Part shown: positions 1 to 64,000 of the stretch, in pieces
How the letters are laid out: every line of letters starts with the position of its first letter
Position numbering within the stretch: the stretch's first letter is position 1
Assembly (NCBI GenBank): GCA_020849475.1
Contig: JADLGE010000075.1
Coordinates: 1-64,000 of the forward strand
DNA length: 64,000 bases
Reading direction: 5' to 3'
DNA from: Gammaproteobacteria bacterium
GTDB lineage: Bacteria; Pseudomonadota; Gammaproteobacteria; Ga0077536
Notes under the pieces: generated by a model
What the model was told of the DNA's origin: nothing
Databases searched by the model: none
The model's input: the letters and a program-made list of their open reading frames with translations, nothing else
Made by a program: the position numbers and the translations under genes

Positions 1-63
1 ATGCTGCTGCCCATCCTCTACCTGCGTTTCGCGTTTCCGAAATCAGAGGTGTCTCATGACTGA
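1..63 (+). CDS. C-terminal end of a CzcA/CusA-type HME-RND efflux permease (partial, truncated by window edge)
   Basis: Frame 1 reads MLLPILYLRFAFPKSEVSHD*, resembling the LPxLYLRF C-terminus of HME-RND permeases; followed by DUF3240 and a TolC-like gene. Confidence 0.6.
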   Translation: MLLPILYLRFAFPKSEVSHD

Positions 64-358
64 TTTATGTTTGACCCTACTCTGTCCGCCAGCGGTCGAG
101 GAGAAAGTGCTCGATACCTTGCTCATGCTGTCGCAGGCGCTGGTATTCACCAGCACGCCGACCGCCGCCCACGGGCTGGCCATGGGCGGCCTGTCGCAGG
201 CCGAGCAAGTGATGGGCCGTGCAGACGCCACTGAAGTGCGGGTGGTTTTTCCTGCCGATGAAAAGGACCGCTTGCTTGGAGAGTTGCGCAGCCAACTGGC
301 GGGCGCCGGTCTGCGCTACTGGCTGACACCGGTACTCGAGGCGGGGGACATCGCATGA
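56..358 (+). CDS. DUF3240 family protein (RND metal-efflux associated)
   Basis: 100 aa ORF (MTDLCLTLLCPPAVEEKVLDTLL...) overlapping the stop of the RND gene; family resemblance and context. Confidence 0.7.
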   Translation: MTDLCLTLLCPPAVEEKVLDTLLMLSQALVFTSTPTAAHGLAMGGLSQAEQVMGRADATEVRVVFPADEKDRLLGELRSQLAGAGLRYWLTPVLEAGDIA

Positions 359-1605
359 AGACGCCAATACTGTTACTCGGTTTTCTGACGTTCTGCGCTT
401 CGGCCCATGCGTGGGAGAGCATCGCTCCGGAAGGTCTGTTACCAACTGAAATCGCACGCCCACTGCTCGAGCAGGACCCCGGCGTTGCCGCCGCGCGCGC
501 TGGGCTGGAGCTTGCCTTGCGCGACGCGGGGCTGCTGGATGGCTCGCCCTATGAATGGACCGCACGCGCCACTACGCAGGAGCGGGAGTTATCCGGCGGG
601 CCACATTATGGTGAGTGGAGCGTAGGCATCGAGCGCACCCTGCGCCTGCCTGGCAAGGCGGCCGCCGATCGCAATCTGGCGAGGACCACCATCGAGGCAT
701 CTGAAGCCGCCTATGGCGAAGCCTTGCACGAATCGGCCCGGCACCTGATTGCCCTGTGGCTCGACTGGCAGGCTGCCGAGCACGAAAGCGCGCTGACCGC
801 GACCAACCTCAAGGCAGTTGAAGACAGTCTCGCGGTGGTCGAAAAGCGCGTGCGCGCAGGGGATGCAGCCACGCTCGATGCGAGTATCGCAAAAGCGGAA
901 ATGGCAGAGCAGAAGCGCCAGCACAACGATGCGCTGACCCAGGCCGCGTCAGCCTGGGCGCGCCTGTCGACGCGCTTTCCCGGGATTAATCAGCAGGTAA
1001 TGACGTTAGCGACGCCCGTCCCGCTGGGCGATGACGTGGCCTCACTGCGCGACCGTATCCTCACTCAGAGTGACGAGCTCAAGATCGTGGAATTGGAGCT
1101 GAAGCTTTCGCAATTCCAAGCAGCACGCGCCGACGCCGAACGCATCCCCGATCCGACGGTCGGGGTGCATGCAGGCTGGGAAAGTGCGGGCCGGGAAAGG
1201 GTCGCAGGCGTCTCGCTCAGTATTCCGCTGCCCGGTAGCGCTCGCACTCAGAACCACGAACGCACTCTCGCTGCCACGCAAGTCTCGCTTCAAGATCTGG
1301 AATTGAAAAAGCGAGAGTTGGACGCCGAGATCGCTTCTGCTGTCGCGTCCGCGCGGGGCGCCTACGAAAGTGTGCGGCTCGCGCAGGACGGTGCACAGGC
1401 CGCGCGCGACAACGCCCGTCTCATGCAGCGGGCCTATGCGCTCGGCGAAGCAGAGTTGCAGACGCTGTTGCTCACACGACGCCAGGAGACGGTGGCCATG
1501 AGTTCCGCGCTGACAGCGCAGGTGGCAGCCCTGAAAGCCTGGTTTGGTCTCATGCTCGATGCGCATCTTATTTGGGATCTGGAACATGAAAATGCACAGG
1601 AATAG
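355..1605 (+). CDS. TolC/CzcC-like outer membrane efflux protein
   Basis: 416 aa, signal peptide, OEP-like coiled-coil repeats (ELKIVELELKLSQFQAARADAERIPDPTVGVHAGW). Confidence 0.85.
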   Translation: MKTPILLLGFLTFCASAHAWESIAPEGLLPTEIARPLLEQDPGVAAARAGLELALRDAGLLDGSPYEWTARATTQERELSGGPHYGEWSVGIERTLRLPGKAAADRNLARTTIEASEAAYGEALHESARHLIALWLDWQAAEHESALTATNLKAVEDSLAVVEKRVRAGDAATLDASIAKAEMAEQKRQHNDALTQAASAWARLSTRFPGINQQVMTLATPVPLGDDVASLRDRILTQSDELKIVELELKLSQFQAARADAERIPDPTVGVHAGWESAGRERVAGVSLSIPLPGSARTQNHERTLAATQVSLQDLELKKRELDAEIASAVASARGAYESVRLAQDGAQAARDNARLMQRAYALGEAELQTLLLTRRQETVAMSSALTAQVAALKAWFGLMLDAHLIWDLEHENAQE

Positions 1606-1681
1606 AAACATTAAGCTTTTGAGCGATATGCTCACTGTCAGCAAAAGGCGTCGGACGAATTGCCGTCGGGAGGGAATCGTA

Positions 1682-2113
1682 ATGAATCTGGCTCGCGTCG
1701 TTGTCGTTTCCCTGATGTTCGTGGCCACTGTCCAGGCGGCCCCGGCAAACCCGGTCAAACCGCATGCGGACCCGGCATTTGCACTGGTCGGACTTGATTC
1801 GTCGGCGGTCGTGATACACGCCAGCGCACAAACTGACGGAGGACGGCATCTCATCCGCGGCTATGTCTTACGCAAGGCTGCCAACAAGGTCGCCGGAACC
1901 GGCCACATCCATTTGGAAATCCTTTCACCCACAGGCGAATCGCTGGCCACAGGAAAGACCGCATTGACACCCACGCCACTGCCTCGCGGACGTCTGGGAC
2001 GTTCCTATTTTCGTTGGCCTGTTCCTGTCCCTGTGCCTGCCGGTGGACGCATCGAATTCCGTTACCACACAGGCTCCCATCGCTCATCCATGTCTGGGAC
2101 TGCGGACTCCTGA
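1682..2113 (+). CDS. Small secreted/periplasmic protein of unknown function
   Basis: ORF from ATG 1682: MNLARVVVVSLMFVATVQAAPA..., clear Sec signal peptide; RBS-like ggaggg upstream. Confidence 0.6.
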   Translation: MNLARVVVVSLMFVATVQAAPANPVKPHADPAFALVGLDSSAVVIHASAQTDGGRHLIRGYVLRKAANKVAGTGHIHLEILSPTGESLATGKTALTPTPLPRGRLGRSYFRWPVPVPVPAGGRIEFRYHTGSHRSSMSGTADS

Positions 2114-2118
2114 ATTCC

Positions 2119-3168
2119 GTGGACACCAGGTCCGCCCTTGGAAAGCCAGGCGTTCTGCCGGCCCTGACGGCGGCCCTGCTGTTTGGCACGGGCACGCCGC
2201 TGGCCAAGTTACTTTTGCAGGACGTCAGTCCGTGGATGATGGCGGGTCTGCTCTATGCCGGCTCGGGTATCGGTCTGTGGCTTTATCGCCGACTAGTCGA
2301 TGCGCCGGCGGTGCGCTTGCCGCGTAGCGAATTGCTTTGGCTCGCTGCGGCCGTCTTCGCAGGCGGCATCTGCGGCCCGGTGTTATTGATGTTTGGCCTG
2401 ACGCGTATGCCGGCGTCGGGCGCTTCGTTGTTACTGAACGCCGAAGGCGCATTCACTGCGATGCTGGCCTGGTTCATCTTCCGAGAGAATTTTGATCGAC
2501 GCATCGCGCTCGGGATGCTGGCAGTGCTGGCTGGCGCCGCCATCTTGAGCTGGCCGACTGACATTGAGTTCGCAGGCCTGTGGCCTGCCTGTGCCGTGCT
2601 TGGCGCCTGCTTTGCGTGGGGCATCGATAACAATCTGACGCGCAAGATCTCGCTGGTCGACGCGACCTGGATAGCAACGGTCAAAGGCTTGACGGCCGGT
2701 CTTGTCAATCTGGGGATCGCGCTTTTGCTGGGCGATCATTTTCCGTCTCTTGGACATCTCGGCGGCGCGATGCTACTGGGCTTTGCCGCCTACGGCATCA
2801 GCTTGGCCTTGTTCGTTGTCAGCCTGCGGCATCTTGGCTCCGCGCGTACTGGCGCCTATTTCTCGGTCGCGCCGTTCTTTGGCGCCACGCTCGCCTTGTG
2901 CCTCGGTGACCCGCTCACCTGGCCCCTGGTTCTGGCTGCCGCATTGATGGCGATAGGGGTGTGGCTGCATCTCACCGAGCATCATGTTCACGAGCATGTG
3001 CATGAGCCCATTGAGCACGAACATGAACACGAACACGACGAACACCACCAGCACGAGCACGACGATGCCGTGGCCGCAAAGGGCCCGCACAGACACCGGC
3101 ACAGGCATCACCCCATGAAGCATCAGCACGTGCATTTTCCGGACGCTCACCATCGGCACGGACATTGA
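2119..3168 (+). CDS. DMT/EamA-family transporter with long His-rich C-terminal tail
   Basis: Multiple TM segments with EamA-like repeats; C-terminus EHHVHEHVHEPIEHEHEHEHDEHHQHEH...HRHRHRHHPMKHQHVHFPDAHHRHGH; GTG 2119 is the likely start within ORF 2014..3168. Confidence 0.85.
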   Translation: MDTRSALGKPGVLPALTAALLFGTGTPLAKLLLQDVSPWMMAGLLYAGSGIGLWLYRRLVDAPAVRLPRSELLWLAAAVFAGGICGPVLLMFGLTRMPASGASLLLNAEGAFTAMLAWFIFRENFDRRIALGMLAVLAGAAILSWPTDIEFAGLWPACAVLGACFAWGIDNNLTRKISLVDATWIATVKGLTAGLVNLGIALLLGDHFPSLGHLGGAMLLGFAAYGISLALFVVSLRHLGSARTGAYFSVAPFFGATLALCLGDPLTWPLVLAAALMAIGVWLHLTEHHVHEHVHEPIEHEHEHEHDEHHQHEHDDAVAAKGPHRHRHRHHPMKHQHVHFPDAHHRHGH

Positions 3169-3318
3169 GTCTCAGGCGCTGGCAACCCTGCCGGCGCGCT
3201 TGAAATAGCCACTGGCGCCGCTTAGTCTCAACGCACGGGGAAATCGGCAGTCTCCCCTTCAGGCGCTCCGGCACCCAAGCTCTGCCCTTCCAATCGGCGA
3301 ATTCGTCGAGGAGGGACT

Positions 3319-4503
3319 GTGAACTTGGAAACATTGACTGAGACCGGCGCGCCGCAGCCTCCCCTTTATTCGCTTAAAGATCTGGTGCTTTACGCACTGA
3401 AGCTCGGCACCGTCGGCTTTGGAGGTCCGGTCGCGCTGATCGGCTATATGTATCGCGACCTGGTCGAGCAGCGCCGCTGGATCAGCGAAGCCGATTACAA
3501 GGAAGGGTTGGCACTCGCCCAGCTCATGCCGGGGCCGCTGGCGGCGCAGCTTGCGATGTATCTCGGCTATGTCCATTACCGCAATATCGGTGCGACGCTT
3601 GTCGGCATCGCATTTGTATTGCCCTCTTTCCTGATGGTGCTTGGGCTGGGATGGCTCTATGTTCGCTTCGGCGGGCTTGGGTGTATGCAGGCGGTGTTCT
3701 ACGGCGTCGGCGCCTGCGTGATCGGCATCATCGCCATGAGCGCCGGCAAACTCACCGCCAAGAACATCGGTCGCGACAAGCTGTTGTGGCTCATCTATCT
3801 GGTCAGCGCGTCGATCACGGCGGTAACCGCGTCCGAGCCGGTTTGGGTCGTCCTGGGCGCGGGCGTGCTGGTCTGGCTGGTACGTGCGCCGCCCGCTGCC
3901 TTCAAGGGCGGCGGTACCACCTATTCCATGGCGGCGCTCAGCTTGTTAGTGGTGGGTGTCGATTGGCCAGTCCTCGCGGAAATTGGCAGCTTCTTTGCGA
4001 AAGCAGGTGCGTTCGTGTTCGGCAGTGGCTTGGCTATCGTGCCGTTCCTGTATGGCGGTGTCGTGACCGAGCATCATTGGCTGTCCGAACAGCAGTTCGT
4101 CGATGCCGTGGCGGTGGCCATGATCACGCCCGGCCCAGTGGTTATTACCACCGGCTTTATCGGCTACTTGATCGCCGGTCTGCCGGGCGCCGTGGTGGCT
4201 GCGGTCGCCACGTTTGTGCCCTGTTACCTGTTCACCGTCATCCCCGCCCCTTACTTCAAGAGGTACGGCCGACTCCCTGAGGTGGTGGCCTTCGTTGATG
4301 GCGCGACCGCGGCCGCTGTCGGCACCATCGCTGGCGCCGTTCTTGTGCTCGGGCGAAGGTCTATTGTCGATACGCCTACAACACTACTCGCGATTTGCAC
4401 GGTCGCGCTTCTGTGGAAATCGAAGAAGCTACCTGAGCCCGTAGTGGTTGCCTCCGCAGCGGCCAGTGGGTTGTTCATCTTCCCGGGAAGCGCGCAGCCA
4501 TGA
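3319..4503 (+). CDS. chrA: Chromate transporter, two-domain CHR family
   Basis: Duplicated CHR domains (KLGTVGFGGPVALIGYM / FVFGSGLAIVPFLYGGVV), 394 aa. Confidence 0.9.
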   Translation: MNLETLTETGAPQPPLYSLKDLVLYALKLGTVGFGGPVALIGYMYRDLVEQRRWISEADYKEGLALAQLMPGPLAAQLAMYLGYVHYRNIGATLVGIAFVLPSFLMVLGLGWLYVRFGGLGCMQAVFYGVGACVIGIIAMSAGKLTAKNIGRDKLLWLIYLVSASITAVTASEPVWVVLGAGVLVWLVRAPPAAFKGGGTTYSMAALSLLVVGVDWPVLAEIGSFFAKAGAFVFGSGLAIVPFLYGGVVTEHHWLSEQQFVDAVAVAMITPGPVVITTGFIGYLIAGLPGAVVAAVATFVPCYLFTVIPAPYFKRYGRLPEVVAFVDGATAAAVGTIAGAVLVLGRRSIVDTPTTLLAICTVALLWKSKKLPEPVVVASAAASGLFIFPGSAQP

Positions 4504-4579
4504 ACGAAAGAAATTTCGTTACGTCGAACGCCTATGGACTGTATCGGTCACCCAATAATTTGTTCTGAGGAGAACCATT

Positions 4580-5341
4580 ATGTCTCATGCCACTCGCCGT
4601 GAATTCATTCAATCGGCATCAGTCGGCGCCGCTGGCCTCCTGCTTACCAGCGCAGTCAGCGCCGCAGAATCGGCTGATAAAAAGTCCGCCGATGCGGACA
4701 CAATGATTTCTCCCGTGTTCGCAACCGAACATAAGCCCAAGACCCTCGATTTCGATCCCGCGAAGCTGAGCGGCATATCAGAAAAACTCATGCGTTCGCA
4801 TTGGGAAAACAACTATAGCGGAGCAGTGAAGACACTCAATGCGGTCAACAAGCAATTGGCCGCAGCGCTATCGGTCAAAGATTCGCCGCCGTGGGCATAT
4901 AACGATCTCAAGCGCGAGCATCTGATCCGAACCGGATCGGTGGTCTTTCACGAGCTGTACTTCGGCAATCTCGGTGGCGACGGCAAGGCGGACGCCTCCT
5001 TGCGTAGCGAACTCGGATCGCGTTTTGGCAGCTTTGACGCCTGGGAGTCAGAGTTCCGAAAGATCGGCGCGGGTCTCGGCGGAGGCTCGGGCTGGGTCGT
5101 GCTCGGCTACAACCTGCACACCCAGGCGATCGAAAACTACTGGCTGGCTGATCACGCTCACGGCCCTGCGGCTACCCTACCGCTGTTGGTTATGGACATG
5201 TATGAACACGCTTACCAGATGGACTACGGCGCAGCGGCGGGCAAATACATCGATGCTTTCTTTCAAAATATTCGCTGGGAAGTGGTCGGTAGCCGTCTGG
5301 CAAGTGTGCGCAATTTCAAAATGGCGGAAGGCACTGCGTGA
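4580..5341 (+). CDS. Tat-exported Fe/Mn-family superoxide dismutase, divergent
   Basis: N-terminal twin-arginine signal (SHATRREFIQSASVGAAGLLL); SOD C-terminal motif MDMYEHAYQMDYG; putative ligands His, His, Asp, His retained. Confidence 0.85.
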   Translation: MSHATRREFIQSASVGAAGLLLTSAVSAAESADKKSADADTMISPVFATEHKPKTLDFDPAKLSGISEKLMRSHWENNYSGAVKTLNAVNKQLAAALSVKDSPPWAYNDLKREHLIRTGSVVFHELYFGNLGGDGKADASLRSELGSRFGSFDAWESEFRKIGAGLGGGSGWVVLGYNLHTQAIENYWLADHAHGPAATLPLLVMDMYEHAYQMDYGAAAGKYIDAFFQNIRWEVVGSRLASVRNFKMAEGTA

Positions 5342-5583
5342 AGTGGATGAGTCGGGTGCATCAGCATATTGTCCGCATCGGTGGTACGTGCTGATGTACA
5401 CAGACTAGATCGGGTCACCTTCAACGCTCGAGAAATCGCTAGGGGGCGCCGACAACGTTTTGATATGACCGGCGTGAAACGGCACGATGTGCCACTCGAA
5501 CATTCCGATGCCGTTCGGGGTTTGTCGCACACGTGAGTCACCTGCGACGGCAAGCACAATGTGGACGCAGGCGCATACACATA

Positions 5584-6831
5584 TCAGTCAGAATGGCCCT
5601 GTGCAGGAGCGGCCCCGGCCTTTAACCTCTCCAGATAGTCCGCCCAAGCCTGCATCATCTTCTTACGCTCCGGCAGGTGCTCGGCGCGGTTGTAGGCCGC
5701 GCGAATACTGTCCCGCTCGGCGTGGGCAAGCTGACGCTCGATGGCGTCGCGGTGCCAACCCTGTTCATTTAATAGGGTCGATGCCATCGAGCGAAAGCCG
5801 TGGCCGGTCATCTCGGTTTTCGTGTATCCCAAGCGCCTCAGTGCAGCGTTGACCGTATTCTCACTCATGGGTCGGGCGCGACTGCGTATGCTGGGAAAAA
5901 CGAATCGGCCGCTGCCGGTGTGTGAACTCAGCTCACGCAAGATCGCTACGGCTTGTTTTGAGAGCGGCACGAAGTGCGCCTCGCGCATCTTCATGCGTTC
6001 ACCGGGAATGCGCCAGGTCGCCTGGTCGAGGTCGAATTCCTTCCACTCAGCAGCTCGCAGTTCGCCAGGTCGCACGAACACGAGGGGCGCAAAGCGCAGG
6101 GCCGCGCGCGTGATGGGTTCGCCCTGATAGTCGTGAATTGCCCGCATGAGTCCGCCGACGGCCTTCGGCTCGGTGATGGCTGCGTGATGGACAGGGTTGG
6201 CAGGAGGCAGGGCGCCGGCGAGATCGGCTGTCGGGTTAGCGGATATGCGACCCGTGGATATGGCGTAGCGGAAAATCTGACCGAGTATCTGGCGCACTCG
6301 GCGAGCGATTTCATTGGCGCCTCGGCCTTCGACAGCCTGCAGCACCTTTAGCAGGGCAGGGGCGTTCAGTTCGCTGATCGGTTTCGAGCCGATGCGCGGA
6401 AACAGATCAGCTTCCAGCCGAACGAGCTTGGCGTCGGCCGTGACCTTCGCCCACGAGCTGCGCTGCTTGGCATGCCATTCGCGTGCGATGACTTCGAAGG
6501 TGTTCTGGCCGGCAGCCGCGCCGGCAGCTTTCTCTGCCCTGCGGGTTTCTGCTGGGTCAATCTTGCAGGCGAGGAGCTTTCTGGCGTGGTCGCGTTTTTC
6601 GCGGGCGCCGTCTATCCACAAGCCAGTCTTCTTATCCTGGCGACCGGCAAGCGGCACATCGGGGTAGATGCCAAGACTAAGCAGCTTTTCCTTACCGCTG
6701 AATCGATACTTCAAGCGCCACCATTTACCACCCGCCGGTGTCACCAGCAGGAACAGTCCGCCACTGTCGAAAAGCTTCAGGGGCTTTACGTCGGCTGTGG
6801 CATTTTTGATGGCAGTGTCCGTGAGCGGCAT
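5584..6831 (-). CDS. Tyrosine recombinase/integrase, P4-type (DUF4102 N-terminal domain)
   Basis: N-term MPLTDTAIKNATADVKPLKLFDSGGLFLLVTPAGGKWWRLKYRF; catalytic RPGELR, HGFR, LAHAERD..AAYNR; located beside tRNA-Leu. Confidence 0.93.
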   Translation of the reverse strand: MPLTDTAIKNATADVKPLKLFDSGGLFLLVTPAGGKWWRLKYRFSGKEKLLSLGIYPDVPLAGRQDKKTGLWIDGAREKRDHARKLLACKIDPAETRRAEKAAGAAAGQNTFEVIAREWHAKQRSSWAKVTADAKLVRLEADLFPRIGSKPISELNAPALLKVLQAVEGRGANEIARRVRQILGQIFRYAISTGRISANPTADLAGALPPANPVHHAAITEPKAVGGLMRAIHDYQGEPITRAALRFAPLVFVRPGELRAAEWKEFDLDQATWRIPGERMKMREAHFVPLSKQAVAILRELSSHTGSGRFVFPSIRSRARPMSENTVNAALRRLGYTKTEMTGHGFRSMASTLLNEQGWHRDAIERQLAHAERDSIRAAYNRAEHLPERKKMMQAWADYLERLKAGAAPAQGHSD

Positions 6832-6995
6832 GTGGGGGTAACCACGCTGGGGTCGTCCTTGTTACCCCAATTTCTACCCCCAGTTACCCCCGGCTGTCAA
6901 CGGTGGGCTCTGGATCGTCTTGGAAGAGAAATCTTCGATTTTCCCGAGGAATTCCGCCGTTTTTGGAATTTCTCGGAAGCCTCTGGAAGCTCTCT

Positions 6996-7082
6996 TGGTA
7001 CCGGGAGGGGGAATCGAACCCCCACATCCTTACGGATACCAGATTTTGAGTCTGGCGCGTCTACCAGTTCCGCCATCCCGGC
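6996..7082 (-). tRNA. tRNA-Leu (anticodon CAA), CCA encoded
   Basis: Reverse complement GCCGGGATGGCGGAACTGGTAGACGCGCCAGACTCAAAATCTGGTATCCGTAAGGATGTGGGGGTTCGATTCCCCCTCCCGGTACCA; acceptor stem, D-arm, anticodon stem CCAGA/TCTGG, variable arm and T-arm all recognisable. Confidence 0.96.
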
Positions 7083-7102
7083 AAGGTGTGCGAAGGGCGC
7101 AG

Positions 7103-7108
7103 AGTATA
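7103..7108 (-). promoter_or_regulatory. -10 element (TATACT) of the tRNA-Leu promoter
   Basis: Minus strand ...TCGACC-17-TATACT upstream of the tRNA 5' end. Confidence 0.6.
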
Positions 7109-7165
7109 TTGAAACCTCAGGCTGCGGTCGACCTTGGCGGCATCGGCTCTGATAGACTCGCGCCC

Positions 7166-9321
<2,156 letters not shown>

Positions 9322-9373
9322 CAACCTTCCACCAGCCTGTGCAATAATGCGCGGCCATTTTTCGAGATAATTC

Positions 9374-9703
9374 ATGGACTACCTGATACCAAACGCGTGG
9401 GCGCAAGCCGCAGGCACGACGCCCCAGGGGGGGCTGGCGAGTTTCCTGCCGCTGGCGATTTTGTTTCTGGTTTTCTACATGTTCCTCATCCGGCCGCAGA
9501 TGAAGCGCCAGAAGGAACACGCCAAGCTCGTGAAGGAACTGGCCAAGGGCGATGAAGCCGTCACCAGTGGCGGCATGCTCGGCAAGGTCACCGAGGTGGG
9601 CGCGAATTTCGTCAAGCTCGAAATCGCCAAGGACACCGAGGTCAAAGTGCAGAAGCACGCCATTGCGCAGGTCATGCCCAAGGGTACCTTGAAGGAAATG
9701 TAA
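9374..9703 (+). CDS. yajC: Preprotein translocase subunit YajC
   Basis: 109 aa, single TM, FYMFLIRPQMKRQKEH; context tgt-yajC-secDF. Confidence 0.96.
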   Translation: MDYLIPNAWAQAAGTTPQGGLASFLPLAILFLVFYMFLIRPQMKRQKEHAKLVKELAKGDEAVTSGGMLGKVTEVGANFVKLEIAKDTEVKVQKHAIAQVMPKGTLKEM

Positions 9704-9777
9704 GGCGCCTCCCGCCTCCGGCCGGCGCGCCGCCGGCCGAGCGCCACGACACCCATGAAAAGATTCGGATCCCATCG

Positions 9778-11595
9778 ATGAACGAATACCCGCTGTGGCG
9801 CTACCTGTTGGTCCTGGTCGTCGTGACCGTCGGCGTGCTCTATGCACTGCCCAATCTCTATGGCGACGACCCGGCGCTGCAGATCTCGGCGCGCCGTTCC
9901 GAGACTGTCGACGAAGCCCTGAGCACGCGCGTGGTCGACGCCCTGAAAGCGGCCAGCATCGACGTCAAACGCAGCGAAATGCAGCACAAGAGCGTGCTCC
10001 TGCGCTTCAACGATCTCGATGCCCGCGCCAAGGCGCGCGACGTGGTCGAGAAGACCGTCGGCGAGCATTACATCGTGGCGCTCAACATGGCGCCGGCCAC
10101 CCCCGACTGGCTGCGCAAGATAGGCGCCAAGCCCATGTACATGGGGCTCGATTTGCGCGGTGGCGTGCACTTCCTCATGCAGGTCGACATGGACGCCGTG
10201 CGCACCCAGACCGACGAGCGCTTCGTGTCGGAACTGCGCACCGCTTTCCGCGACGAGAAGATTCGTTACCGCTCGATTGCGCGTGACCCTGACGGCGGCG
10301 TGCGCGTCAGCTTCCAGAACGAAGAGGCCAAGCAGAAGGCCGGCCCGGTGCTGACCAAGGACTTCCGCGAACTGCAGCGCACCGAGCAGAGCGACGCCAC
10401 CGAACTCCTGCTTACCGTCAGCCCCAAGCTGACCGACGAAGTGCGCAAGACCGCCATCAAGCAGAACCTCACGACCCTGCGTAATCGCGTGAACGAGTTC
10501 GGCGTCGCCGAGCCCGTCATCCAGCAGCAGGGCGAAGGCCGTATCGTCGTGCAACTGCCGGGTGTCGAAGACACTGCCGAGGCGAAGAAGATCCTCGGTG
10601 CGACGGCAACCCTCGAATTCCGCCTGGTGGACTTCAACAACGACGCGCAGCGCGCCATCGACAGCGGTCACATTCCGGTCAATTCCAAGGTCTATTACGA
10701 CAAGGCCGGCAAGCCCATCCTGCTCGACAAAAAGGTCATGCTGACCGGTGAGTACATCATCGACGCGTCGAGCGGCATCGAGCAGACCAGCGGTGGCCCG
10801 GCGGTGTTCATCACCCTCGACGGCAAGGGTTCGCGCCTGTTCAGCCGAGCCACCCGCGAGCAGATCGGCAAGCCGATGGCGGTGGTCTATATCGAGCAGC
10901 GCAAGGGCCGCGCCATCGAGCAGGTCATCAACGTCGCCACCATCCGCGACGAACTCTCCAAGCGGTTCCAGATCAGCGGTCTCGATTCGACCGACGAAGC
11001 CCACACCCTGGCGCTCTTGCTGCGTGCCGGTGCGCTGGCGGCGCCGATAGAAATCATCGAAGAACGCACCGTCGGCCCGAGCTTGGGGCAAGACAACATC
11101 GATAAAGGCATGATGTCGGCCATGATGGGCCTCATCGCCGTGGTGGTGTTCACCGCCATCTACTACCGCGCGTTTGGTCTCATCGCCGGCGTGGCGCTGT
11201 CGATGAACGTGGTGTTGCTGGTGGCGCTCCTGTCGATGCTGCAAGCGACCCTGACCCTGCCCGGTATCGCCGGCATCGTGCTGACCGTCGGTATGGCCAT
11301 CGACGCCAACGTGCTCATCAACGAACGCATCCGCGAAGAACTGCGCAACGGCAACTCGCCGCAGGCCAGTATCCATGCCGGCTACGAAAAGGCTTTCGCG
11401 ACTATTGCCGACGCCAACGTCACGCACATGATCGCGGCGCTGGTGCTGTTTCTGTTCGGCACCGGCCCGGTCAAGGGCTTCGCGGTCACGCTGACCTTGG
11501 GCATCCTGACCTCGGCTTTCACCGCCATCACCGGCACGCGCGCCATCGTCAACCTGGTCTACGGCCGTCGCCGTCTCAAGGGCCTGTCGGTTTAA
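9778..11595 (+). CDS. secD: Protein translocase subunit SecD
   Basis: GLDLRGGVHFLMQVDMD motif, SecD C-terminal TM domain. Confidence 0.97.
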   Translation: MNEYPLWRYLLVLVVVTVGVLYALPNLYGDDPALQISARRSETVDEALSTRVVDALKAASIDVKRSEMQHKSVLLRFNDLDARAKARDVVEKTVGEHYIVALNMAPATPDWLRKIGAKPMYMGLDLRGGVHFLMQVDMDAVRTQTDERFVSELRTAFRDEKIRYRSIARDPDGGVRVSFQNEEAKQKAGPVLTKDFRELQRTEQSDATELLLTVSPKLTDEVRKTAIKQNLTTLRNRVNEFGVAEPVIQQQGEGRIVVQLPGVEDTAEAKKILGATATLEFRLVDFNNDAQRAIDSGHIPVNSKVYYDKAGKPILLDKKVMLTGEYIIDASSGIEQTSGGPAVFITLDGKGSRLFSRATREQIGKPMAVVYIEQRKGRAIEQVINVATIRDELSKRFQISGLDSTDEAHTLALLLRAGALAAPIEIIEERTVGPSLGQDNIDKGMMSAMMGLIAVVVFTAIYYRAFGLIAGVALSMNVVLLVALLSMLQATLTLPGIAGIVLTVGMAIDANVLINERIREELRNGNSPQASIHAGYEKAFATIADANVTHMIAALVLFLFGTGPVKGFAVTLTLGILTSAFTAITGTRAIVNLVYGRRRLKGLSV

Positions 11596-11620
11596 GGCCG
11601 AAAGAATCAAGGAACCTGCC

Positions 11621-12541
11621 ATGGCCGAGCATAAAGAATTCAATTTCGACTTCATGGGTCATGTGCGGCCGGCGGTCGCACTGACCACCTTGCTGGTGAT
11701 CATTTCGGTCGGTGCGAGCCTCTTCAAGGGCTTCAACTTCGGCGTCGATTTCACCGGCGGCACCTTGGTCGAGCTTGGCTACAAGAGCGAGCCGGATCTG
11801 AACCAGATTCGCGAGGCGCTGCACGCGTCGGAATTCAAGAACGCCATGGTGCAGCGTTTCGGCACGCCGACCGACGTCCTGGTGCGTCTGCCGCCGACCG
11901 GCGATCAGAAGGCGGCCAGCGTGAGCCACCGCGTGGTGGAACTCTTGCCCGGCGCCGAGCTCCGGCGTATCGAATTCGTCGGCCCGCAGGTCGGTGATGA
12001 GCTGGCGGAGTCCGGCGTGCTGGCGCTGCTGTTCGCGTTGGGCGGCATCTTCCTGTACGTGATGCTGCGCTTCACCTGGAAGTTTTCGGTCGGCGCCATC
12101 GTCGCCACCATGCACGACGTCGTGATCACCATCGGTTATTTCGCGGTCACCGGTCGCGAATTCGATCTGACGGTGCTGGCGGCGGTGCTGGCGGTGCTCG
12201 GTTATTCCCTGAACGACACCGTGGTGGTGTTCGACCGCGTGCGTGAAAACCTGCGCAAGATGCGCAAGGGCACCGTCACTGAAATCGTCAACGCGGCGCT
12301 CAACCAGACTCTGTCGCGCACCCTCATGACCTCGGGTGAAACCATGCTGGCGGTGCTGGCGCTGCTGTTCTTCGGCGGCGAGCTGCTGCACGGTTTCTCG
12401 GTCGCGCTCGTAATCGGCATCCTGGTCGGCACCTATTCCTCCATCTACGTCGCCACCGCGACCGTGGTGTGGCTCGGTATCAACCGCCAGGAAATGATGC
12501 CGGTGGTCAAGGAAGGCGCGGGCGCCGACGAGCGGCCCTGA
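11621..12541 (+). CDS. secF: Protein translocase subunit SecF
   Basis: FNFGVDFTGGTLVELGY; VVVFDRVRENLRK. Confidence 0.97.
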   Translation: MAEHKEFNFDFMGHVRPAVALTTLLVIISVGASLFKGFNFGVDFTGGTLVELGYKSEPDLNQIREALHASEFKNAMVQRFGTPTDVLVRLPPTGDQKAASVSHRVVELLPGAELRRIEFVGPQVGDELAESGVLALLFALGGIFLYVMLRFTWKFSVGAIVATMHDVVITIGYFAVTGREFDLTVLAAVLAVLGYSLNDTVVVFDRVRENLRKMRKGTVTEIVNAALNQTLSRTLMTSGETMLAVLALLFFGGELLHGFSVALVIGILVGTYSSIYVATATVVWLGINRQEMMPVVKEGAGADERP

Positions 12542-12583
12542 GTCCGGCCGGGCGGCGCCTGATTGCGCGCCGCCCGCAGTTCT

Positions 12584-13711
12584 GTGCTGAAGATCCTCGC
12601 CGATAGAGAAATCAACACCGTCGCGGAGCACTTCTCCGCGCTCGGTTCGCTGCGCTTGTTCGACGGTCGCGCGCTCGATGCGGCCACCCTGGCCGACGCC
12701 GAGGTGCTGTTGGTGCGCTCAGTGTCGAAGGTCGATGGCGCGCTGCTGCGCGACAGCGGCGTGCGTTTCGTCGGCACCGCCACGGCCGGCGTCGATCACA
12801 TCGAGCTCCCCGCGCTCGAACGCGCCGGCATCGCCTTCAGCGACGCCGCTGGCTGCAATGCACGGCCGGTTGCCGAACACGTCATCACCTGTCTTTACCT
12901 GCACGCGGCGCGGGTCGGCTGCGCGCCGCGCGATCTCAGCGTCGGCATCATCGGCTGTGGACACGTCGGGCGCAGCCTCATCGCGCTGCTCGATGGACTG
13001 GGCATCAAGCATGTCGATTTCGATCCGCCGCGCGCGGCGCGGGATGCGGGGTTCGTCAGCGCCACCTTGGCCGAAGTGCTGACGTGCGCGGTGGTGAGCC
13101 TGCACGTACCGCTCATTGCCGACGGTCCATGGCCGACTGTCAACTTGCTCGATGCCGCGGCCATCGCCGCGCTCAAGCCCGACACCCTCGTGATCAACGC
13201 CGCGCGCGGCGGCATCGTCGACGAAGCGGCGCTGGTCGCACGCTTGCGGGGTGCGCATGCCTTGCACGCGGCCATCGATTGCTGGGCCGGTGAACCGCGC
13301 GTTGATACGCAGCTGCTGGATGCAAGTTGGCTGGCGACGCCGCACCTCGCAGGACATTCCTTCGAGGCGCGACTCCTCGCCACGCGCACGCTGTGGCAGG
13401 CGGTGCGCGCATGGCAGGGCCTGCCCGCCGCCGCGCCGCCCGTCACTTTGCCGGCGCTGAAAGTCGAGCGCTCGGTGCCGGCCCATGGCGGCGTGGCCGC
13501 GCTGCTGGCCAGCGTCTATCCCATTGGCGCGCACGACGTACGCATGCGCGCGGCGCTGGCAGTGGATGCGAACCATGTGGGTGCGCATTTCGATGAGATT
13601 CGTCGACGCCATGCGCTGCGCCGTGAGATAGCCGCCTACAGCGTTGCATGCGCTGGGCTCGCGCCCGATACTGTCGCCGAACTGACGGCTCTCGGTTTCC
13701 ATTGCGTTTGA
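12584..13711 (+). CDS. pdxB: Erythronate-4-phosphate dehydrogenase
   Basis: [20 protein letters not shown]...; D-2-hydroxyacid dehydrogenase fold motif [13 protein letters not shown] plus PdxB C-terminal extension. Confidence 0.9.
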
Positions 13712-13742
13712 GCCCTCGCTCCCTGAACTTTGCCAGCCCCAC

Positions 13743-14942
13743 GTGTTGCCCATGACTTTCGCTTCTATCGGAACGCCGCTGTCGGCCCATGCCACCCGTT
13801 TGTTGTTGCTCGGCGCCGGCGAGCTAGGGCGCGAAGTGGCGCTGGAAGCAATGCGTCTGGGGCTGGAAGTCATCGCCGTCGATCGCTATGCCAACGCGCC
13901 GGCCATGCAGGTCGCGCATCGCTCCCACGTCATCGACATGCTCGACGCCCGCGCGCTGGACGAAGTCATCCGCCGCGAGCAGCCGCATTTCATCGTGCCG
14001 GAAGTCGAGGCTATCGCCACCGACCAACTGCTGGAACTGGAAAAGGCCGGCTTCAACGTGGTGCCGACCGCCAACGCCACGCGTCTGACCATGGACCGCG
14101 AAGGCATACGCCGCCTCGCCGCCGAACAACTCGGCGTGCCCACCTCGCGCTACCAGTTCGCCGGCTCCGAAGCAGAATGCGTGGCGGCGGTGGCGGCGGT
14201 TGGCACGCCGTGCATCGTCAAGCCGGTCATGAGTTCCTCGGGCAAGGGCCAGGTGACAGTGCGCGCAGAGGCCGATGCCGCCGCTGCCTGGCAGACCGCC
14301 ATGGCTGGCGCCCGCGCCGCGCGTGAGCGCGTGATCGTCGAGGGCTTTGTCGATTTTGATTACGAGATCACCTTGCTGACCGTGCGCCATGCCGGCGGCA
14401 CGAGCTTCTGCGCGCCGATAGGCCATCTGCAGATAGACGGCGACTACCGCGAAAGCTGGCAGCCGCAGCCGATGAGCGCGCTGGCCTTCGAGCGTTCCTG
14501 CGAAGTGGCCCGCACCGTGACTGATGCCTTGGGCGGCCATGGGGTGTTCGGCGTCGAGCTCTTCATCAAGGGCGACGAGGTCTGGTTCAGCGAAGTCTCG
14601 CCGCGCCCGCACGACACCGGCATGGTGACCATGATCTCGCAGCCGTGGTCGCAGTTCGCGCTGCATGTGCGCGCCATTCTCGGCGTGGCGCTGCCGCCCA
14701 TCGAACTCTACGGGCCCTCGGCGAGCTGCGCGGTCCTCGGTAGCGGCAATGGCAGCGATATCCGCTACAGCGGTTTGCAGCAGGCCATGGCCGTGCCCGG
14801 CACGGACTTGCGCATCTTCGGCAAGCCGACGATCGCCGGTAAACGACGCCTGGCGGTGGCGCTGGCGCGCGGGCAGAGCGTGGACGAGGCGCGGGCCAAG
14901 GCGCGCGACGCTGCCGCCAGCCTCGAAATCATCATCCGTTGA
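13743..14942 (+). CDS. purT: Formate-dependent phosphoribosylglycinamide formyltransferase
   Basis: ATP-grasp; [32 protein letters not shown] 13752 is an alternative start. Confidence 0.95.
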
Positions 14943-14982
14943 GAGGGCGTCCGCGCCGCTTGCCTAAAAAGGGGAGACCACC

Positions 14983-15369
14983 ATGAGAATGCTGCACACC
15001 ATGCTTCGCGTCACGAAGCTCGACGCCTCGCTGGCCTTCTACACCGAAGTGCTGGGCATGAAGCTCCTGCGCCGCCATGATTTTCCCGAGGGGCGCTTCA
15101 CGCTGGCCTTCGTCGGCTACGGCGACGAGGACAGCCACACGGTGCTCGAACTGACCCACAACTGGGACACCGACAGCTACGAACTCGGCACTGCCTATGG
15201 CCACATCGCGCTCGGCGTGGCGGATGTCTACAAGGCCTGTGACGAGATCAAGGCGCGCGGCGGCCGCGTGGTGCGCGAGGCCGGTCCCATGAAGGGCGGC
15301 ACGCGGGTCATTGCCTTCGTTGAAGACCCGGATGGATACAAGGTCGAACTGGTCGAGGATCGCCACTGA
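14983..15369 (+). CDS. gloA: Lactoylglutathione lyase (glyoxalase I)
   Basis: [31 protein letters not shown]; 128 aa. Confidence 0.95.
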
Positions 15370-15567
15370 TCCCGGACAGCTTGCGCGCCGCTCACGCGCC
15401 ATCCGCGAGCCTATTCGCGGGTGGCTTTGTGCTACATTAGCGCTCCCCATGGGCGCCCCCGCTCGCCATTGCGGCGAGTCTCGCTGGCGTGGCACCCATA
15501 GACGAATTCCGGCGCGACGCGGCCACGCGGCGAGCACTCATTCTGCTGGTGACAGAGGACCTAAGGC

Positions 15568-16194
15568 ATGAAGCGTTTCCTTCGAGTTTCGATGGCGTCT
15601 TTCCTTTTGCTGGTGAGCGCATTCGCGTTCGCGGCCAGCGAGGCCCCGCCGCTCGATATCGTGCGTACCACCACCGACAGCGTGCTGGCGCGCGTCAAGG
15701 CCGACAAAGACACGCTGCGTGCCGACCCCGGCAAGATGTTCGACCTGGTCTCCGAGCTCATCTTCCCGCACTTCGATTTCGCCATCATGGCGCAGTGGGT
15801 GCTGGGTGACAGCTGGGCCGGCGCCGACGAAGCGACCCGCACCGCCTTCGTCGATCAATTCCGCAAGCTGCTGGTGCGCACCTACGCGACCGCGCTGCTG
15901 GAATTCTCGGACCAGACCATCGGCTATCCCGATATCGAGCCGCCGGCAGCCGCCAACACCGCGACCGTCAAACAAGAGATCTCCCAGCCCGGCAGCGAAT
16001 CGATTCCGATCGTCTACCGCCTGCACAACAAGACTGGCGACTGGAAAGTGTTCGACGTCTCCGTTGACGGCGTGAGCCTGATCAAGACCTACCGCGCATC
16101 CTTTGCCGCGGCGATCAAGAACGACGGCCTGCCGGCGCTGATCCAGAATCTGGAAGCGAAGAACCAGCAGTTCGCCGCCGCCAAGACCCAATAA
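15568..16194 (+). CDS. mlaC: MlaC/Ttg2D-family phospholipid-binding protein
   Basis: Signal peptide plus Tol_Tol_Ttg2 motifs (ELIFPHFDFAIMAQWVLG); upstream of ibaG-murA. Confidence 0.9.
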   Translation: MKRFLRVSMASFLLLVSAFAFAASEAPPLDIVRTTTDSVLARVKADKDTLRADPGKMFDLVSELIFPHFDFAIMAQWVLGDSWAGADEATRTAFVDQFRKLLVRTYATALLEFSDQTIGYPDIEPPAAANTATVKQEISQPGSESIPIVYRLHNKTGDWKVFDVSVDGVSLIKTYRASFAAAIKNDGLPALIQNLEAKNQQFAAAKTQ

Positions 16195-16230
16195 CCATTT
16201 GCGCGCGACAGCGCCCGGACCCACACAGGC

Positions 16231-17759
<1,529 letters not shown>

Positions 17760-17813
17760 GGGCGAGGCGCATGGCGGCGCCCCAGTCCTCTTCCTGCTGA
17801 GTCCTCTGCGAAC

Positions 17814-18470
17814 ATGGGCAATACATTCAATTCCAATCCGGACGAGGTGATGCTCGCGGTCTCCAAGGGCCGTATTTTCGAGCAGGCCATGCCGCTGCTT
17901 GAGCGCATCGGCATCACGCCGACCGACGACCCGGACAAATCCCGCAAGCTGGTGCTCGACACCACCGCCCCTGGCGTGCGCCTGCTGGTGATTCGCGCCA
18001 CCGACGTGCCGACCTATGTCGAATACGGCGCGGCCGATCTCGGCATCGCGGGCAAGGACGTCCTGATGGAATACGAGGGCAGCGACTACTACGAGCCGCT
18101 CGATCTCAAGATTGCGCAATGCCGCCTGGCGGTGGCCGGGCCGCCGCAGGCAGTGTTGGTCGACGGTCGCACGCGGGTCGCGACCAAGTATTCCAAGGTC
18201 GCGCGTGAATACTACGCGCGGCTCGGCGTGCAGGCCGAAGTCATCAAGCTCTATGGCTCGATGGAACTCGCGCCCTTGGTCGGACTCGCAGATCGTATCG
18301 TCGACCTGGTCGATACCGGCAACACCCTGCGCGCCAACGGCCTGGTCGAATTCGAAACCATCTGCGAGATCAGCTCGCGATTGATCGTCAACAAGGCCGC
18401 GATGAAGACCAAGCACAAGCGCGTCAGCGCCATCATCGCGGCGCTGCGTGCGGTAGTGAAAGATGGCTGA
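17814..18470 (+). CDS. hisG: ATP phosphoribosyltransferase, short form
   Basis: 218 aa; [33 protein letters not shown]; no C-terminal regulatory domain. Confidence 0.95.
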
Positions 18471-19770
18471 TACTTGCCCCATGCGTCGGCTCGACGCCGG
18501 CGCCGCCGGTTTCGAGGCCGAGCTCTCGACCCTGCTGGCGTGGGACGACGACTCGCGGCCGGAAGTGGTGGAAACCGTGCGCGGCATTGTCACCGACGTG
18601 CGCCGCCGCGGTGACGCGGCGCTCATCGAATACACCAATCGCTTCGACCGGCGCGCCATCGTCGACGCGCGCGAACTGGAACTCCAAGATTTCGCCGCGC
18701 TGGGCGCCGGCATCGCGCCCGAACTCGCGGACGCCTTGCGCGCCGCCGCCGCGCGCGTGCGCAGCTACCACGAGCACCAGAAGGCCGAGTCGTGGCAATA
18801 CCGCGAGGCCGACGGCACGGTGCTCGGTCAGCAGCTGCGGCCTTTGGACAGGGTCGGCATCTATGTGCCGGGCGGCAAAGCCGCCTATCCGTCTTCGGTG
18901 TTGATGAATGCCATCCCGGCCAAGGTCGCCGGTGTCGAAGACGTTGTAATGGTGGTGCCGGCGCCGGACAACGCGCTCGAGCCCGTGGTGCTGGCCGCCG
19001 CCGCGATTGCCGGCGTCGATCGCCTGTTCACCATCGGCGGCGCGCAGGCCATCGCGGCGCTGACCTATGGCACCGCGACCGTGCCGGCGGTCGACAAAAT
19101 CGTCGGGCCGGGCAACATCTACGTGGCAACCGCCAAGTCCATGGTGTTCGGCCGTGTCGGCATCGACATGATCGCAGGGCCGTCCGAGATCCTCATCGTC
19201 TGCGATGGCGGCACGGATCCGGACTGGATAGCGATGGATCTCTTTTCTCAAGCCGAGCACGACGAACAGGCGCAGTCGATATTGCTGTGCCCCGACGCGG
19301 CGTTCCTCGATGCGGTGGCCGCCAGCGTCGAGCGACTTCTGCCCGACATGCCGCGCGCCGACATCATCCGTCAAGCGCTGGCCGCGCGTGGCGCGCTGGT
19401 CAAGGTGGCCAACATCGCCGAAGCCATCGCGCTCGCCAATCGCATCGCGCCCGAGCATCTTGAATTGTCGGTCGCCGAGCCACGTCGCTGGCTGCCGGAC
19501 ATTCGTCATGCCGGCGCGATTTTTCTCGGCCGCTATACCGCCGAGGCGCTCGGCGACTACTGCGCCGGGCCCAACCATGTGCTGCCGACCGCCGGCAGCG
19601 CGCGCTTTTCATCGCCGCTCGGTGTGTACGACTTCCAGAAGCGTTCATCCATCATCGAATGCTCGGCGGCCGGCGCCGCCGAGCTCGGTCGCGTGGCCGG
19701 CACCCTGGCGCGCGGCGAGGGCCTGGTGGCCCATGCGCGTTCAGCGGAATATCGAGTCCCGAAATCATGA
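18463..19770 (+). CDS. hisD: Histidinol dehydrogenase
   Basis: [37 protein letters not shown]. Confidence 0.97.
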
Positions 19771-20855
19771 GCATCGACTCCCGTATCGCGCGCTTCGTGT
19801 CTCCCTGGGTGCGGGATCTGACGCCCTACCACGTCGCCGACGCCACGGGTCTCATCAAGCTCGACGCCATGGAAAACCCGTTTCCCTTGCCCGCGACCTT
19901 GCGCGAGCAATGGAACGACGCCATCGCGCGCACTGAACTCAATCGCTATCCGGACCCGCACTCCACCGCGTTGAAAGCCGCGTGGCGCGCGAGTCTCGCC
20001 CTGCCCGACAGCCTGGCCATGATTCTTGGCAACGGCTCGGACGAACTCATCCATCTCCTGTGTCTGGCCGTCGCCGGCATGCCCGGCGCCAAGGTCCTGA
20101 GTCCCGAGCCGAGCTTCGCGGTGTATCGCATCGCCGCCCAGTCCCTCGGCCTGGACTTCGTCGGCGTGCCACTCAATGCCAACGATTTTTCCCTCGACCT
20201 GGCGGCCATGCTCGAAGCCATCGAGCGCACGCAGCCGGCGCTGGTGTTTCTCGCCAGTCCCAACAATCCGACCGCCAATCGCATCGATGCTGAAGGCCTG
20301 GAGGCGATTTGCGCGGCGGCGCCGGGCCTGGTGGTGCTGGACGAAGCCTATTACCGCTTCGCCCAGGGCACGCGCGTGAAGGAAGCGGTCGACCACGACA
20401 ACCTGGTGGTCATGCATACGCTGTCCAAGATTGGCCTGGCGGGCCTGCGCCTGGGCGCGCTGTTCGGCCCGCAGCCGTGGATAGATCTGCTCGAACGGCT
20501 GCGCATGCCCTACAACATCAACACCCTGACCCAGGTCGGCGCGCAGTTCGCGCTCGAACACCTAGCGGATTTCGAGCGCCAGATTTCGCTGATAGTCGAG
20601 GCGCGCGCCGACCTTCATGCGGCGTTGTCCGATGTGAACGGTATACGCACCTGGCCGAGCGCCACCAACTTCATCCTGTTCCGCGCGCCGGCCGGCCGCG
20701 CCACCGCGGTGTTCGAATCACTGCGTGCGCAGGGCGTGTTGATCAAGAACGTTTCGGGCGCCCATGCCTTGCTCGCCGACTGCCTCAGGGTGACGGTCGG
20801 TACGGCGCGCGAAAATGCTGTTTTCATCGCCGCGTTGACCAAGGCGCTGGCCTGA
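19767..20855 (+). CDS. hisC: Histidinol-phosphate aminotransferase
   Basis: [12 protein letters not shown]...; PLP aminotransferase motif; ATGA overlap with hisD. Confidence 0.95.
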
Positions 20856-20920
20856 AAATCGGCTCGCCCGCGACGGCTCCCGAGGCCGCCGTTTGCCCCT
20901 GACCACCGCGATTTTGGTGT

Positions 20921-20926
20921 TATACT
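20921..20926 (+). promoter_or_regulatory. Extended -10 element (TGTTATACT) likely driving petABC
   Basis: TGnTATACT context in hisC-petA gap; no strong -35. Confidence 0.5.
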
Positions 20927-21111
20927 CGCCAGCCATCAGACGTGAGCTTCGACGTCGTGTGGGCCAGCACTTGATGCATGGCCGACACACATAGCTCCAG
21001 TGGCTGACTATCGGGGCGAGGGGACGTCACCGGTATCTGTGTCGAAGCATGCGCGGGGTTACCCACGCGCCCACATCGGCATGACCATCACATTGCAGGA
21101 GACCTTGTAGC

Positions 21112-21708
21112 ATGAGCGAGACTGCTGTCGATCTGGATCGACGCCGCTTTCTCACCGGCACCGCCGTCGTCATTGGCGGCATCGGTGCGGCAACCGCAGC
21201 GGTACCATTCATAGCGTCGTTCCAACCCAGTGCACGGGCCAAGGCCATCGGCGCACCGGTTGAAGTCGACATCAGCACCATTGAAGTCGGGCAGCGCGTG
21301 ACCTACAAATGGCGCGGCAAACCGGTATGGGTGCTGCGCAGAACCCCCGAGCAGCTCGATGCGCTCAAGGGCGGCAATGGGCCGGTGCTGGGAGACCCGG
21401 ATTCAGTGAAATCCGAACAGCCGGCCTTCGCGGTCAACGCCTGGCGCTCGCTGAAGCCCGAGTATCTGGTGCTGGTCGGCGTCTGCACCCACCTTGGATG
21501 CTCGCCGTCGTTTCGTCCTCTGCCGGACGCCGACACCGGCGCCGATTGGAAGGGTGGCTTCTTCTGCCCCTGCCATGGTTCCAAATTTGATCTCGCTGGT
21601 CGCGTCTTCGCCGGCGTTCCCGCACCGACCAATCTTGTCGTGCCGCCCTACAAGTTCCTGAGCGACACCCGCATCCTGATCGGCGAATCCGACGGAGGCA
21701 AGTCATGA
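21112..21708 (+). CDS. petA: Ubiquinol-cytochrome c reductase iron-sulfur (Rieske) subunit
   Basis: Tat-like N-term DRRRFLTG; CTHLGCSP ... CPCHGSKFD. Confidence 0.97.
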   Translation: MSETAVDLDRRRFLTGTAVVIGGIGAATAAVPFIASFQPSARAKAIGAPVEVDISTIEVGQRVTYKWRGKPVWVLRRTPEQLDALKGGNGPVLGDPDSVKSEQPAFAVNAWRSLKPEYLVLVGVCTHLGCSPSFRPLPDADTGADWKGGFFCPCHGSKFDLAGRVFAGVPAPTNLVVPPYKFLSDTRILIGESDGGKS

Positions 21709-22958
21709 GTTTCATCACCAAGGGTCTCACCGGCCTGCGCGATTGGGTCGATGACCGTTTCCCGCTCATGACGCTGTGGAACGATCACATGGGCGCCTAC
21801 TACGCGCCCAAGAACTTCAACTTCTGGTACTACTTCGGTGTGTTGTCGCTGGTGGTGCTGGTCATTCAGATCGTGACCGGCATCTGGCTGGTGATGAACT
21901 ACAAGCCGGATGCGACGCTGGCCTTCGCCTCCGTCGAGTACATCATGCGCGACGTGAACTGGGGCTGGTTGATTCGCTACATGCATTCAACCGGCGCCTC
22001 GTTCTTCTTCATCGTGGTCTACATGCACATGTTCCGCGGTCTGCTCTACGGCTCGTTCAAACAGCCGCGCGAGCTGATCTGGATCCTGGGCATGTTCATC
22101 TACCTGTCGCTGATGGCGGAAGCGTTCTTCGGTTATCTCCTGCCGTGGGGCCAGATGTCGTTCTGGGGCGCGCAGGTCATCACCTCGCTGTTCGGCGCGG
22201 TGCCGGTGGTCGGTGAACAGCTCGCCGAACTCATTCGCGGCGACTACGTCATCTCGGACATCACGCTGAACCGCTTCTTCTCTTTCCATGTCATCGCGCT
22301 GCCGTTCGCGATTGCGGGTCTGGTGGTGCTGCACATCATCGCGCTGCACGAAGTCGGTTCGAACAACCCCGATGGCGTCGAGATCAAGAAACTCAAGGAC
22401 AAGGACGGCAAGCCGCTGGACGGCATTCCCTTCCATCCCTACTACACGGTCAAGGATTCCGTGGGCGTAGTGGTGTTCCTGATGTTCTTCGCCAGCGTAG
22501 TGTTCTTCGCGCCGGAGATGGGTGGTTACTTCCTGGAGGCCAACAACTTCATCCCGGCTGACCCGATGAAGACACCGCTGCACATCGCGCCGGTGTGGTA
22601 CTTCACGCCTTTCTACTCAATTCTGCGCGCCAACACCTATCCGTTCTTCGGGGTGGACGCCAAGCTGTGGGGTGTGATCTTCATGGGCTTGGGCACCATG
22701 GTGTTCTTCCTGCTGCCGTGGCTGGACCGCAGTCCGGTCAAGTCGATCCGCTATCGCGGCGGCATCTACAAGTCGGCGCTGGCGATTTTCGTGGTGGCGT
22801 TCGTGGTGCTCGGCTACCTCGGCATTCTGCCGCCGACCCCGGGGCGCACGCTGACCGCGCAAATCTTCACGGTCGTCTACTTCCTGTTCTTTGCGCTCAT
22901 GCCGCTCTACACGAAGTGGGACAAGACCAAGCCGGTACCGGAAAGGGTGACGCACTGA
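21705..22958 (+). CDS. petB: Cytochrome b
   Basis: Multi-TM; GLLYGSFKQPRELIWILGMFIYLSLMAEAFFGYLLPWGQMSFWGAQVI. Confidence 0.97.
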   Translation: MSFITKGLTGLRDWVDDRFPLMTLWNDHMGAYYAPKNFNFWYYFGVLSLVVLVIQIVTGIWLVMNYKPDATLAFASVEYIMRDVNWGWLIRYMHSTGASFFFIVVYMHMFRGLLYGSFKQPRELIWILGMFIYLSLMAEAFFGYLLPWGQMSFWGAQVITSLFGAVPVVGEQLAELIRGDYVISDITLNRFFSFHVIALPFAIAGLVVLHIIALHEVGSNNPDGVEIKKLKDKDGKPLDGIPFHPYYTVKDSVGVVVFLMFFASVVFFAPEMGGYFLEANNFIPADPMKTPLHIAPVWYFTPFYSILRANTYPFFGVDAKLWGVIFMGLGTMVFFLLPWLDRSPVKSIRYRGGIYKSALAIFVVAFVVLGYLGILPPTPGRTLTAQIFTVVYFLFFALMPLYTKWDKTKPVPERVTH

Positions 22959-23707
22959 TGAAAACCTTCATCTTCGCCTTGTGCTTAATGGGCTGTGCCG
23001 GCCTGGTGTCGGCCAATGAGGGCGGTCCGGTCTTGCTGGAAAGCCATGCCAACCTCGATAGCAAAATCAATCTGCAGCGTGGCGCACGCACGTTCGTGAA
23101 CTACTGTCTGAGCTGCCATTCGGCGAGCTACATGCGCTACAGCCGCCTGATTGACGACTTGGGCTTGACCAAGGAAGTGGTCGAAAAGAACCTCATGTTC
23201 ACGACCGACAAGATTGGCGACCCGATGCAAGTCGCGATGAAGCCGGTAGATGCTGAAGCGTGGTTCGGCGTGCCGCCGCCCGACTTGTCGGTCATTGCCC
23301 GCGCGCGTGGCGCCGACTGGCTGTACTCGTTCCTGCTCGGTTTCTACAAGGATGAGAAGCGCCCGACCGGCGTCAACAACCTGTACTTCCCGACCACCGC
23401 GATGCCGGCCGTGCTGTCGCGCCTGCAAGGTGTGCAGGTGTTGAAGACTGCCGCCGAAGGCGAAGCGGCCCATGGTGAAGGCCATGCCGGTCACAGCGGT
23501 CCGACCCTGGAACTGGCCATGCCCGGTACCCAGTCGCCCGAGGAATACGCGGCCACGGTGCGCGACCTCGTCAGCTTCATGGTCTACCTCGGCGAACCGG
23601 CCAAGCTCGTGCGTTACAAGATTGGCTTCTGGGTGCTGGCGTTCCTGTTCGTATTGTTCATCTCGACCTATCTCCTGAAAAAGGAATACTGGAAGGATGT
23701 TCATTGA
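22958..23707 (+). CDS. petC: Cytochrome c1
   Basis: Signal peptide, heme motif CLSCH, C-terminal TM anchor. Confidence 0.96.
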   Translation: MKTFIFALCLMGCAGLVSANEGGPVLLESHANLDSKINLQRGARTFVNYCLSCHSASYMRYSRLIDDLGLTKEVVEKNLMFTTDKIGDPMQVAMKPVDAEAWFGVPPPDLSVIARARGADWLYSFLLGFYKDEKRPTGVNNLYFPTTAMPAVLSRLQGVQVLKTAAEGEAAHGEGHAGHSGPTLELAMPGTQSPEEYAATVRDLVSFMVYLGEPAKLVRYKIGFWVLAFLFVLFISTYLLKKEYWKDVH

Positions 23708-23708
23708 T

Positions 23709-24332
23709 ATGACCGCACTGGCAAATCGGCGGTCGGTCATGACGCTTTATGCAGACGCCGCCGATCCGCTGGGGCACAGTGTGCGCCTCGTGCTGATGGA
23801 GAAAGACATCAATGTCGAAATCCATTTCATCGATGAGGACAGCAAGCCCGAGGATCTCAACGACCTCAATCCCTATCACAACTTGCTGACGCTGATTGAC
23901 CGTGATCTGGTGCTGTATGACGCCCAGATCATGCTCGAATATCTGGACGAACGTTATCCGCACCCGCCGTTGATGCCGGTAGACCCGGTATCACGTGCCA
24001 ACAATCGCCAGCTGCGCTACCGCATCGTGCGCGATCTGTACTCGCTGGCAAATGAGCTGGAAGGCGACAACGAAATCGCTGCCGCCAATGCGCGCAAGAC
24101 CATGCGCGACAACCTGATGGCGATCTCGCCGCTGTTCGGTCAGTTCCCGTTCTTCATGTCGCCCGAGTTTTCGCTGGTCGACCTGTGCATGGCGCCGCTG
24201 TTGTGGCGCCTGCCGCGTTACGGCGTGAAGCTCACGCCACAGGCCAAGCCGCTGCTGAAATACGCTGACAAATTGTTTGACCGCCGCGCCTTTCAAATCA
24301 GCCTGTCGCCGGTCGAGCAGGAAATCCGCTGA
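23709..24332 (+). CDS. sspA: Stringent starvation protein A (GST-like)
   Basis: MTLYADAADPLGHSVRLVLMEKDINVEI..., followed by sspB. Confidence 0.93.
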   Translation: MTALANRRSVMTLYADAADPLGHSVRLVLMEKDINVEIHFIDEDSKPEDLNDLNPYHNLLTLIDRDLVLYDAQIMLEYLDERYPHPPLMPVDPVSRANNRQLRYRIVRDLYSLANELEGDNEIAAANARKTMRDNLMAISPLFGQFPFFMSPEFSLVDLCMAPLLWRLPRYGVKLTPQAKPLLKYADKLFDRRAFQISLSPVEQEIR

Positions 24333-24352
24333 GTCTTTGCGGCCCTCACGCC

Positions 24353-24775
24353 GTGAGCAATTCCACGCCCATGACATCCACGCGTCCGTACCTGATTCGG
24401 GCTTTGTACGATTGGATAGTCGACAACCAATGCACCCCGCACCTGCTGGTGGAAGTCAAAGACGAGCACACGCGCGTGCCGCGCCAGTTCGTCGACAAGG
24501 GGGTGATCGTGTTGAATGTGTCACCGACAGCGGTCAAGCATCTGTTGCTTGGCAACGAGCGCATTAGCTTCAGCGCACGCTTTGGCGGCACGCCCCATGA
24601 CATCGACGTGCCGGTCGCGGCGGTGCAGGCCATCTACGCTCGCGAAAACGGTCAGGGAATATTTTTAGGTGATGGCGCCGATGAGGCGACGCCAACAGCC
24701 GCGCCGGTGGACGGCGAGGTGGTCACGCCCGCGCGCCCCGGTGGCAAGCCACCTCATCTGACGGTCGTCAAATAG
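24353..24775 (+). CDS. sspB: ClpXP protease specificity-enhancing factor
   Basis: STRPYLIRALYDWIVDNQCTPHLLVE; C-terminal PPHLTVVK. Confidence 0.95.
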   Translation: MSNSTPMTSTRPYLIRALYDWIVDNQCTPHLLVEVKDEHTRVPRQFVDKGVIVLNVSPTAVKHLLLGNERISFSARFGGTPHDIDVPVAAVQAIYARENGQGIFLGDGADEATPTAAPVDGEVVTPARPGGKPPHLTVVK

Positions 24776-24817
24776 CCGCGTCGCGCCCGCTAGCTCGGCG
24801 CAACGCGCGCAACTTCC

Positions 24818-25414
24818 TTACTGATACTCGAACAGTTTGACCACGCGCTGCACGCCGGCGGTCTGACTGGCGAGCTGCGCGGCAAGGTCGCCTTCTTCCT
24901 GTTTGACCAGGCCCAGCAGGTAGACCGTGCCGGCCTCGGTCACCACCTTGATTCGAATCGCGTTCAATTCCTTGGCGCCGACAATCTTGGCCTTGACGCT
25001 GGTGGTCAGCCAACTGTCGGTGGTGCGCGAACTGACCGGGCTCGGCGCCGCAATCGTCACTTCGTTGTGCGCGGTGCGCACCTTCTCGATGCCCTTCACA
25101 AGGTTGAACACGCGCGCGCGCATGTCTTCGGTGGGCGCTTCGCCCGATATCAGCACTATCTGGTTGTAGCTGGTCACGTTGATGTGGGTCTGCTGCGAGA
25201 GCTCCTTGTCGCCGCGCAACAGGTTGCCGGCCTTGAGCTCGATGCTTTCATCTTCGACCAGTGAGCCGGCGGTGCGCGGGTCGTTCACCACCGATGCGCC
25301 GCCGGCCGCGCCACCGAGCACCACGCCGATGCAACCGCTGAGCGAGCCAGCCATCAGCACCGCCGCTGTCAGGCGTGCAAGCGAACCCGAGTTCAATAAT
25401 CCAGTGCTTTTCAT
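24818..25414 (-). CDS. dolP: BON-domain outer membrane lipoprotein (DolP/YraP-like)
   Basis: Lipobox SGC, two BON domains; gene order rsmI/lpoA-yraN-diaA-dolP. Confidence 0.88.
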   Translation of the reverse strand: MKSTGLLNSGSLARLTAAVLMAGSLSGCIGVVLGGAAGGASVVNDPRTAGSLVEDESIELKAGNLLRGDKELSQQTHINVTSYNQIVLISGEAPTEDMRARVFNLVKGIEKVRTAHNEVTIAAPSPVSSRTTDSWLTTSVKAKIVGAKELNAIRIKVVTEAGTVYLLGLVKQEEGDLAAQLASQTAGVQRVVKLFEYQ

Positions 25415-26029
<615 letters not shown>

Positions 26030-26059
26030 TCACGGGGATGAAGTCAAGGTGCGCAGGCA

Positions 26060-26410
26060 TTATGCAGAAAACGCCCCCGCAATCCAGTCGCATTGGGGGT
26101 GCTTGGCGTCACCATGCAGCGCCACGACATCGAAACGGCAGGCATGGTTCGCATATTCGGGATGGCGCACGAGGAAGTCCTGTGCCGCGCGGATCAGGCG
26201 TTGCTGCTTACGTGCGTCGATACTTTCGAGTGCGCTGCCAAAACGTTGTCCGCGGCGATAACGCACCTCAACGAAGACCAGCGAGTCGTGCGCCAGCATG
26301 ACGAGATCTATTTCGCCGCCGCGACAGCAGTGATTGCGCGCCACGCACTGCATGCCTTGCGCGACGAGTCGTGCTTCGGCGTGACGTTCCCAGCGCTCGC
26401 CGCGGCGCAT
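26060..26410 (-). CDS. YraN family (UPF0102) endonuclease-like protein
   Basis: RGERWERHAEARLVAQGMQCVARNHCCRGGEIDLVM motif; start M at 26410 inside ORF 26060..26545. Confidence 0.92.
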   Translation of the reverse strand: MRRGERWERHAEARLVAQGMQCVARNHCCRGGEIDLVMLAHDSLVFVEVRYRRGQRFGSALESIDARKQQRLIRAAQDFLVRHPEYANHACRFDVVALHGDAKHPQCDWIAGAFSA

Positions 26411-26432
26411 GCGAGCCTTGCCGGTCGTCGTC

Positions 26433-28334
26433 TCAGTTGACGCCAATCGTGCCGGTCTCGCCGATGGCGGTGGGCACGCCCTCGACGAATTTGATCCACG
26501 ACAGGTTGCGATGGAGCACGCCATCGCTGTCCATCCACAAATCACCGGTCACACCCGGCACGCGCATGGTTGGACGCGTCCGCATGCGCGACAGGAAGGG
26601 CAGGATGCGATAGGCGTCGATGCCGAAGCCGTAGAGGCGTGTGTAGGTTTGCGCGGGGCCCGGCCAGCTGCGTCGTACGAGCTGGTAAGACTCGGCATCG
26701 ACAGTGCCAAACAGCCACGGCATGTCGCCGAACACGAGACCGTTCAAGTCGATTTCATCGGCCCGGGTGTTGCCGTTGAAAACGTTGGACGTTGCGAACA
26801 CGGGAATGGAGTCGGCGCCGAAATAGCGTAGCTGCGGCAGCAACTGGCGCGCATTGTTGGGGAAGGCGGCCAGCAGGATGACGCTCACGTCGGCGCGAAT
26901 GCGCGCTTCGGCATGCAGGGGAATGCCGAGCTTGCGACGCAGCGCGGCGGCGCGTGCCTCGCTCATGTCGATATTGAGCGCGCGGCGTATCGCGCTCGGA
27001 TAAGCGTCGGCGGAATCGGAGTAGGAGATCTGCGCCAGTACCGTGCCGCCGAGATCCTGCCAGGCCTTGTTGTAGGCCGAGGTCAGGCGTGCACCCCAGG
27101 CCGAGTTCGGCGCGATGATGAGGGCGCGGCCGCCATCGCTGTACGCGCGGCGCGCCACCTGGCTGGCTTCGTCTTCCGGCGTCAGGCCGAATTGATAGAA
27201 GCCGGGCCGCGCACCGGCCGCGCCAGGCTTGTTTTCGACGACGTTCAAGGCCAGTACGCTGACCGGCATTTCCGGCAGGGTTTTCAGGCGCTCGACCAGG
27301 TTCTTCTGCAGTGGCCCGACGATGAACTCGGCGCCGTCACTGACCGCGCGCTGATAGTCCGCCAGGATGTCATCGCCATTGTTGGCATAGACACTGACGG
27401 CGGGTCGCGCCTCGACGTTCTTGTCGCTGAACCAGGCGGTCATGAAACCATCGCGCACCGCGCGCGCCGCGCCGCCCAGGGTTTCATCGAAGGGCAGAAT
27501 CAGGGCCACGCGCTTGGGCCGCGCGGCAGCGGCGGTGGCGCGTTCCAGCACACCATCGACGAGCGGCGTGGCGAGGTGGCCGGCATGACTTTGCTGCCAT
27601 TCGGCGAGCTTCTGGCGCATGCCTTCGGCATCGAAGCCGGATTGTCTGGCGATGTTGAGCAGGGCGTACCAGCCGTTGCTGGCCGGGTCGGCGGCGGTCG
27701 CGGCGAGTTGCTCGCTGAGCTCGGCGGCGGACAGGTGGGTGAGTGCGGCCCAGGTCGACTGCACCATGGCGGCCTGCTGCGCGGCCGGGTAAGGGAATTG
27801 GAAGGATTGAATCCAGGCCGGCGCGGCCGTCGCGAAATCCGACAGGCTGGCAGCGGCCGCCGCCAGCACGCGGCTGCGCACGCCACGCCCGTAGGGCGTC
27901 AAGCTCGCGCTGTCGGCCTTGCTGGCGAGTGCCAGCGCAATATCGGCGTGGCCGTCTTCGAGCTGCGCGCGCGCCTGCGCCAGCGTGACCAAGGGGTCAG
28001 TGCTGTCGCTGCCTGTCGGCAAGGCTGCCAGAGTGCTTGCGGCGTGGACCGTGTCGCCGGCATCGGCGTAGCTCAAACTCGCGAGGGCGTTGGCGTGCAA
28101 CGCCTGGTCAGGGGGGAGCTGGGTGGCTTGGGCCGCGTAGGCGGCCGCCGCATTGGCATAGTCGCCGCGTTTCAGCATCTGCTCGGCGGCGGCGAGTGGA
28201 TCGGGCGCCGGCGTCGGGGCTTCTTCCTGCACGTTGCCTTGCGAAGTGCAGGCGCATGTAATGAGCGCCGCCACACCCACCAGAACAAAGCGCAGAGGAC
28301 GCAGGCTTGAAATGAGCGCGGAGCAGATCACCAA
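26433..28334 (-). CDS. lpoA: LppC/LpoA family penicillin-binding protein activator lipoprotein
   Basis: Lipoprotein signal, YraM/LpoA two-domain structure; KRVALILPFDETLGGAARAVRDGFMTAW; divergent from rsmI. Confidence 0.88.
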   Translation of the reverse strand: MVICSALISSLRPLRFVLVGVAALITCACTSQGNVQEEAPTPAPDPLAAAEQMLKRGDYANAAAAYAAQATQLPPDQALHANALASLSYADAGDTVHAASTLAALPTGSDSTDPLVTLAQARAQLEDGHADIALALASKADSASLTPYGRGVRSRVLAAAAASLSDFATAAPAWIQSFQFPYPAAQQAAMVQSTWAALTHLSAAELSEQLAATAADPASNGWYALLNIARQSGFDAEGMRQKLAEWQQSHAGHLATPLVDGVLERATAAAARPKRVALILPFDETLGGAARAVRDGFMTAWFSDKNVEARPAVSVYANNGDDILADYQRAVSDGAEFIVGPLQKNLVERLKTLPEMPVSVLALNVVENKPGAAGARPGFYQFGLTPEDEASQVARRAYSDGGRALIIAPNSAWGARLTSAYNKAWQDLGGTVLAQISYSDSADAYPSAIRRALNIDMSEARAAALRRKLGIPLHAEARIRADVSVILLAAFPNNARQLLPQLRYFGADSIPVFATSNVFNGNTRADEIDLNGLVFGDMPWLFGTVDAESYQLVRRSWPGPAQTYTRLYGFGIDAYRILPFLSRMRTRPTMRVPGVTGDLWMDSDGVLHRNLSWIKFVEGVPTAIGETGTIGVN

Positions 28335-29217
28335 GGCAGTATCTTTGCCCGCCGTGGACGTGTCAATTGAACGCCCTGGCGTTTATATCGTGGCGACGCC
28401 CATCGGCAATCTCGGCGATTTTTCAGCGCGTGCGGCCGCCACGCTGGCGGCGGTCGACATCATCTTCTGCGAAGACACACGCCACAGTCGCCGTCTGCTC
28501 GACCACTTCGGCATCAATACCCCGGTGAGCGCGCTGCACGACCACAACGAGGCGCACATGAGCGAGCAATCGCTCACGCGCATGGCCGCGGCAGGCCAAG
28601 CCTGCGCGCTGATCTCCGACGCCGGCACGCCGCTGATCTCAGATCCCGGCTACGCCTTCGTGCGGGCGGCGGTGGCGGCCGGCTTGCCGGTGCGCACGGT
28701 GCCCGGTGCGTGCGCGCTCACGGCCGCGCTCAGCATCGCGGGGCTGTCGACCGCGCGCTTCAGCTTCGAGGGCTTCCTGCCGGCCCAGACTGCGGCGCGC
28801 GAGGCGCGACTGTCGGCACTGGCAAGCGACCCGCGCACGCTGGTGTTCTACGAAGCGCTGCATCGCATCCTCGCCAGTCTCACCGCCATGGTCGAGGCCT
28901 TCGGCGCCGCGCGCGAAGCGGTGGTGGCCCGCGAACTGACCAAGCGCTTCGAGACCCTCTATCGCGGCAGCCTGGCGGACATCGTGGCGCGCGTGGAGGC
29001 CGACGCGGATGCCTCGCGCGGCGAGTTCGTGGTGATGGTGGCGGGGAACGTCGCCGAACAGGGTGCGGACGATGCCGAACTCGAGCGACTGCTGCGCATC
29101 ACCCTGGCCGAGACCGACAGACGCGCGGCGGTGCGCATCGTCACCGCGTTGTCCGGGCGGCCGCGTAACCAGGTCTACCAAGCCTCACTGCGCGTATCGG
29201 CGGCCGGTGAGACGTGA
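28312..29217 (+). CDS. rsmI: 16S rRNA (cytidine(1402)-2'-O)-methyltransferase
   Basis: GVYIVATPIGNLGDFSARAAATLAAVDIIFCEDTRHS; exact start uncertain (28312 or a downstream GTG). Confidence 0.95.
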   Translation: MSAEQITKAVSLPAVDVSIERPGVYIVATPIGNLGDFSARAAATLAAVDIIFCEDTRHSRRLLDHFGINTPVSALHDHNEAHMSEQSLTRMAAAGQACALISDAGTPLISDPGYAFVRAAVAAGLPVRTVPGACALTAALSIAGLSTARFSFEGFLPAQTAAREARLSALASDPRTLVFYEALHRILASLTAMVEAFGAAREAVVARELTKRFETLYRGSLADIVARVEADADASRGEFVVMVAGNVAEQGADDAELERLLRITLAETDRRAAVRIVTALSGRPRNQVYQASLRVSAAGET

Positions 29218-29271
29218 GCGTTGGCAGCACGGGTGATTGAATTGGCGGGCTCGAACTCCCACACTGCGCCC

Positions 29272-29668
29272 AGCAAGTCGGCCGGGTGATCGCTGTCGCT
29301 GGCATCGGCCCTTACCGGCCGCTGCGGGGCGATAGAGGAAAGTCCGGGCTCCGCAGGACAGGATGCCAGGTAACGCCTGGGGGGCGTGAGCCCACGGAAA
29401 GTGCCACAGAAAATATACCGCCACGCGGCAACGCGGGGTAAGGGTGAAATGGTGCGGTAAGAGCGCACCGCGCCGGCGAAAACCGGTGGCAGGGTAAACC
29501 CCATCCGGAGCAAGACCAAATAGGGGAACGTGCCGCGCAAGCGGTGAAGTGTGGTCCGCACCAGTTCCCGGGTAGGTCGCTTCAGGCGCGTGGCGACACG
29601 CGTCGCAGATGAATGATCACCGTGCTGCTTCGCAGCAATACAGAACCCGGCTTACAGGCCGACTTGCT
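29272..29668 (+). ncRNA. rnpB: RNase P RNA, bacterial type A
   Basis: Conserved GAGGAAAGTCCGGGCTCC, GCCAGGTAACGCCTGGGGGG, GGTAAGGGTGAAA.GGTGCGGTAAGAGCGCACCGCG, AGACCAAATAGGG, GATGAATGA.., ACAGAACCCGGCTTA; 12-bp P1 AGCAAGTCGGCC / GGCCGACTTGCT followed by T-run. Confidence 0.98.
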
Positions 29669-29850
29669 CTTTTCATGACCCTTCGAAAATCCGCTCAAAT
29701 CGTAACAATCCAGGTGAGCTACAAAGCTTATCTGGATGATTTATTGGAGCGTTTTCCCACAGGCATCCAAGCCCTGTCGGCACTTTTGGTGGCCTGCGCT
29801 AAGTTACTGTAACTAAAGCAAGAATCACCCTTGCGACGGGGCCATTTTGC

Positions 29851-29880
29851 TTGACAGTTTTCGGCCGCGCTCCTTATAGT
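29851..29880 (+). promoter_or_regulatory. Sigma70-type promoter for the dcw cluster (TTGACA-18-TATAGT)
   Basis: TTGACA at 29851-29856, TATAGT at 29875-29880, immediately upstream of MraZ-type repeats. Confidence 0.8.
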
Positions 29881-29888
29881 GCCCGCTG

Positions 29889-29913
29889 GTGGTAAATAGT
29901 GGGGAAAAGTGGA
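29889..29913 (+). promoter_or_regulatory. MraZ-type operator: three GTGG repeats at exact 10-nt period
   Basis: GTGGTAAATA GTGGGGAAAA GTGGATCTGT upstream of mraZ. Confidence 0.8.
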
Positions 29914-29995
29914 TCTGTCGTGATCACCATGCCGGGATTGCATGGGCGTTCTTGCCCTGCCCCGCATTGGTCCGCCGCAGACCCCAGTCGTGTCG

Positions 29996-30457
29996 ATGTT
30001 CCGTGGACAAAGCACAATCAGCGTCGATGCGAAGGGGCGGTTAGCCGTCCCGACCCGCGTGCGTGAACTGCTGTCTACCCTGCCGAGTCAAGAACTGGTC
30101 ATCACCCTCAATCCCTGGGATCTGGCCCTGTGGGTCTACCCCGTCGCGGAATGGCTCTTGATCGAAACCAAACTCGCCGGCCTGTCGGATTTCGACCGCC
30201 AGAGCCGTCGCACCAAGCAAATCATGCGCGGCTATGCCACCGACTGCGAGTGCGATGGTCAGGGCCGCGTGTTGCTGCCGCCGCAGTTGCGTGAAATCGC
30301 CGGCATCGACAAACAGGTGGCGCTGCTCGGGCAAGGCAACAAGCTCGAGATCTGGAACGCCGCGACCTGGGCCGCCGAGCGCGACAAGTGGCTGCGTGAT
30401 GTGGCGGACGGCAGTGACGCCTCGACGTCCGCCGGTCTGGAATCTCTTTCGCTGTGA
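29996..30457 (+). CDS. mraZ: Transcriptional regulator MraZ
   Basis: MFRGQSTISVDAKGRLAVPTRVRELL; first dcw gene. Confidence 0.97.
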   Translation: MFRGQSTISVDAKGRLAVPTRVRELLSTLPSQELVITLNPWDLALWVYPVAEWLLIETKLAGLSDFDRQSRRTKQIMRGYATDCECDGQGRVLLPPQLREIAGIDKQVALLGQGNKLEIWNAATWAAERDKWLRDVADGSDASTSAGLESLSL

Positions 30458-31363
30458 GTGACCGCGCTATCCGCACATATCCCGGTACTGCTGCATGAGG
30501 TGCTCGACTTCATGCACGTCCAGCCGGCGGGAACCTATATCGACGCGACTTTCGGTCGCGGCGGTCACAGCCGCGCCATTCTCGAACGCCTTGGTCCGCA
30601 AGGACGCTTGTTCGTCTTCGATCGTGATCCGCAAGCCATCGCCTGCGCGCGCGAACTCGCCGCTGGTGATGCGCGCGTGACGGTCATGCATGCCGCTTTT
30701 TCAAATATCGCTGACTGCGGCGTGCGTGACGTCGACGGTGTGCTGTTCGACCTGGGCATCTCCTCGCCACAAGTGGACGATGCCAGCCGTGGCTTCAGCT
30801 TTCGCCAGGACGGTCCGCTCGACATGCGCATGGATCCGCGCACCTCACCGAGCGCCGCCGAATGGCTGGCGGTGGCCGCCGAAAACGAGATTGCCGACGT
30901 GTTGTTTCGCTATGGTGACGAACGTCGCTCGCGACTCATCGCCAAGCGCGTGGTCGAAGCGCGGCGTCGCGCACCGCTCAGCACCACGCTGGAATTGGCA
31001 AAGCTCATTCACAGCTGTTTTCCGCACCACGGTGGCCGCATCGACAACGCCACGCGCAGCTTCCAGGCGTTGCGAATTTTCATCAACGATGAGATGGGCG
31101 AGATTGAGCGCGCCCTGGCGGTGGCGCTGAATCTCATCAAGCGTGGCGGCCGCGTGCTGGTCATCGCTTTTCATTCGCTCGAAGACCGCTACGTGAAGCA
31201 TCGCTTCCGCGAACTCGACGCTGAAGGGCGCCATGGGGCCGACAACGGTGAGTCGCGCTTTCGACTGGTGATGCGCAAGTCGGTGCAGGCCGGCGAGCAA
31301 GAACTCGCCGTCAATCCGCGCGCACGCAGTTCGCGTCTGCGCGCGTTGGAGCGTGTCGCATGA
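30458..31363 (+). CDS. rsmH: 16S rRNA (cytosine(1402)-N4)-methyltransferase
   Basis: HIPVLLHEVLDFMHVQPAGTYIDATFGRGGHSRAIL; GTG start abutting mraZ stop. Confidence 0.97.
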   Translation: MTALSAHIPVLLHEVLDFMHVQPAGTYIDATFGRGGHSRAILERLGPQGRLFVFDRDPQAIACARELAAGDARVTVMHAAFSNIADCGVRDVDGVLFDLGISSPQVDDASRGFSFRQDGPLDMRMDPRTSPSAAEWLAVAAENEIADVLFRYGDERRSRLIAKRVVEARRRAPLSTTLELAKLIHSCFPHHGGRIDNATRSFQALRIFINDEMGEIERALAVALNLIKRGGRVLVIAFHSLEDRYVKHRFRELDAEGRHGADNGESRFRLVMRKSVQAGEQELAVNPRARSSRLRALERVA

Positions 31364-31623
31364 AGTCGCTGGTGGTCGCCATCATCGTCGGGCTGTGCAC
31401 GTTTGCCTCGGCCGTTGAACTGGTGCTGTGCCGTCACCAGAGCCGGCGCCTGTTCGTCGAACTGCAAAGCCTGCACGAAGTGAAGCAGGGGCTCGACCAG
31501 GAATGGGGTCAGCTGTTGCTGGAACAGGCGACCTGGGGCGCCGAGCTGCGCGTCGAGCAGATCTCCAACGACAAGCTCAGCATGGTGGTGCCGTCACCGG
31601 CGCAGGTGGTGGAGCTGCAATGA
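31360..31623 (+). CDS. ftsL: Cell division protein FtsL
   Basis: 87 aa, N-terminal TM and coiled coil, between rsmH and ftsI. Confidence 0.9.
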   Translation: MKSLVVAIIVGLCTFASAVELVLCRHQSRRLFVELQSLHEVKQGLDQEWGQLLLEQATWGAELRVEQISNDKLSMVVPSPAQVVELQ

Positions 31624-33362
31624 GCGCGCGCAACGAGGCCCGTCGCGAACTCAAGCTGCGTCGTCGCGTCGTGGTGGGGCTGTTCGTGCTCGGCGCGGCG
31701 GTGCTGTCATGGCGCGCCATCGACCTGCAGGTCAACAAGCGCGAGTTTTTGCAGAACCATGGCGATGCACGCTATCTGCGCGTGGAACGCATCGACGCCA
31801 ATCGCGGCATGATTCTGGACCGCAACGGTGAGCCGCTGGCCATCAGCACGCCCACGCAGTCGGCGTGGGTGCAGCCGCGTCGCTTCGTGGAGTCCAAGGA
31901 TAAATGGCCCAAGCTCGCCAAGATCCTCGGCATTCCTCTCGACCAGATCGAAGCGCTGATCATGCCGCGCCTGGAAAAGAAGTTCGTCTACCTGCAGCGC
32001 CATCTCACGCCCGATGAAGGCGACGCCTTGAAGCGTCTCGAAATCCCCGGTCTCAATCTGCAGGAAGAGCAGCGTCGCTATTATCCGGCTGGTGAAGTGG
32101 CGGCGCACATCCTCGGCTTCACCAACGTTGACGACCAGGGCCAGGAAGGCGTGGAGCTGTCCTACGATCACATCCTCAAGGGCGAGCCCGGCCAGCGCCG
32201 CGTGATCAAGGATCGTATCGGTCGTGTGGTGGAAGACGTCGAGCGTCTGCGTGCCACGCGTCCCGGCCGTGATGTGTATCTGAGCATCGATCAGCGCATT
32301 CAATACGCCGCCTATCGCGCGCTCAAGATAGCGGTGCAACAGAACGAAGCGCGCGCCGGCATGATGGTGGTGGTCGACCCGCGCAGCGGCGAAGTGCTGG
32401 CGCTGGTCAATCAGCCGTCCTTCAATCCCAACAACCGCGACAACCTTAACAGTGAGCGTTATCGCAATCGCGCCGTCACCGACCTGTTCGAACCGGGCTC
32501 GACCTTGAAGCCTTTTACCTTGGCGGCAGCGCTGGAGAGTGGCCAGTACAAGCCGGAATCCACCGTGGACACTTCGCCGGGCCGCTTCAAGATCGGCAAG
32601 GACACCGTGCGTGACATCAAGAATTACGGCGTGCTCGACCTCGGCGGCATCATCCAGAATTCAAGCAACGTCGGCGCCAGCAAGGTTGCGCTGTCGCTCG
32701 AACCGGAAGTGTTGTGGAAAGCCCTTCGTGATTTCGGTTTCGGATCGATTTCGGAAATCGCGCTGCCCGGTGAAGGCTACGGGCGTTTGAACGAATATCG
32801 CAACTGGAGCGAGATCGAACACGCCACGCTGGCTTTCGGTTACGGACTGTCGGTCACCGCCGCGCAGCTCGCGCGCGCCTACACGGTGCTCGCGAACGAT
32901 GGCTGGATGCAGCCCTTGAGTATCGTCAAGCTCGATGAGATCGGACCGCGCAAGCGCATCATCAGCGCCAATACCGCGCAGGAAATCCGTCGCATGCTGA
33001 CGCGCGTGATCACCAAGGGCACCGGCGCCCTGGCGGCGGTGCCGGGTTATTCGGTGGCGGGCAAGACCGGCACGGTGCACAAATCGATAAGCTCAGGCTA
33101 TGCCGAGCATCGCTATCGTTCGCTGTTCGCCGGCATGATTCCGGCCGAGAACCCGCGCCTGGTGGCGGTGGTCATCATCGATGAGCCGCAGCGCGGCGTG
33201 TATTTCGGCGGCAAGGTCGCGGCGCCGGTATTTGCCAGCGTCATGCGCGATGCGGTGCGCATTCTCAACATCCCGCCCGATCAGCCGGTGCAGGCCACGC
33301 CCGAAGCGGTATGGCTGGCTACCGGCCATGATGGCGATCGCGCCGCGGAGTCGACGCAATGA
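31620..33362 (+). CDS. ftsI: Peptidoglycan transpeptidase FtsI (PBP3)
   Basis: RGMILDRNGEPLAIS; FEPGSTLKPFT; SSNVGASKVAL; KTGT. Confidence 0.97.
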   Translation: MSARNEARRELKLRRRVVVGLFVLGAAVLSWRAIDLQVNKREFLQNHGDARYLRVERIDANRGMILDRNGEPLAISTPTQSAWVQPRRFVESKDKWPKLAKILGIPLDQIEALIMPRLEKKFVYLQRHLTPDEGDALKRLEIPGLNLQEEQRRYYPAGEVAAHILGFTNVDDQGQEGVELSYDHILKGEPGQRRVIKDRIGRVVEDVERLRATRPGRDVYLSIDQRIQYAAYRALKIAVQQNEARAGMMVVVDPRSGEVLALVNQPSFNPNNRDNLNSERYRNRAVTDLFEPGSTLKPFTLAAALESGQYKPESTVDTSPGRFKIGKDTVRDIKNYGVLDLGGIIQNSSNVGASKVALSLEPEVLWKALRDFGFGSISEIALPGEGYGRLNEYRNWSEIEHATLAFGYGLSVTAAQLARAYTVLANDGWMQPLSIVKLDEIGPRKRIISANTAQEIRRMLTRVITKGTGALAAVPGYSVAGKTGTVHKSISSGYAEHRYRSLFAGMIPAENPRLVAVVIIDEPQRGVYFGGKVAAPVFASVMRDAVRILNIPPDQPVQATPEAVWLATGHDGDRAAESTQ

Positions 33363-34849
33363 TGGCCAGCACGCTCGCTCATGGCGTCAGGCTCTCGAGT
33401 TTGCTGCACGACCTCGTGACGGTGCCGCGCCCGCTCGACCGGCATATCGAAGACATCACGCTGGACAGCCGCGAAGCGCGGCCCGGCAGTTGCTTCATCG
33501 CGTTGGGCGGGCACACGGACGACGGCGCCCATTACGCCGCCGATGCCATTGCGCGCGGCGCCATCGCCGTCATCGCCGAGCGTCCGTTGACGAATCTGCG
33601 ACCCGATGTGCCGTGCCTGCACAGCGCCGACCTGCGTCAGCATCTGGGCACCATTGCCAACCGCTTTTTCGATACGCCGTCGGCGGCGCTCAAGCTGTGT
33701 GCGATTACCGGCACCAATGGCAAGACCACGGTCGCCCATCTCGTCGCGCAGGCCGTTGAGCTCATGGGTGACGCGGCCGGCTATATCGGCACGCTGGGCG
33801 CCGGTGATTTACGTCATTTGCAGCCGCTCGCCAACACCACGCCCGACATCATCACCATCAATCGTTGCCTGGCGGCTAGCCGTGCGCGCGGTTGCCGCGT
33901 GGTGGCATTGGAAGCGTCTTCCCACGCGCTTGCGCAGCAGCGTCTCGCCGGCCTCGCCATCCACGTTGGCGCATTCACCAATCTCGGCCATGACCATCTC
34001 GATTATCACATCGACATCGACGCCTATGGCGCGGCCAAGCGACGTTTGTTCGCGCATCCTGATCTCAAGGGCGCGGTGATCAATATCGATGACGCACTCG
34101 GTGCGCAGATAGCGCTCGGCCGTCCGTCCTCCGCCAGCTTGTGGACCTGCTCGTCGCGCGATGGCAATGCGCGCCTGCGCGCTGACGGCATCGTGGCGGT
34201 CGCCAGCGGCATGCAGTTCACGCTCGATATCGATGGCTGGCGCCAACGCATCGCGAGCCGACTTGCCGGCCGCTTCAACGTCGACAATCTGCTCGTCGTG
34301 TGCGGGTTGTTGCTGGCCTGCGATTACGCGCCGCAAGCGGTGGCCGCGGTTTTGCCCCTGCTGCGCGGCGTCAGCGGTCGCGCCGAGGAATGTGGGCGCA
34401 GTCGGCGGGGCGCGCGGGTGTTCGTCGATTATGCCCACACGCCGGACAGTCTCGCCGCCATCCTGGCAACGCTGCGCGAGTTGACGCCGCGTCGCATCGT
34501 GGTGGTGTTCGGTTGCGGCGGCGGACGTGATCGCAGCAAGCGGCCGGTGATGGGCGCCATCGCCGAGCGCGACGCCGAGCGCGTGATAGTGACGTCCGAC
34601 AATCCGCGCGATGAAGACGCGGCGACCATTGCCGACGAGATCCGTGCCGGCATGCGCGCCCCGCACAATGCCAGCGTGGTGCTCGATCGCGCGGCGGCGA
34701 TTCGTCTGGCCGTGAGCGAAGCGCAAGACGGCGACTTCGTGCTCATCGCCGGCAAGGGCCATGAGCGCACGCAGGAAAGCGCCGGCCAGGTTTCGGCGTT
34801 CAGCGATCATGCGGAAATCGACCGCGCCTTGGCAGAGAGCAACCCATGA
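33359..34849 (+). CDS. murE: UDP-MurNAc-L-Ala-D-Glu:meso-diaminopimelate ligase
   Basis: ITGTNGKTTVAHLVAQAVELMG; TSDNPRDED DAP-type ligase motif. Confidence 0.96.
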   Translation: MMASTLAHGVRLSSLLHDLVTVPRPLDRHIEDITLDSREARPGSCFIALGGHTDDGAHYAADAIARGAIAVIAERPLTNLRPDVPCLHSADLRQHLGTIANRFFDTPSAALKLCAITGTNGKTTVAHLVAQAVELMGDAAGYIGTLGAGDLRHLQPLANTTPDIITINRCLAASRARGCRVVALEASSHALAQQRLAGLAIHVGAFTNLGHDHLDYHIDIDAYGAAKRRLFAHPDLKGAVINIDDALGAQIALGRPSSASLWTCSSRDGNARLRADGIVAVASGMQFTLDIDGWRQRIASRLAGRFNVDNLLVVCGLLLACDYAPQAVAAVLPLLRGVSGRAEECGRSRRGARVFVDYAHTPDSLAAILATLRELTPRRIVVVFGCGGGRDRSKRPVMGAIAERDAERVIVTSDNPRDEDAATIADEIRAGMRAPHNASVVLDRAAAIRLAVSEAQDGDFVLIAGKGHERTQESAGQVSAFSDHAEIDRALAESNP

Positions 34850-36210
34850 TCAGCATGACGCTCAGCGCCGCCGCTGCCGCGCTCGATGCACAATTTTGCG
34901 CCGACGACCGCACCTTCAATGGCGCCAGCACCGACACCCGCAGCTTGGGCCCCGGCCAGTTGTTCTTCGCACTGCGCGGCCCGAATTTCGACGCCCACGA
35001 GAAACTCGACGAAGCCCAGGCGGCCGGCGCGGTCGCCGCAGTGGTCGAGCGCGCCATGCCCTCGCGCCTGCCGCAGCTGTTGGTGGCCGATACGCGCGCC
35101 GCGCTGGGCCAGCTCGCGCGCGCCTGGCGTCAACGCTTTGACATTCCGGTGCTGGCCGTGACCGGCAGCGCGGGCAAGACCACCGTCAAGGAAATGCTTG
35201 CCGCCATCATGCGCACCCAGGGGCCGGTGCTCGCCACCCGTGGCAATTTCAATAACGACATCGGCCTGCCCTTGACGCTCTTCCAACTCGATGCCAGCCA
35301 CCGCGCGGCGGTGCTGGAAATGGGCGCCAACCATGTCGGCGACATCACCTTGCTGGTGGCTATCGCGCGTCCGCATATCGGTGTCATCACCTTGTGCGCG
35401 CCCGGCCACCTCGAAGGCTTCGGCAGCATCGAAGGCGTGGCGCGCACCAAGGGCGAGATGTTTGCCGGTCTGCCCGACGACGGCATCGCGATTCTCAACG
35501 CCGATGACGCGCAGGCGCCTTTGTGGCGCGAACTCGCGGGCAAGCGCCGCGTGTCGAGTTTCGGTCTATCGGCGGATTTCCGCGCCGAGAATATTCAAGC
35601 GACGGCGGACGGCAGCGTATTCACCCTGCGCTCGCCCGCTGGCGCCATCGAAATAACGCTCAAGCATCGCGGTCTGCACAACGTGCGCAATGCCTTGGCC
35701 GCCGCCGCTGCCGCGAGCGCCGCCGGCGTGTCCCTCGCTGACATCCAGCGCGGACTGGCCGAGGCGGGCATCGTCAAAGGCCGTCTGCAGTATCGCGCCG
35801 GCAGTGTCGGCTGTCGCATCATCGACGACAGTTACAACGCCAACCCTGCCTCCGTGGCGGCCGCCATCGCGGTGCTGGGCAGCGAGCCGGCGCCGCGCTG
35901 GCTGGTGTTCGGCGACATGCGCGAGCTCGGGCCCGATGCCGTCGACTATCACCGCGAAGTCGGCGCGCAGGCCGCCGCCGCCGGCGTCACGCAGTTATTC
36001 ACCTACGGCGCGCTGGCGCGCCATGCCGCGGAGCGTTTCGCGGGCTTCGCGCAGCATGCCGACTCGCACGGCAATCTGCTGGCCGCCCTGCGCGCGGCCT
36101 TGTCCGAGGCGGCCAATGCGCCGCCGACTCTGTTGATCAAAGGTTCGCGCGCCATGGCGCTCGACGAGGTGGCGAATGCGCTCGCCGAAGGGAGTGATGT
36201 CGCGTGTTGA
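34846..36210 (+). CDS. murF: UDP-MurNAc-tripeptide:D-Ala-D-Ala ligase
   Basis: [27 protein letters not shown]. Confidence 0.96.
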
Positions 36211-37286
36211 TGGTGCTTGCGGAATGGCTGGCGAAGTATCACTCCGGTTTCGATGTGTTCCGGTACCTGACGCTGCGCACGATTCTCGGGGTGCTGACCT
36301 CGCTGTTCATCGCGCTCATGGTCGGCCCCAAGATGATTCACTATCTTGCCAAGTTCCAGATTGGCCAGACCATCCGTGAGGACGGCCCGCAGTCGCATTT
36401 GTCCAAGGCCGGCACGCCGACCATGGGCGGGCTTTTGATCCTGGTCTCGATCGCCGCCAGCACACTGCTGTGGAGCAATCTCAACAATCGCTTCGTGTGG
36501 ATAGTGCTGGTCACGACCTTGGTGTTCGGCGCGGTCGGCTGGTACGACGATTACCTGAAGCTCGTGCGTCGCAATTCCAAGGGACTCGCCGCGCGCTACA
36601 AGATGTTCTGGCAGTCGCTCGGCGCGCTGGCGGCGGCGGCGGCCTTGTTCTTCACCGCGCAGTCGCCGACCGAAACGCAGCTCATCGTGCCGCTGGTGAA
36701 AAGCGTGGCGCTCGATCTCGGCTGGATGTATTTCGTGGTGGCCTACTGCGTGATTGTCGGCACCAGCAACGCGGTCAATCTCACCGACGGTCTCGACGGC
36801 CTGGCGGTGCTGCCGACCGTGATGGTGGCGGCGGCGCTGATCGTGTTTGCCTACGTGGCCGGCAATATCAAGTTCGCCCATTACCTGGCGGTGCCCTATG
36901 TGCACGGCGTCGGTGAGATCTGCGTGTTCTGCGGCGCCATCGTCGGCGCGGGCTTGGGCTTCCTGTGGTTCAACACCTATCCGGCCATGGTCTTCATGGG
37001 GGATATCGGCGCACTGGCGCTCGGCGCCGCCATCGGCACGGTGGCGCTGACCGTGCGCCAGGAACTGGTGCTGGTGATCATGGGCGGCGTGTTCGTGATG
37101 GAGACGGTGTCGGTCATCCTGCAGGTGGCATCGTTCAAGCTGACCGGCCGCCGCATTTTCCGCATGGCGCCCATCCATCATCATTTCGAATTGAAGGGCT
37201 GGCCCGAACCGCGCGTCATCGTGCGTTTCTGGATTATCACCGTGGTGCTGGTGCTGGCGGCGCTGGCGACCTTGAAGATCCGTTGA
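36204..37286 (+). CDS. mraY: Phospho-MurNAc-pentapeptide transferase
   Basis: [36 protein letters not shown]. Confidence 0.97.
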
Positions 37287-37288
37287 TC

Positions 37289-38659
37289 ATGACGACCATG
37301 ACCGCGAACAAAAGCATCACCACCGACACGCTGGCCGATTACGCGGTGGTCGGGCTTGGCATCACGGGCCTGTCCTGTGTGCGTTATCTCGCCGCGCGGG
37401 GCGTGTCGGTAGTGGCCATGGACAGCCGTGAAACGCCGCCCAATCTCAACGCCGTGCGCGAGGAATTTCCGGACGTCACCGTCATCACCGGCGCGCTCGA
37501 CGCCGAGACTTTGCGCCGTTGCCGTCACATCGTGCTGAGCCCGGGGCTGTCGCTGGCCGAGCCCGCGATTGCCGCCACACTGGCGGCCGGCGTGGAAGTG
37601 ATCGGTGATATCGAACTGTTCGCGCGCGCCGCCAATGCGCCCGTCATTGCCATCACCGGCACCAATGGCAAGAGCACCGTCACGACCTTGGTGGCGCGCA
37701 TGCTCGAGGCCGATGGTTATCGCGTCAAGGTCGGTGGCAACCTTGGCACGCCGGCTCTTGATCTGTTGGACGTGCCGGCGCCCGATTGCTACGTGCTGGA
37801 ACTGTCGAGCTTTCAACTCGAGACCACCAGCAGCTTGGCGCCGCGCGTGGCCTGTATTCTCAACATCACGCCCGATCATCTCGACCGCTATGGCAGCTTC
37901 GCCGACTACCGCGATGCCAAGGCGCGCATTCTCGCGCGCGCCGCGCAGGTGGTGGTGAATGGCGATGACGACGTGGCGCGACAATTGCCGTGCGCCGCGC
38001 CGCTTACCGTGTTCACGCTCGCCGAGCCGGGCGCGGAGCAATACGGACTCAAAGTCGAGCCGCAGGGCGAATACCTGGCCGGCCCCCACGGCACACACCT
38101 GGCGGCCAGCGCGCTGACGCTGGTGGGTCGCCACAACATAGCCAATGCGCTGGCCGCACTTGCGGTGTGTCACGCTTTCGGCGCACGCGGCCAGGCGCTG
38201 CTCACTGCCCTGGCGAGTTTCTGCGGGCTCGATCATCGCGCGCAGTGGGTCGCGACCATCGCCGGCGTGCGTTACATCAATGATTCCAAGGCCACCAATT
38301 CCGGGGCGGCCTGCGCCACTATCCGCGGCCTGTGTCACGCGCAGGGCGGGGTGCTGATCGCCGGCGGCGAAGCCAAGGAGCCGGACTTCAGCGAATTCGC
38401 CGACACCGTCGTCGCACATATGCATACGGTGGTGTTGATCGGCCGCGCCGCGCCGATGTTCGCGGCCGCCATCAATGGCCGCATCGCGACCGTGTTCGCC
38501 ACCGACATGCGTGGCGCGGTCGCGGCCGCGGCGGCGGCCGCGCACGAGGGCGACATGGTGCTGCTGTCACCTGCCTGTGCGAGTTTCGACATGTTCGCCA
38601 ACTACGCGGCCCGTGGCATGGCGTTTCGCGATGCCGTGCTCGAAAGGGTGCCGTCATGA
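37289..38659 (+). CDS. murD: UDP-MurNAc-L-Ala:D-Glu ligase
   Basis: ITGTNGKSTVTTLVARML; YVLELSSFQLETT; INDSKATNSGA. Confidence 0.96.
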   Translation: MTTMTANKSITTDTLADYAVVGLGITGLSCVRYLAARGVSVVAMDSRETPPNLNAVREEFPDVTVITGALDAETLRRCRHIVLSPGLSLAEPAIAATLAAGVEVIGDIELFARAANAPVIAITGTNGKSTVTTLVARMLEADGYRVKVGGNLGTPALDLLDVPAPDCYVLELSSFQLETTSSLAPRVACILNITPDHLDRYGSFADYRDAKARILARAAQVVVNGDDDVARQLPCAAPLTVFTLAEPGAEQYGLKVEPQGEYLAGPHGTHLAASALTLVGRHNIANALAALAVCHAFGARGQALLTALASFCGLDHRAQWVATIAGVRYINDSKATNSGAACATIRGLCHAQGGVLIAGGEAKEPDFSEFADTVVAHMHTVVLIGRAAPMFAAAINGRIATVFATDMRGAVAAAAAAAHEGDMVLLSPACASFDMFANYAARGMAFRDAVLERVPS

Positions 38660-39915
38660 GCGTCACGGCTGAAGCCATTGGTCAGGCCAAGGCGCAGCCC
38701 GCGCGCGCCGAGGCCGTGCCTTTGCCGTATGACATCTGGCTCATCGGCGGCGCTTTCGCGCTGTTGTGCGTAGGCTTGATCATGGTGGTCTCGACCTCGG
38801 TCTCGATAGCCGAGCATCGCGATCTGACCCAGCTCTATTACTTCAAGCGCCAGTTGTTCTCCGCCATTCTCGGCATCACCGGCGCCATCGTGCTGACACG
38901 CACGCCGCTGTCCTATTTCGAGCAGTGGAGCACGGTGGTGCTGTTCGTCGCGATTGCGTTCCTGATTGCGGTGTTGATTCCGGGCCTGGGTCATGAAGTG
39001 AACGGCTCGATGCGCTGGCTGGGCTTCGGCTTCTTCACCATTCAGACTTCGGAGCCGGCCAAGGTGGCGGTGGCCATCTACGTGGCGGCCTACCTCGTGC
39101 GTCATATCAAGCAGGTGCGCACCGACTTCATCGGCTTCATCAAACCGATCGGCGTCATCACCCTGATTGCCGGCCTGCTGCTGCTCGAACCGGATTTCGG
39201 CACGGCCGTGGTGTTGTTCACCACGGTGCTCGGCATGCTGTTCCTGGCCGGCGTGCCCTACATCCGTTTCTTCTTCTGGGGGCTGGCGGCGCTGAGCGCC
39301 CTGGCGGCCTTGTCGATGCTCGCGCCCTATCGCCTGGCGCGTCTCATGACCTTCATGGACCCGTGGTCCGACCCGTTCAACACCGGCTTTCAATTGACCC
39401 AGGCCTTGATTGCCTTTGGCCGTGGCGAATGGTTCGGCGTGGGCTTGGGCAATTCGGTGCAGAAGCTTTTCTACCTGCCCGAAGTGCACACCGATTTCGT
39501 GTTCGCGGTGATTGCTGAAGAGGGCGGCTTCGTTGGCTGCCTGACGGTCAGCTGTCTGTTCGTGTTCCTTATCTGGCGCATCTTCCACGTCGGCGGTCGC
39601 GCCGAGCGCGCCAACCTGCTGTTCGCCGCCTACGTCACCTACGGCATTGGACTGCTCATTGGCATCCAGGCTTTCGTCAACATCGGCGTGAACATGGGCA
39701 TCCTGCCGACCAAGGGACTGCCGCTGCCGTTCCTGAGCTATGGCAGCAACAACCTGGTGGTCACGCTGGGGGCGATAGGCATCGCCTTGCGCGCCGGTAT
39801 CGAAGCCCATGAAGTCACGTATCCGCGCGCGACCGCGCCGCAGATCATGACGGCGCCGCCGACCTCCGGTAGTGAGGATGATGAGTACGATGACGAGGAG
39901 CGCGATGATGACTAG
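38656..39915 (+). CDS. ftsW: Peptidoglycan glycosyltransferase FtsW
   Basis: SEDS family; KGLPLPFLSYGSNNLVV; HTDFVFAVIAEEGGFVG. Confidence 0.96.
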   Translation: MSVTAEAIGQAKAQPARAEAVPLPYDIWLIGGAFALLCVGLIMVVSTSVSIAEHRDLTQLYYFKRQLFSAILGITGAIVLTRTPLSYFEQWSTVVLFVAIAFLIAVLIPGLGHEVNGSMRWLGFGFFTIQTSEPAKVAVAIYVAAYLVRHIKQVRTDFIGFIKPIGVITLIAGLLLLEPDFGTAVVLFTTVLGMLFLAGVPYIRFFFWGLAALSALAALSMLAPYRLARLMTFMDPWSDPFNTGFQLTQALIAFGRGEWFGVGLGNSVQKLFYLPEVHTDFVFAVIAEEGGFVGCLTVSCLFVFLIWRIFHVGGRAERANLLFAAYVTYGIGLLIGIQAFVNIGVNMGILPTKGLPLPFLSYGSNNLVVTLGAIGIALRAGIEAHEVTYPRATAPQIMTAPPTSGSEDDEYDDEERDDD

Positions 39916-40987
39916 AACCGTCATGATCGTCGCCGGCGGCACCGGGGGGCATGTCTATCCAGGTCTGGCCGTGGCCGAAGCGCTGCGCGCGCGTGATGTG
40001 CAACTGCACTGGATGGGCACCGAGCGCGGCATCGAAGCGCGTGTGGTGCCACTGGCCGGCGTGCCGCTCACCACCATTCCTGTCAGCGGTCTGCGTCGTC
40101 GCGGCTGGTGGCGCTGGTTGGCCGCGCCTTTCGGCGTGAGCTATGCCATCTGGTGCGCATTGGCGGCCATGCGTCGCATCCGTCCGCAGGTGGTGCTGGG
40201 CATGGGCGGCTTCGTCAGCGGTCCGGGCGGCATTGCCGCGTGGCTGACGCGCCGGCCGCTGATCATTCACGAACAGAACGCGGTGCCCGGACTTTCCAAT
40301 CGCATCCTCGCCCACTTCGCGCGGCGCGTGTTGCAGGGTTTTCCGGGCAGTTTCGCCGCCAAGGTCCATGCCATCACCACCGGCAATCCGGTGCGCGCCG
40401 ACATCGCCGCCATCAGCGCGCCGCGTGCGCGCACGCACGACGGTGGTCCGTTGAACGTACTGGTGTTCGGCGGCAGCCGCGGTGCGCGCGCGCTCAACGA
40501 GCACGTGCCGCAGGCGTTGGCACAGTGCGGCATCGAGAATCTCCGCGTGCGTCATCAATGTGGCGCCGACGATGTGGCCGCCACCGCAGCGCGCTACGCG
40601 CAGGCGCGCAATGTGACCGACAGCGAAGTGGTGCCTTACATCGATGACATGACCGGCGCTTACGCGTGGGCCGATCTCGTCATCGCGCGCGCAGGCGCCA
40701 GCAGCATCGCCGAGATCGCGGCCTGCGGCGTAGCCTCGATTCTCATTCCTTATCCCTATGCGGTGGACGACCACCAGTCGGCCAACGCGCGTTACCTGGC
40801 GGCTGGCAACGCCGCGGTGCTGATGTCGGAAGCCGCGCTCAGCGTCGACACCCTGGCGCGTGAAATCGCGCGACTGCTGGGCGATGCCGAGGCGCGCATG
40901 ACGATGGCCGAAAGCGCACGTGCCCTGTCGCGTCCGCACGCGACGGCCGACGTCGCCGCCCAATGTCTGGAGTTCATCGATGCATGA
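39905..40987 (+). CDS. murG: UDP-GlcNAc:undecaprenyl-PP-MurNAc-pentapeptide GlcNAc transferase
   Basis: MIVAGGTGGHVYPGLAVAEAL; HEQNAVPGLSNR. Confidence 0.96.
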   Translation: MMTRTVMIVAGGTGGHVYPGLAVAEALRARDVQLHWMGTERGIEARVVPLAGVPLTTIPVSGLRRRGWWRWLAAPFGVSYAIWCALAAMRRIRPQVVLGMGGFVSGPGGIAAWLTRRPLIIHEQNAVPGLSNRILAHFARRVLQGFPGSFAAKVHAITTGNPVRADIAAISAPRARTHDGGPLNVLVFGGSRGARALNEHVPQALAQCGIENLRVRHQCGADDVAATAARYAQARNVTDSEVVPYIDDMTGAYAWADLVIARAGASSIAEIAACGVASILIPYPYAVDDHQSANARYLAAGNAAVLMSEAALSVDTLAREIARLLGDAEARMTMAESARALSRPHATADVAAQCLEFIDA

Positions 40988-42386
40988 CCCTCACGGCACG
41001 CTCATGCATCGCGTAGAGCGTATTCATTTCATCGGCGTTGGCGGCTCGGGCATGAGCGGCATCGCTGAAGTGCTGTCGAACCTCGGCTACAAGGTCTCGG
41101 GCTCGGATCAGAGCACATCGCGCGTGACGGAGCGTCTGCGCGGCGCGGGTGTCACGGTGCTCGGTTCGCACATCGCCAGCAATGTCGACGGCGCCGACGT
41201 GGTGGTCTATTCCAGCGCCATTGCCGACGACAATGTCGAACTGGTGGCGGCGCGCGCGCAACGCATCCCGGTGGTGCCGCGCGCCGAGATGCTGGCCGAA
41301 CTCATGCGTTTCCGTCGCGGCATCTGTATCGCCGGCACCCACGGCAAGACCACCACCACCTCGCTGGTGGCGACGGTGCTGGCCGAAGCCGGCCTCGATC
41401 CGACCTTCGTGGTCGGCGGCCTGGTCAAGAGCATCAATGCCAACGCGCGACTCGGCGCCGGCCGTTACCTGGTGGCCGAAGCGGATGAGAGCGATGCTTC
41501 GTTCCTGCTGCTGCATCCGCTGGTGGCGGTGCTGACCAATGTCGATGCCGATCACATGGCGACCTATCACGGTGACTTCGCGGTGCTGAAGGCGACTTTC
41601 GTCGAATTCTTCCGCCGTCTGCCGTTTTATGGCGTGGCCTGTGTGTGTCTCGATGATGCGCAGGCGGCGTCCCTGATCCCCGAGATTCGCGCGCGCGTCA
41701 TCACCTATGGCGTGCATGAAGAGGCCGACGTGCGCGGCTACGACCTGCGTCATGTCGACGGACGTGAACATTTTCGCGTGGCCTTGAAAGACGAAGCGTC
41801 GCAGCCGCAGGACGAGTTCGTGTTGAACCTGCCCGGTGAGCACAACGTGCAGAATGCCCTCGCTTCGATCGCGGTGGCGCGCGAACTCGGCGTTGATCTC
41901 GACGCCGCACGCCGCGCGCTGTCGAGCTTTCAAGGCATCGCGCGACGCTGCCAGATCCATCGCGGCATCGACATCGGCGCGCGTCGCGTGACGGTCATCG
42001 ATGACTATGGTCATCACCCCAAGGAACTCGAAGCGGTGTTGAAGACCATCCGCCGCACGTTTCCGGACAAGCGCCTGGTGGTGGTGTTTCAACCGCATCG
42101 CTATACCCGCACGCGCGACCTGTTCGAGGATTTCGCCGCCGTGCTGTCGCGCGCCGATGTGCTGGTGCTGCTCGAAGTCTATGCCGCCGGCGAAGCGCCC
42201 ATTCCCGGCGCCGACGGTCGCGCCCTGGCACGCGCCATTCGCACCCGCGGTCATATCGACCCGGTATTCGTCGCCGAACTCGGCGCGGTAAAAGATGTAT
42301 TGGCCGACATCGTGCACGACGACGATGTGGTGGCGCTGCTCGGCGCCGGCAATATCGGCGGCATTGCCGAGGCCCTGGTGTCATGA
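40980..42386 (+). CDS. murC: UDP-MurNAc:L-Ala ligase
   Basis: IHFIGVGGSGMSGIAEVLSNLGYKVSGSD; AGTHGKTTTTSLVA. Confidence 0.97.
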   Translation: MHDPHGTLMHRVERIHFIGVGGSGMSGIAEVLSNLGYKVSGSDQSTSRVTERLRGAGVTVLGSHIASNVDGADVVVYSSAIADDNVELVAARAQRIPVVPRAEMLAELMRFRRGICIAGTHGKTTTTSLVATVLAEAGLDPTFVVGGLVKSINANARLGAGRYLVAEADESDASFLLLHPLVAVLTNVDADHMATYHGDFAVLKATFVEFFRRLPFYGVACVCLDDAQAASLIPEIRARVITYGVHEEADVRGYDLRHVDGREHFRVALKDEASQPQDEFVLNLPGEHNVQNALASIAVARELGVDLDAARRALSSFQGIARRCQIHRGIDIGARRVTVIDDYGHHPKELEAVLKTIRRTFPDKRLVVVFQPHRYTRTRDLFEDFAAVLSRADVLVLLEVYAAGEAPIPGADGRALARAIRTRGHIDPVFVAELGAVKDVLADIVHDDDVVALLGAGNIGGIAEALVS

Positions 42387-42414
42387 GTGTCACGAGCGCG
42401 CCCAGGTGTCGGAC

Positions 42415-43326
42415 GTGAACGCGCAGGCAGATCGCATGCACGCGCCGTGGCGCGGCGCCTATCGGCGTGGCGAGTCGCTCGCGCGCCATTGCAGCTGGCG
42501 CTGCGGCGGCCCGGCTGATCATTACTTCGAGCCCGCCGACCGCGAAGAGCTCAAGGCCTATCTCGCCAGCAACGGCATCGACCCGCTGTTCTGGCTGGGT
42601 TTGGGCAGCAATCTTCTGATTCGCGATGGCGGTCTGCGGGGTACTGTCATCTCGACCGCCAATCTCGTCGGCTGCGAGTGGCGCGATGACACCCATTTAT
42701 ATGCCGAAGCCGGTGTGCCCTGTGCGCGCATCGCACGGGCCGCCGCCGCCCAGGACCGCGCCGGTCTCGAATTCCTGGCTGGCATTCCCGGCACGCTGGG
42801 CGGTGCGTTGCGCATGAACGCCGGCGCCTTGGGCGGTGAAACCTGGCAGTTCGTCGCATGGGCGGAATTGATCGACCGGCGTGGTGCTGTCACGCGCATC
42901 GACCGCGAGCAGTTCCAGGCCAGCTACCGCCGTGTGCGGCAGCCGCAGCCCGGCTGGTTCATCGCCGCGCTGCTACATGTGCCTTTGTCGGCGCAGGGCG
43001 AGGGCAATGAACGTATCCGCCAGGTGCTGGCGCAGCGCGGCGCGAGCCAGCCTACCGGCAAGGCCTCGTGCGGCTCGGTGTTCAAGAATCCGCCCGGTGA
43101 TTACGCCGGGCGTCTGATCGAGTCCTGCGGTTTGAAGGGCTTTCGCATCGGCGGCTGCGAAGTGTCGCCGGTGCACGCGAACTTCATCGTCAACGACGCC
43201 GGCGCCCGCGCTGCTGACGTCGAACACATGATTCGCCATGTGCAGGCCACGGTGCGCGCACACACCGGTGTCGCGCTCGAAACCGAAGTGCAGATTGTCG
43301 GTGACGCCGGGGAGGCGAGTGCATGA
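42415..43326 (+). CDS. murB: UDP-N-acetylmuramate dehydrogenase
   Basis: GLGSNLLIRDGGLRG; GKASCGSVFKNP; likely GTG start 42415. Confidence 0.95.
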   Translation: MNAQADRMHAPWRGAYRRGESLARHCSWRCGGPADHYFEPADREELKAYLASNGIDPLFWLGLGSNLLIRDGGLRGTVISTANLVGCEWRDDTHLYAEAGVPCARIARAAAAQDRAGLEFLAGIPGTLGGALRMNAGALGGETWQFVAWAELIDRRGAVTRIDREQFQASYRRVRQPQPGWFIAALLHVPLSAQGEGNERIRQVLAQRGASQPTGKASCGSVFKNPPGDYAGRLIESCGLKGFRIGGCEVSPVHANFIVNDAGARAADVEHMIRHVQATVRAHTGVALETEVQIVGDAGEASA

Positions 43327-44282
43327 GCGCGCCGTCCCGCCATGAATTCGATGCCATGGTGCGCGCCGCCGGCCGTGTCGGCGTGCTGATGGGCGGACGC
43401 TCGGGTGAACGCGAGGTGTCGCTGAAAAGCGGCACCGCCGTCACCGCGGCATTGCGTAACGCCGGCATCGACGCCACCGCGCTCGATTGGGCGGGCACGC
43501 TCGAATCCCTGCTGGCGTTCAAGGGCTATGACCGTTACTTCATCGCCTTGCATGGCCGCGGCGGCGAAGACGGCCAGGTGCAGGCCGCGCTCGATCTGCT
43601 CGGTGTGCCCTACACCGGCACCGGCGTCGCGGGCTGCGCGATTGCGATGGACAAATACCGCACCAAGCTTGCGTGGCTGGGCGCCGGTCTGCCCACGCCG
43701 CCGTACAAAGTGGTCGACGCCAACACCGACGTGCAAAGCGTGATTGCCGAGTTGGGCCTGCCGTTCATTATCAAACCCGGGCGCGAAGGCTCGAGTCTCG
43801 GCGTTGCCAAGGTCAGTCTCGCCGATGATTTCGGCAGCGCCGTCAAGGCCGCGCTGGCCTACGACGAACTCGTGATCGCGGAGCGCTACATCAAGGGCGG
43901 CGAATACACGCTGTCCATTGTCGCCGGCCAGACCTTGCCGATGATTCGCCTCGAAACGCCGCACGAGATCTACGACTACGCGGCCAAGTATCTGGTCGAC
44001 ACCACGTCATATATATGTCCGTGTGGATTGTCGGCGGCGGACGAAGCGGCGGCCGCGGCGCTGGGTCTGCGCGCTTTTGAAGCTTTGGACGGCAGCGGTT
44101 GGGGACGCGTCGACTTCATGCGCGACGCGCAGGGCCGCATGTGGCTTATTGAACTCAACACCGTGCCAGGCATGACTGATCATTCGCTGGTGCCGATGGC
44201 GGCGCGCCAGGATGGCTGGACGTTTGAGCAGCTGGTGGTGACGATTCTCGCTTCCAGCCGCGCGCGCGAGGTTCGCGAATGA
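43323..44282 (+). CDS. ddlB: D-alanine:D-alanine ligase
   Basis: GVLMGGRSGEREVSLKSG; YICPCGL; ELNTVPGMTDHSLVP. Confidence 0.96.
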   Translation: MSAPSRHEFDAMVRAAGRVGVLMGGRSGEREVSLKSGTAVTAALRNAGIDATALDWAGTLESLLAFKGYDRYFIALHGRGGEDGQVQAALDLLGVPYTGTGVAGCAIAMDKYRTKLAWLGAGLPTPPYKVVDANTDVQSVIAELGLPFIIKPGREGSSLGVAKVSLADDFGSAVKAALAYDELVIAERYIKGGEYTLSIVAGQTLPMIRLETPHEIYDYAAKYLVDTTSYICPCGLSAADEAAAAALGLRAFEALDGSGWGRVDFMRDAQGRMWLIELNTVPGMTDHSLVPMAARQDGWTFEQLVVTILASSRAREVRE

Positions 44283-45031
44283 GCCACGCCGTGCCCAAAG
44301 TCACCGAGCCCGTGCCGCCGCGCGTGGCGCCGACCACCATTGCGTTCATCGTCATGGCGGTCGCCACTGTGATCGGCGCGGTGTGGCTGGCGCGCGAACT
44401 GTCCGACCCTGCCGCGTTGCCGATACGGCGCGTGATGGTCGAGGGTGAATTCAAGCACCTCACCACCGAGCATGTGCAGCGCGCGGTGGTCGGCGCGGTG
44501 CACGCCGGTTTCTTTGGGGTGGATGTGAGCGACATCCGTCGTCTGCTACAGGACGAAGCGTGGATTCGCGATGCCAATGTCAGTCGCATGTGGCCCGATG
44601 GCCTGCACGTGACCATCGTTGAACAAATTCCGGTGGCGCGCTGGGGTGACTACGGTCTGCTCAACGAGCGCGCCGACATCTTCGTGCCCGCCGCCGAAGA
44701 TCTGCCGCGCGACCTCGTACAACTCAACGGGCCTTTGGGTTCAGAGCAGGAAGTGCTGGAGCGTTTCGGTTACATCCGCTCGCAGCTCCGGGCGATTGGC
44801 CTCAAGGTCGTGGCCTTGAGCCTGTCGGACCGCCGCGCATGGACCGTCACCACCGAGGGTGGACACGAGATTCTGCTCGGGCGGCGCGACCTGGAAGAGC
44901 GCCTGGCGCGCTTCAAGTGGGGATATACCAAGGGTTTGAATGCAGCGTGGGAGCGTATCGGCCATGTCGATATGCGTTACACCAATGGATTCGCGGTGGG
45001 CGAGCGCGGATCAGCGAAGAGGAATGGTTGA
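44279..45031 (+). CDS. ftsQ: Cell division protein FtsQ
   Basis: POTRA/FtsQ region, single N-terminal TM, between ddlB and ftsA. Confidence 0.94.
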   Translation: MSHAVPKVTEPVPPRVAPTTIAFIVMAVATVIGAVWLARELSDPAALPIRRVMVEGEFKHLTTEHVQRAVVGAVHAGFFGVDVSDIRRLLQDEAWIRDANVSRMWPDGLHVTIVEQIPVARWGDYGLLNERADIFVPAAEDLPRDLVQLNGPLGSEQEVLERFGYIRSQLRAIGLKVVALSLSDRRAWTVTTEGGHEILLGRRDLEERLARFKWGYTKGLNAAWERIGHVDMRYTNGFAVGERGSAKRNG

Positions 45032-45085
45032 CATGAAGGGCTGGCGGATGGAAGTCGGCACTGCGCGCAAGCGCGGGAGCACAAT

Positions 45086-46324
45086 ATGATGGTGAAGAAG
45101 CCGGACAAGAAGCTGCTGGTCGGCCTCGACATCGGCACCTCGAAGGTGGTGGCGATCGTCGGCGAGATCTCGCCCGACGGTTCCATCGAAGTGGTGGGAC
45201 TCGGCTCCCATCCTTCGCGCGGCCTGAAGAAGGGCGTGGTGGTGAATATCGAGTCGACGGTGCAGTCCATTCAGCGCGCCATTGAAGAAGCCGAGCTCAT
45301 GGCCGGTTGCGAGATTCACTCGGTGTACGCCGGCATCGCAGGCGGCCACATCCGCAGCTTGAATTCGCACGGCATCGTCGCCATCCGCGACAGCGAAGTC
45401 ACTCATAATGATGTCGAGCGGGTGATCGATGCGGCGCGCGCGGTGGCGATACCGGCCGATCAGAAAATCCTGCACATCTTGCCGCAGGAGTTCATCATTG
45501 ACGGCCAGGAGGGCATACGCGAACCGATAGGCATGTCGGGTGTGCGCCTCGAATCGCGCGTGCACATGGTGACCGGCGCGGTGTCGGCGGCGCAGAATAT
45601 CGTCAAGTGCGTGCGACGCTGTGGTCTCGAGGTGGACGACATCATCCTGCAGCAACTCGCTTCATCCTATGCGGTGCTGACCGAGGACGAAAAAGATCTC
45701 GGCGTGTGCCTGTGCGATATCGGTGGCGGCACCACTGACATCGCGGTGTTCGTGCACGGCGCCATCCATCATTCGGCGGTCATTCCGATTGCCGGTGACC
45801 AGGTCACCAACGACATCGCGGTGGCGTTGCGCACGCCCACCCATCATGCCGAGGACATCAAGATCCGCTACGCCTGCGCGCTGACCCAGCTCGCCAACCC
45901 CGATGAAACCATCGAGGTGCCGAGCGTCGGCGACCGGCCGCCGCGGCGTCTGGTGCGCCAGACCCTGGCCGAAGTGGTGGAGCCGCGTTACGAGGAGTTG
46001 TTCAGCCTGGTGGCGGCCGAACTCAAGCGCAGTGGTTTCGAGGAAATGATGGCTGCCGGCGTGGTGCTGACCGGCGGCGGCTCAAAGATGGAAGGCGTCA
46101 TTGAACTCGCCGAAGAGGTGTTCCACATGCCGGTCAGACTCGGCACGCCGCAATACGTGGCGGGGCTGGTCGATGTGGTGCGCAATCCGATTTATGCAAC
46201 GGGTGTCGGTCTGCTCCTGTTCGGCAATCAGGCCGGCGGCGGCACTTACACGCAACCCGCGCGTTTCGAGAGCACGGCAGGACTCTGGGAGCGCATGAAG
46301 GCCTGGTTCCATGGAAATTTTTAA
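45086..46324 (+). CDS. ftsA: Cell division protein FtsA
   Basis: LLVGLDIGTSKVVAIVGEISPDGSIEVVGLGSHPSRGLKKGVVVNIE; C-terminal amphipathic LWERMKAWFHGNF. Confidence 0.97.
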   Translation: MMVKKPDKKLLVGLDIGTSKVVAIVGEISPDGSIEVVGLGSHPSRGLKKGVVVNIESTVQSIQRAIEEAELMAGCEIHSVYAGIAGGHIRSLNSHGIVAIRDSEVTHNDVERVIDAARAVAIPADQKILHILPQEFIIDGQEGIREPIGMSGVRLESRVHMVTGAVSAAQNIVKCVRRCGLEVDDIILQQLASSYAVLTEDEKDLGVCLCDIGGGTTDIAVFVHGAIHHSAVIPIAGDQVTNDIAVALRTPTHHAEDIKIRYACALTQLANPDETIEVPSVGDRPPRRLVRQTLAEVVEPRYEELFSLVAAELKRSGFEEMMAAGVVLTGGGSKMEGVIELAEEVFHMPVRLGTPQYVAGLVDVVRNPIYATGVGLLLFGNQAGGGTYTQPARFESTAGLWERMKAWFHGNF

Positions 46325-46441
46325 GGCCGGGCACCGGCGGCTGCGAAGCCGCGCGACGCACCGAGCCAACGCTGGATCATAACGAATACATAACAGTCAC
46401 CCGGCCCTTGCATGGGGCGGATAGTAGACGGAGGGAAGAAG

Positions 46442-47641
46442 ATGTTCGAACTCATGGACTCTTACAGCCAACGCGCGGTCATCAAGGTGATCGGTGTCGG
46501 CGGCGGTGGTGGTAACGCGGTTCAGCACATGCTGAGCGCGGACATTGATGGCGTTGAATTCATCTGCGCGAACACCGACGCGCAGGTTTTGAAGAATTCG
46601 CCGGTCAAGACCACCTTGCAACTCGGTGCGGATATCACCAAGGGCTTGGGCGCGGGCGCCAATCCCGATATCGGCAAACGTGCGGCGATGGACGACCGCG
46701 ATCGCATCGGTGATGTGCTCGAAGGCTCCGACATGATCTTCATCACCGCCGGTATGGGTGGTGGCACCGGCACCGGCGCGGCGCCGGTGGTGGCGCAGAT
46801 CGCCAAGGAGATGGGCATTCTGACGGTGGCGGTCGTGACCCGACCGTTTCCGTTCGAAGGCAAGAAGCGCGCGGCGATCGCCGACCAGGGCATCAAGGAT
46901 CTCGCCCAGTACGTCGATTCGCTGATCACCATCCCCAATGAGAAGCTGCTGTCGGTGCTCGGTCGCGACATCAGCCTGCTGGATGCCTTCAAGGCCGCCA
47001 ACGACGTGCTGCTGGGCGCGGTGCAGGGTATCGCGGAGCTGATCACCTGCCCGGGTCTCATCAACGTCGACTTTGCCGACGTGCGCACCGTGATGTCGGA
47101 GATGGGCATGGCGATGATGGGCTCGGGCCAGGCCCGCGGCCAGGATCGCGCGCGCATTGCCGCTGAAGCTGCGATCTCGAGCCCGCTGCTGGAGGACATC
47201 AATCTGTCCGGAGCCAAGGGTATCCTGGTCAACGTGACCTCGGGTCTCGACCTCAAGATGGGCGAGTTCGAGGAAGTCGGCAACACCGTCAAGGCCTTTG
47301 CCTCCGACAACGCGACCGTGGTGGTCGGCACCGTCATCGACCCCACCATGGAAGACGAGATCCGTGTGACGGTGGTGGCGACCGGCATCAGCTGTGAAGC
47401 GCGTCAGAAGGAAGAGCCGACCCCGGTGTTGCAGCAGACCACTGCCGTGGCGTCCGCCGGCCCGACCGCGGTGCCGTCGAATGCGCCCTCGGCGCGCCGC
47501 AGCGAGGAGGAAATCGACTTTCGGCGCATGGACCGACCGACCGTGATCCGCAACCGGGAGGAGCGTGTGCTGCCCGATTTGAGCGACGGCAATACCGATT
47601 ATCTCGATATTCCGGCGTTCCTGCGCCGTCAGGCCGACTGA
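46442..47641 (+). CDS. ftsZ: Cell division protein FtsZ
   Basis: [32 protein letters not shown]-terminal [14 protein letters not shown]. Confidence 0.98.
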
Positions 47642-47781
47642 GTCGGGCCACGGCGCGGGGCCGACGCGAGATCAGCAAGGACGGTGGGTTCGCTGAATAA
47701 GGACAGGGTTATCAAGCCTATACGGAGGTGTGTTATATTCCTGACACAAAAGCGGACCTTCTCTCAGGAGAAGTGGAGAAC

Positions 47782-48693
47782 ATGATCAAACAGCGGACCC
47801 TGAAGAATGTGATCCGGGCGACGGGTGTCGGCCTGCACACGGGGCGCAAGGTCTTTTTGACCTTACGCCCTGCGCCGGCAGACACCGGCATCGTATTTCG
47901 TCGGGACGACTTGAAGCCGTCGGTCGAAATCGTGGCGCGTGCGGAGAACGTCGGTGACACCAGTCTTTCGACCAGTCTAGTCAAGGACAACGTGCGCATC
48001 TCGACTGTCGAGCATTTGCTGTCGGCCTTCGCGGGTCTGGGCATCGATAACGCCTACGTCGACTTGAGCGCTGCGGAAGTGCCGATCATGGATGGCAGCG
48101 CCGGGCCCTTCGTGTTCCTGATTCAGTCCGCCGGTTTCGAAGAACAGAACCAACCGAAGAAATACATGCGCATCAAGCGCCAGATTTCGGTGCGCGACGG
48201 CGATAAATGGGCGCGTTTCGAGCCATTTGACGGCTTCAAAGTGTCCTTCGCCATCGAGTTCGATCACCCGTTCTTCCACCAGCGCAGCAAGCATGCTGAA
48301 ATCGATTTCTCCACCACCAGCTTCGTCAAGGAAGTGGCGCGTGCGCGCACTTTCGGCTTCATGAAGGACGTCGAGATCCTGCGTGAGCAGAACCTCGCGC
48401 TGGGCGGCAGCCTCGATAACGCCGTGGTGGTCGATGACTATCGCGTTCTTAACGAGGACGGCCTGCGTTACGAAGACGAATTCGTCAAACACAAGATTCT
48501 CGACGCGATTGGCGATCTCTACCTGCTCGGCCATAGCCTGATTGGCGCCTTTCACGGCTACAAGTCCGGACACGAACTCAACAATCGTCTGCTGCGCAAG
48601 ATCCTGGCGACAGAAGACGCATTTGAACTGGTGTCGTTCGAGGGCGAGGAGAGCGCACCGTTTTCCTTCATGCAGCCGATTCCGGCGCGCTGA
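47782..48693 (+). CDS. lpxC: UDP-3-O-acyl-N-acetylglucosamine deacetylase
   Basis: [57 protein letters not shown]. Confidence 0.97.
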
Positions 48694-48698
48694 GAATG

Positions 48699-48718
48699 GC
48701 CCGGGACTAGTCCCGGGC
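48699..48718. terminator. Perfect 20-bp palindrome GCCCGGGACTAGTCCCGGGC between convergent lpxC and dciA; possible bidirectional terminator
   Basis: Self-complementary 10+10; overlaps the TAG stop of dciA; no T-run. Confidence 0.45.
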
Positions 48719-49186
48719 GTGGCGCGCCAGCCGCTCGAGGGCGGCGCGCAGTTTGCTGTCGGTGGTGCAGCGCGCTTCCTGACGCAGGGCATCCGCCGCC
48801 GCATGGGTCATATGCCTGCGCGGCGGGGCGACTGTCTTGGGTCGCGGCTCGGTGACATTGCGCACCCGCACGCTGCGTACTTCGCGAAATTCCGGATGGG
48901 CCTTGAGCTTTTCGAGGATTTCCGGGGTTTTGAAACGTAACTGCGCCGCCCAGGTCGAGCCCTCGGCCTGTAACACCAGGCAGCCGTCGCGCACCGTGGC
49001 CAGCCGAACGTGCGGGACCAGGGAGGCCGGCACGCAGGACATCAATGACTCGTTCAGGTCGCGCAGCCGATTGGCCTTATCGGTCAATTGCTTTAGCTGC
49101 GAAAATCTGGAGACAATGTCAAAAACAGACAGGGGGGTGCTCACAGCGGCTGGCCTGGCCTCGGGGTCGGCATGGCCGTTGCCCAA
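48707..49186 (-). CDS. dciA: DUF721/DciA-like protein
   Basis: LNESLMSCVPASLVPHVRLATVRDGCLVLQAEGSTWAAQLRFKTPEIL; lpxC-DUF721-M23-secA synteny; GTG 49144 is an alternative start. Confidence 0.85.
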   Translation of the reverse strand: MGNGHADPEARPAAVSTPLSVFDIVSRFSQLKQLTDKANRLRDLNESLMSCVPASLVPHVRLATVRDGCLVLQAEGSTWAAQLRFKTPEILEKLKAHPEFREVRSVRVRNVTEPRPKTVAPPRRHMTHAAADALRQEARCTTDSKLRAALERLARHARD

Positions 49187-49194
49187 CTAGTGTC

Positions 49195-50163
49195 ATGGAA
49201 ATAATCATCCTATCAAAGTCGCGGGGCACAACCGCGAGATTCCGCATCGGTTGGCAGATGCTGACGCTGACCGCTGTGATACTCATCGGCGGCTCGTCCA
49301 GCCTAGCGTGGTGGGGATATTCGCGTGGTGGCAACGCCATGGTCGAGGAGATGCTCAACAATCCCGAGCGTTCGGCGCAGATCTGGCAGCGTGAAATCAT
49401 CAACCAGCGCCAATTCCTCAACACTCTCAATGAAGACATGAATGCGGATTTGAGCGCCCTGTCCGGCGCCATCGGCCGCATTCAGTCGCAACTGACGCGC
49501 CTCGATGCGGTGGCCGAGCGGGTCGCCAAGTCCGCCCGCATCGATGCCGCCGAGTTCGATTTCGGCCACGAGCCTGCCATCGGCGGTCCGCAGAGCGCCA
49601 ATGTCCAGGCCCCGCAGTGGACCGATCTTCTGGCCAACCTCGACTCGATCAAGAGCGAGGTGCAGTTGCGCGACGACCGCCTGGGCGCCATTGAAGCCCT
49701 CATGCAGAACCGCCAGCTGCATGACGACATGAAGCCGGCCGGCCAGCCCTTGAGCGATGGCTGGATTTCCTCGGGCTTCGGCTACCGCACGGACCCGGTG
49801 ACCGGCGGCCGTGAATTTCACGATGGACTCGATTTCGCCGGCAAGCCCGGCGAGCAGGTGCGCGCGGTGGCGGCGGGTGTGGTGACCTGGTCCGGCAAGC
49901 GCTGGGGCTATGGCAACCTGGTCGAGATCAGCCATGGCAACGGCTACATCACCCGCTACGCGCACAATCGCGCCAATCTGGTGGCGGTCGGCGAAACCGT
50001 CAAGAAGAACCAGGCGGTCGCGCTGCTCGGTTCTACCGGTCGCACCACCGGCCCCCACGTGCACTTCGAAGTCGTGCACGACGGCGATCGGGTCGATCCC
50101 CTGAAGTTCGTTGGCAACCCCGCGCAACTGCGCGTGCAGGCCGGCACCGTCCTGCGACGATGA
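49195..50163 (+). CDS. M23 family metallopeptidase, membrane-anchored
   Basis: TM anchor; [37 protein letters not shown]...GPHVHFEV. Confidence 0.95.
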
Positions 50164-50299
50164 ATCCGCCGCCCGCGCCGTAATCGGTGGGCGGGCGCAC
50201 AGGATCCGCACTTCCCTTTGCTACAATGGCCGCGCCGCGACCGTCGCCTCCGCCGAGGCGCCTGTCGGTCGCCGCCCAATTCAATTCCAGCGCATTCCA

Positions 50300-53045
<2,746 letters not shown>

Positions 53046-53062
<17 letters not shown>

Positions 53063-54275
53063 ACGGCCGACGGCCGATACCCAACCCCGCCCGATAGCCG
53101 GCATTCGTCTCGCGACCGCCGCGTCGGGTACGCGCTACAAGAACCGCACCGACCTGACGCTCATCGAAATCGCGCCGGGCGCGACCGTCGAGTGCCTGTT
53201 CACGCGCAACAAGTTTTGCGCGGCGCCGGTCACGGTGGCTCGCGAGCACTGGGCGCGTGGCCAGTCGCGCTATCTCATCATCAATGCCGGCAATGCCAAT
53301 GCCGGCACCGGTACGCCGGGCCAACAGCGGTGCCTGGAAGTGTGCGCGGCGATGGCCAAGGCCGCCGGCTGCGAGACGGCCGACGTGCTGCCATTTTCGA
53401 CCGGCGTCATCGGCCAACAGATGAATGCCGCCGCGCTGTCGGCACCCGCGCCGGCGCTGGTCGCCGAGCTCGCGGCCGATGGCTGGCAGCATGCCGCGGC
53501 CGCCATCATGACCACCGACACGCGCGCCAAGATTCGCAGTGTCGAGGTCAACGAGGGCGGCCAGCGCTTCGCGGTGACCGGCATCGCCAAGGGCAGCGGC
53601 ATGATCAAACCGGACATGGCGACCATGCTCGGCTACGTCGCGACCGATGCCAAGGTCGCACCGGCGGTGTGGAAAGCCATCGCCGCGCGCGCCACCGATG
53701 TCAGCTTCAACCGCATCACGGTCGATGGCGACACCTCGACCAATGACGCCCTGGTGCTGATGGCAACGGGCGCCGCCGACATGCCCGTCATCGACAGCCC
53801 GCAGCACCCGCTTTATGCGCACCTCGCGGCGGCGGTGGAAGCGGTGTGCATCGGCCTTGCGCAGGACATCATTCGTGATGGCGAAGGCGCTACCAAATTC
53901 ATTACCGTCAGGGTCAGCGGCGGTTACAGCGAGCGCGACTGTGTACGTGTGGCCTATGCGGTGGCCGAGTCACCGCTGGTCAAGACCGCGATGTTCGCCA
54001 GCGATGCCAACTGGGGGCGCATCCTCGCCGCCGTCGGTCGCGCCGGCGCCGAGCAACTCGCCATCGAGGAAGTGAACCTCGCCATCGGTGGCCTGCCCAT
54101 CGTCATCGGCGGTGAGCCGGCGCCGAACTACACCGAAGCCGAAGGCAGCGCCATCATGAAAAAGCCGGAGATAGACATCGACATCACCATCGGTCGCGGT
54201 GCCGAGTCCGCCACGGTGTGGACCTGCGATTTCTCCTACGACTACGTCAAGATCAACGCCGAGTACCGCAGCTGA
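53046..54275 (+). CDS. argJ: Bifunctional ornithine acetyltransferase/N-acetylglutamate synthase
   Basis: ArgJ family, autoproteolytic region [16 protein letters not shown]; overlaps secA stop. Confidence 0.96.
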
Positions 54276-54283
54276 TCTGAACC

Positions 54284-55324
54284 GTGAGCACGGCGCCGCA
54301 GCACAGCGCCGCCACGCCCAGACTGCGCGTGGCGGCGGCGGCCATCCGGCGCCACGATGGCGCCATCCTCTTGAGTGTGCGTCCCGCGCATACCGCCCAC
54401 GGCGGCCTGTGGGAATTCCCCGGCGGCAAACTCGAAGCGCGTGAGCGGCCGGTCGACGGGCTCGCGCGCGAACTGGTCGAAGAACTCGGCATTCATATCG
54501 AGCGCGCCACACCGCTCATCACCGTGCGGCATGTTTATCCCAAGGCCGAGGTCGAGCTCATCGTCTTTGAAGTGCGCGACTGGCAGGGCGAACCTCATGG
54601 CCGTGAAGGCCAGCACGTCGAATGGGTCGACATCTCAAAGTTGTCGGCACTGCAATTCCCCGCCGCCAATCTGCCGGTCACGACCGCCGTCACCCTGCCG
54701 CGCGTGATGATGGTCACGCCTGACCTCGGCGCCGACGAAGACGCGTTCCTCACGCGCCTCGAAGCCTGCCTCGCGGCGGGTGTGGAGCTGGTGCAGTTGC
54801 GCATCCGCGCGCTTGGCGAGCAGCGCCGGCGCGTGGTGACGGCGGCCCTCGCGGCCTGTGCTCGCCACCATGCGCGTTTGATGTTGAATGGCTCAGCGCA
54901 GGACGCGGTCGCGCTCGGCGCGCATGGCGTGCATCTCAATCGCCAGCGCCTGTTCGAGTGCGAGGCGCGGCCGGTGGCCGCGACAATGTTGCTGAGCGCC
55001 GCCTGCCACGACGCACGGGAATTGGCCCAGGCCGAGCGCATCGGCGTGGACTTCGTCTATCTTTCTCCGGTGCTGGCGACCACCAGCCATGCGGGCGCCG
55101 AGACGCTGGGCTGGCCACGGTTGCGCGCGCTGTGCACGGCCACGCGCCTGCCGGTCTATGCGCTGGGCGGCATGACGCCGCCGCAGCTGCCACGCGCCGT
55201 GCGCGCCGGCTGCCAGGGCATTGCGATGTTGAGTGGTCTATGGGAACACGCGGCGCCGGCGGCGCTGCTGGAACGTGCGGCGAAGGAACTCGCGAAGGCG
55301 GCCCGTCACATCAAGCCGGGCTGA
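54284..55324 (+). CDS. Nudix (MutT-like) hydrolase fused to ThiE/TenI-like domain
   Basis: N-term Nudix box GGKLEARERPVDGLARELVEELGI; C-terminal thiamine-phosphate-synthase-like GAHGVHLNRQ ... FVYLSPVLATTSHAGAETLGW. Confidence 0.9.
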   Translation: MSTAPQHSAATPRLRVAAAAIRRHDGAILLSVRPAHTAHGGLWEFPGGKLEARERPVDGLARELVEELGIHIERATPLITVRHVYPKAEVELIVFEVRDWQGEPHGREGQHVEWVDISKLSALQFPAANLPVTTAVTLPRVMMVTPDLGADEDAFLTRLEACLAAGVELVQLRIRALGEQRRRVVTAALAACARHHARLMLNGSAQDAVALGAHGVHLNRQRLFECEARPVAATMLLSAACHDARELAQAERIGVDFVYLSPVLATTSHAGAETLGWPRLRALCTATRLPVYALGGMTPPQLPRAVRAGCQGIAMLSGLWEHAAPAALLERAAKELAKAARHIKPG

Positions 55325-55336
55325 AATCCGCGCGCG

Positions 55337-56155
55337 TCAGATGCCGCAGCAGGCCAGTTCGAAACGCACGTCGTCCTGCACCTGCACGGCGCGGGTCGAG
55401 GTCTGACGCTGCGAATAGAAGCGCACCGTGAAGCGATGCTTGCCTCCGCTGATCTCGGGAAAAGTCTCGGCGCCGCCCGGCATCACCACGCGCACTATCT
55501 GGCACTGCGCGGCGCTCTCGAACTGCTGTTGATAGAAGCCAGCGTTGGCGACCGCGATGCGTGGATTGGCGCTGTCGCGAATCAGCGCCAGGATGAGCTT
55601 GATGGCTTTTTCGATGACGCGGATGTCCTGCATCCACACCATCATCTGACCGCTGCGCTGAGAGGGCTGACCGTTCAACCAGAAATGCAGTGACGGCACG
55701 TCGAAACTGCAGGTGCCACCGGGAATGCTCATGCGCTGGCGCACCTGGTTGGCCAATTCATCGTTGCGTATGCGCGCGCCGGGCTGGCAATCCGGCGACT
55801 TCAATTGCACCAGCACCTCGCTCATCGAGCCGATGGTTTTGTCGAGTACGGCAGAATTGACGCTGGGATTGTTGCGCAGGCTGTTGAACGTCGAGATCTC
55901 GCGTTCCAGTTCCTTGATCAATTCTCCCTTGATGTCGGTGCGCACCAGGAAATCGCTGACCTCGAGGAGGCGGCCCAGCGCATTGCGCGCGCTCCAGTGA
56001 TCGCCGCCTTCAATGCCGGTGTCGATGCCATGGAAAAGATGTTCGAGACGCAGGCAGTTGCGGATACGCTCATTGAGCGGCTGCTCGTAGATGACCGAGG
56101 TGTCGGTGTCAGGGAAAAGACTGGGCTGACTGGCCCCGCGATCGCCTGCGGTCAC
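55337..56155 (-). CDS. zapD: Cell division protein ZapD
   Basis: YEQPLNERIRNCLRLEHLF; followed by coaE on the same strand. Confidence 0.94.
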   Translation of the reverse strand: MTAGDRGASQPSLFPDTDTSVIYEQPLNERIRNCLRLEHLFHGIDTGIEGGDHWSARNALGRLLEVSDFLVRTDIKGELIKELEREISTFNSLRNNPSVNSAVLDKTIGSMSEVLVQLKSPDCQPGARIRNDELANQVRQRMSIPGGTCSFDVPSLHFWLNGQPSQRSGQMMVWMQDIRVIEKAIKLILALIRDSANPRIAVANAGFYQQQFESAAQCQIVRVVMPGGAETFPEISGGKHRFTVRFYSQRQTSTRAVQVQDDVRFELACCGI

Positions 56156-56165
56156 AGGAATGCCT

Positions 56166-56780
56166 TCATGCTTTGGCCGCGGCTAGTTGCAGGTACATGT
56201 TGTGTAGTTCGTCCACACGGCCGGCGAGTGAGGCCGTGTCTCCATCATTGACCACCACATCGTCGGCGATGCGCAGACGCGCCTCGCGGCTGGCCTGTGT
56301 GCGCATGATTGCGGCGACCTCGGCTTCTGTCAAATGATCGCGCGCGCGCACGCGCTCCATCTGCAGGGCTTCAGGACAATCGACCACCAGCACGCGGTCG
56401 ATGAGCTCATTGCGGCCGCCTTCGGCCAGCAAGGGGATGCCGAGCATGCAATAGGCGTCGCTGACGGCCTCGACATGGGCGCGCATGCCGGCGCGGATGG
56501 CGGGGTGGGTGATGGCTTCGAGTTCGCCGCGCCGCGCCGGGTCGGCGAACACGATGCCGCGCAGCCGCGCGCGATCAAGCCGCCCGTCGTCGCCGACGAC
56601 TTGCGGGCCGAAAGAAGCAACGATGGCCGCGAGCGCGGGTGTGCCGGGCTCCACCACCTCGCGCGCCACCTGGTCGGCGTCGATGACAACGATGCCGTGG
56701 CGCTCGCTGAACACGCGGCACACGGTCGACTTGCCCGAGCCGATGCCTCCGGTCACGCCCACCACGTACGCACGCTTCAC
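56166..56780 (-). CDS. coaE: Dephospho-CoA kinase
   Basis: YVVGVTGGIGSGKSTVCRVFSERHG. Confidence 0.96.
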   Translation of the reverse strand: MKRAYVVGVTGGIGSGKSTVCRVFSERHGIVVIDADQVAREVVEPGTPALAAIVASFGPQVVGDDGRLDRARLRGIVFADPARRGELEAITHPAIRAGMRAHVEAVSDAYCMLGIPLLAEGGRNELIDRVLVVDCPEALQMERVRARDHLTEAEVAAIMRTQASREARLRIADDVVVNDGDTASLAGRVDELHNMYLQLAAAKA

Positions 56781-57679
56781 AGTCTCGCTCCCGATTGAAA
56801 CAGGCCGGCGATGGCGTCATCGAAAAACATCGCGACGATGCCGGCGGCCGCCAGAAAAGGCCCGAAAGGAATGGGTTCGCCGCGCTTGGTGAGGCCGCTG
56901 GCCATCGCGCCTATGCCGACCACCGCGCCGATCACCGACGACAACAGGATCACTGCCGGCAGCGCCTGCCAGCCCAGCCACGCGCCCAAGGCCGCCAGCA
57001 ATTTGAAGTCGCCATAGCCCATGCCTTCCTTGCCGGTGATGAGCTTGAAGCCCCAGTAGATGGACCACAGGCTGAGATAGCCGGCCATGGCGCCGAGCAC
57101 CGCGCTGCCGAGATCGGGCGCGAACAAACCGAAGAACGAACAGGCGAGGCCAGCCCACAGCAGGGGTTGGGTGATGTTGTCGAACAGGTAGTGGGTGTCG
57201 AAATCGATCAGCGCCAGTGCCACCAGCGCCCATGCATAGCAGGCGGCGGCGAATGCGCGCAGCAGCCACAGCGTCGAGTCGGCGTCGGCCGCAAATCCGA
57301 AATGCCAGGCCGCGAGTCCGCCCAGCAGACCGCCGCTGGCTTCGACCAGCGGATAGCGTTTGGAAATGGCCACCCGGCAATGGCGGCAACGGCCACCCAG
57401 CACCAGGTAGCTCAGCAGTGGGATGTTCTCCATGGCCGTGATCTGCGTGCCGCACTTGGGGCAGCGCGAGCGCGGACGGACCAGGTCAAAGGGTTCAGGG
57501 GGGCTGTCGCCGTCGCCGAGTTCGAGCAGGCTGCGGCAATCGCTGCGCCATTCGCGTTCGACCATGACAGGCAGACGGTGGATGACGACATTCAGAAAGC
57601 TGCCGACCAAGAGGCCCAGCACCGTCATGGCGCCGACCATGAGGGCGGGTTGCGCGGCGAGTAGGGTCAGGGTTTCCAT
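56777..57679 (-). CDS. pilD: Type IV prepilin peptidase
   Basis: GSFLNVVIHRLP; CPKCGTQI...CRHC; GMGYGDFKLLAALGAW. Confidence 0.96.
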   Translation of the reverse strand: METLTLLAAQPALMVGAMTVLGLLVGSFLNVVIHRLPVMVEREWRSDCRSLLELGDGDSPPEPFDLVRPRSRCPKCGTQITAMENIPLLSYLVLGGRCRHCRVAISKRYPLVEASGGLLGGLAAWHFGFAADADSTLWLLRAFAAACYAWALVALALIDFDTHYLFDNITQPLLWAGLACSFFGLFAPDLGSAVLGAMAGYLSLWSIYWGFKLITGKEGMGYGDFKLLAALGAWLGWQALPAVILLSSVIGAVVGIGAMASGLTKRGEPIPFGPFLAAAGIVAMFFDDAIAGLFQSGARL

Positions 57680-57707
57680 GGCTGTAGCGGCTGCCGCCAG
57701 TGCCGCA

Positions 57708-57735
57708 GCGCTGATCGTGTGGCAACGATCAGCGC
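57708..57735. other. Intergenic hairpin GCGCTGATCGT-GTGGCA-ACGATCAGCGC between pilC and pilD
   Basis: 11-bp perfect inverted repeat, 6-nt loop. Confidence 0.65.
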
Positions 57736-57771
57736 ACTGTTGCGGGCTTTGGAAGCGGGACGTCGGTGGCC

Positions 57772-58992
57772 TTAAACCACCTGGCCCATCTTGAAGATTG
57801 GCAGGTACATGGCGATCACGAGACCACCGATGAGCACACCGAGCACCGCCATGATGATGGGCTCGAGCAGGCTGGTCAGCGAATCGACCGCGTCGTCCAC
57901 TTCCTGCTCGTACCAGTCGGCGACTTTGCTCAGCATCGAATCAAGCGCGCCCGATTCTTCACCGATGGCGACCATCTGCACGACCATGTTGGGGAAGATG
58001 TTGACGTCGCGCATGGCGGTCTGCATCTGCGTACCGGTGGCGATTTCGTCGCGCATCTTCATCACGGCTTCGTAATAGACGATGTTGCCGCAGGCGCCGG
58101 CCACCGAGGTCATGGCTTCCACCAGCGGCGTGCCGGCGGCGAACATGGTGGCGAGCGTGCGCGCAAAGCGCGCGATCGCCGACTTGTTGAGGATGTCGCC
58201 CAGCACCGGGAACTTGAGCAGCGCCCGGTCGACGAAATGCGCGAATTTGATTGAGCGCTTCATGGCCTGGATGATGCCGAACACCGCGCCCACGATCGCG
58301 CCGATCAGGAGGTACCAGTAAGACTGGAACCACTTCGACATGTTGATCACTATCTGGGTCAGGGCCGGCAGCTCGGCGCCGAAGCCCGAGAACAGATCCT
58401 GGAACTGCGGAATGACGAAGATCATGAGGATGCAGGTGATGACGAAAGCCACCACCACCACCGCAATCGGATAGAACATCGCGCCCTTGATCTTGGACTT
58501 CAGGGCCTCGGTCTTTTCCATGTAGGTGGCGAGCTTGTGCAGGATGTCCTCGAGGATACCGGCATGCTCGCCGGCCACCACCAGGTTGATGTACAGCTCG
58601 TTGAATTGCTGCGGATGCTTGGACAGCGCCTCGTTCAGCGAACCGCCCGCTTCGACATCGGCCTTGATGCCCATGATGAGCTGCTGCATGGCCTTGTTCT
58701 CATGGCCACGCCCGACGATTTCAAACGACTGCACCAAGGGCACGCCCGACGACATCATGGTCGCCATCTGGCGGCTGAAAACGGTGATGTCCTTGGTCGT
58801 GATCTTGCCGCTCGACTCACCGAACAGCGGCTTGCTCTTCTTCTTGACCTTGAGCGGGTTGACACCCTGCCGCCGCAGTTGGGCCTTGATCAGGGCATCG
58901 TTCTGCCCGGACATCTCACCCTTGACGCGCTTGCCATGCCGGTCCACCCCTTCCCAGGTGAACATCGAGGATTTGACTGCGGCTTCTGCCAT
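57772..58992 (-). CDS. pilC: Type IV pilus inner-membrane platform protein PilC
   Basis: T2SSF domains; FSRQMATMMSSGVPLVQSFEIVGRGHEN. Confidence 0.96.
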   Translation of the reverse strand: MAEAAVKSSMFTWEGVDRHGKRVKGEMSGQNDALIKAQLRRQGVNPLKVKKKSKPLFGESSGKITTKDITVFSRQMATMMSSGVPLVQSFEIVGRGHENKAMQQLIMGIKADVEAGGSLNEALSKHPQQFNELYINLVVAGEHAGILEDILHKLATYMEKTEALKSKIKGAMFYPIAVVVVAFVITCILMIFVIPQFQDLFSGFGAELPALTQIVINMSKWFQSYWYLLIGAIVGAVFGIIQAMKRSIKFAHFVDRALLKFPVLGDILNKSAIARFARTLATMFAAGTPLVEAMTSVAGACGNIVYYEAVMKMRDEIATGTQMQTAMRDVNIFPNMVVQMVAIGEESGALDSMLSKVADWYEQEVDDAVDSLTSLLEPIIMAVLGVLIGGLVIAMYLPIFKMGQVV

Positions 58993-58995
58993 GAC

Positions 58996-60717
<1,722 letters not shown>

Positions 60718-60802
60718 GGGTCAGCTCGCGAGGTCAGTTGATTCCACACAAAATGGTAGATTAGTCGCTTCTAAATAGCTACTCCGTCGAATGATTTTGA
60801 CG

Positions 60803-60834
60803 CGCGCGCACGCCCTCAAACGAGGCGTGCGCGG
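60803..60834 (-). terminator. GC-rich hairpin downstream of clpB (CGCGCACGCC(C)TC-AAAC-GAGGCGTGCGCG); possible clpB terminator
   Basis: About 12-bp stem with one bulged C; weak T-tract. Confidence 0.45.
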
Positions 60835-60854
60835 CGCTGTGAGGCGGCCTTTTT

Positions 60855-63449
<2,595 letters not shown>

Positions 63450-63508
63450 GCAGCGTTTCCTCGAAGAGTCGAACGGTTGCCAAGGAAATGGGGCTGCGCG
63501 CGATTAAA

Positions 63509-64000
63509 TCAAGCGCGACCCTCGATCCAGATCATCGCTGCCATGCGGCCAGTCTCGCCGTCGCGACGATAGGAGAACCACTGCTGCGCGTCGCTGTGCA
63601 CGCAGATGCCGCTGTGACTCACGCTGCCCACGCCGAGCGCCGTCAATTGCAGCTCGGCGATCCGTGCCAGACTCATGTGCCAGCGTCCGTCGTGCTGCGC
63701 GAAGCCGGCCGCGTTGCGCGCATCCAGCGCCACGAAGCGCGTGCGCAGATCATCGCCGACAGCATAGGCCGCCGCGCCGATGGCAGGGCCGAGCCACGCA
63801 TGCAGCGCGGACGGCGGTGCGTCGAAGGCGGCCACGGTCCTGGCAATCAGCTCACAGGCGAGGCCGCGCCAGCCGGCGTGCACCGCCGCCACCTGGCGAC
63901 CGGAGGCGTCGCACAGCAGCACCGGCAGACAATCGGCCACCATCACGGTCGCCACGCGGCCGACGGTGGTGGTGATGGCGGCGTCTCCGCGCCGCGGGCT
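63509..64000 (-). CDS. pgeF: Polyphenol oxidase/purine nucleosidase family protein PgeF (YfiH), partial at window edge
   Basis: Open to the edge: SPRRGDAAITTTVGRVATVMVADCLPVLLCDASGRQVAAVHAGWRGLA. Confidence 0.92.
   Translation of the reverse strand, partial: SPRRGDAAITTTVGRVATVMVADCLPVLLCDASGRQVAAVHAGWRGLACELIARTVAAFDAPPSALHAWLGPAIGAAAYAVGDDLRTRFVALDARNAAGFAQHDGRWHMSLARIAELQLTALGVGSVSHSGICVHSDAQQWFSYRRDGETGRMAAMIWIEGRA

Follow-up and report, generated by a model that had tools for sequence, protein, structure and literature searches.

A tRNA-Leu-proximal island with nickel-type efflux and chromate resistance modules as its probable cargo in a gammaproteobacterium

Gene run at the left edge and its tRNA-Leu(CAA) site

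The window, that is, the whole 64,000-nucleotide stretch of gammaproteobacterial DNA analysed here (contig C75), opens with genes that the original prediction had described as a co-directional run of an RND permease end, DUF3240, a TolC-like protein, a secreted protein, a His-rich EamA transporter, ChrA and a Tat-exported SOD. All of these were found in one direction and near their predicted places in the ORF list, and family assignments (Pfam, NCBIfam) and coordinates confirmed them. The left boundary was rightly suspected to lie outside: position 1 is precisely the contig end, and contig C116 (9,528 bp; locus L003) shares an exact 127-bp end overlap with the window start on the opposite strand. 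The reverse complement of C116 supplies the upstream genes smallI, CzcB and CzcA, so that the full run comprises nine genes in one direction (smallI-CzcB-CzcA-DUF3240-CzcC-small143-CnrT-ChrA-SOD), with all reading frames intact. De Bruijn assemblers leave end overlaps of one fixed length at branch points. Because the overlap on which the join rests is typical of such branch points, C116 is likely, though not proved, to be the upstream continuation of the run. The features are as follows.

C116 4377-4742, minus strand: smallI, His-containing secreted protein, 121 aa
C116: CzcB adaptor, 374 aa (TIGR01730)
C116 68-3175, minus strand: CzcA, bulk of the gene, 1036 aa; its stop overlaps the beginning of the window's DUF3240 gene
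1-60, plus strand: C-terminal end of the CzcA/CusA-family RND permease (127-bp overlap; whole protein TIGR00914, 1076 bits)
56-358, plus strand: DUF3240 protein of the RND operon (PF11582, E 7e-21)
355-1605, plus strand: CzcC-like outer-membrane factor (PF02321)
1682-2113, plus strand: small143, secreted, from a family without a name that is linked to HME-RND genes (Pfam and NCBIfam gave no match)
2119-3168, plus strand: CnrT-family EamA/DMT exporter with a His-rich C-terminus (PF00892; CnrT similarity)
3319-4503, plus strand: ChrA chromate transporter (TIGR00937, 408.7 bits)
4580-5341, plus strand: ChrC-type Fe/Mn superoxide dismutase with a twin-arginine leader (PF02777; ligands and ChrC signature)
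5584-6831, minus strand: P4-type tyrosine integrase (PF13356, PF22022, PF00589; phrog_1)
6992-7014: att core, the tRNA-Leu 3' end, with an exact copy at C31 ~84605-84627
6996-7082, minus strand: tRNA-Leu(CAA), the integration site (ARAGORN)

The integrase separates the SOD gene from tRNA-Leu(CAA), at a distance of 164 bp from the tRNA, and an AlpA regulator (PF05930) and a Toprim/DUF3987 primase-helicase lie at the opposite end of C116. A P4-type integrase beside a tRNA, AlpA and a primase/helicase, the latter two on C116, together make up the gene set of a P4/CP4-57-like element. The sampled remainder of the window is core chromosome (Pfam fits to ftsI, murE/F, ftsW, murB, ftsA, ftsZ and clpB), and GC content is 60.6% in the island part versus 64.2% in the rest. 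Moreover, in a genome of the same genus (G658), the flank found on contig C31 (locus L009) runs straight into the tRNA-Leu and its downstream gene, with the insertion absent, which indicates that the insertion separates these two parts in the genome of the window.

The exact 23-bp tRNA-end repeat is present on C31 and a diverged one on C116, the contigs themselves not being joined. A decayed 67-bp copy of the tRNA's 3' part lies on C31, 1 kb before the exact 23-bp tRNA end; this exact att copy is followed by an element end that shares 77% identity with the far terminus of C116. These tRNA copies and the element end suggest that at least two related elements seem to have used the site, and the C31 arrangement may be a tandem or an older insertion at the same tRNA. 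The decayed copy, ORFs, exact att copy and element end lie at L009 7547-8732, and by eye the ORFs between the two tRNA copies resemble a GNAT/DUF1778-type toxin-antitoxin pair. In addition, C116 9402-9528 overlaps C53 1-127 by 127 bp, where C31 would be expected from synteny; this reflects either an assembly branch or a rearrangement.

Predicted divalent-cation and chromate modules

The permease exceeds the TIGR00914 cut-off of 701 bits and shares one operon with an adaptor and an outer-membrane factor, which is the tripartite composition of an HME-RND pump. Its closest solved relative is ZneA. We considered assignment to the Czc or Cnr type (HME1/HME2), whose TM4 motif is DFG-DGA-VEN (PMC3637150), and ruled it out, as TM4 of the CzcA in question reads AIG-MLV-DGA-VVV-VEN, with AIG instead of DFG. 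Given this difference, the protein is likely a divalent-cation pump. Upstream of CzcB, smallI is CzcI-like in size and place and ends in PFRPP; it matched no family, and tblastn against plasmids gave no match. An equivalent smallI stands first in the RND operon at three loci (window/C116, L089 13386-13745 and L138 8261-8632).

Across 96% of its length, the EamA protein matches pMOL28 CnrT, annotated as a nickel diffusion facilitator, at 55.6% identity, and it has 25 His in its final ~64 residues; full-length similarity and a His-rich C-terminus thus both mark it as a CnrT. The alignment of homologues favours GTG 2119 over TTG 2014 as its start. In Cupriavidus metallidurans, nickel is exported by DmeF, CnrT and CnrCBA (PMC11647595). 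In the class sample, 5/18 CnrT genes had an HME-RND gene scoring above the cut-off no more than 10 kb away, against ~0.3 expected (P ~1e-5; the expected value uses RND counts read by hand), which indicates that the CnrT-RND linkage is real; linkage to chr genes is occasional. A contig scan with CnrT returned mostly His-repeat patterns, with five relatives among the matches listed.

ChrA is a full-length CHR protein (TIGR00937 cut-off 171.7 bits). The SOD beside it carries a TRREFIQ twin-arginine leader, and its Fe/Mn ligands (H74, H124, D206 and H210) are invariant across 10 sequences. The signature SHxxNNYxGxVK is common to the window SOD, pMOL28 ChrC and eight other homologues, several of which have twin-arginine leaders too. 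The ChrC of Ochrobactrum tritici is an active Fe-SOD, predicted to be periplasmic, and chrC mutants accumulated more ROS under chromate (PMC4779226). Taken together with the signature and ligands, these data identify the predicted envelope SOD beside ChrA as the established chrA-chrC (chrBAC) pairing, minus ChrB: none of the ORFs recovered for the island encodes ChrB, which relatives possess. The idea that ChrC is not a true SOD, raised by NNYxG[AS] in place of the usual gateway residues, was dropped in view of the Fe-SOD activity of the O. tritici protein (PMC4779226).

As a working scheme, the first module would consist of the HME-RND pump (CzcB-CzcA, DUF3240 and CzcC), preceded by smallI and followed by small143 and the CnrT-type exporter. 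CnrT would transfer Ni, or a different divalent cation, from the cytoplasm into the periplasm, from which the RND complex would expel it to the outside; the likely part of small143 and smallI is to bind or deliver metal in the periplasm. In the second module, ChrA would expel chromate, and the Tat-exported ChrC would clear superoxide arising under chromate stress.

Recurrence of the parts and probable modular make-up of the island

The CzcB-CzcA-DUF3240-CzcC module recurs at loci L057, L069, L089, L138 and L152, and CnrT adjoins it at L057, L069 and L138. In genome G091 (same family, other genus), the order is chrF-ChrA-SOD-smallI-CzcB-CzcA(86%)-DUF3240-CzcC, and a CnrT fragment and another chr operon lie beside it. 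At 4600-19600 of that locus (L089, contig C32 of G091), the two chr operons directly adjoin each other, and one of them leads straight into a close copy of the window's RND operon; the CzcA frame there is apparently broken. On pMOL28, chrB-A-C-E-F adjoins cnrYXHCBAT, and on the Acidovorax T1 plasmid it adjoins DMT-RND genes. CnrT adjoins ChrA-SOD in Novosphingobium EMRT-2 and chrB-chrA in B. stagnalis. A neighbourhood check for recurrence had been proposed with the prediction, a lack of co-occurrence elsewhere being named as refuting; this refuting outcome did not arise, for the parts do co-occur in other genomes, but in permuted order.

Comparison with known systems places each part. Like the window, pMOL28 of C. 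metallidurans brings an HME-RND pump, CnrT, ChrA and a ChrC SOD together within ~13 kb of mobile DNA; it differs in that its RND protein is an HME2 (CnrA) under CnrYXH regulation, its chr genes are divergent and accompanied by ChrB, E and F, DUF3240 and small143 are missing, and its ChrC has no Tat leader. The chrBAC operons (Shewanella ANA-3 plasmid; TnOtChr, chrB-A-C-F) share ChrA followed by a ChrC-type SOD, and the ANA-3 SOD, which has a leader, shares 60% identity along its length with that of the window, whereas ChrB is present there. Operons of a Janthinobacterium J1-1 plasmid, Rhodanobacter glycinis and same-family genomes have the CzcB-CzcA-DUF3240-CzcC order with CzcA 72-86% identical, several with CnrT adjacent; unlike in the window, small143 was not found in them as far as searched, and chr linkage occurs in G091 only. 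By paper description only, Cupriavidus neocaledonicus, from Ni-rich soil, likewise combines chr with Ni-type efflux genes (chrBA and a nie RND cluster; PMC7060636), and the Ni-adaptation genes of serpentine Mesorhizobium include ChrA and a ChrC-like SOD (PMC5315480), both with other RND/Ni transporters. The cassette had been put forward as an under-described system. This does not hold, as the same kind of assembly exists on pMOL28 (cnrCBAT by chrB-A-C) and on the Acidovorax plasmid, and the SOD is ChrC.

We therefore asked which reading of the run these neighbours favour. The combined metal/ROS unit that had been predicted stands as a gene set for several metals plus ROS, but the arrangement points to modules stacked on a mobile island, given the variable order, the missing ChrB and the CnrT kin outside the family. 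For window ChrA, SOD and CzcA the nearest relatives are in same-family genomes (with a Janthinobacterium CzcA near behind), whereas for the window CnrT they are stand-alone CnrT genes of other families (66-69%), a contrast that fits assembly from separate modules. A single co-regulated operon forming one integrated defence against one combined stress would agree with nine genes in one direction with short gaps, with the lack of a prominent terminator or promoter-like site between the two modules, and with the renewed adjacency of chr and RND genes in G091; we nevertheless judge it improbable, since gene order and orientation differ in every other genome having the parts, CnrT-RND occurs without ChrA-SOD and vice versa, and the nearest CnrT relatives lie outside the family. 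Slightly less probable still is a decaying or silent island whose modules arrived without their regulators (ChrB, CnrYXH, CzcRS) and are poorly or not expressed: ORF inspection and family scans of the recovered island gave no ChrB, cnrX or cnrH homologue and no metal-response regulator, AlpA being the sole regulator seen, but the frames are intact, ChrA is still full-length, the SOD retains its ligands, and the Caulobacter czr/ncz RND operons are metal-inducible without nearby regulators (PMC3637150).

The reading we prefer, with a probability of about 0.83, is that window positions 1 to ~6990 belong to an integrated P4/CP4-57-like island, of which they form the end next to the tRNA, with two known resistance modules as cargo. 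The cassette would thus be a modular island of known systems, a Ni/divalent module and a chromate module, and not one new machine, which leaves the original prediction partly supported overall. An association study of serpentine Mesorhizobium placed ChrA and a ChrC-like SOD among Ni-adaptation genes, and Cr and Ni can both be elevated in the same soil (PMC5315480); from these two points we infer that the modules are probably co-selected cargo. The cassette then represents a further case of nickel-type and chromate resistance on shared mobile DNA, a pairing to be expected in places where both metals are found.

The small143 family beside heavy-metal pumps

The recurrence of small143 by metal pumps is the only part of the cassette that would be unexpected to a specialist, and this small exported family, nameless in Pfam and NCBIfam, is a by-product more useful than the cassette itself. 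A single-sequence search found it in 4/274 class genomes and a 9-row profile in 12/369. Among the 22 small143 loci examined outside the window, 21 have an HME-RND permease gene nearby (one of them, L183, resembles a close copy of L182); the sole exception, L188, is on a 10.7-kb contig. In most loci, small143 is adjacent to the permease or separated from it by DUF3240, and elsewhere other pump genes intervene. The gene after small143 is a metal transporter in several loci, namely a CDF protein (L087, L186), a HupE-like protein (L064, L100) or CnrT (L175), the order in the last being CzcC-CzcB-CzcA-DUF3240-small143-YnfA-like-CnrT (YnfA-like assigned by eye).

Many homologues start with a lipobox-like signal, and the window member has a plain signal peptide. 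The alignment has two invariant glycines, and a GH[LIV] motif and C-terminal His residues are common. The predicted structure, modelled from an alignment that left out two plasmid-derived rows, is a seven-stranded beta-sandwich (pLDDT 79, pTM 0.65). The PDB held no relative of the sequence, and the Foldseek matches of the model in the PDB were weak, of a generic beta-sandwich kind, and never reached E<=0.001, so no function is claimed from the fold.

The linkage suggests that small143 probably acts in the periplasm as an accessory to HME-RND pumps and may bind metal. We give about even odds to a broader proposal, in which these periplasmic proteins or lipoproteins of ~140 aa (Ig-like beta-sandwich, GH[LIV][HD], C-terminal His) form an undescribed family of dedicated heavy-metal RND accessories, perhaps passing metal from a CnrT, CDF or HupE-like exporter to the pump. 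Its linkage to HME-RND genes makes the family a candidate part of metal-efflux complexes that can be put to the test, like the equally uncharacterised DUF3240, for which there was no PDB match and a literature search yielded no relevant paper. DUF3240 occupies the same place at L057, L064, L069, L089, L138 and L152, and it lies directly 3' of the RND permease in at least 10 sampled loci, including L064 9477-9782.
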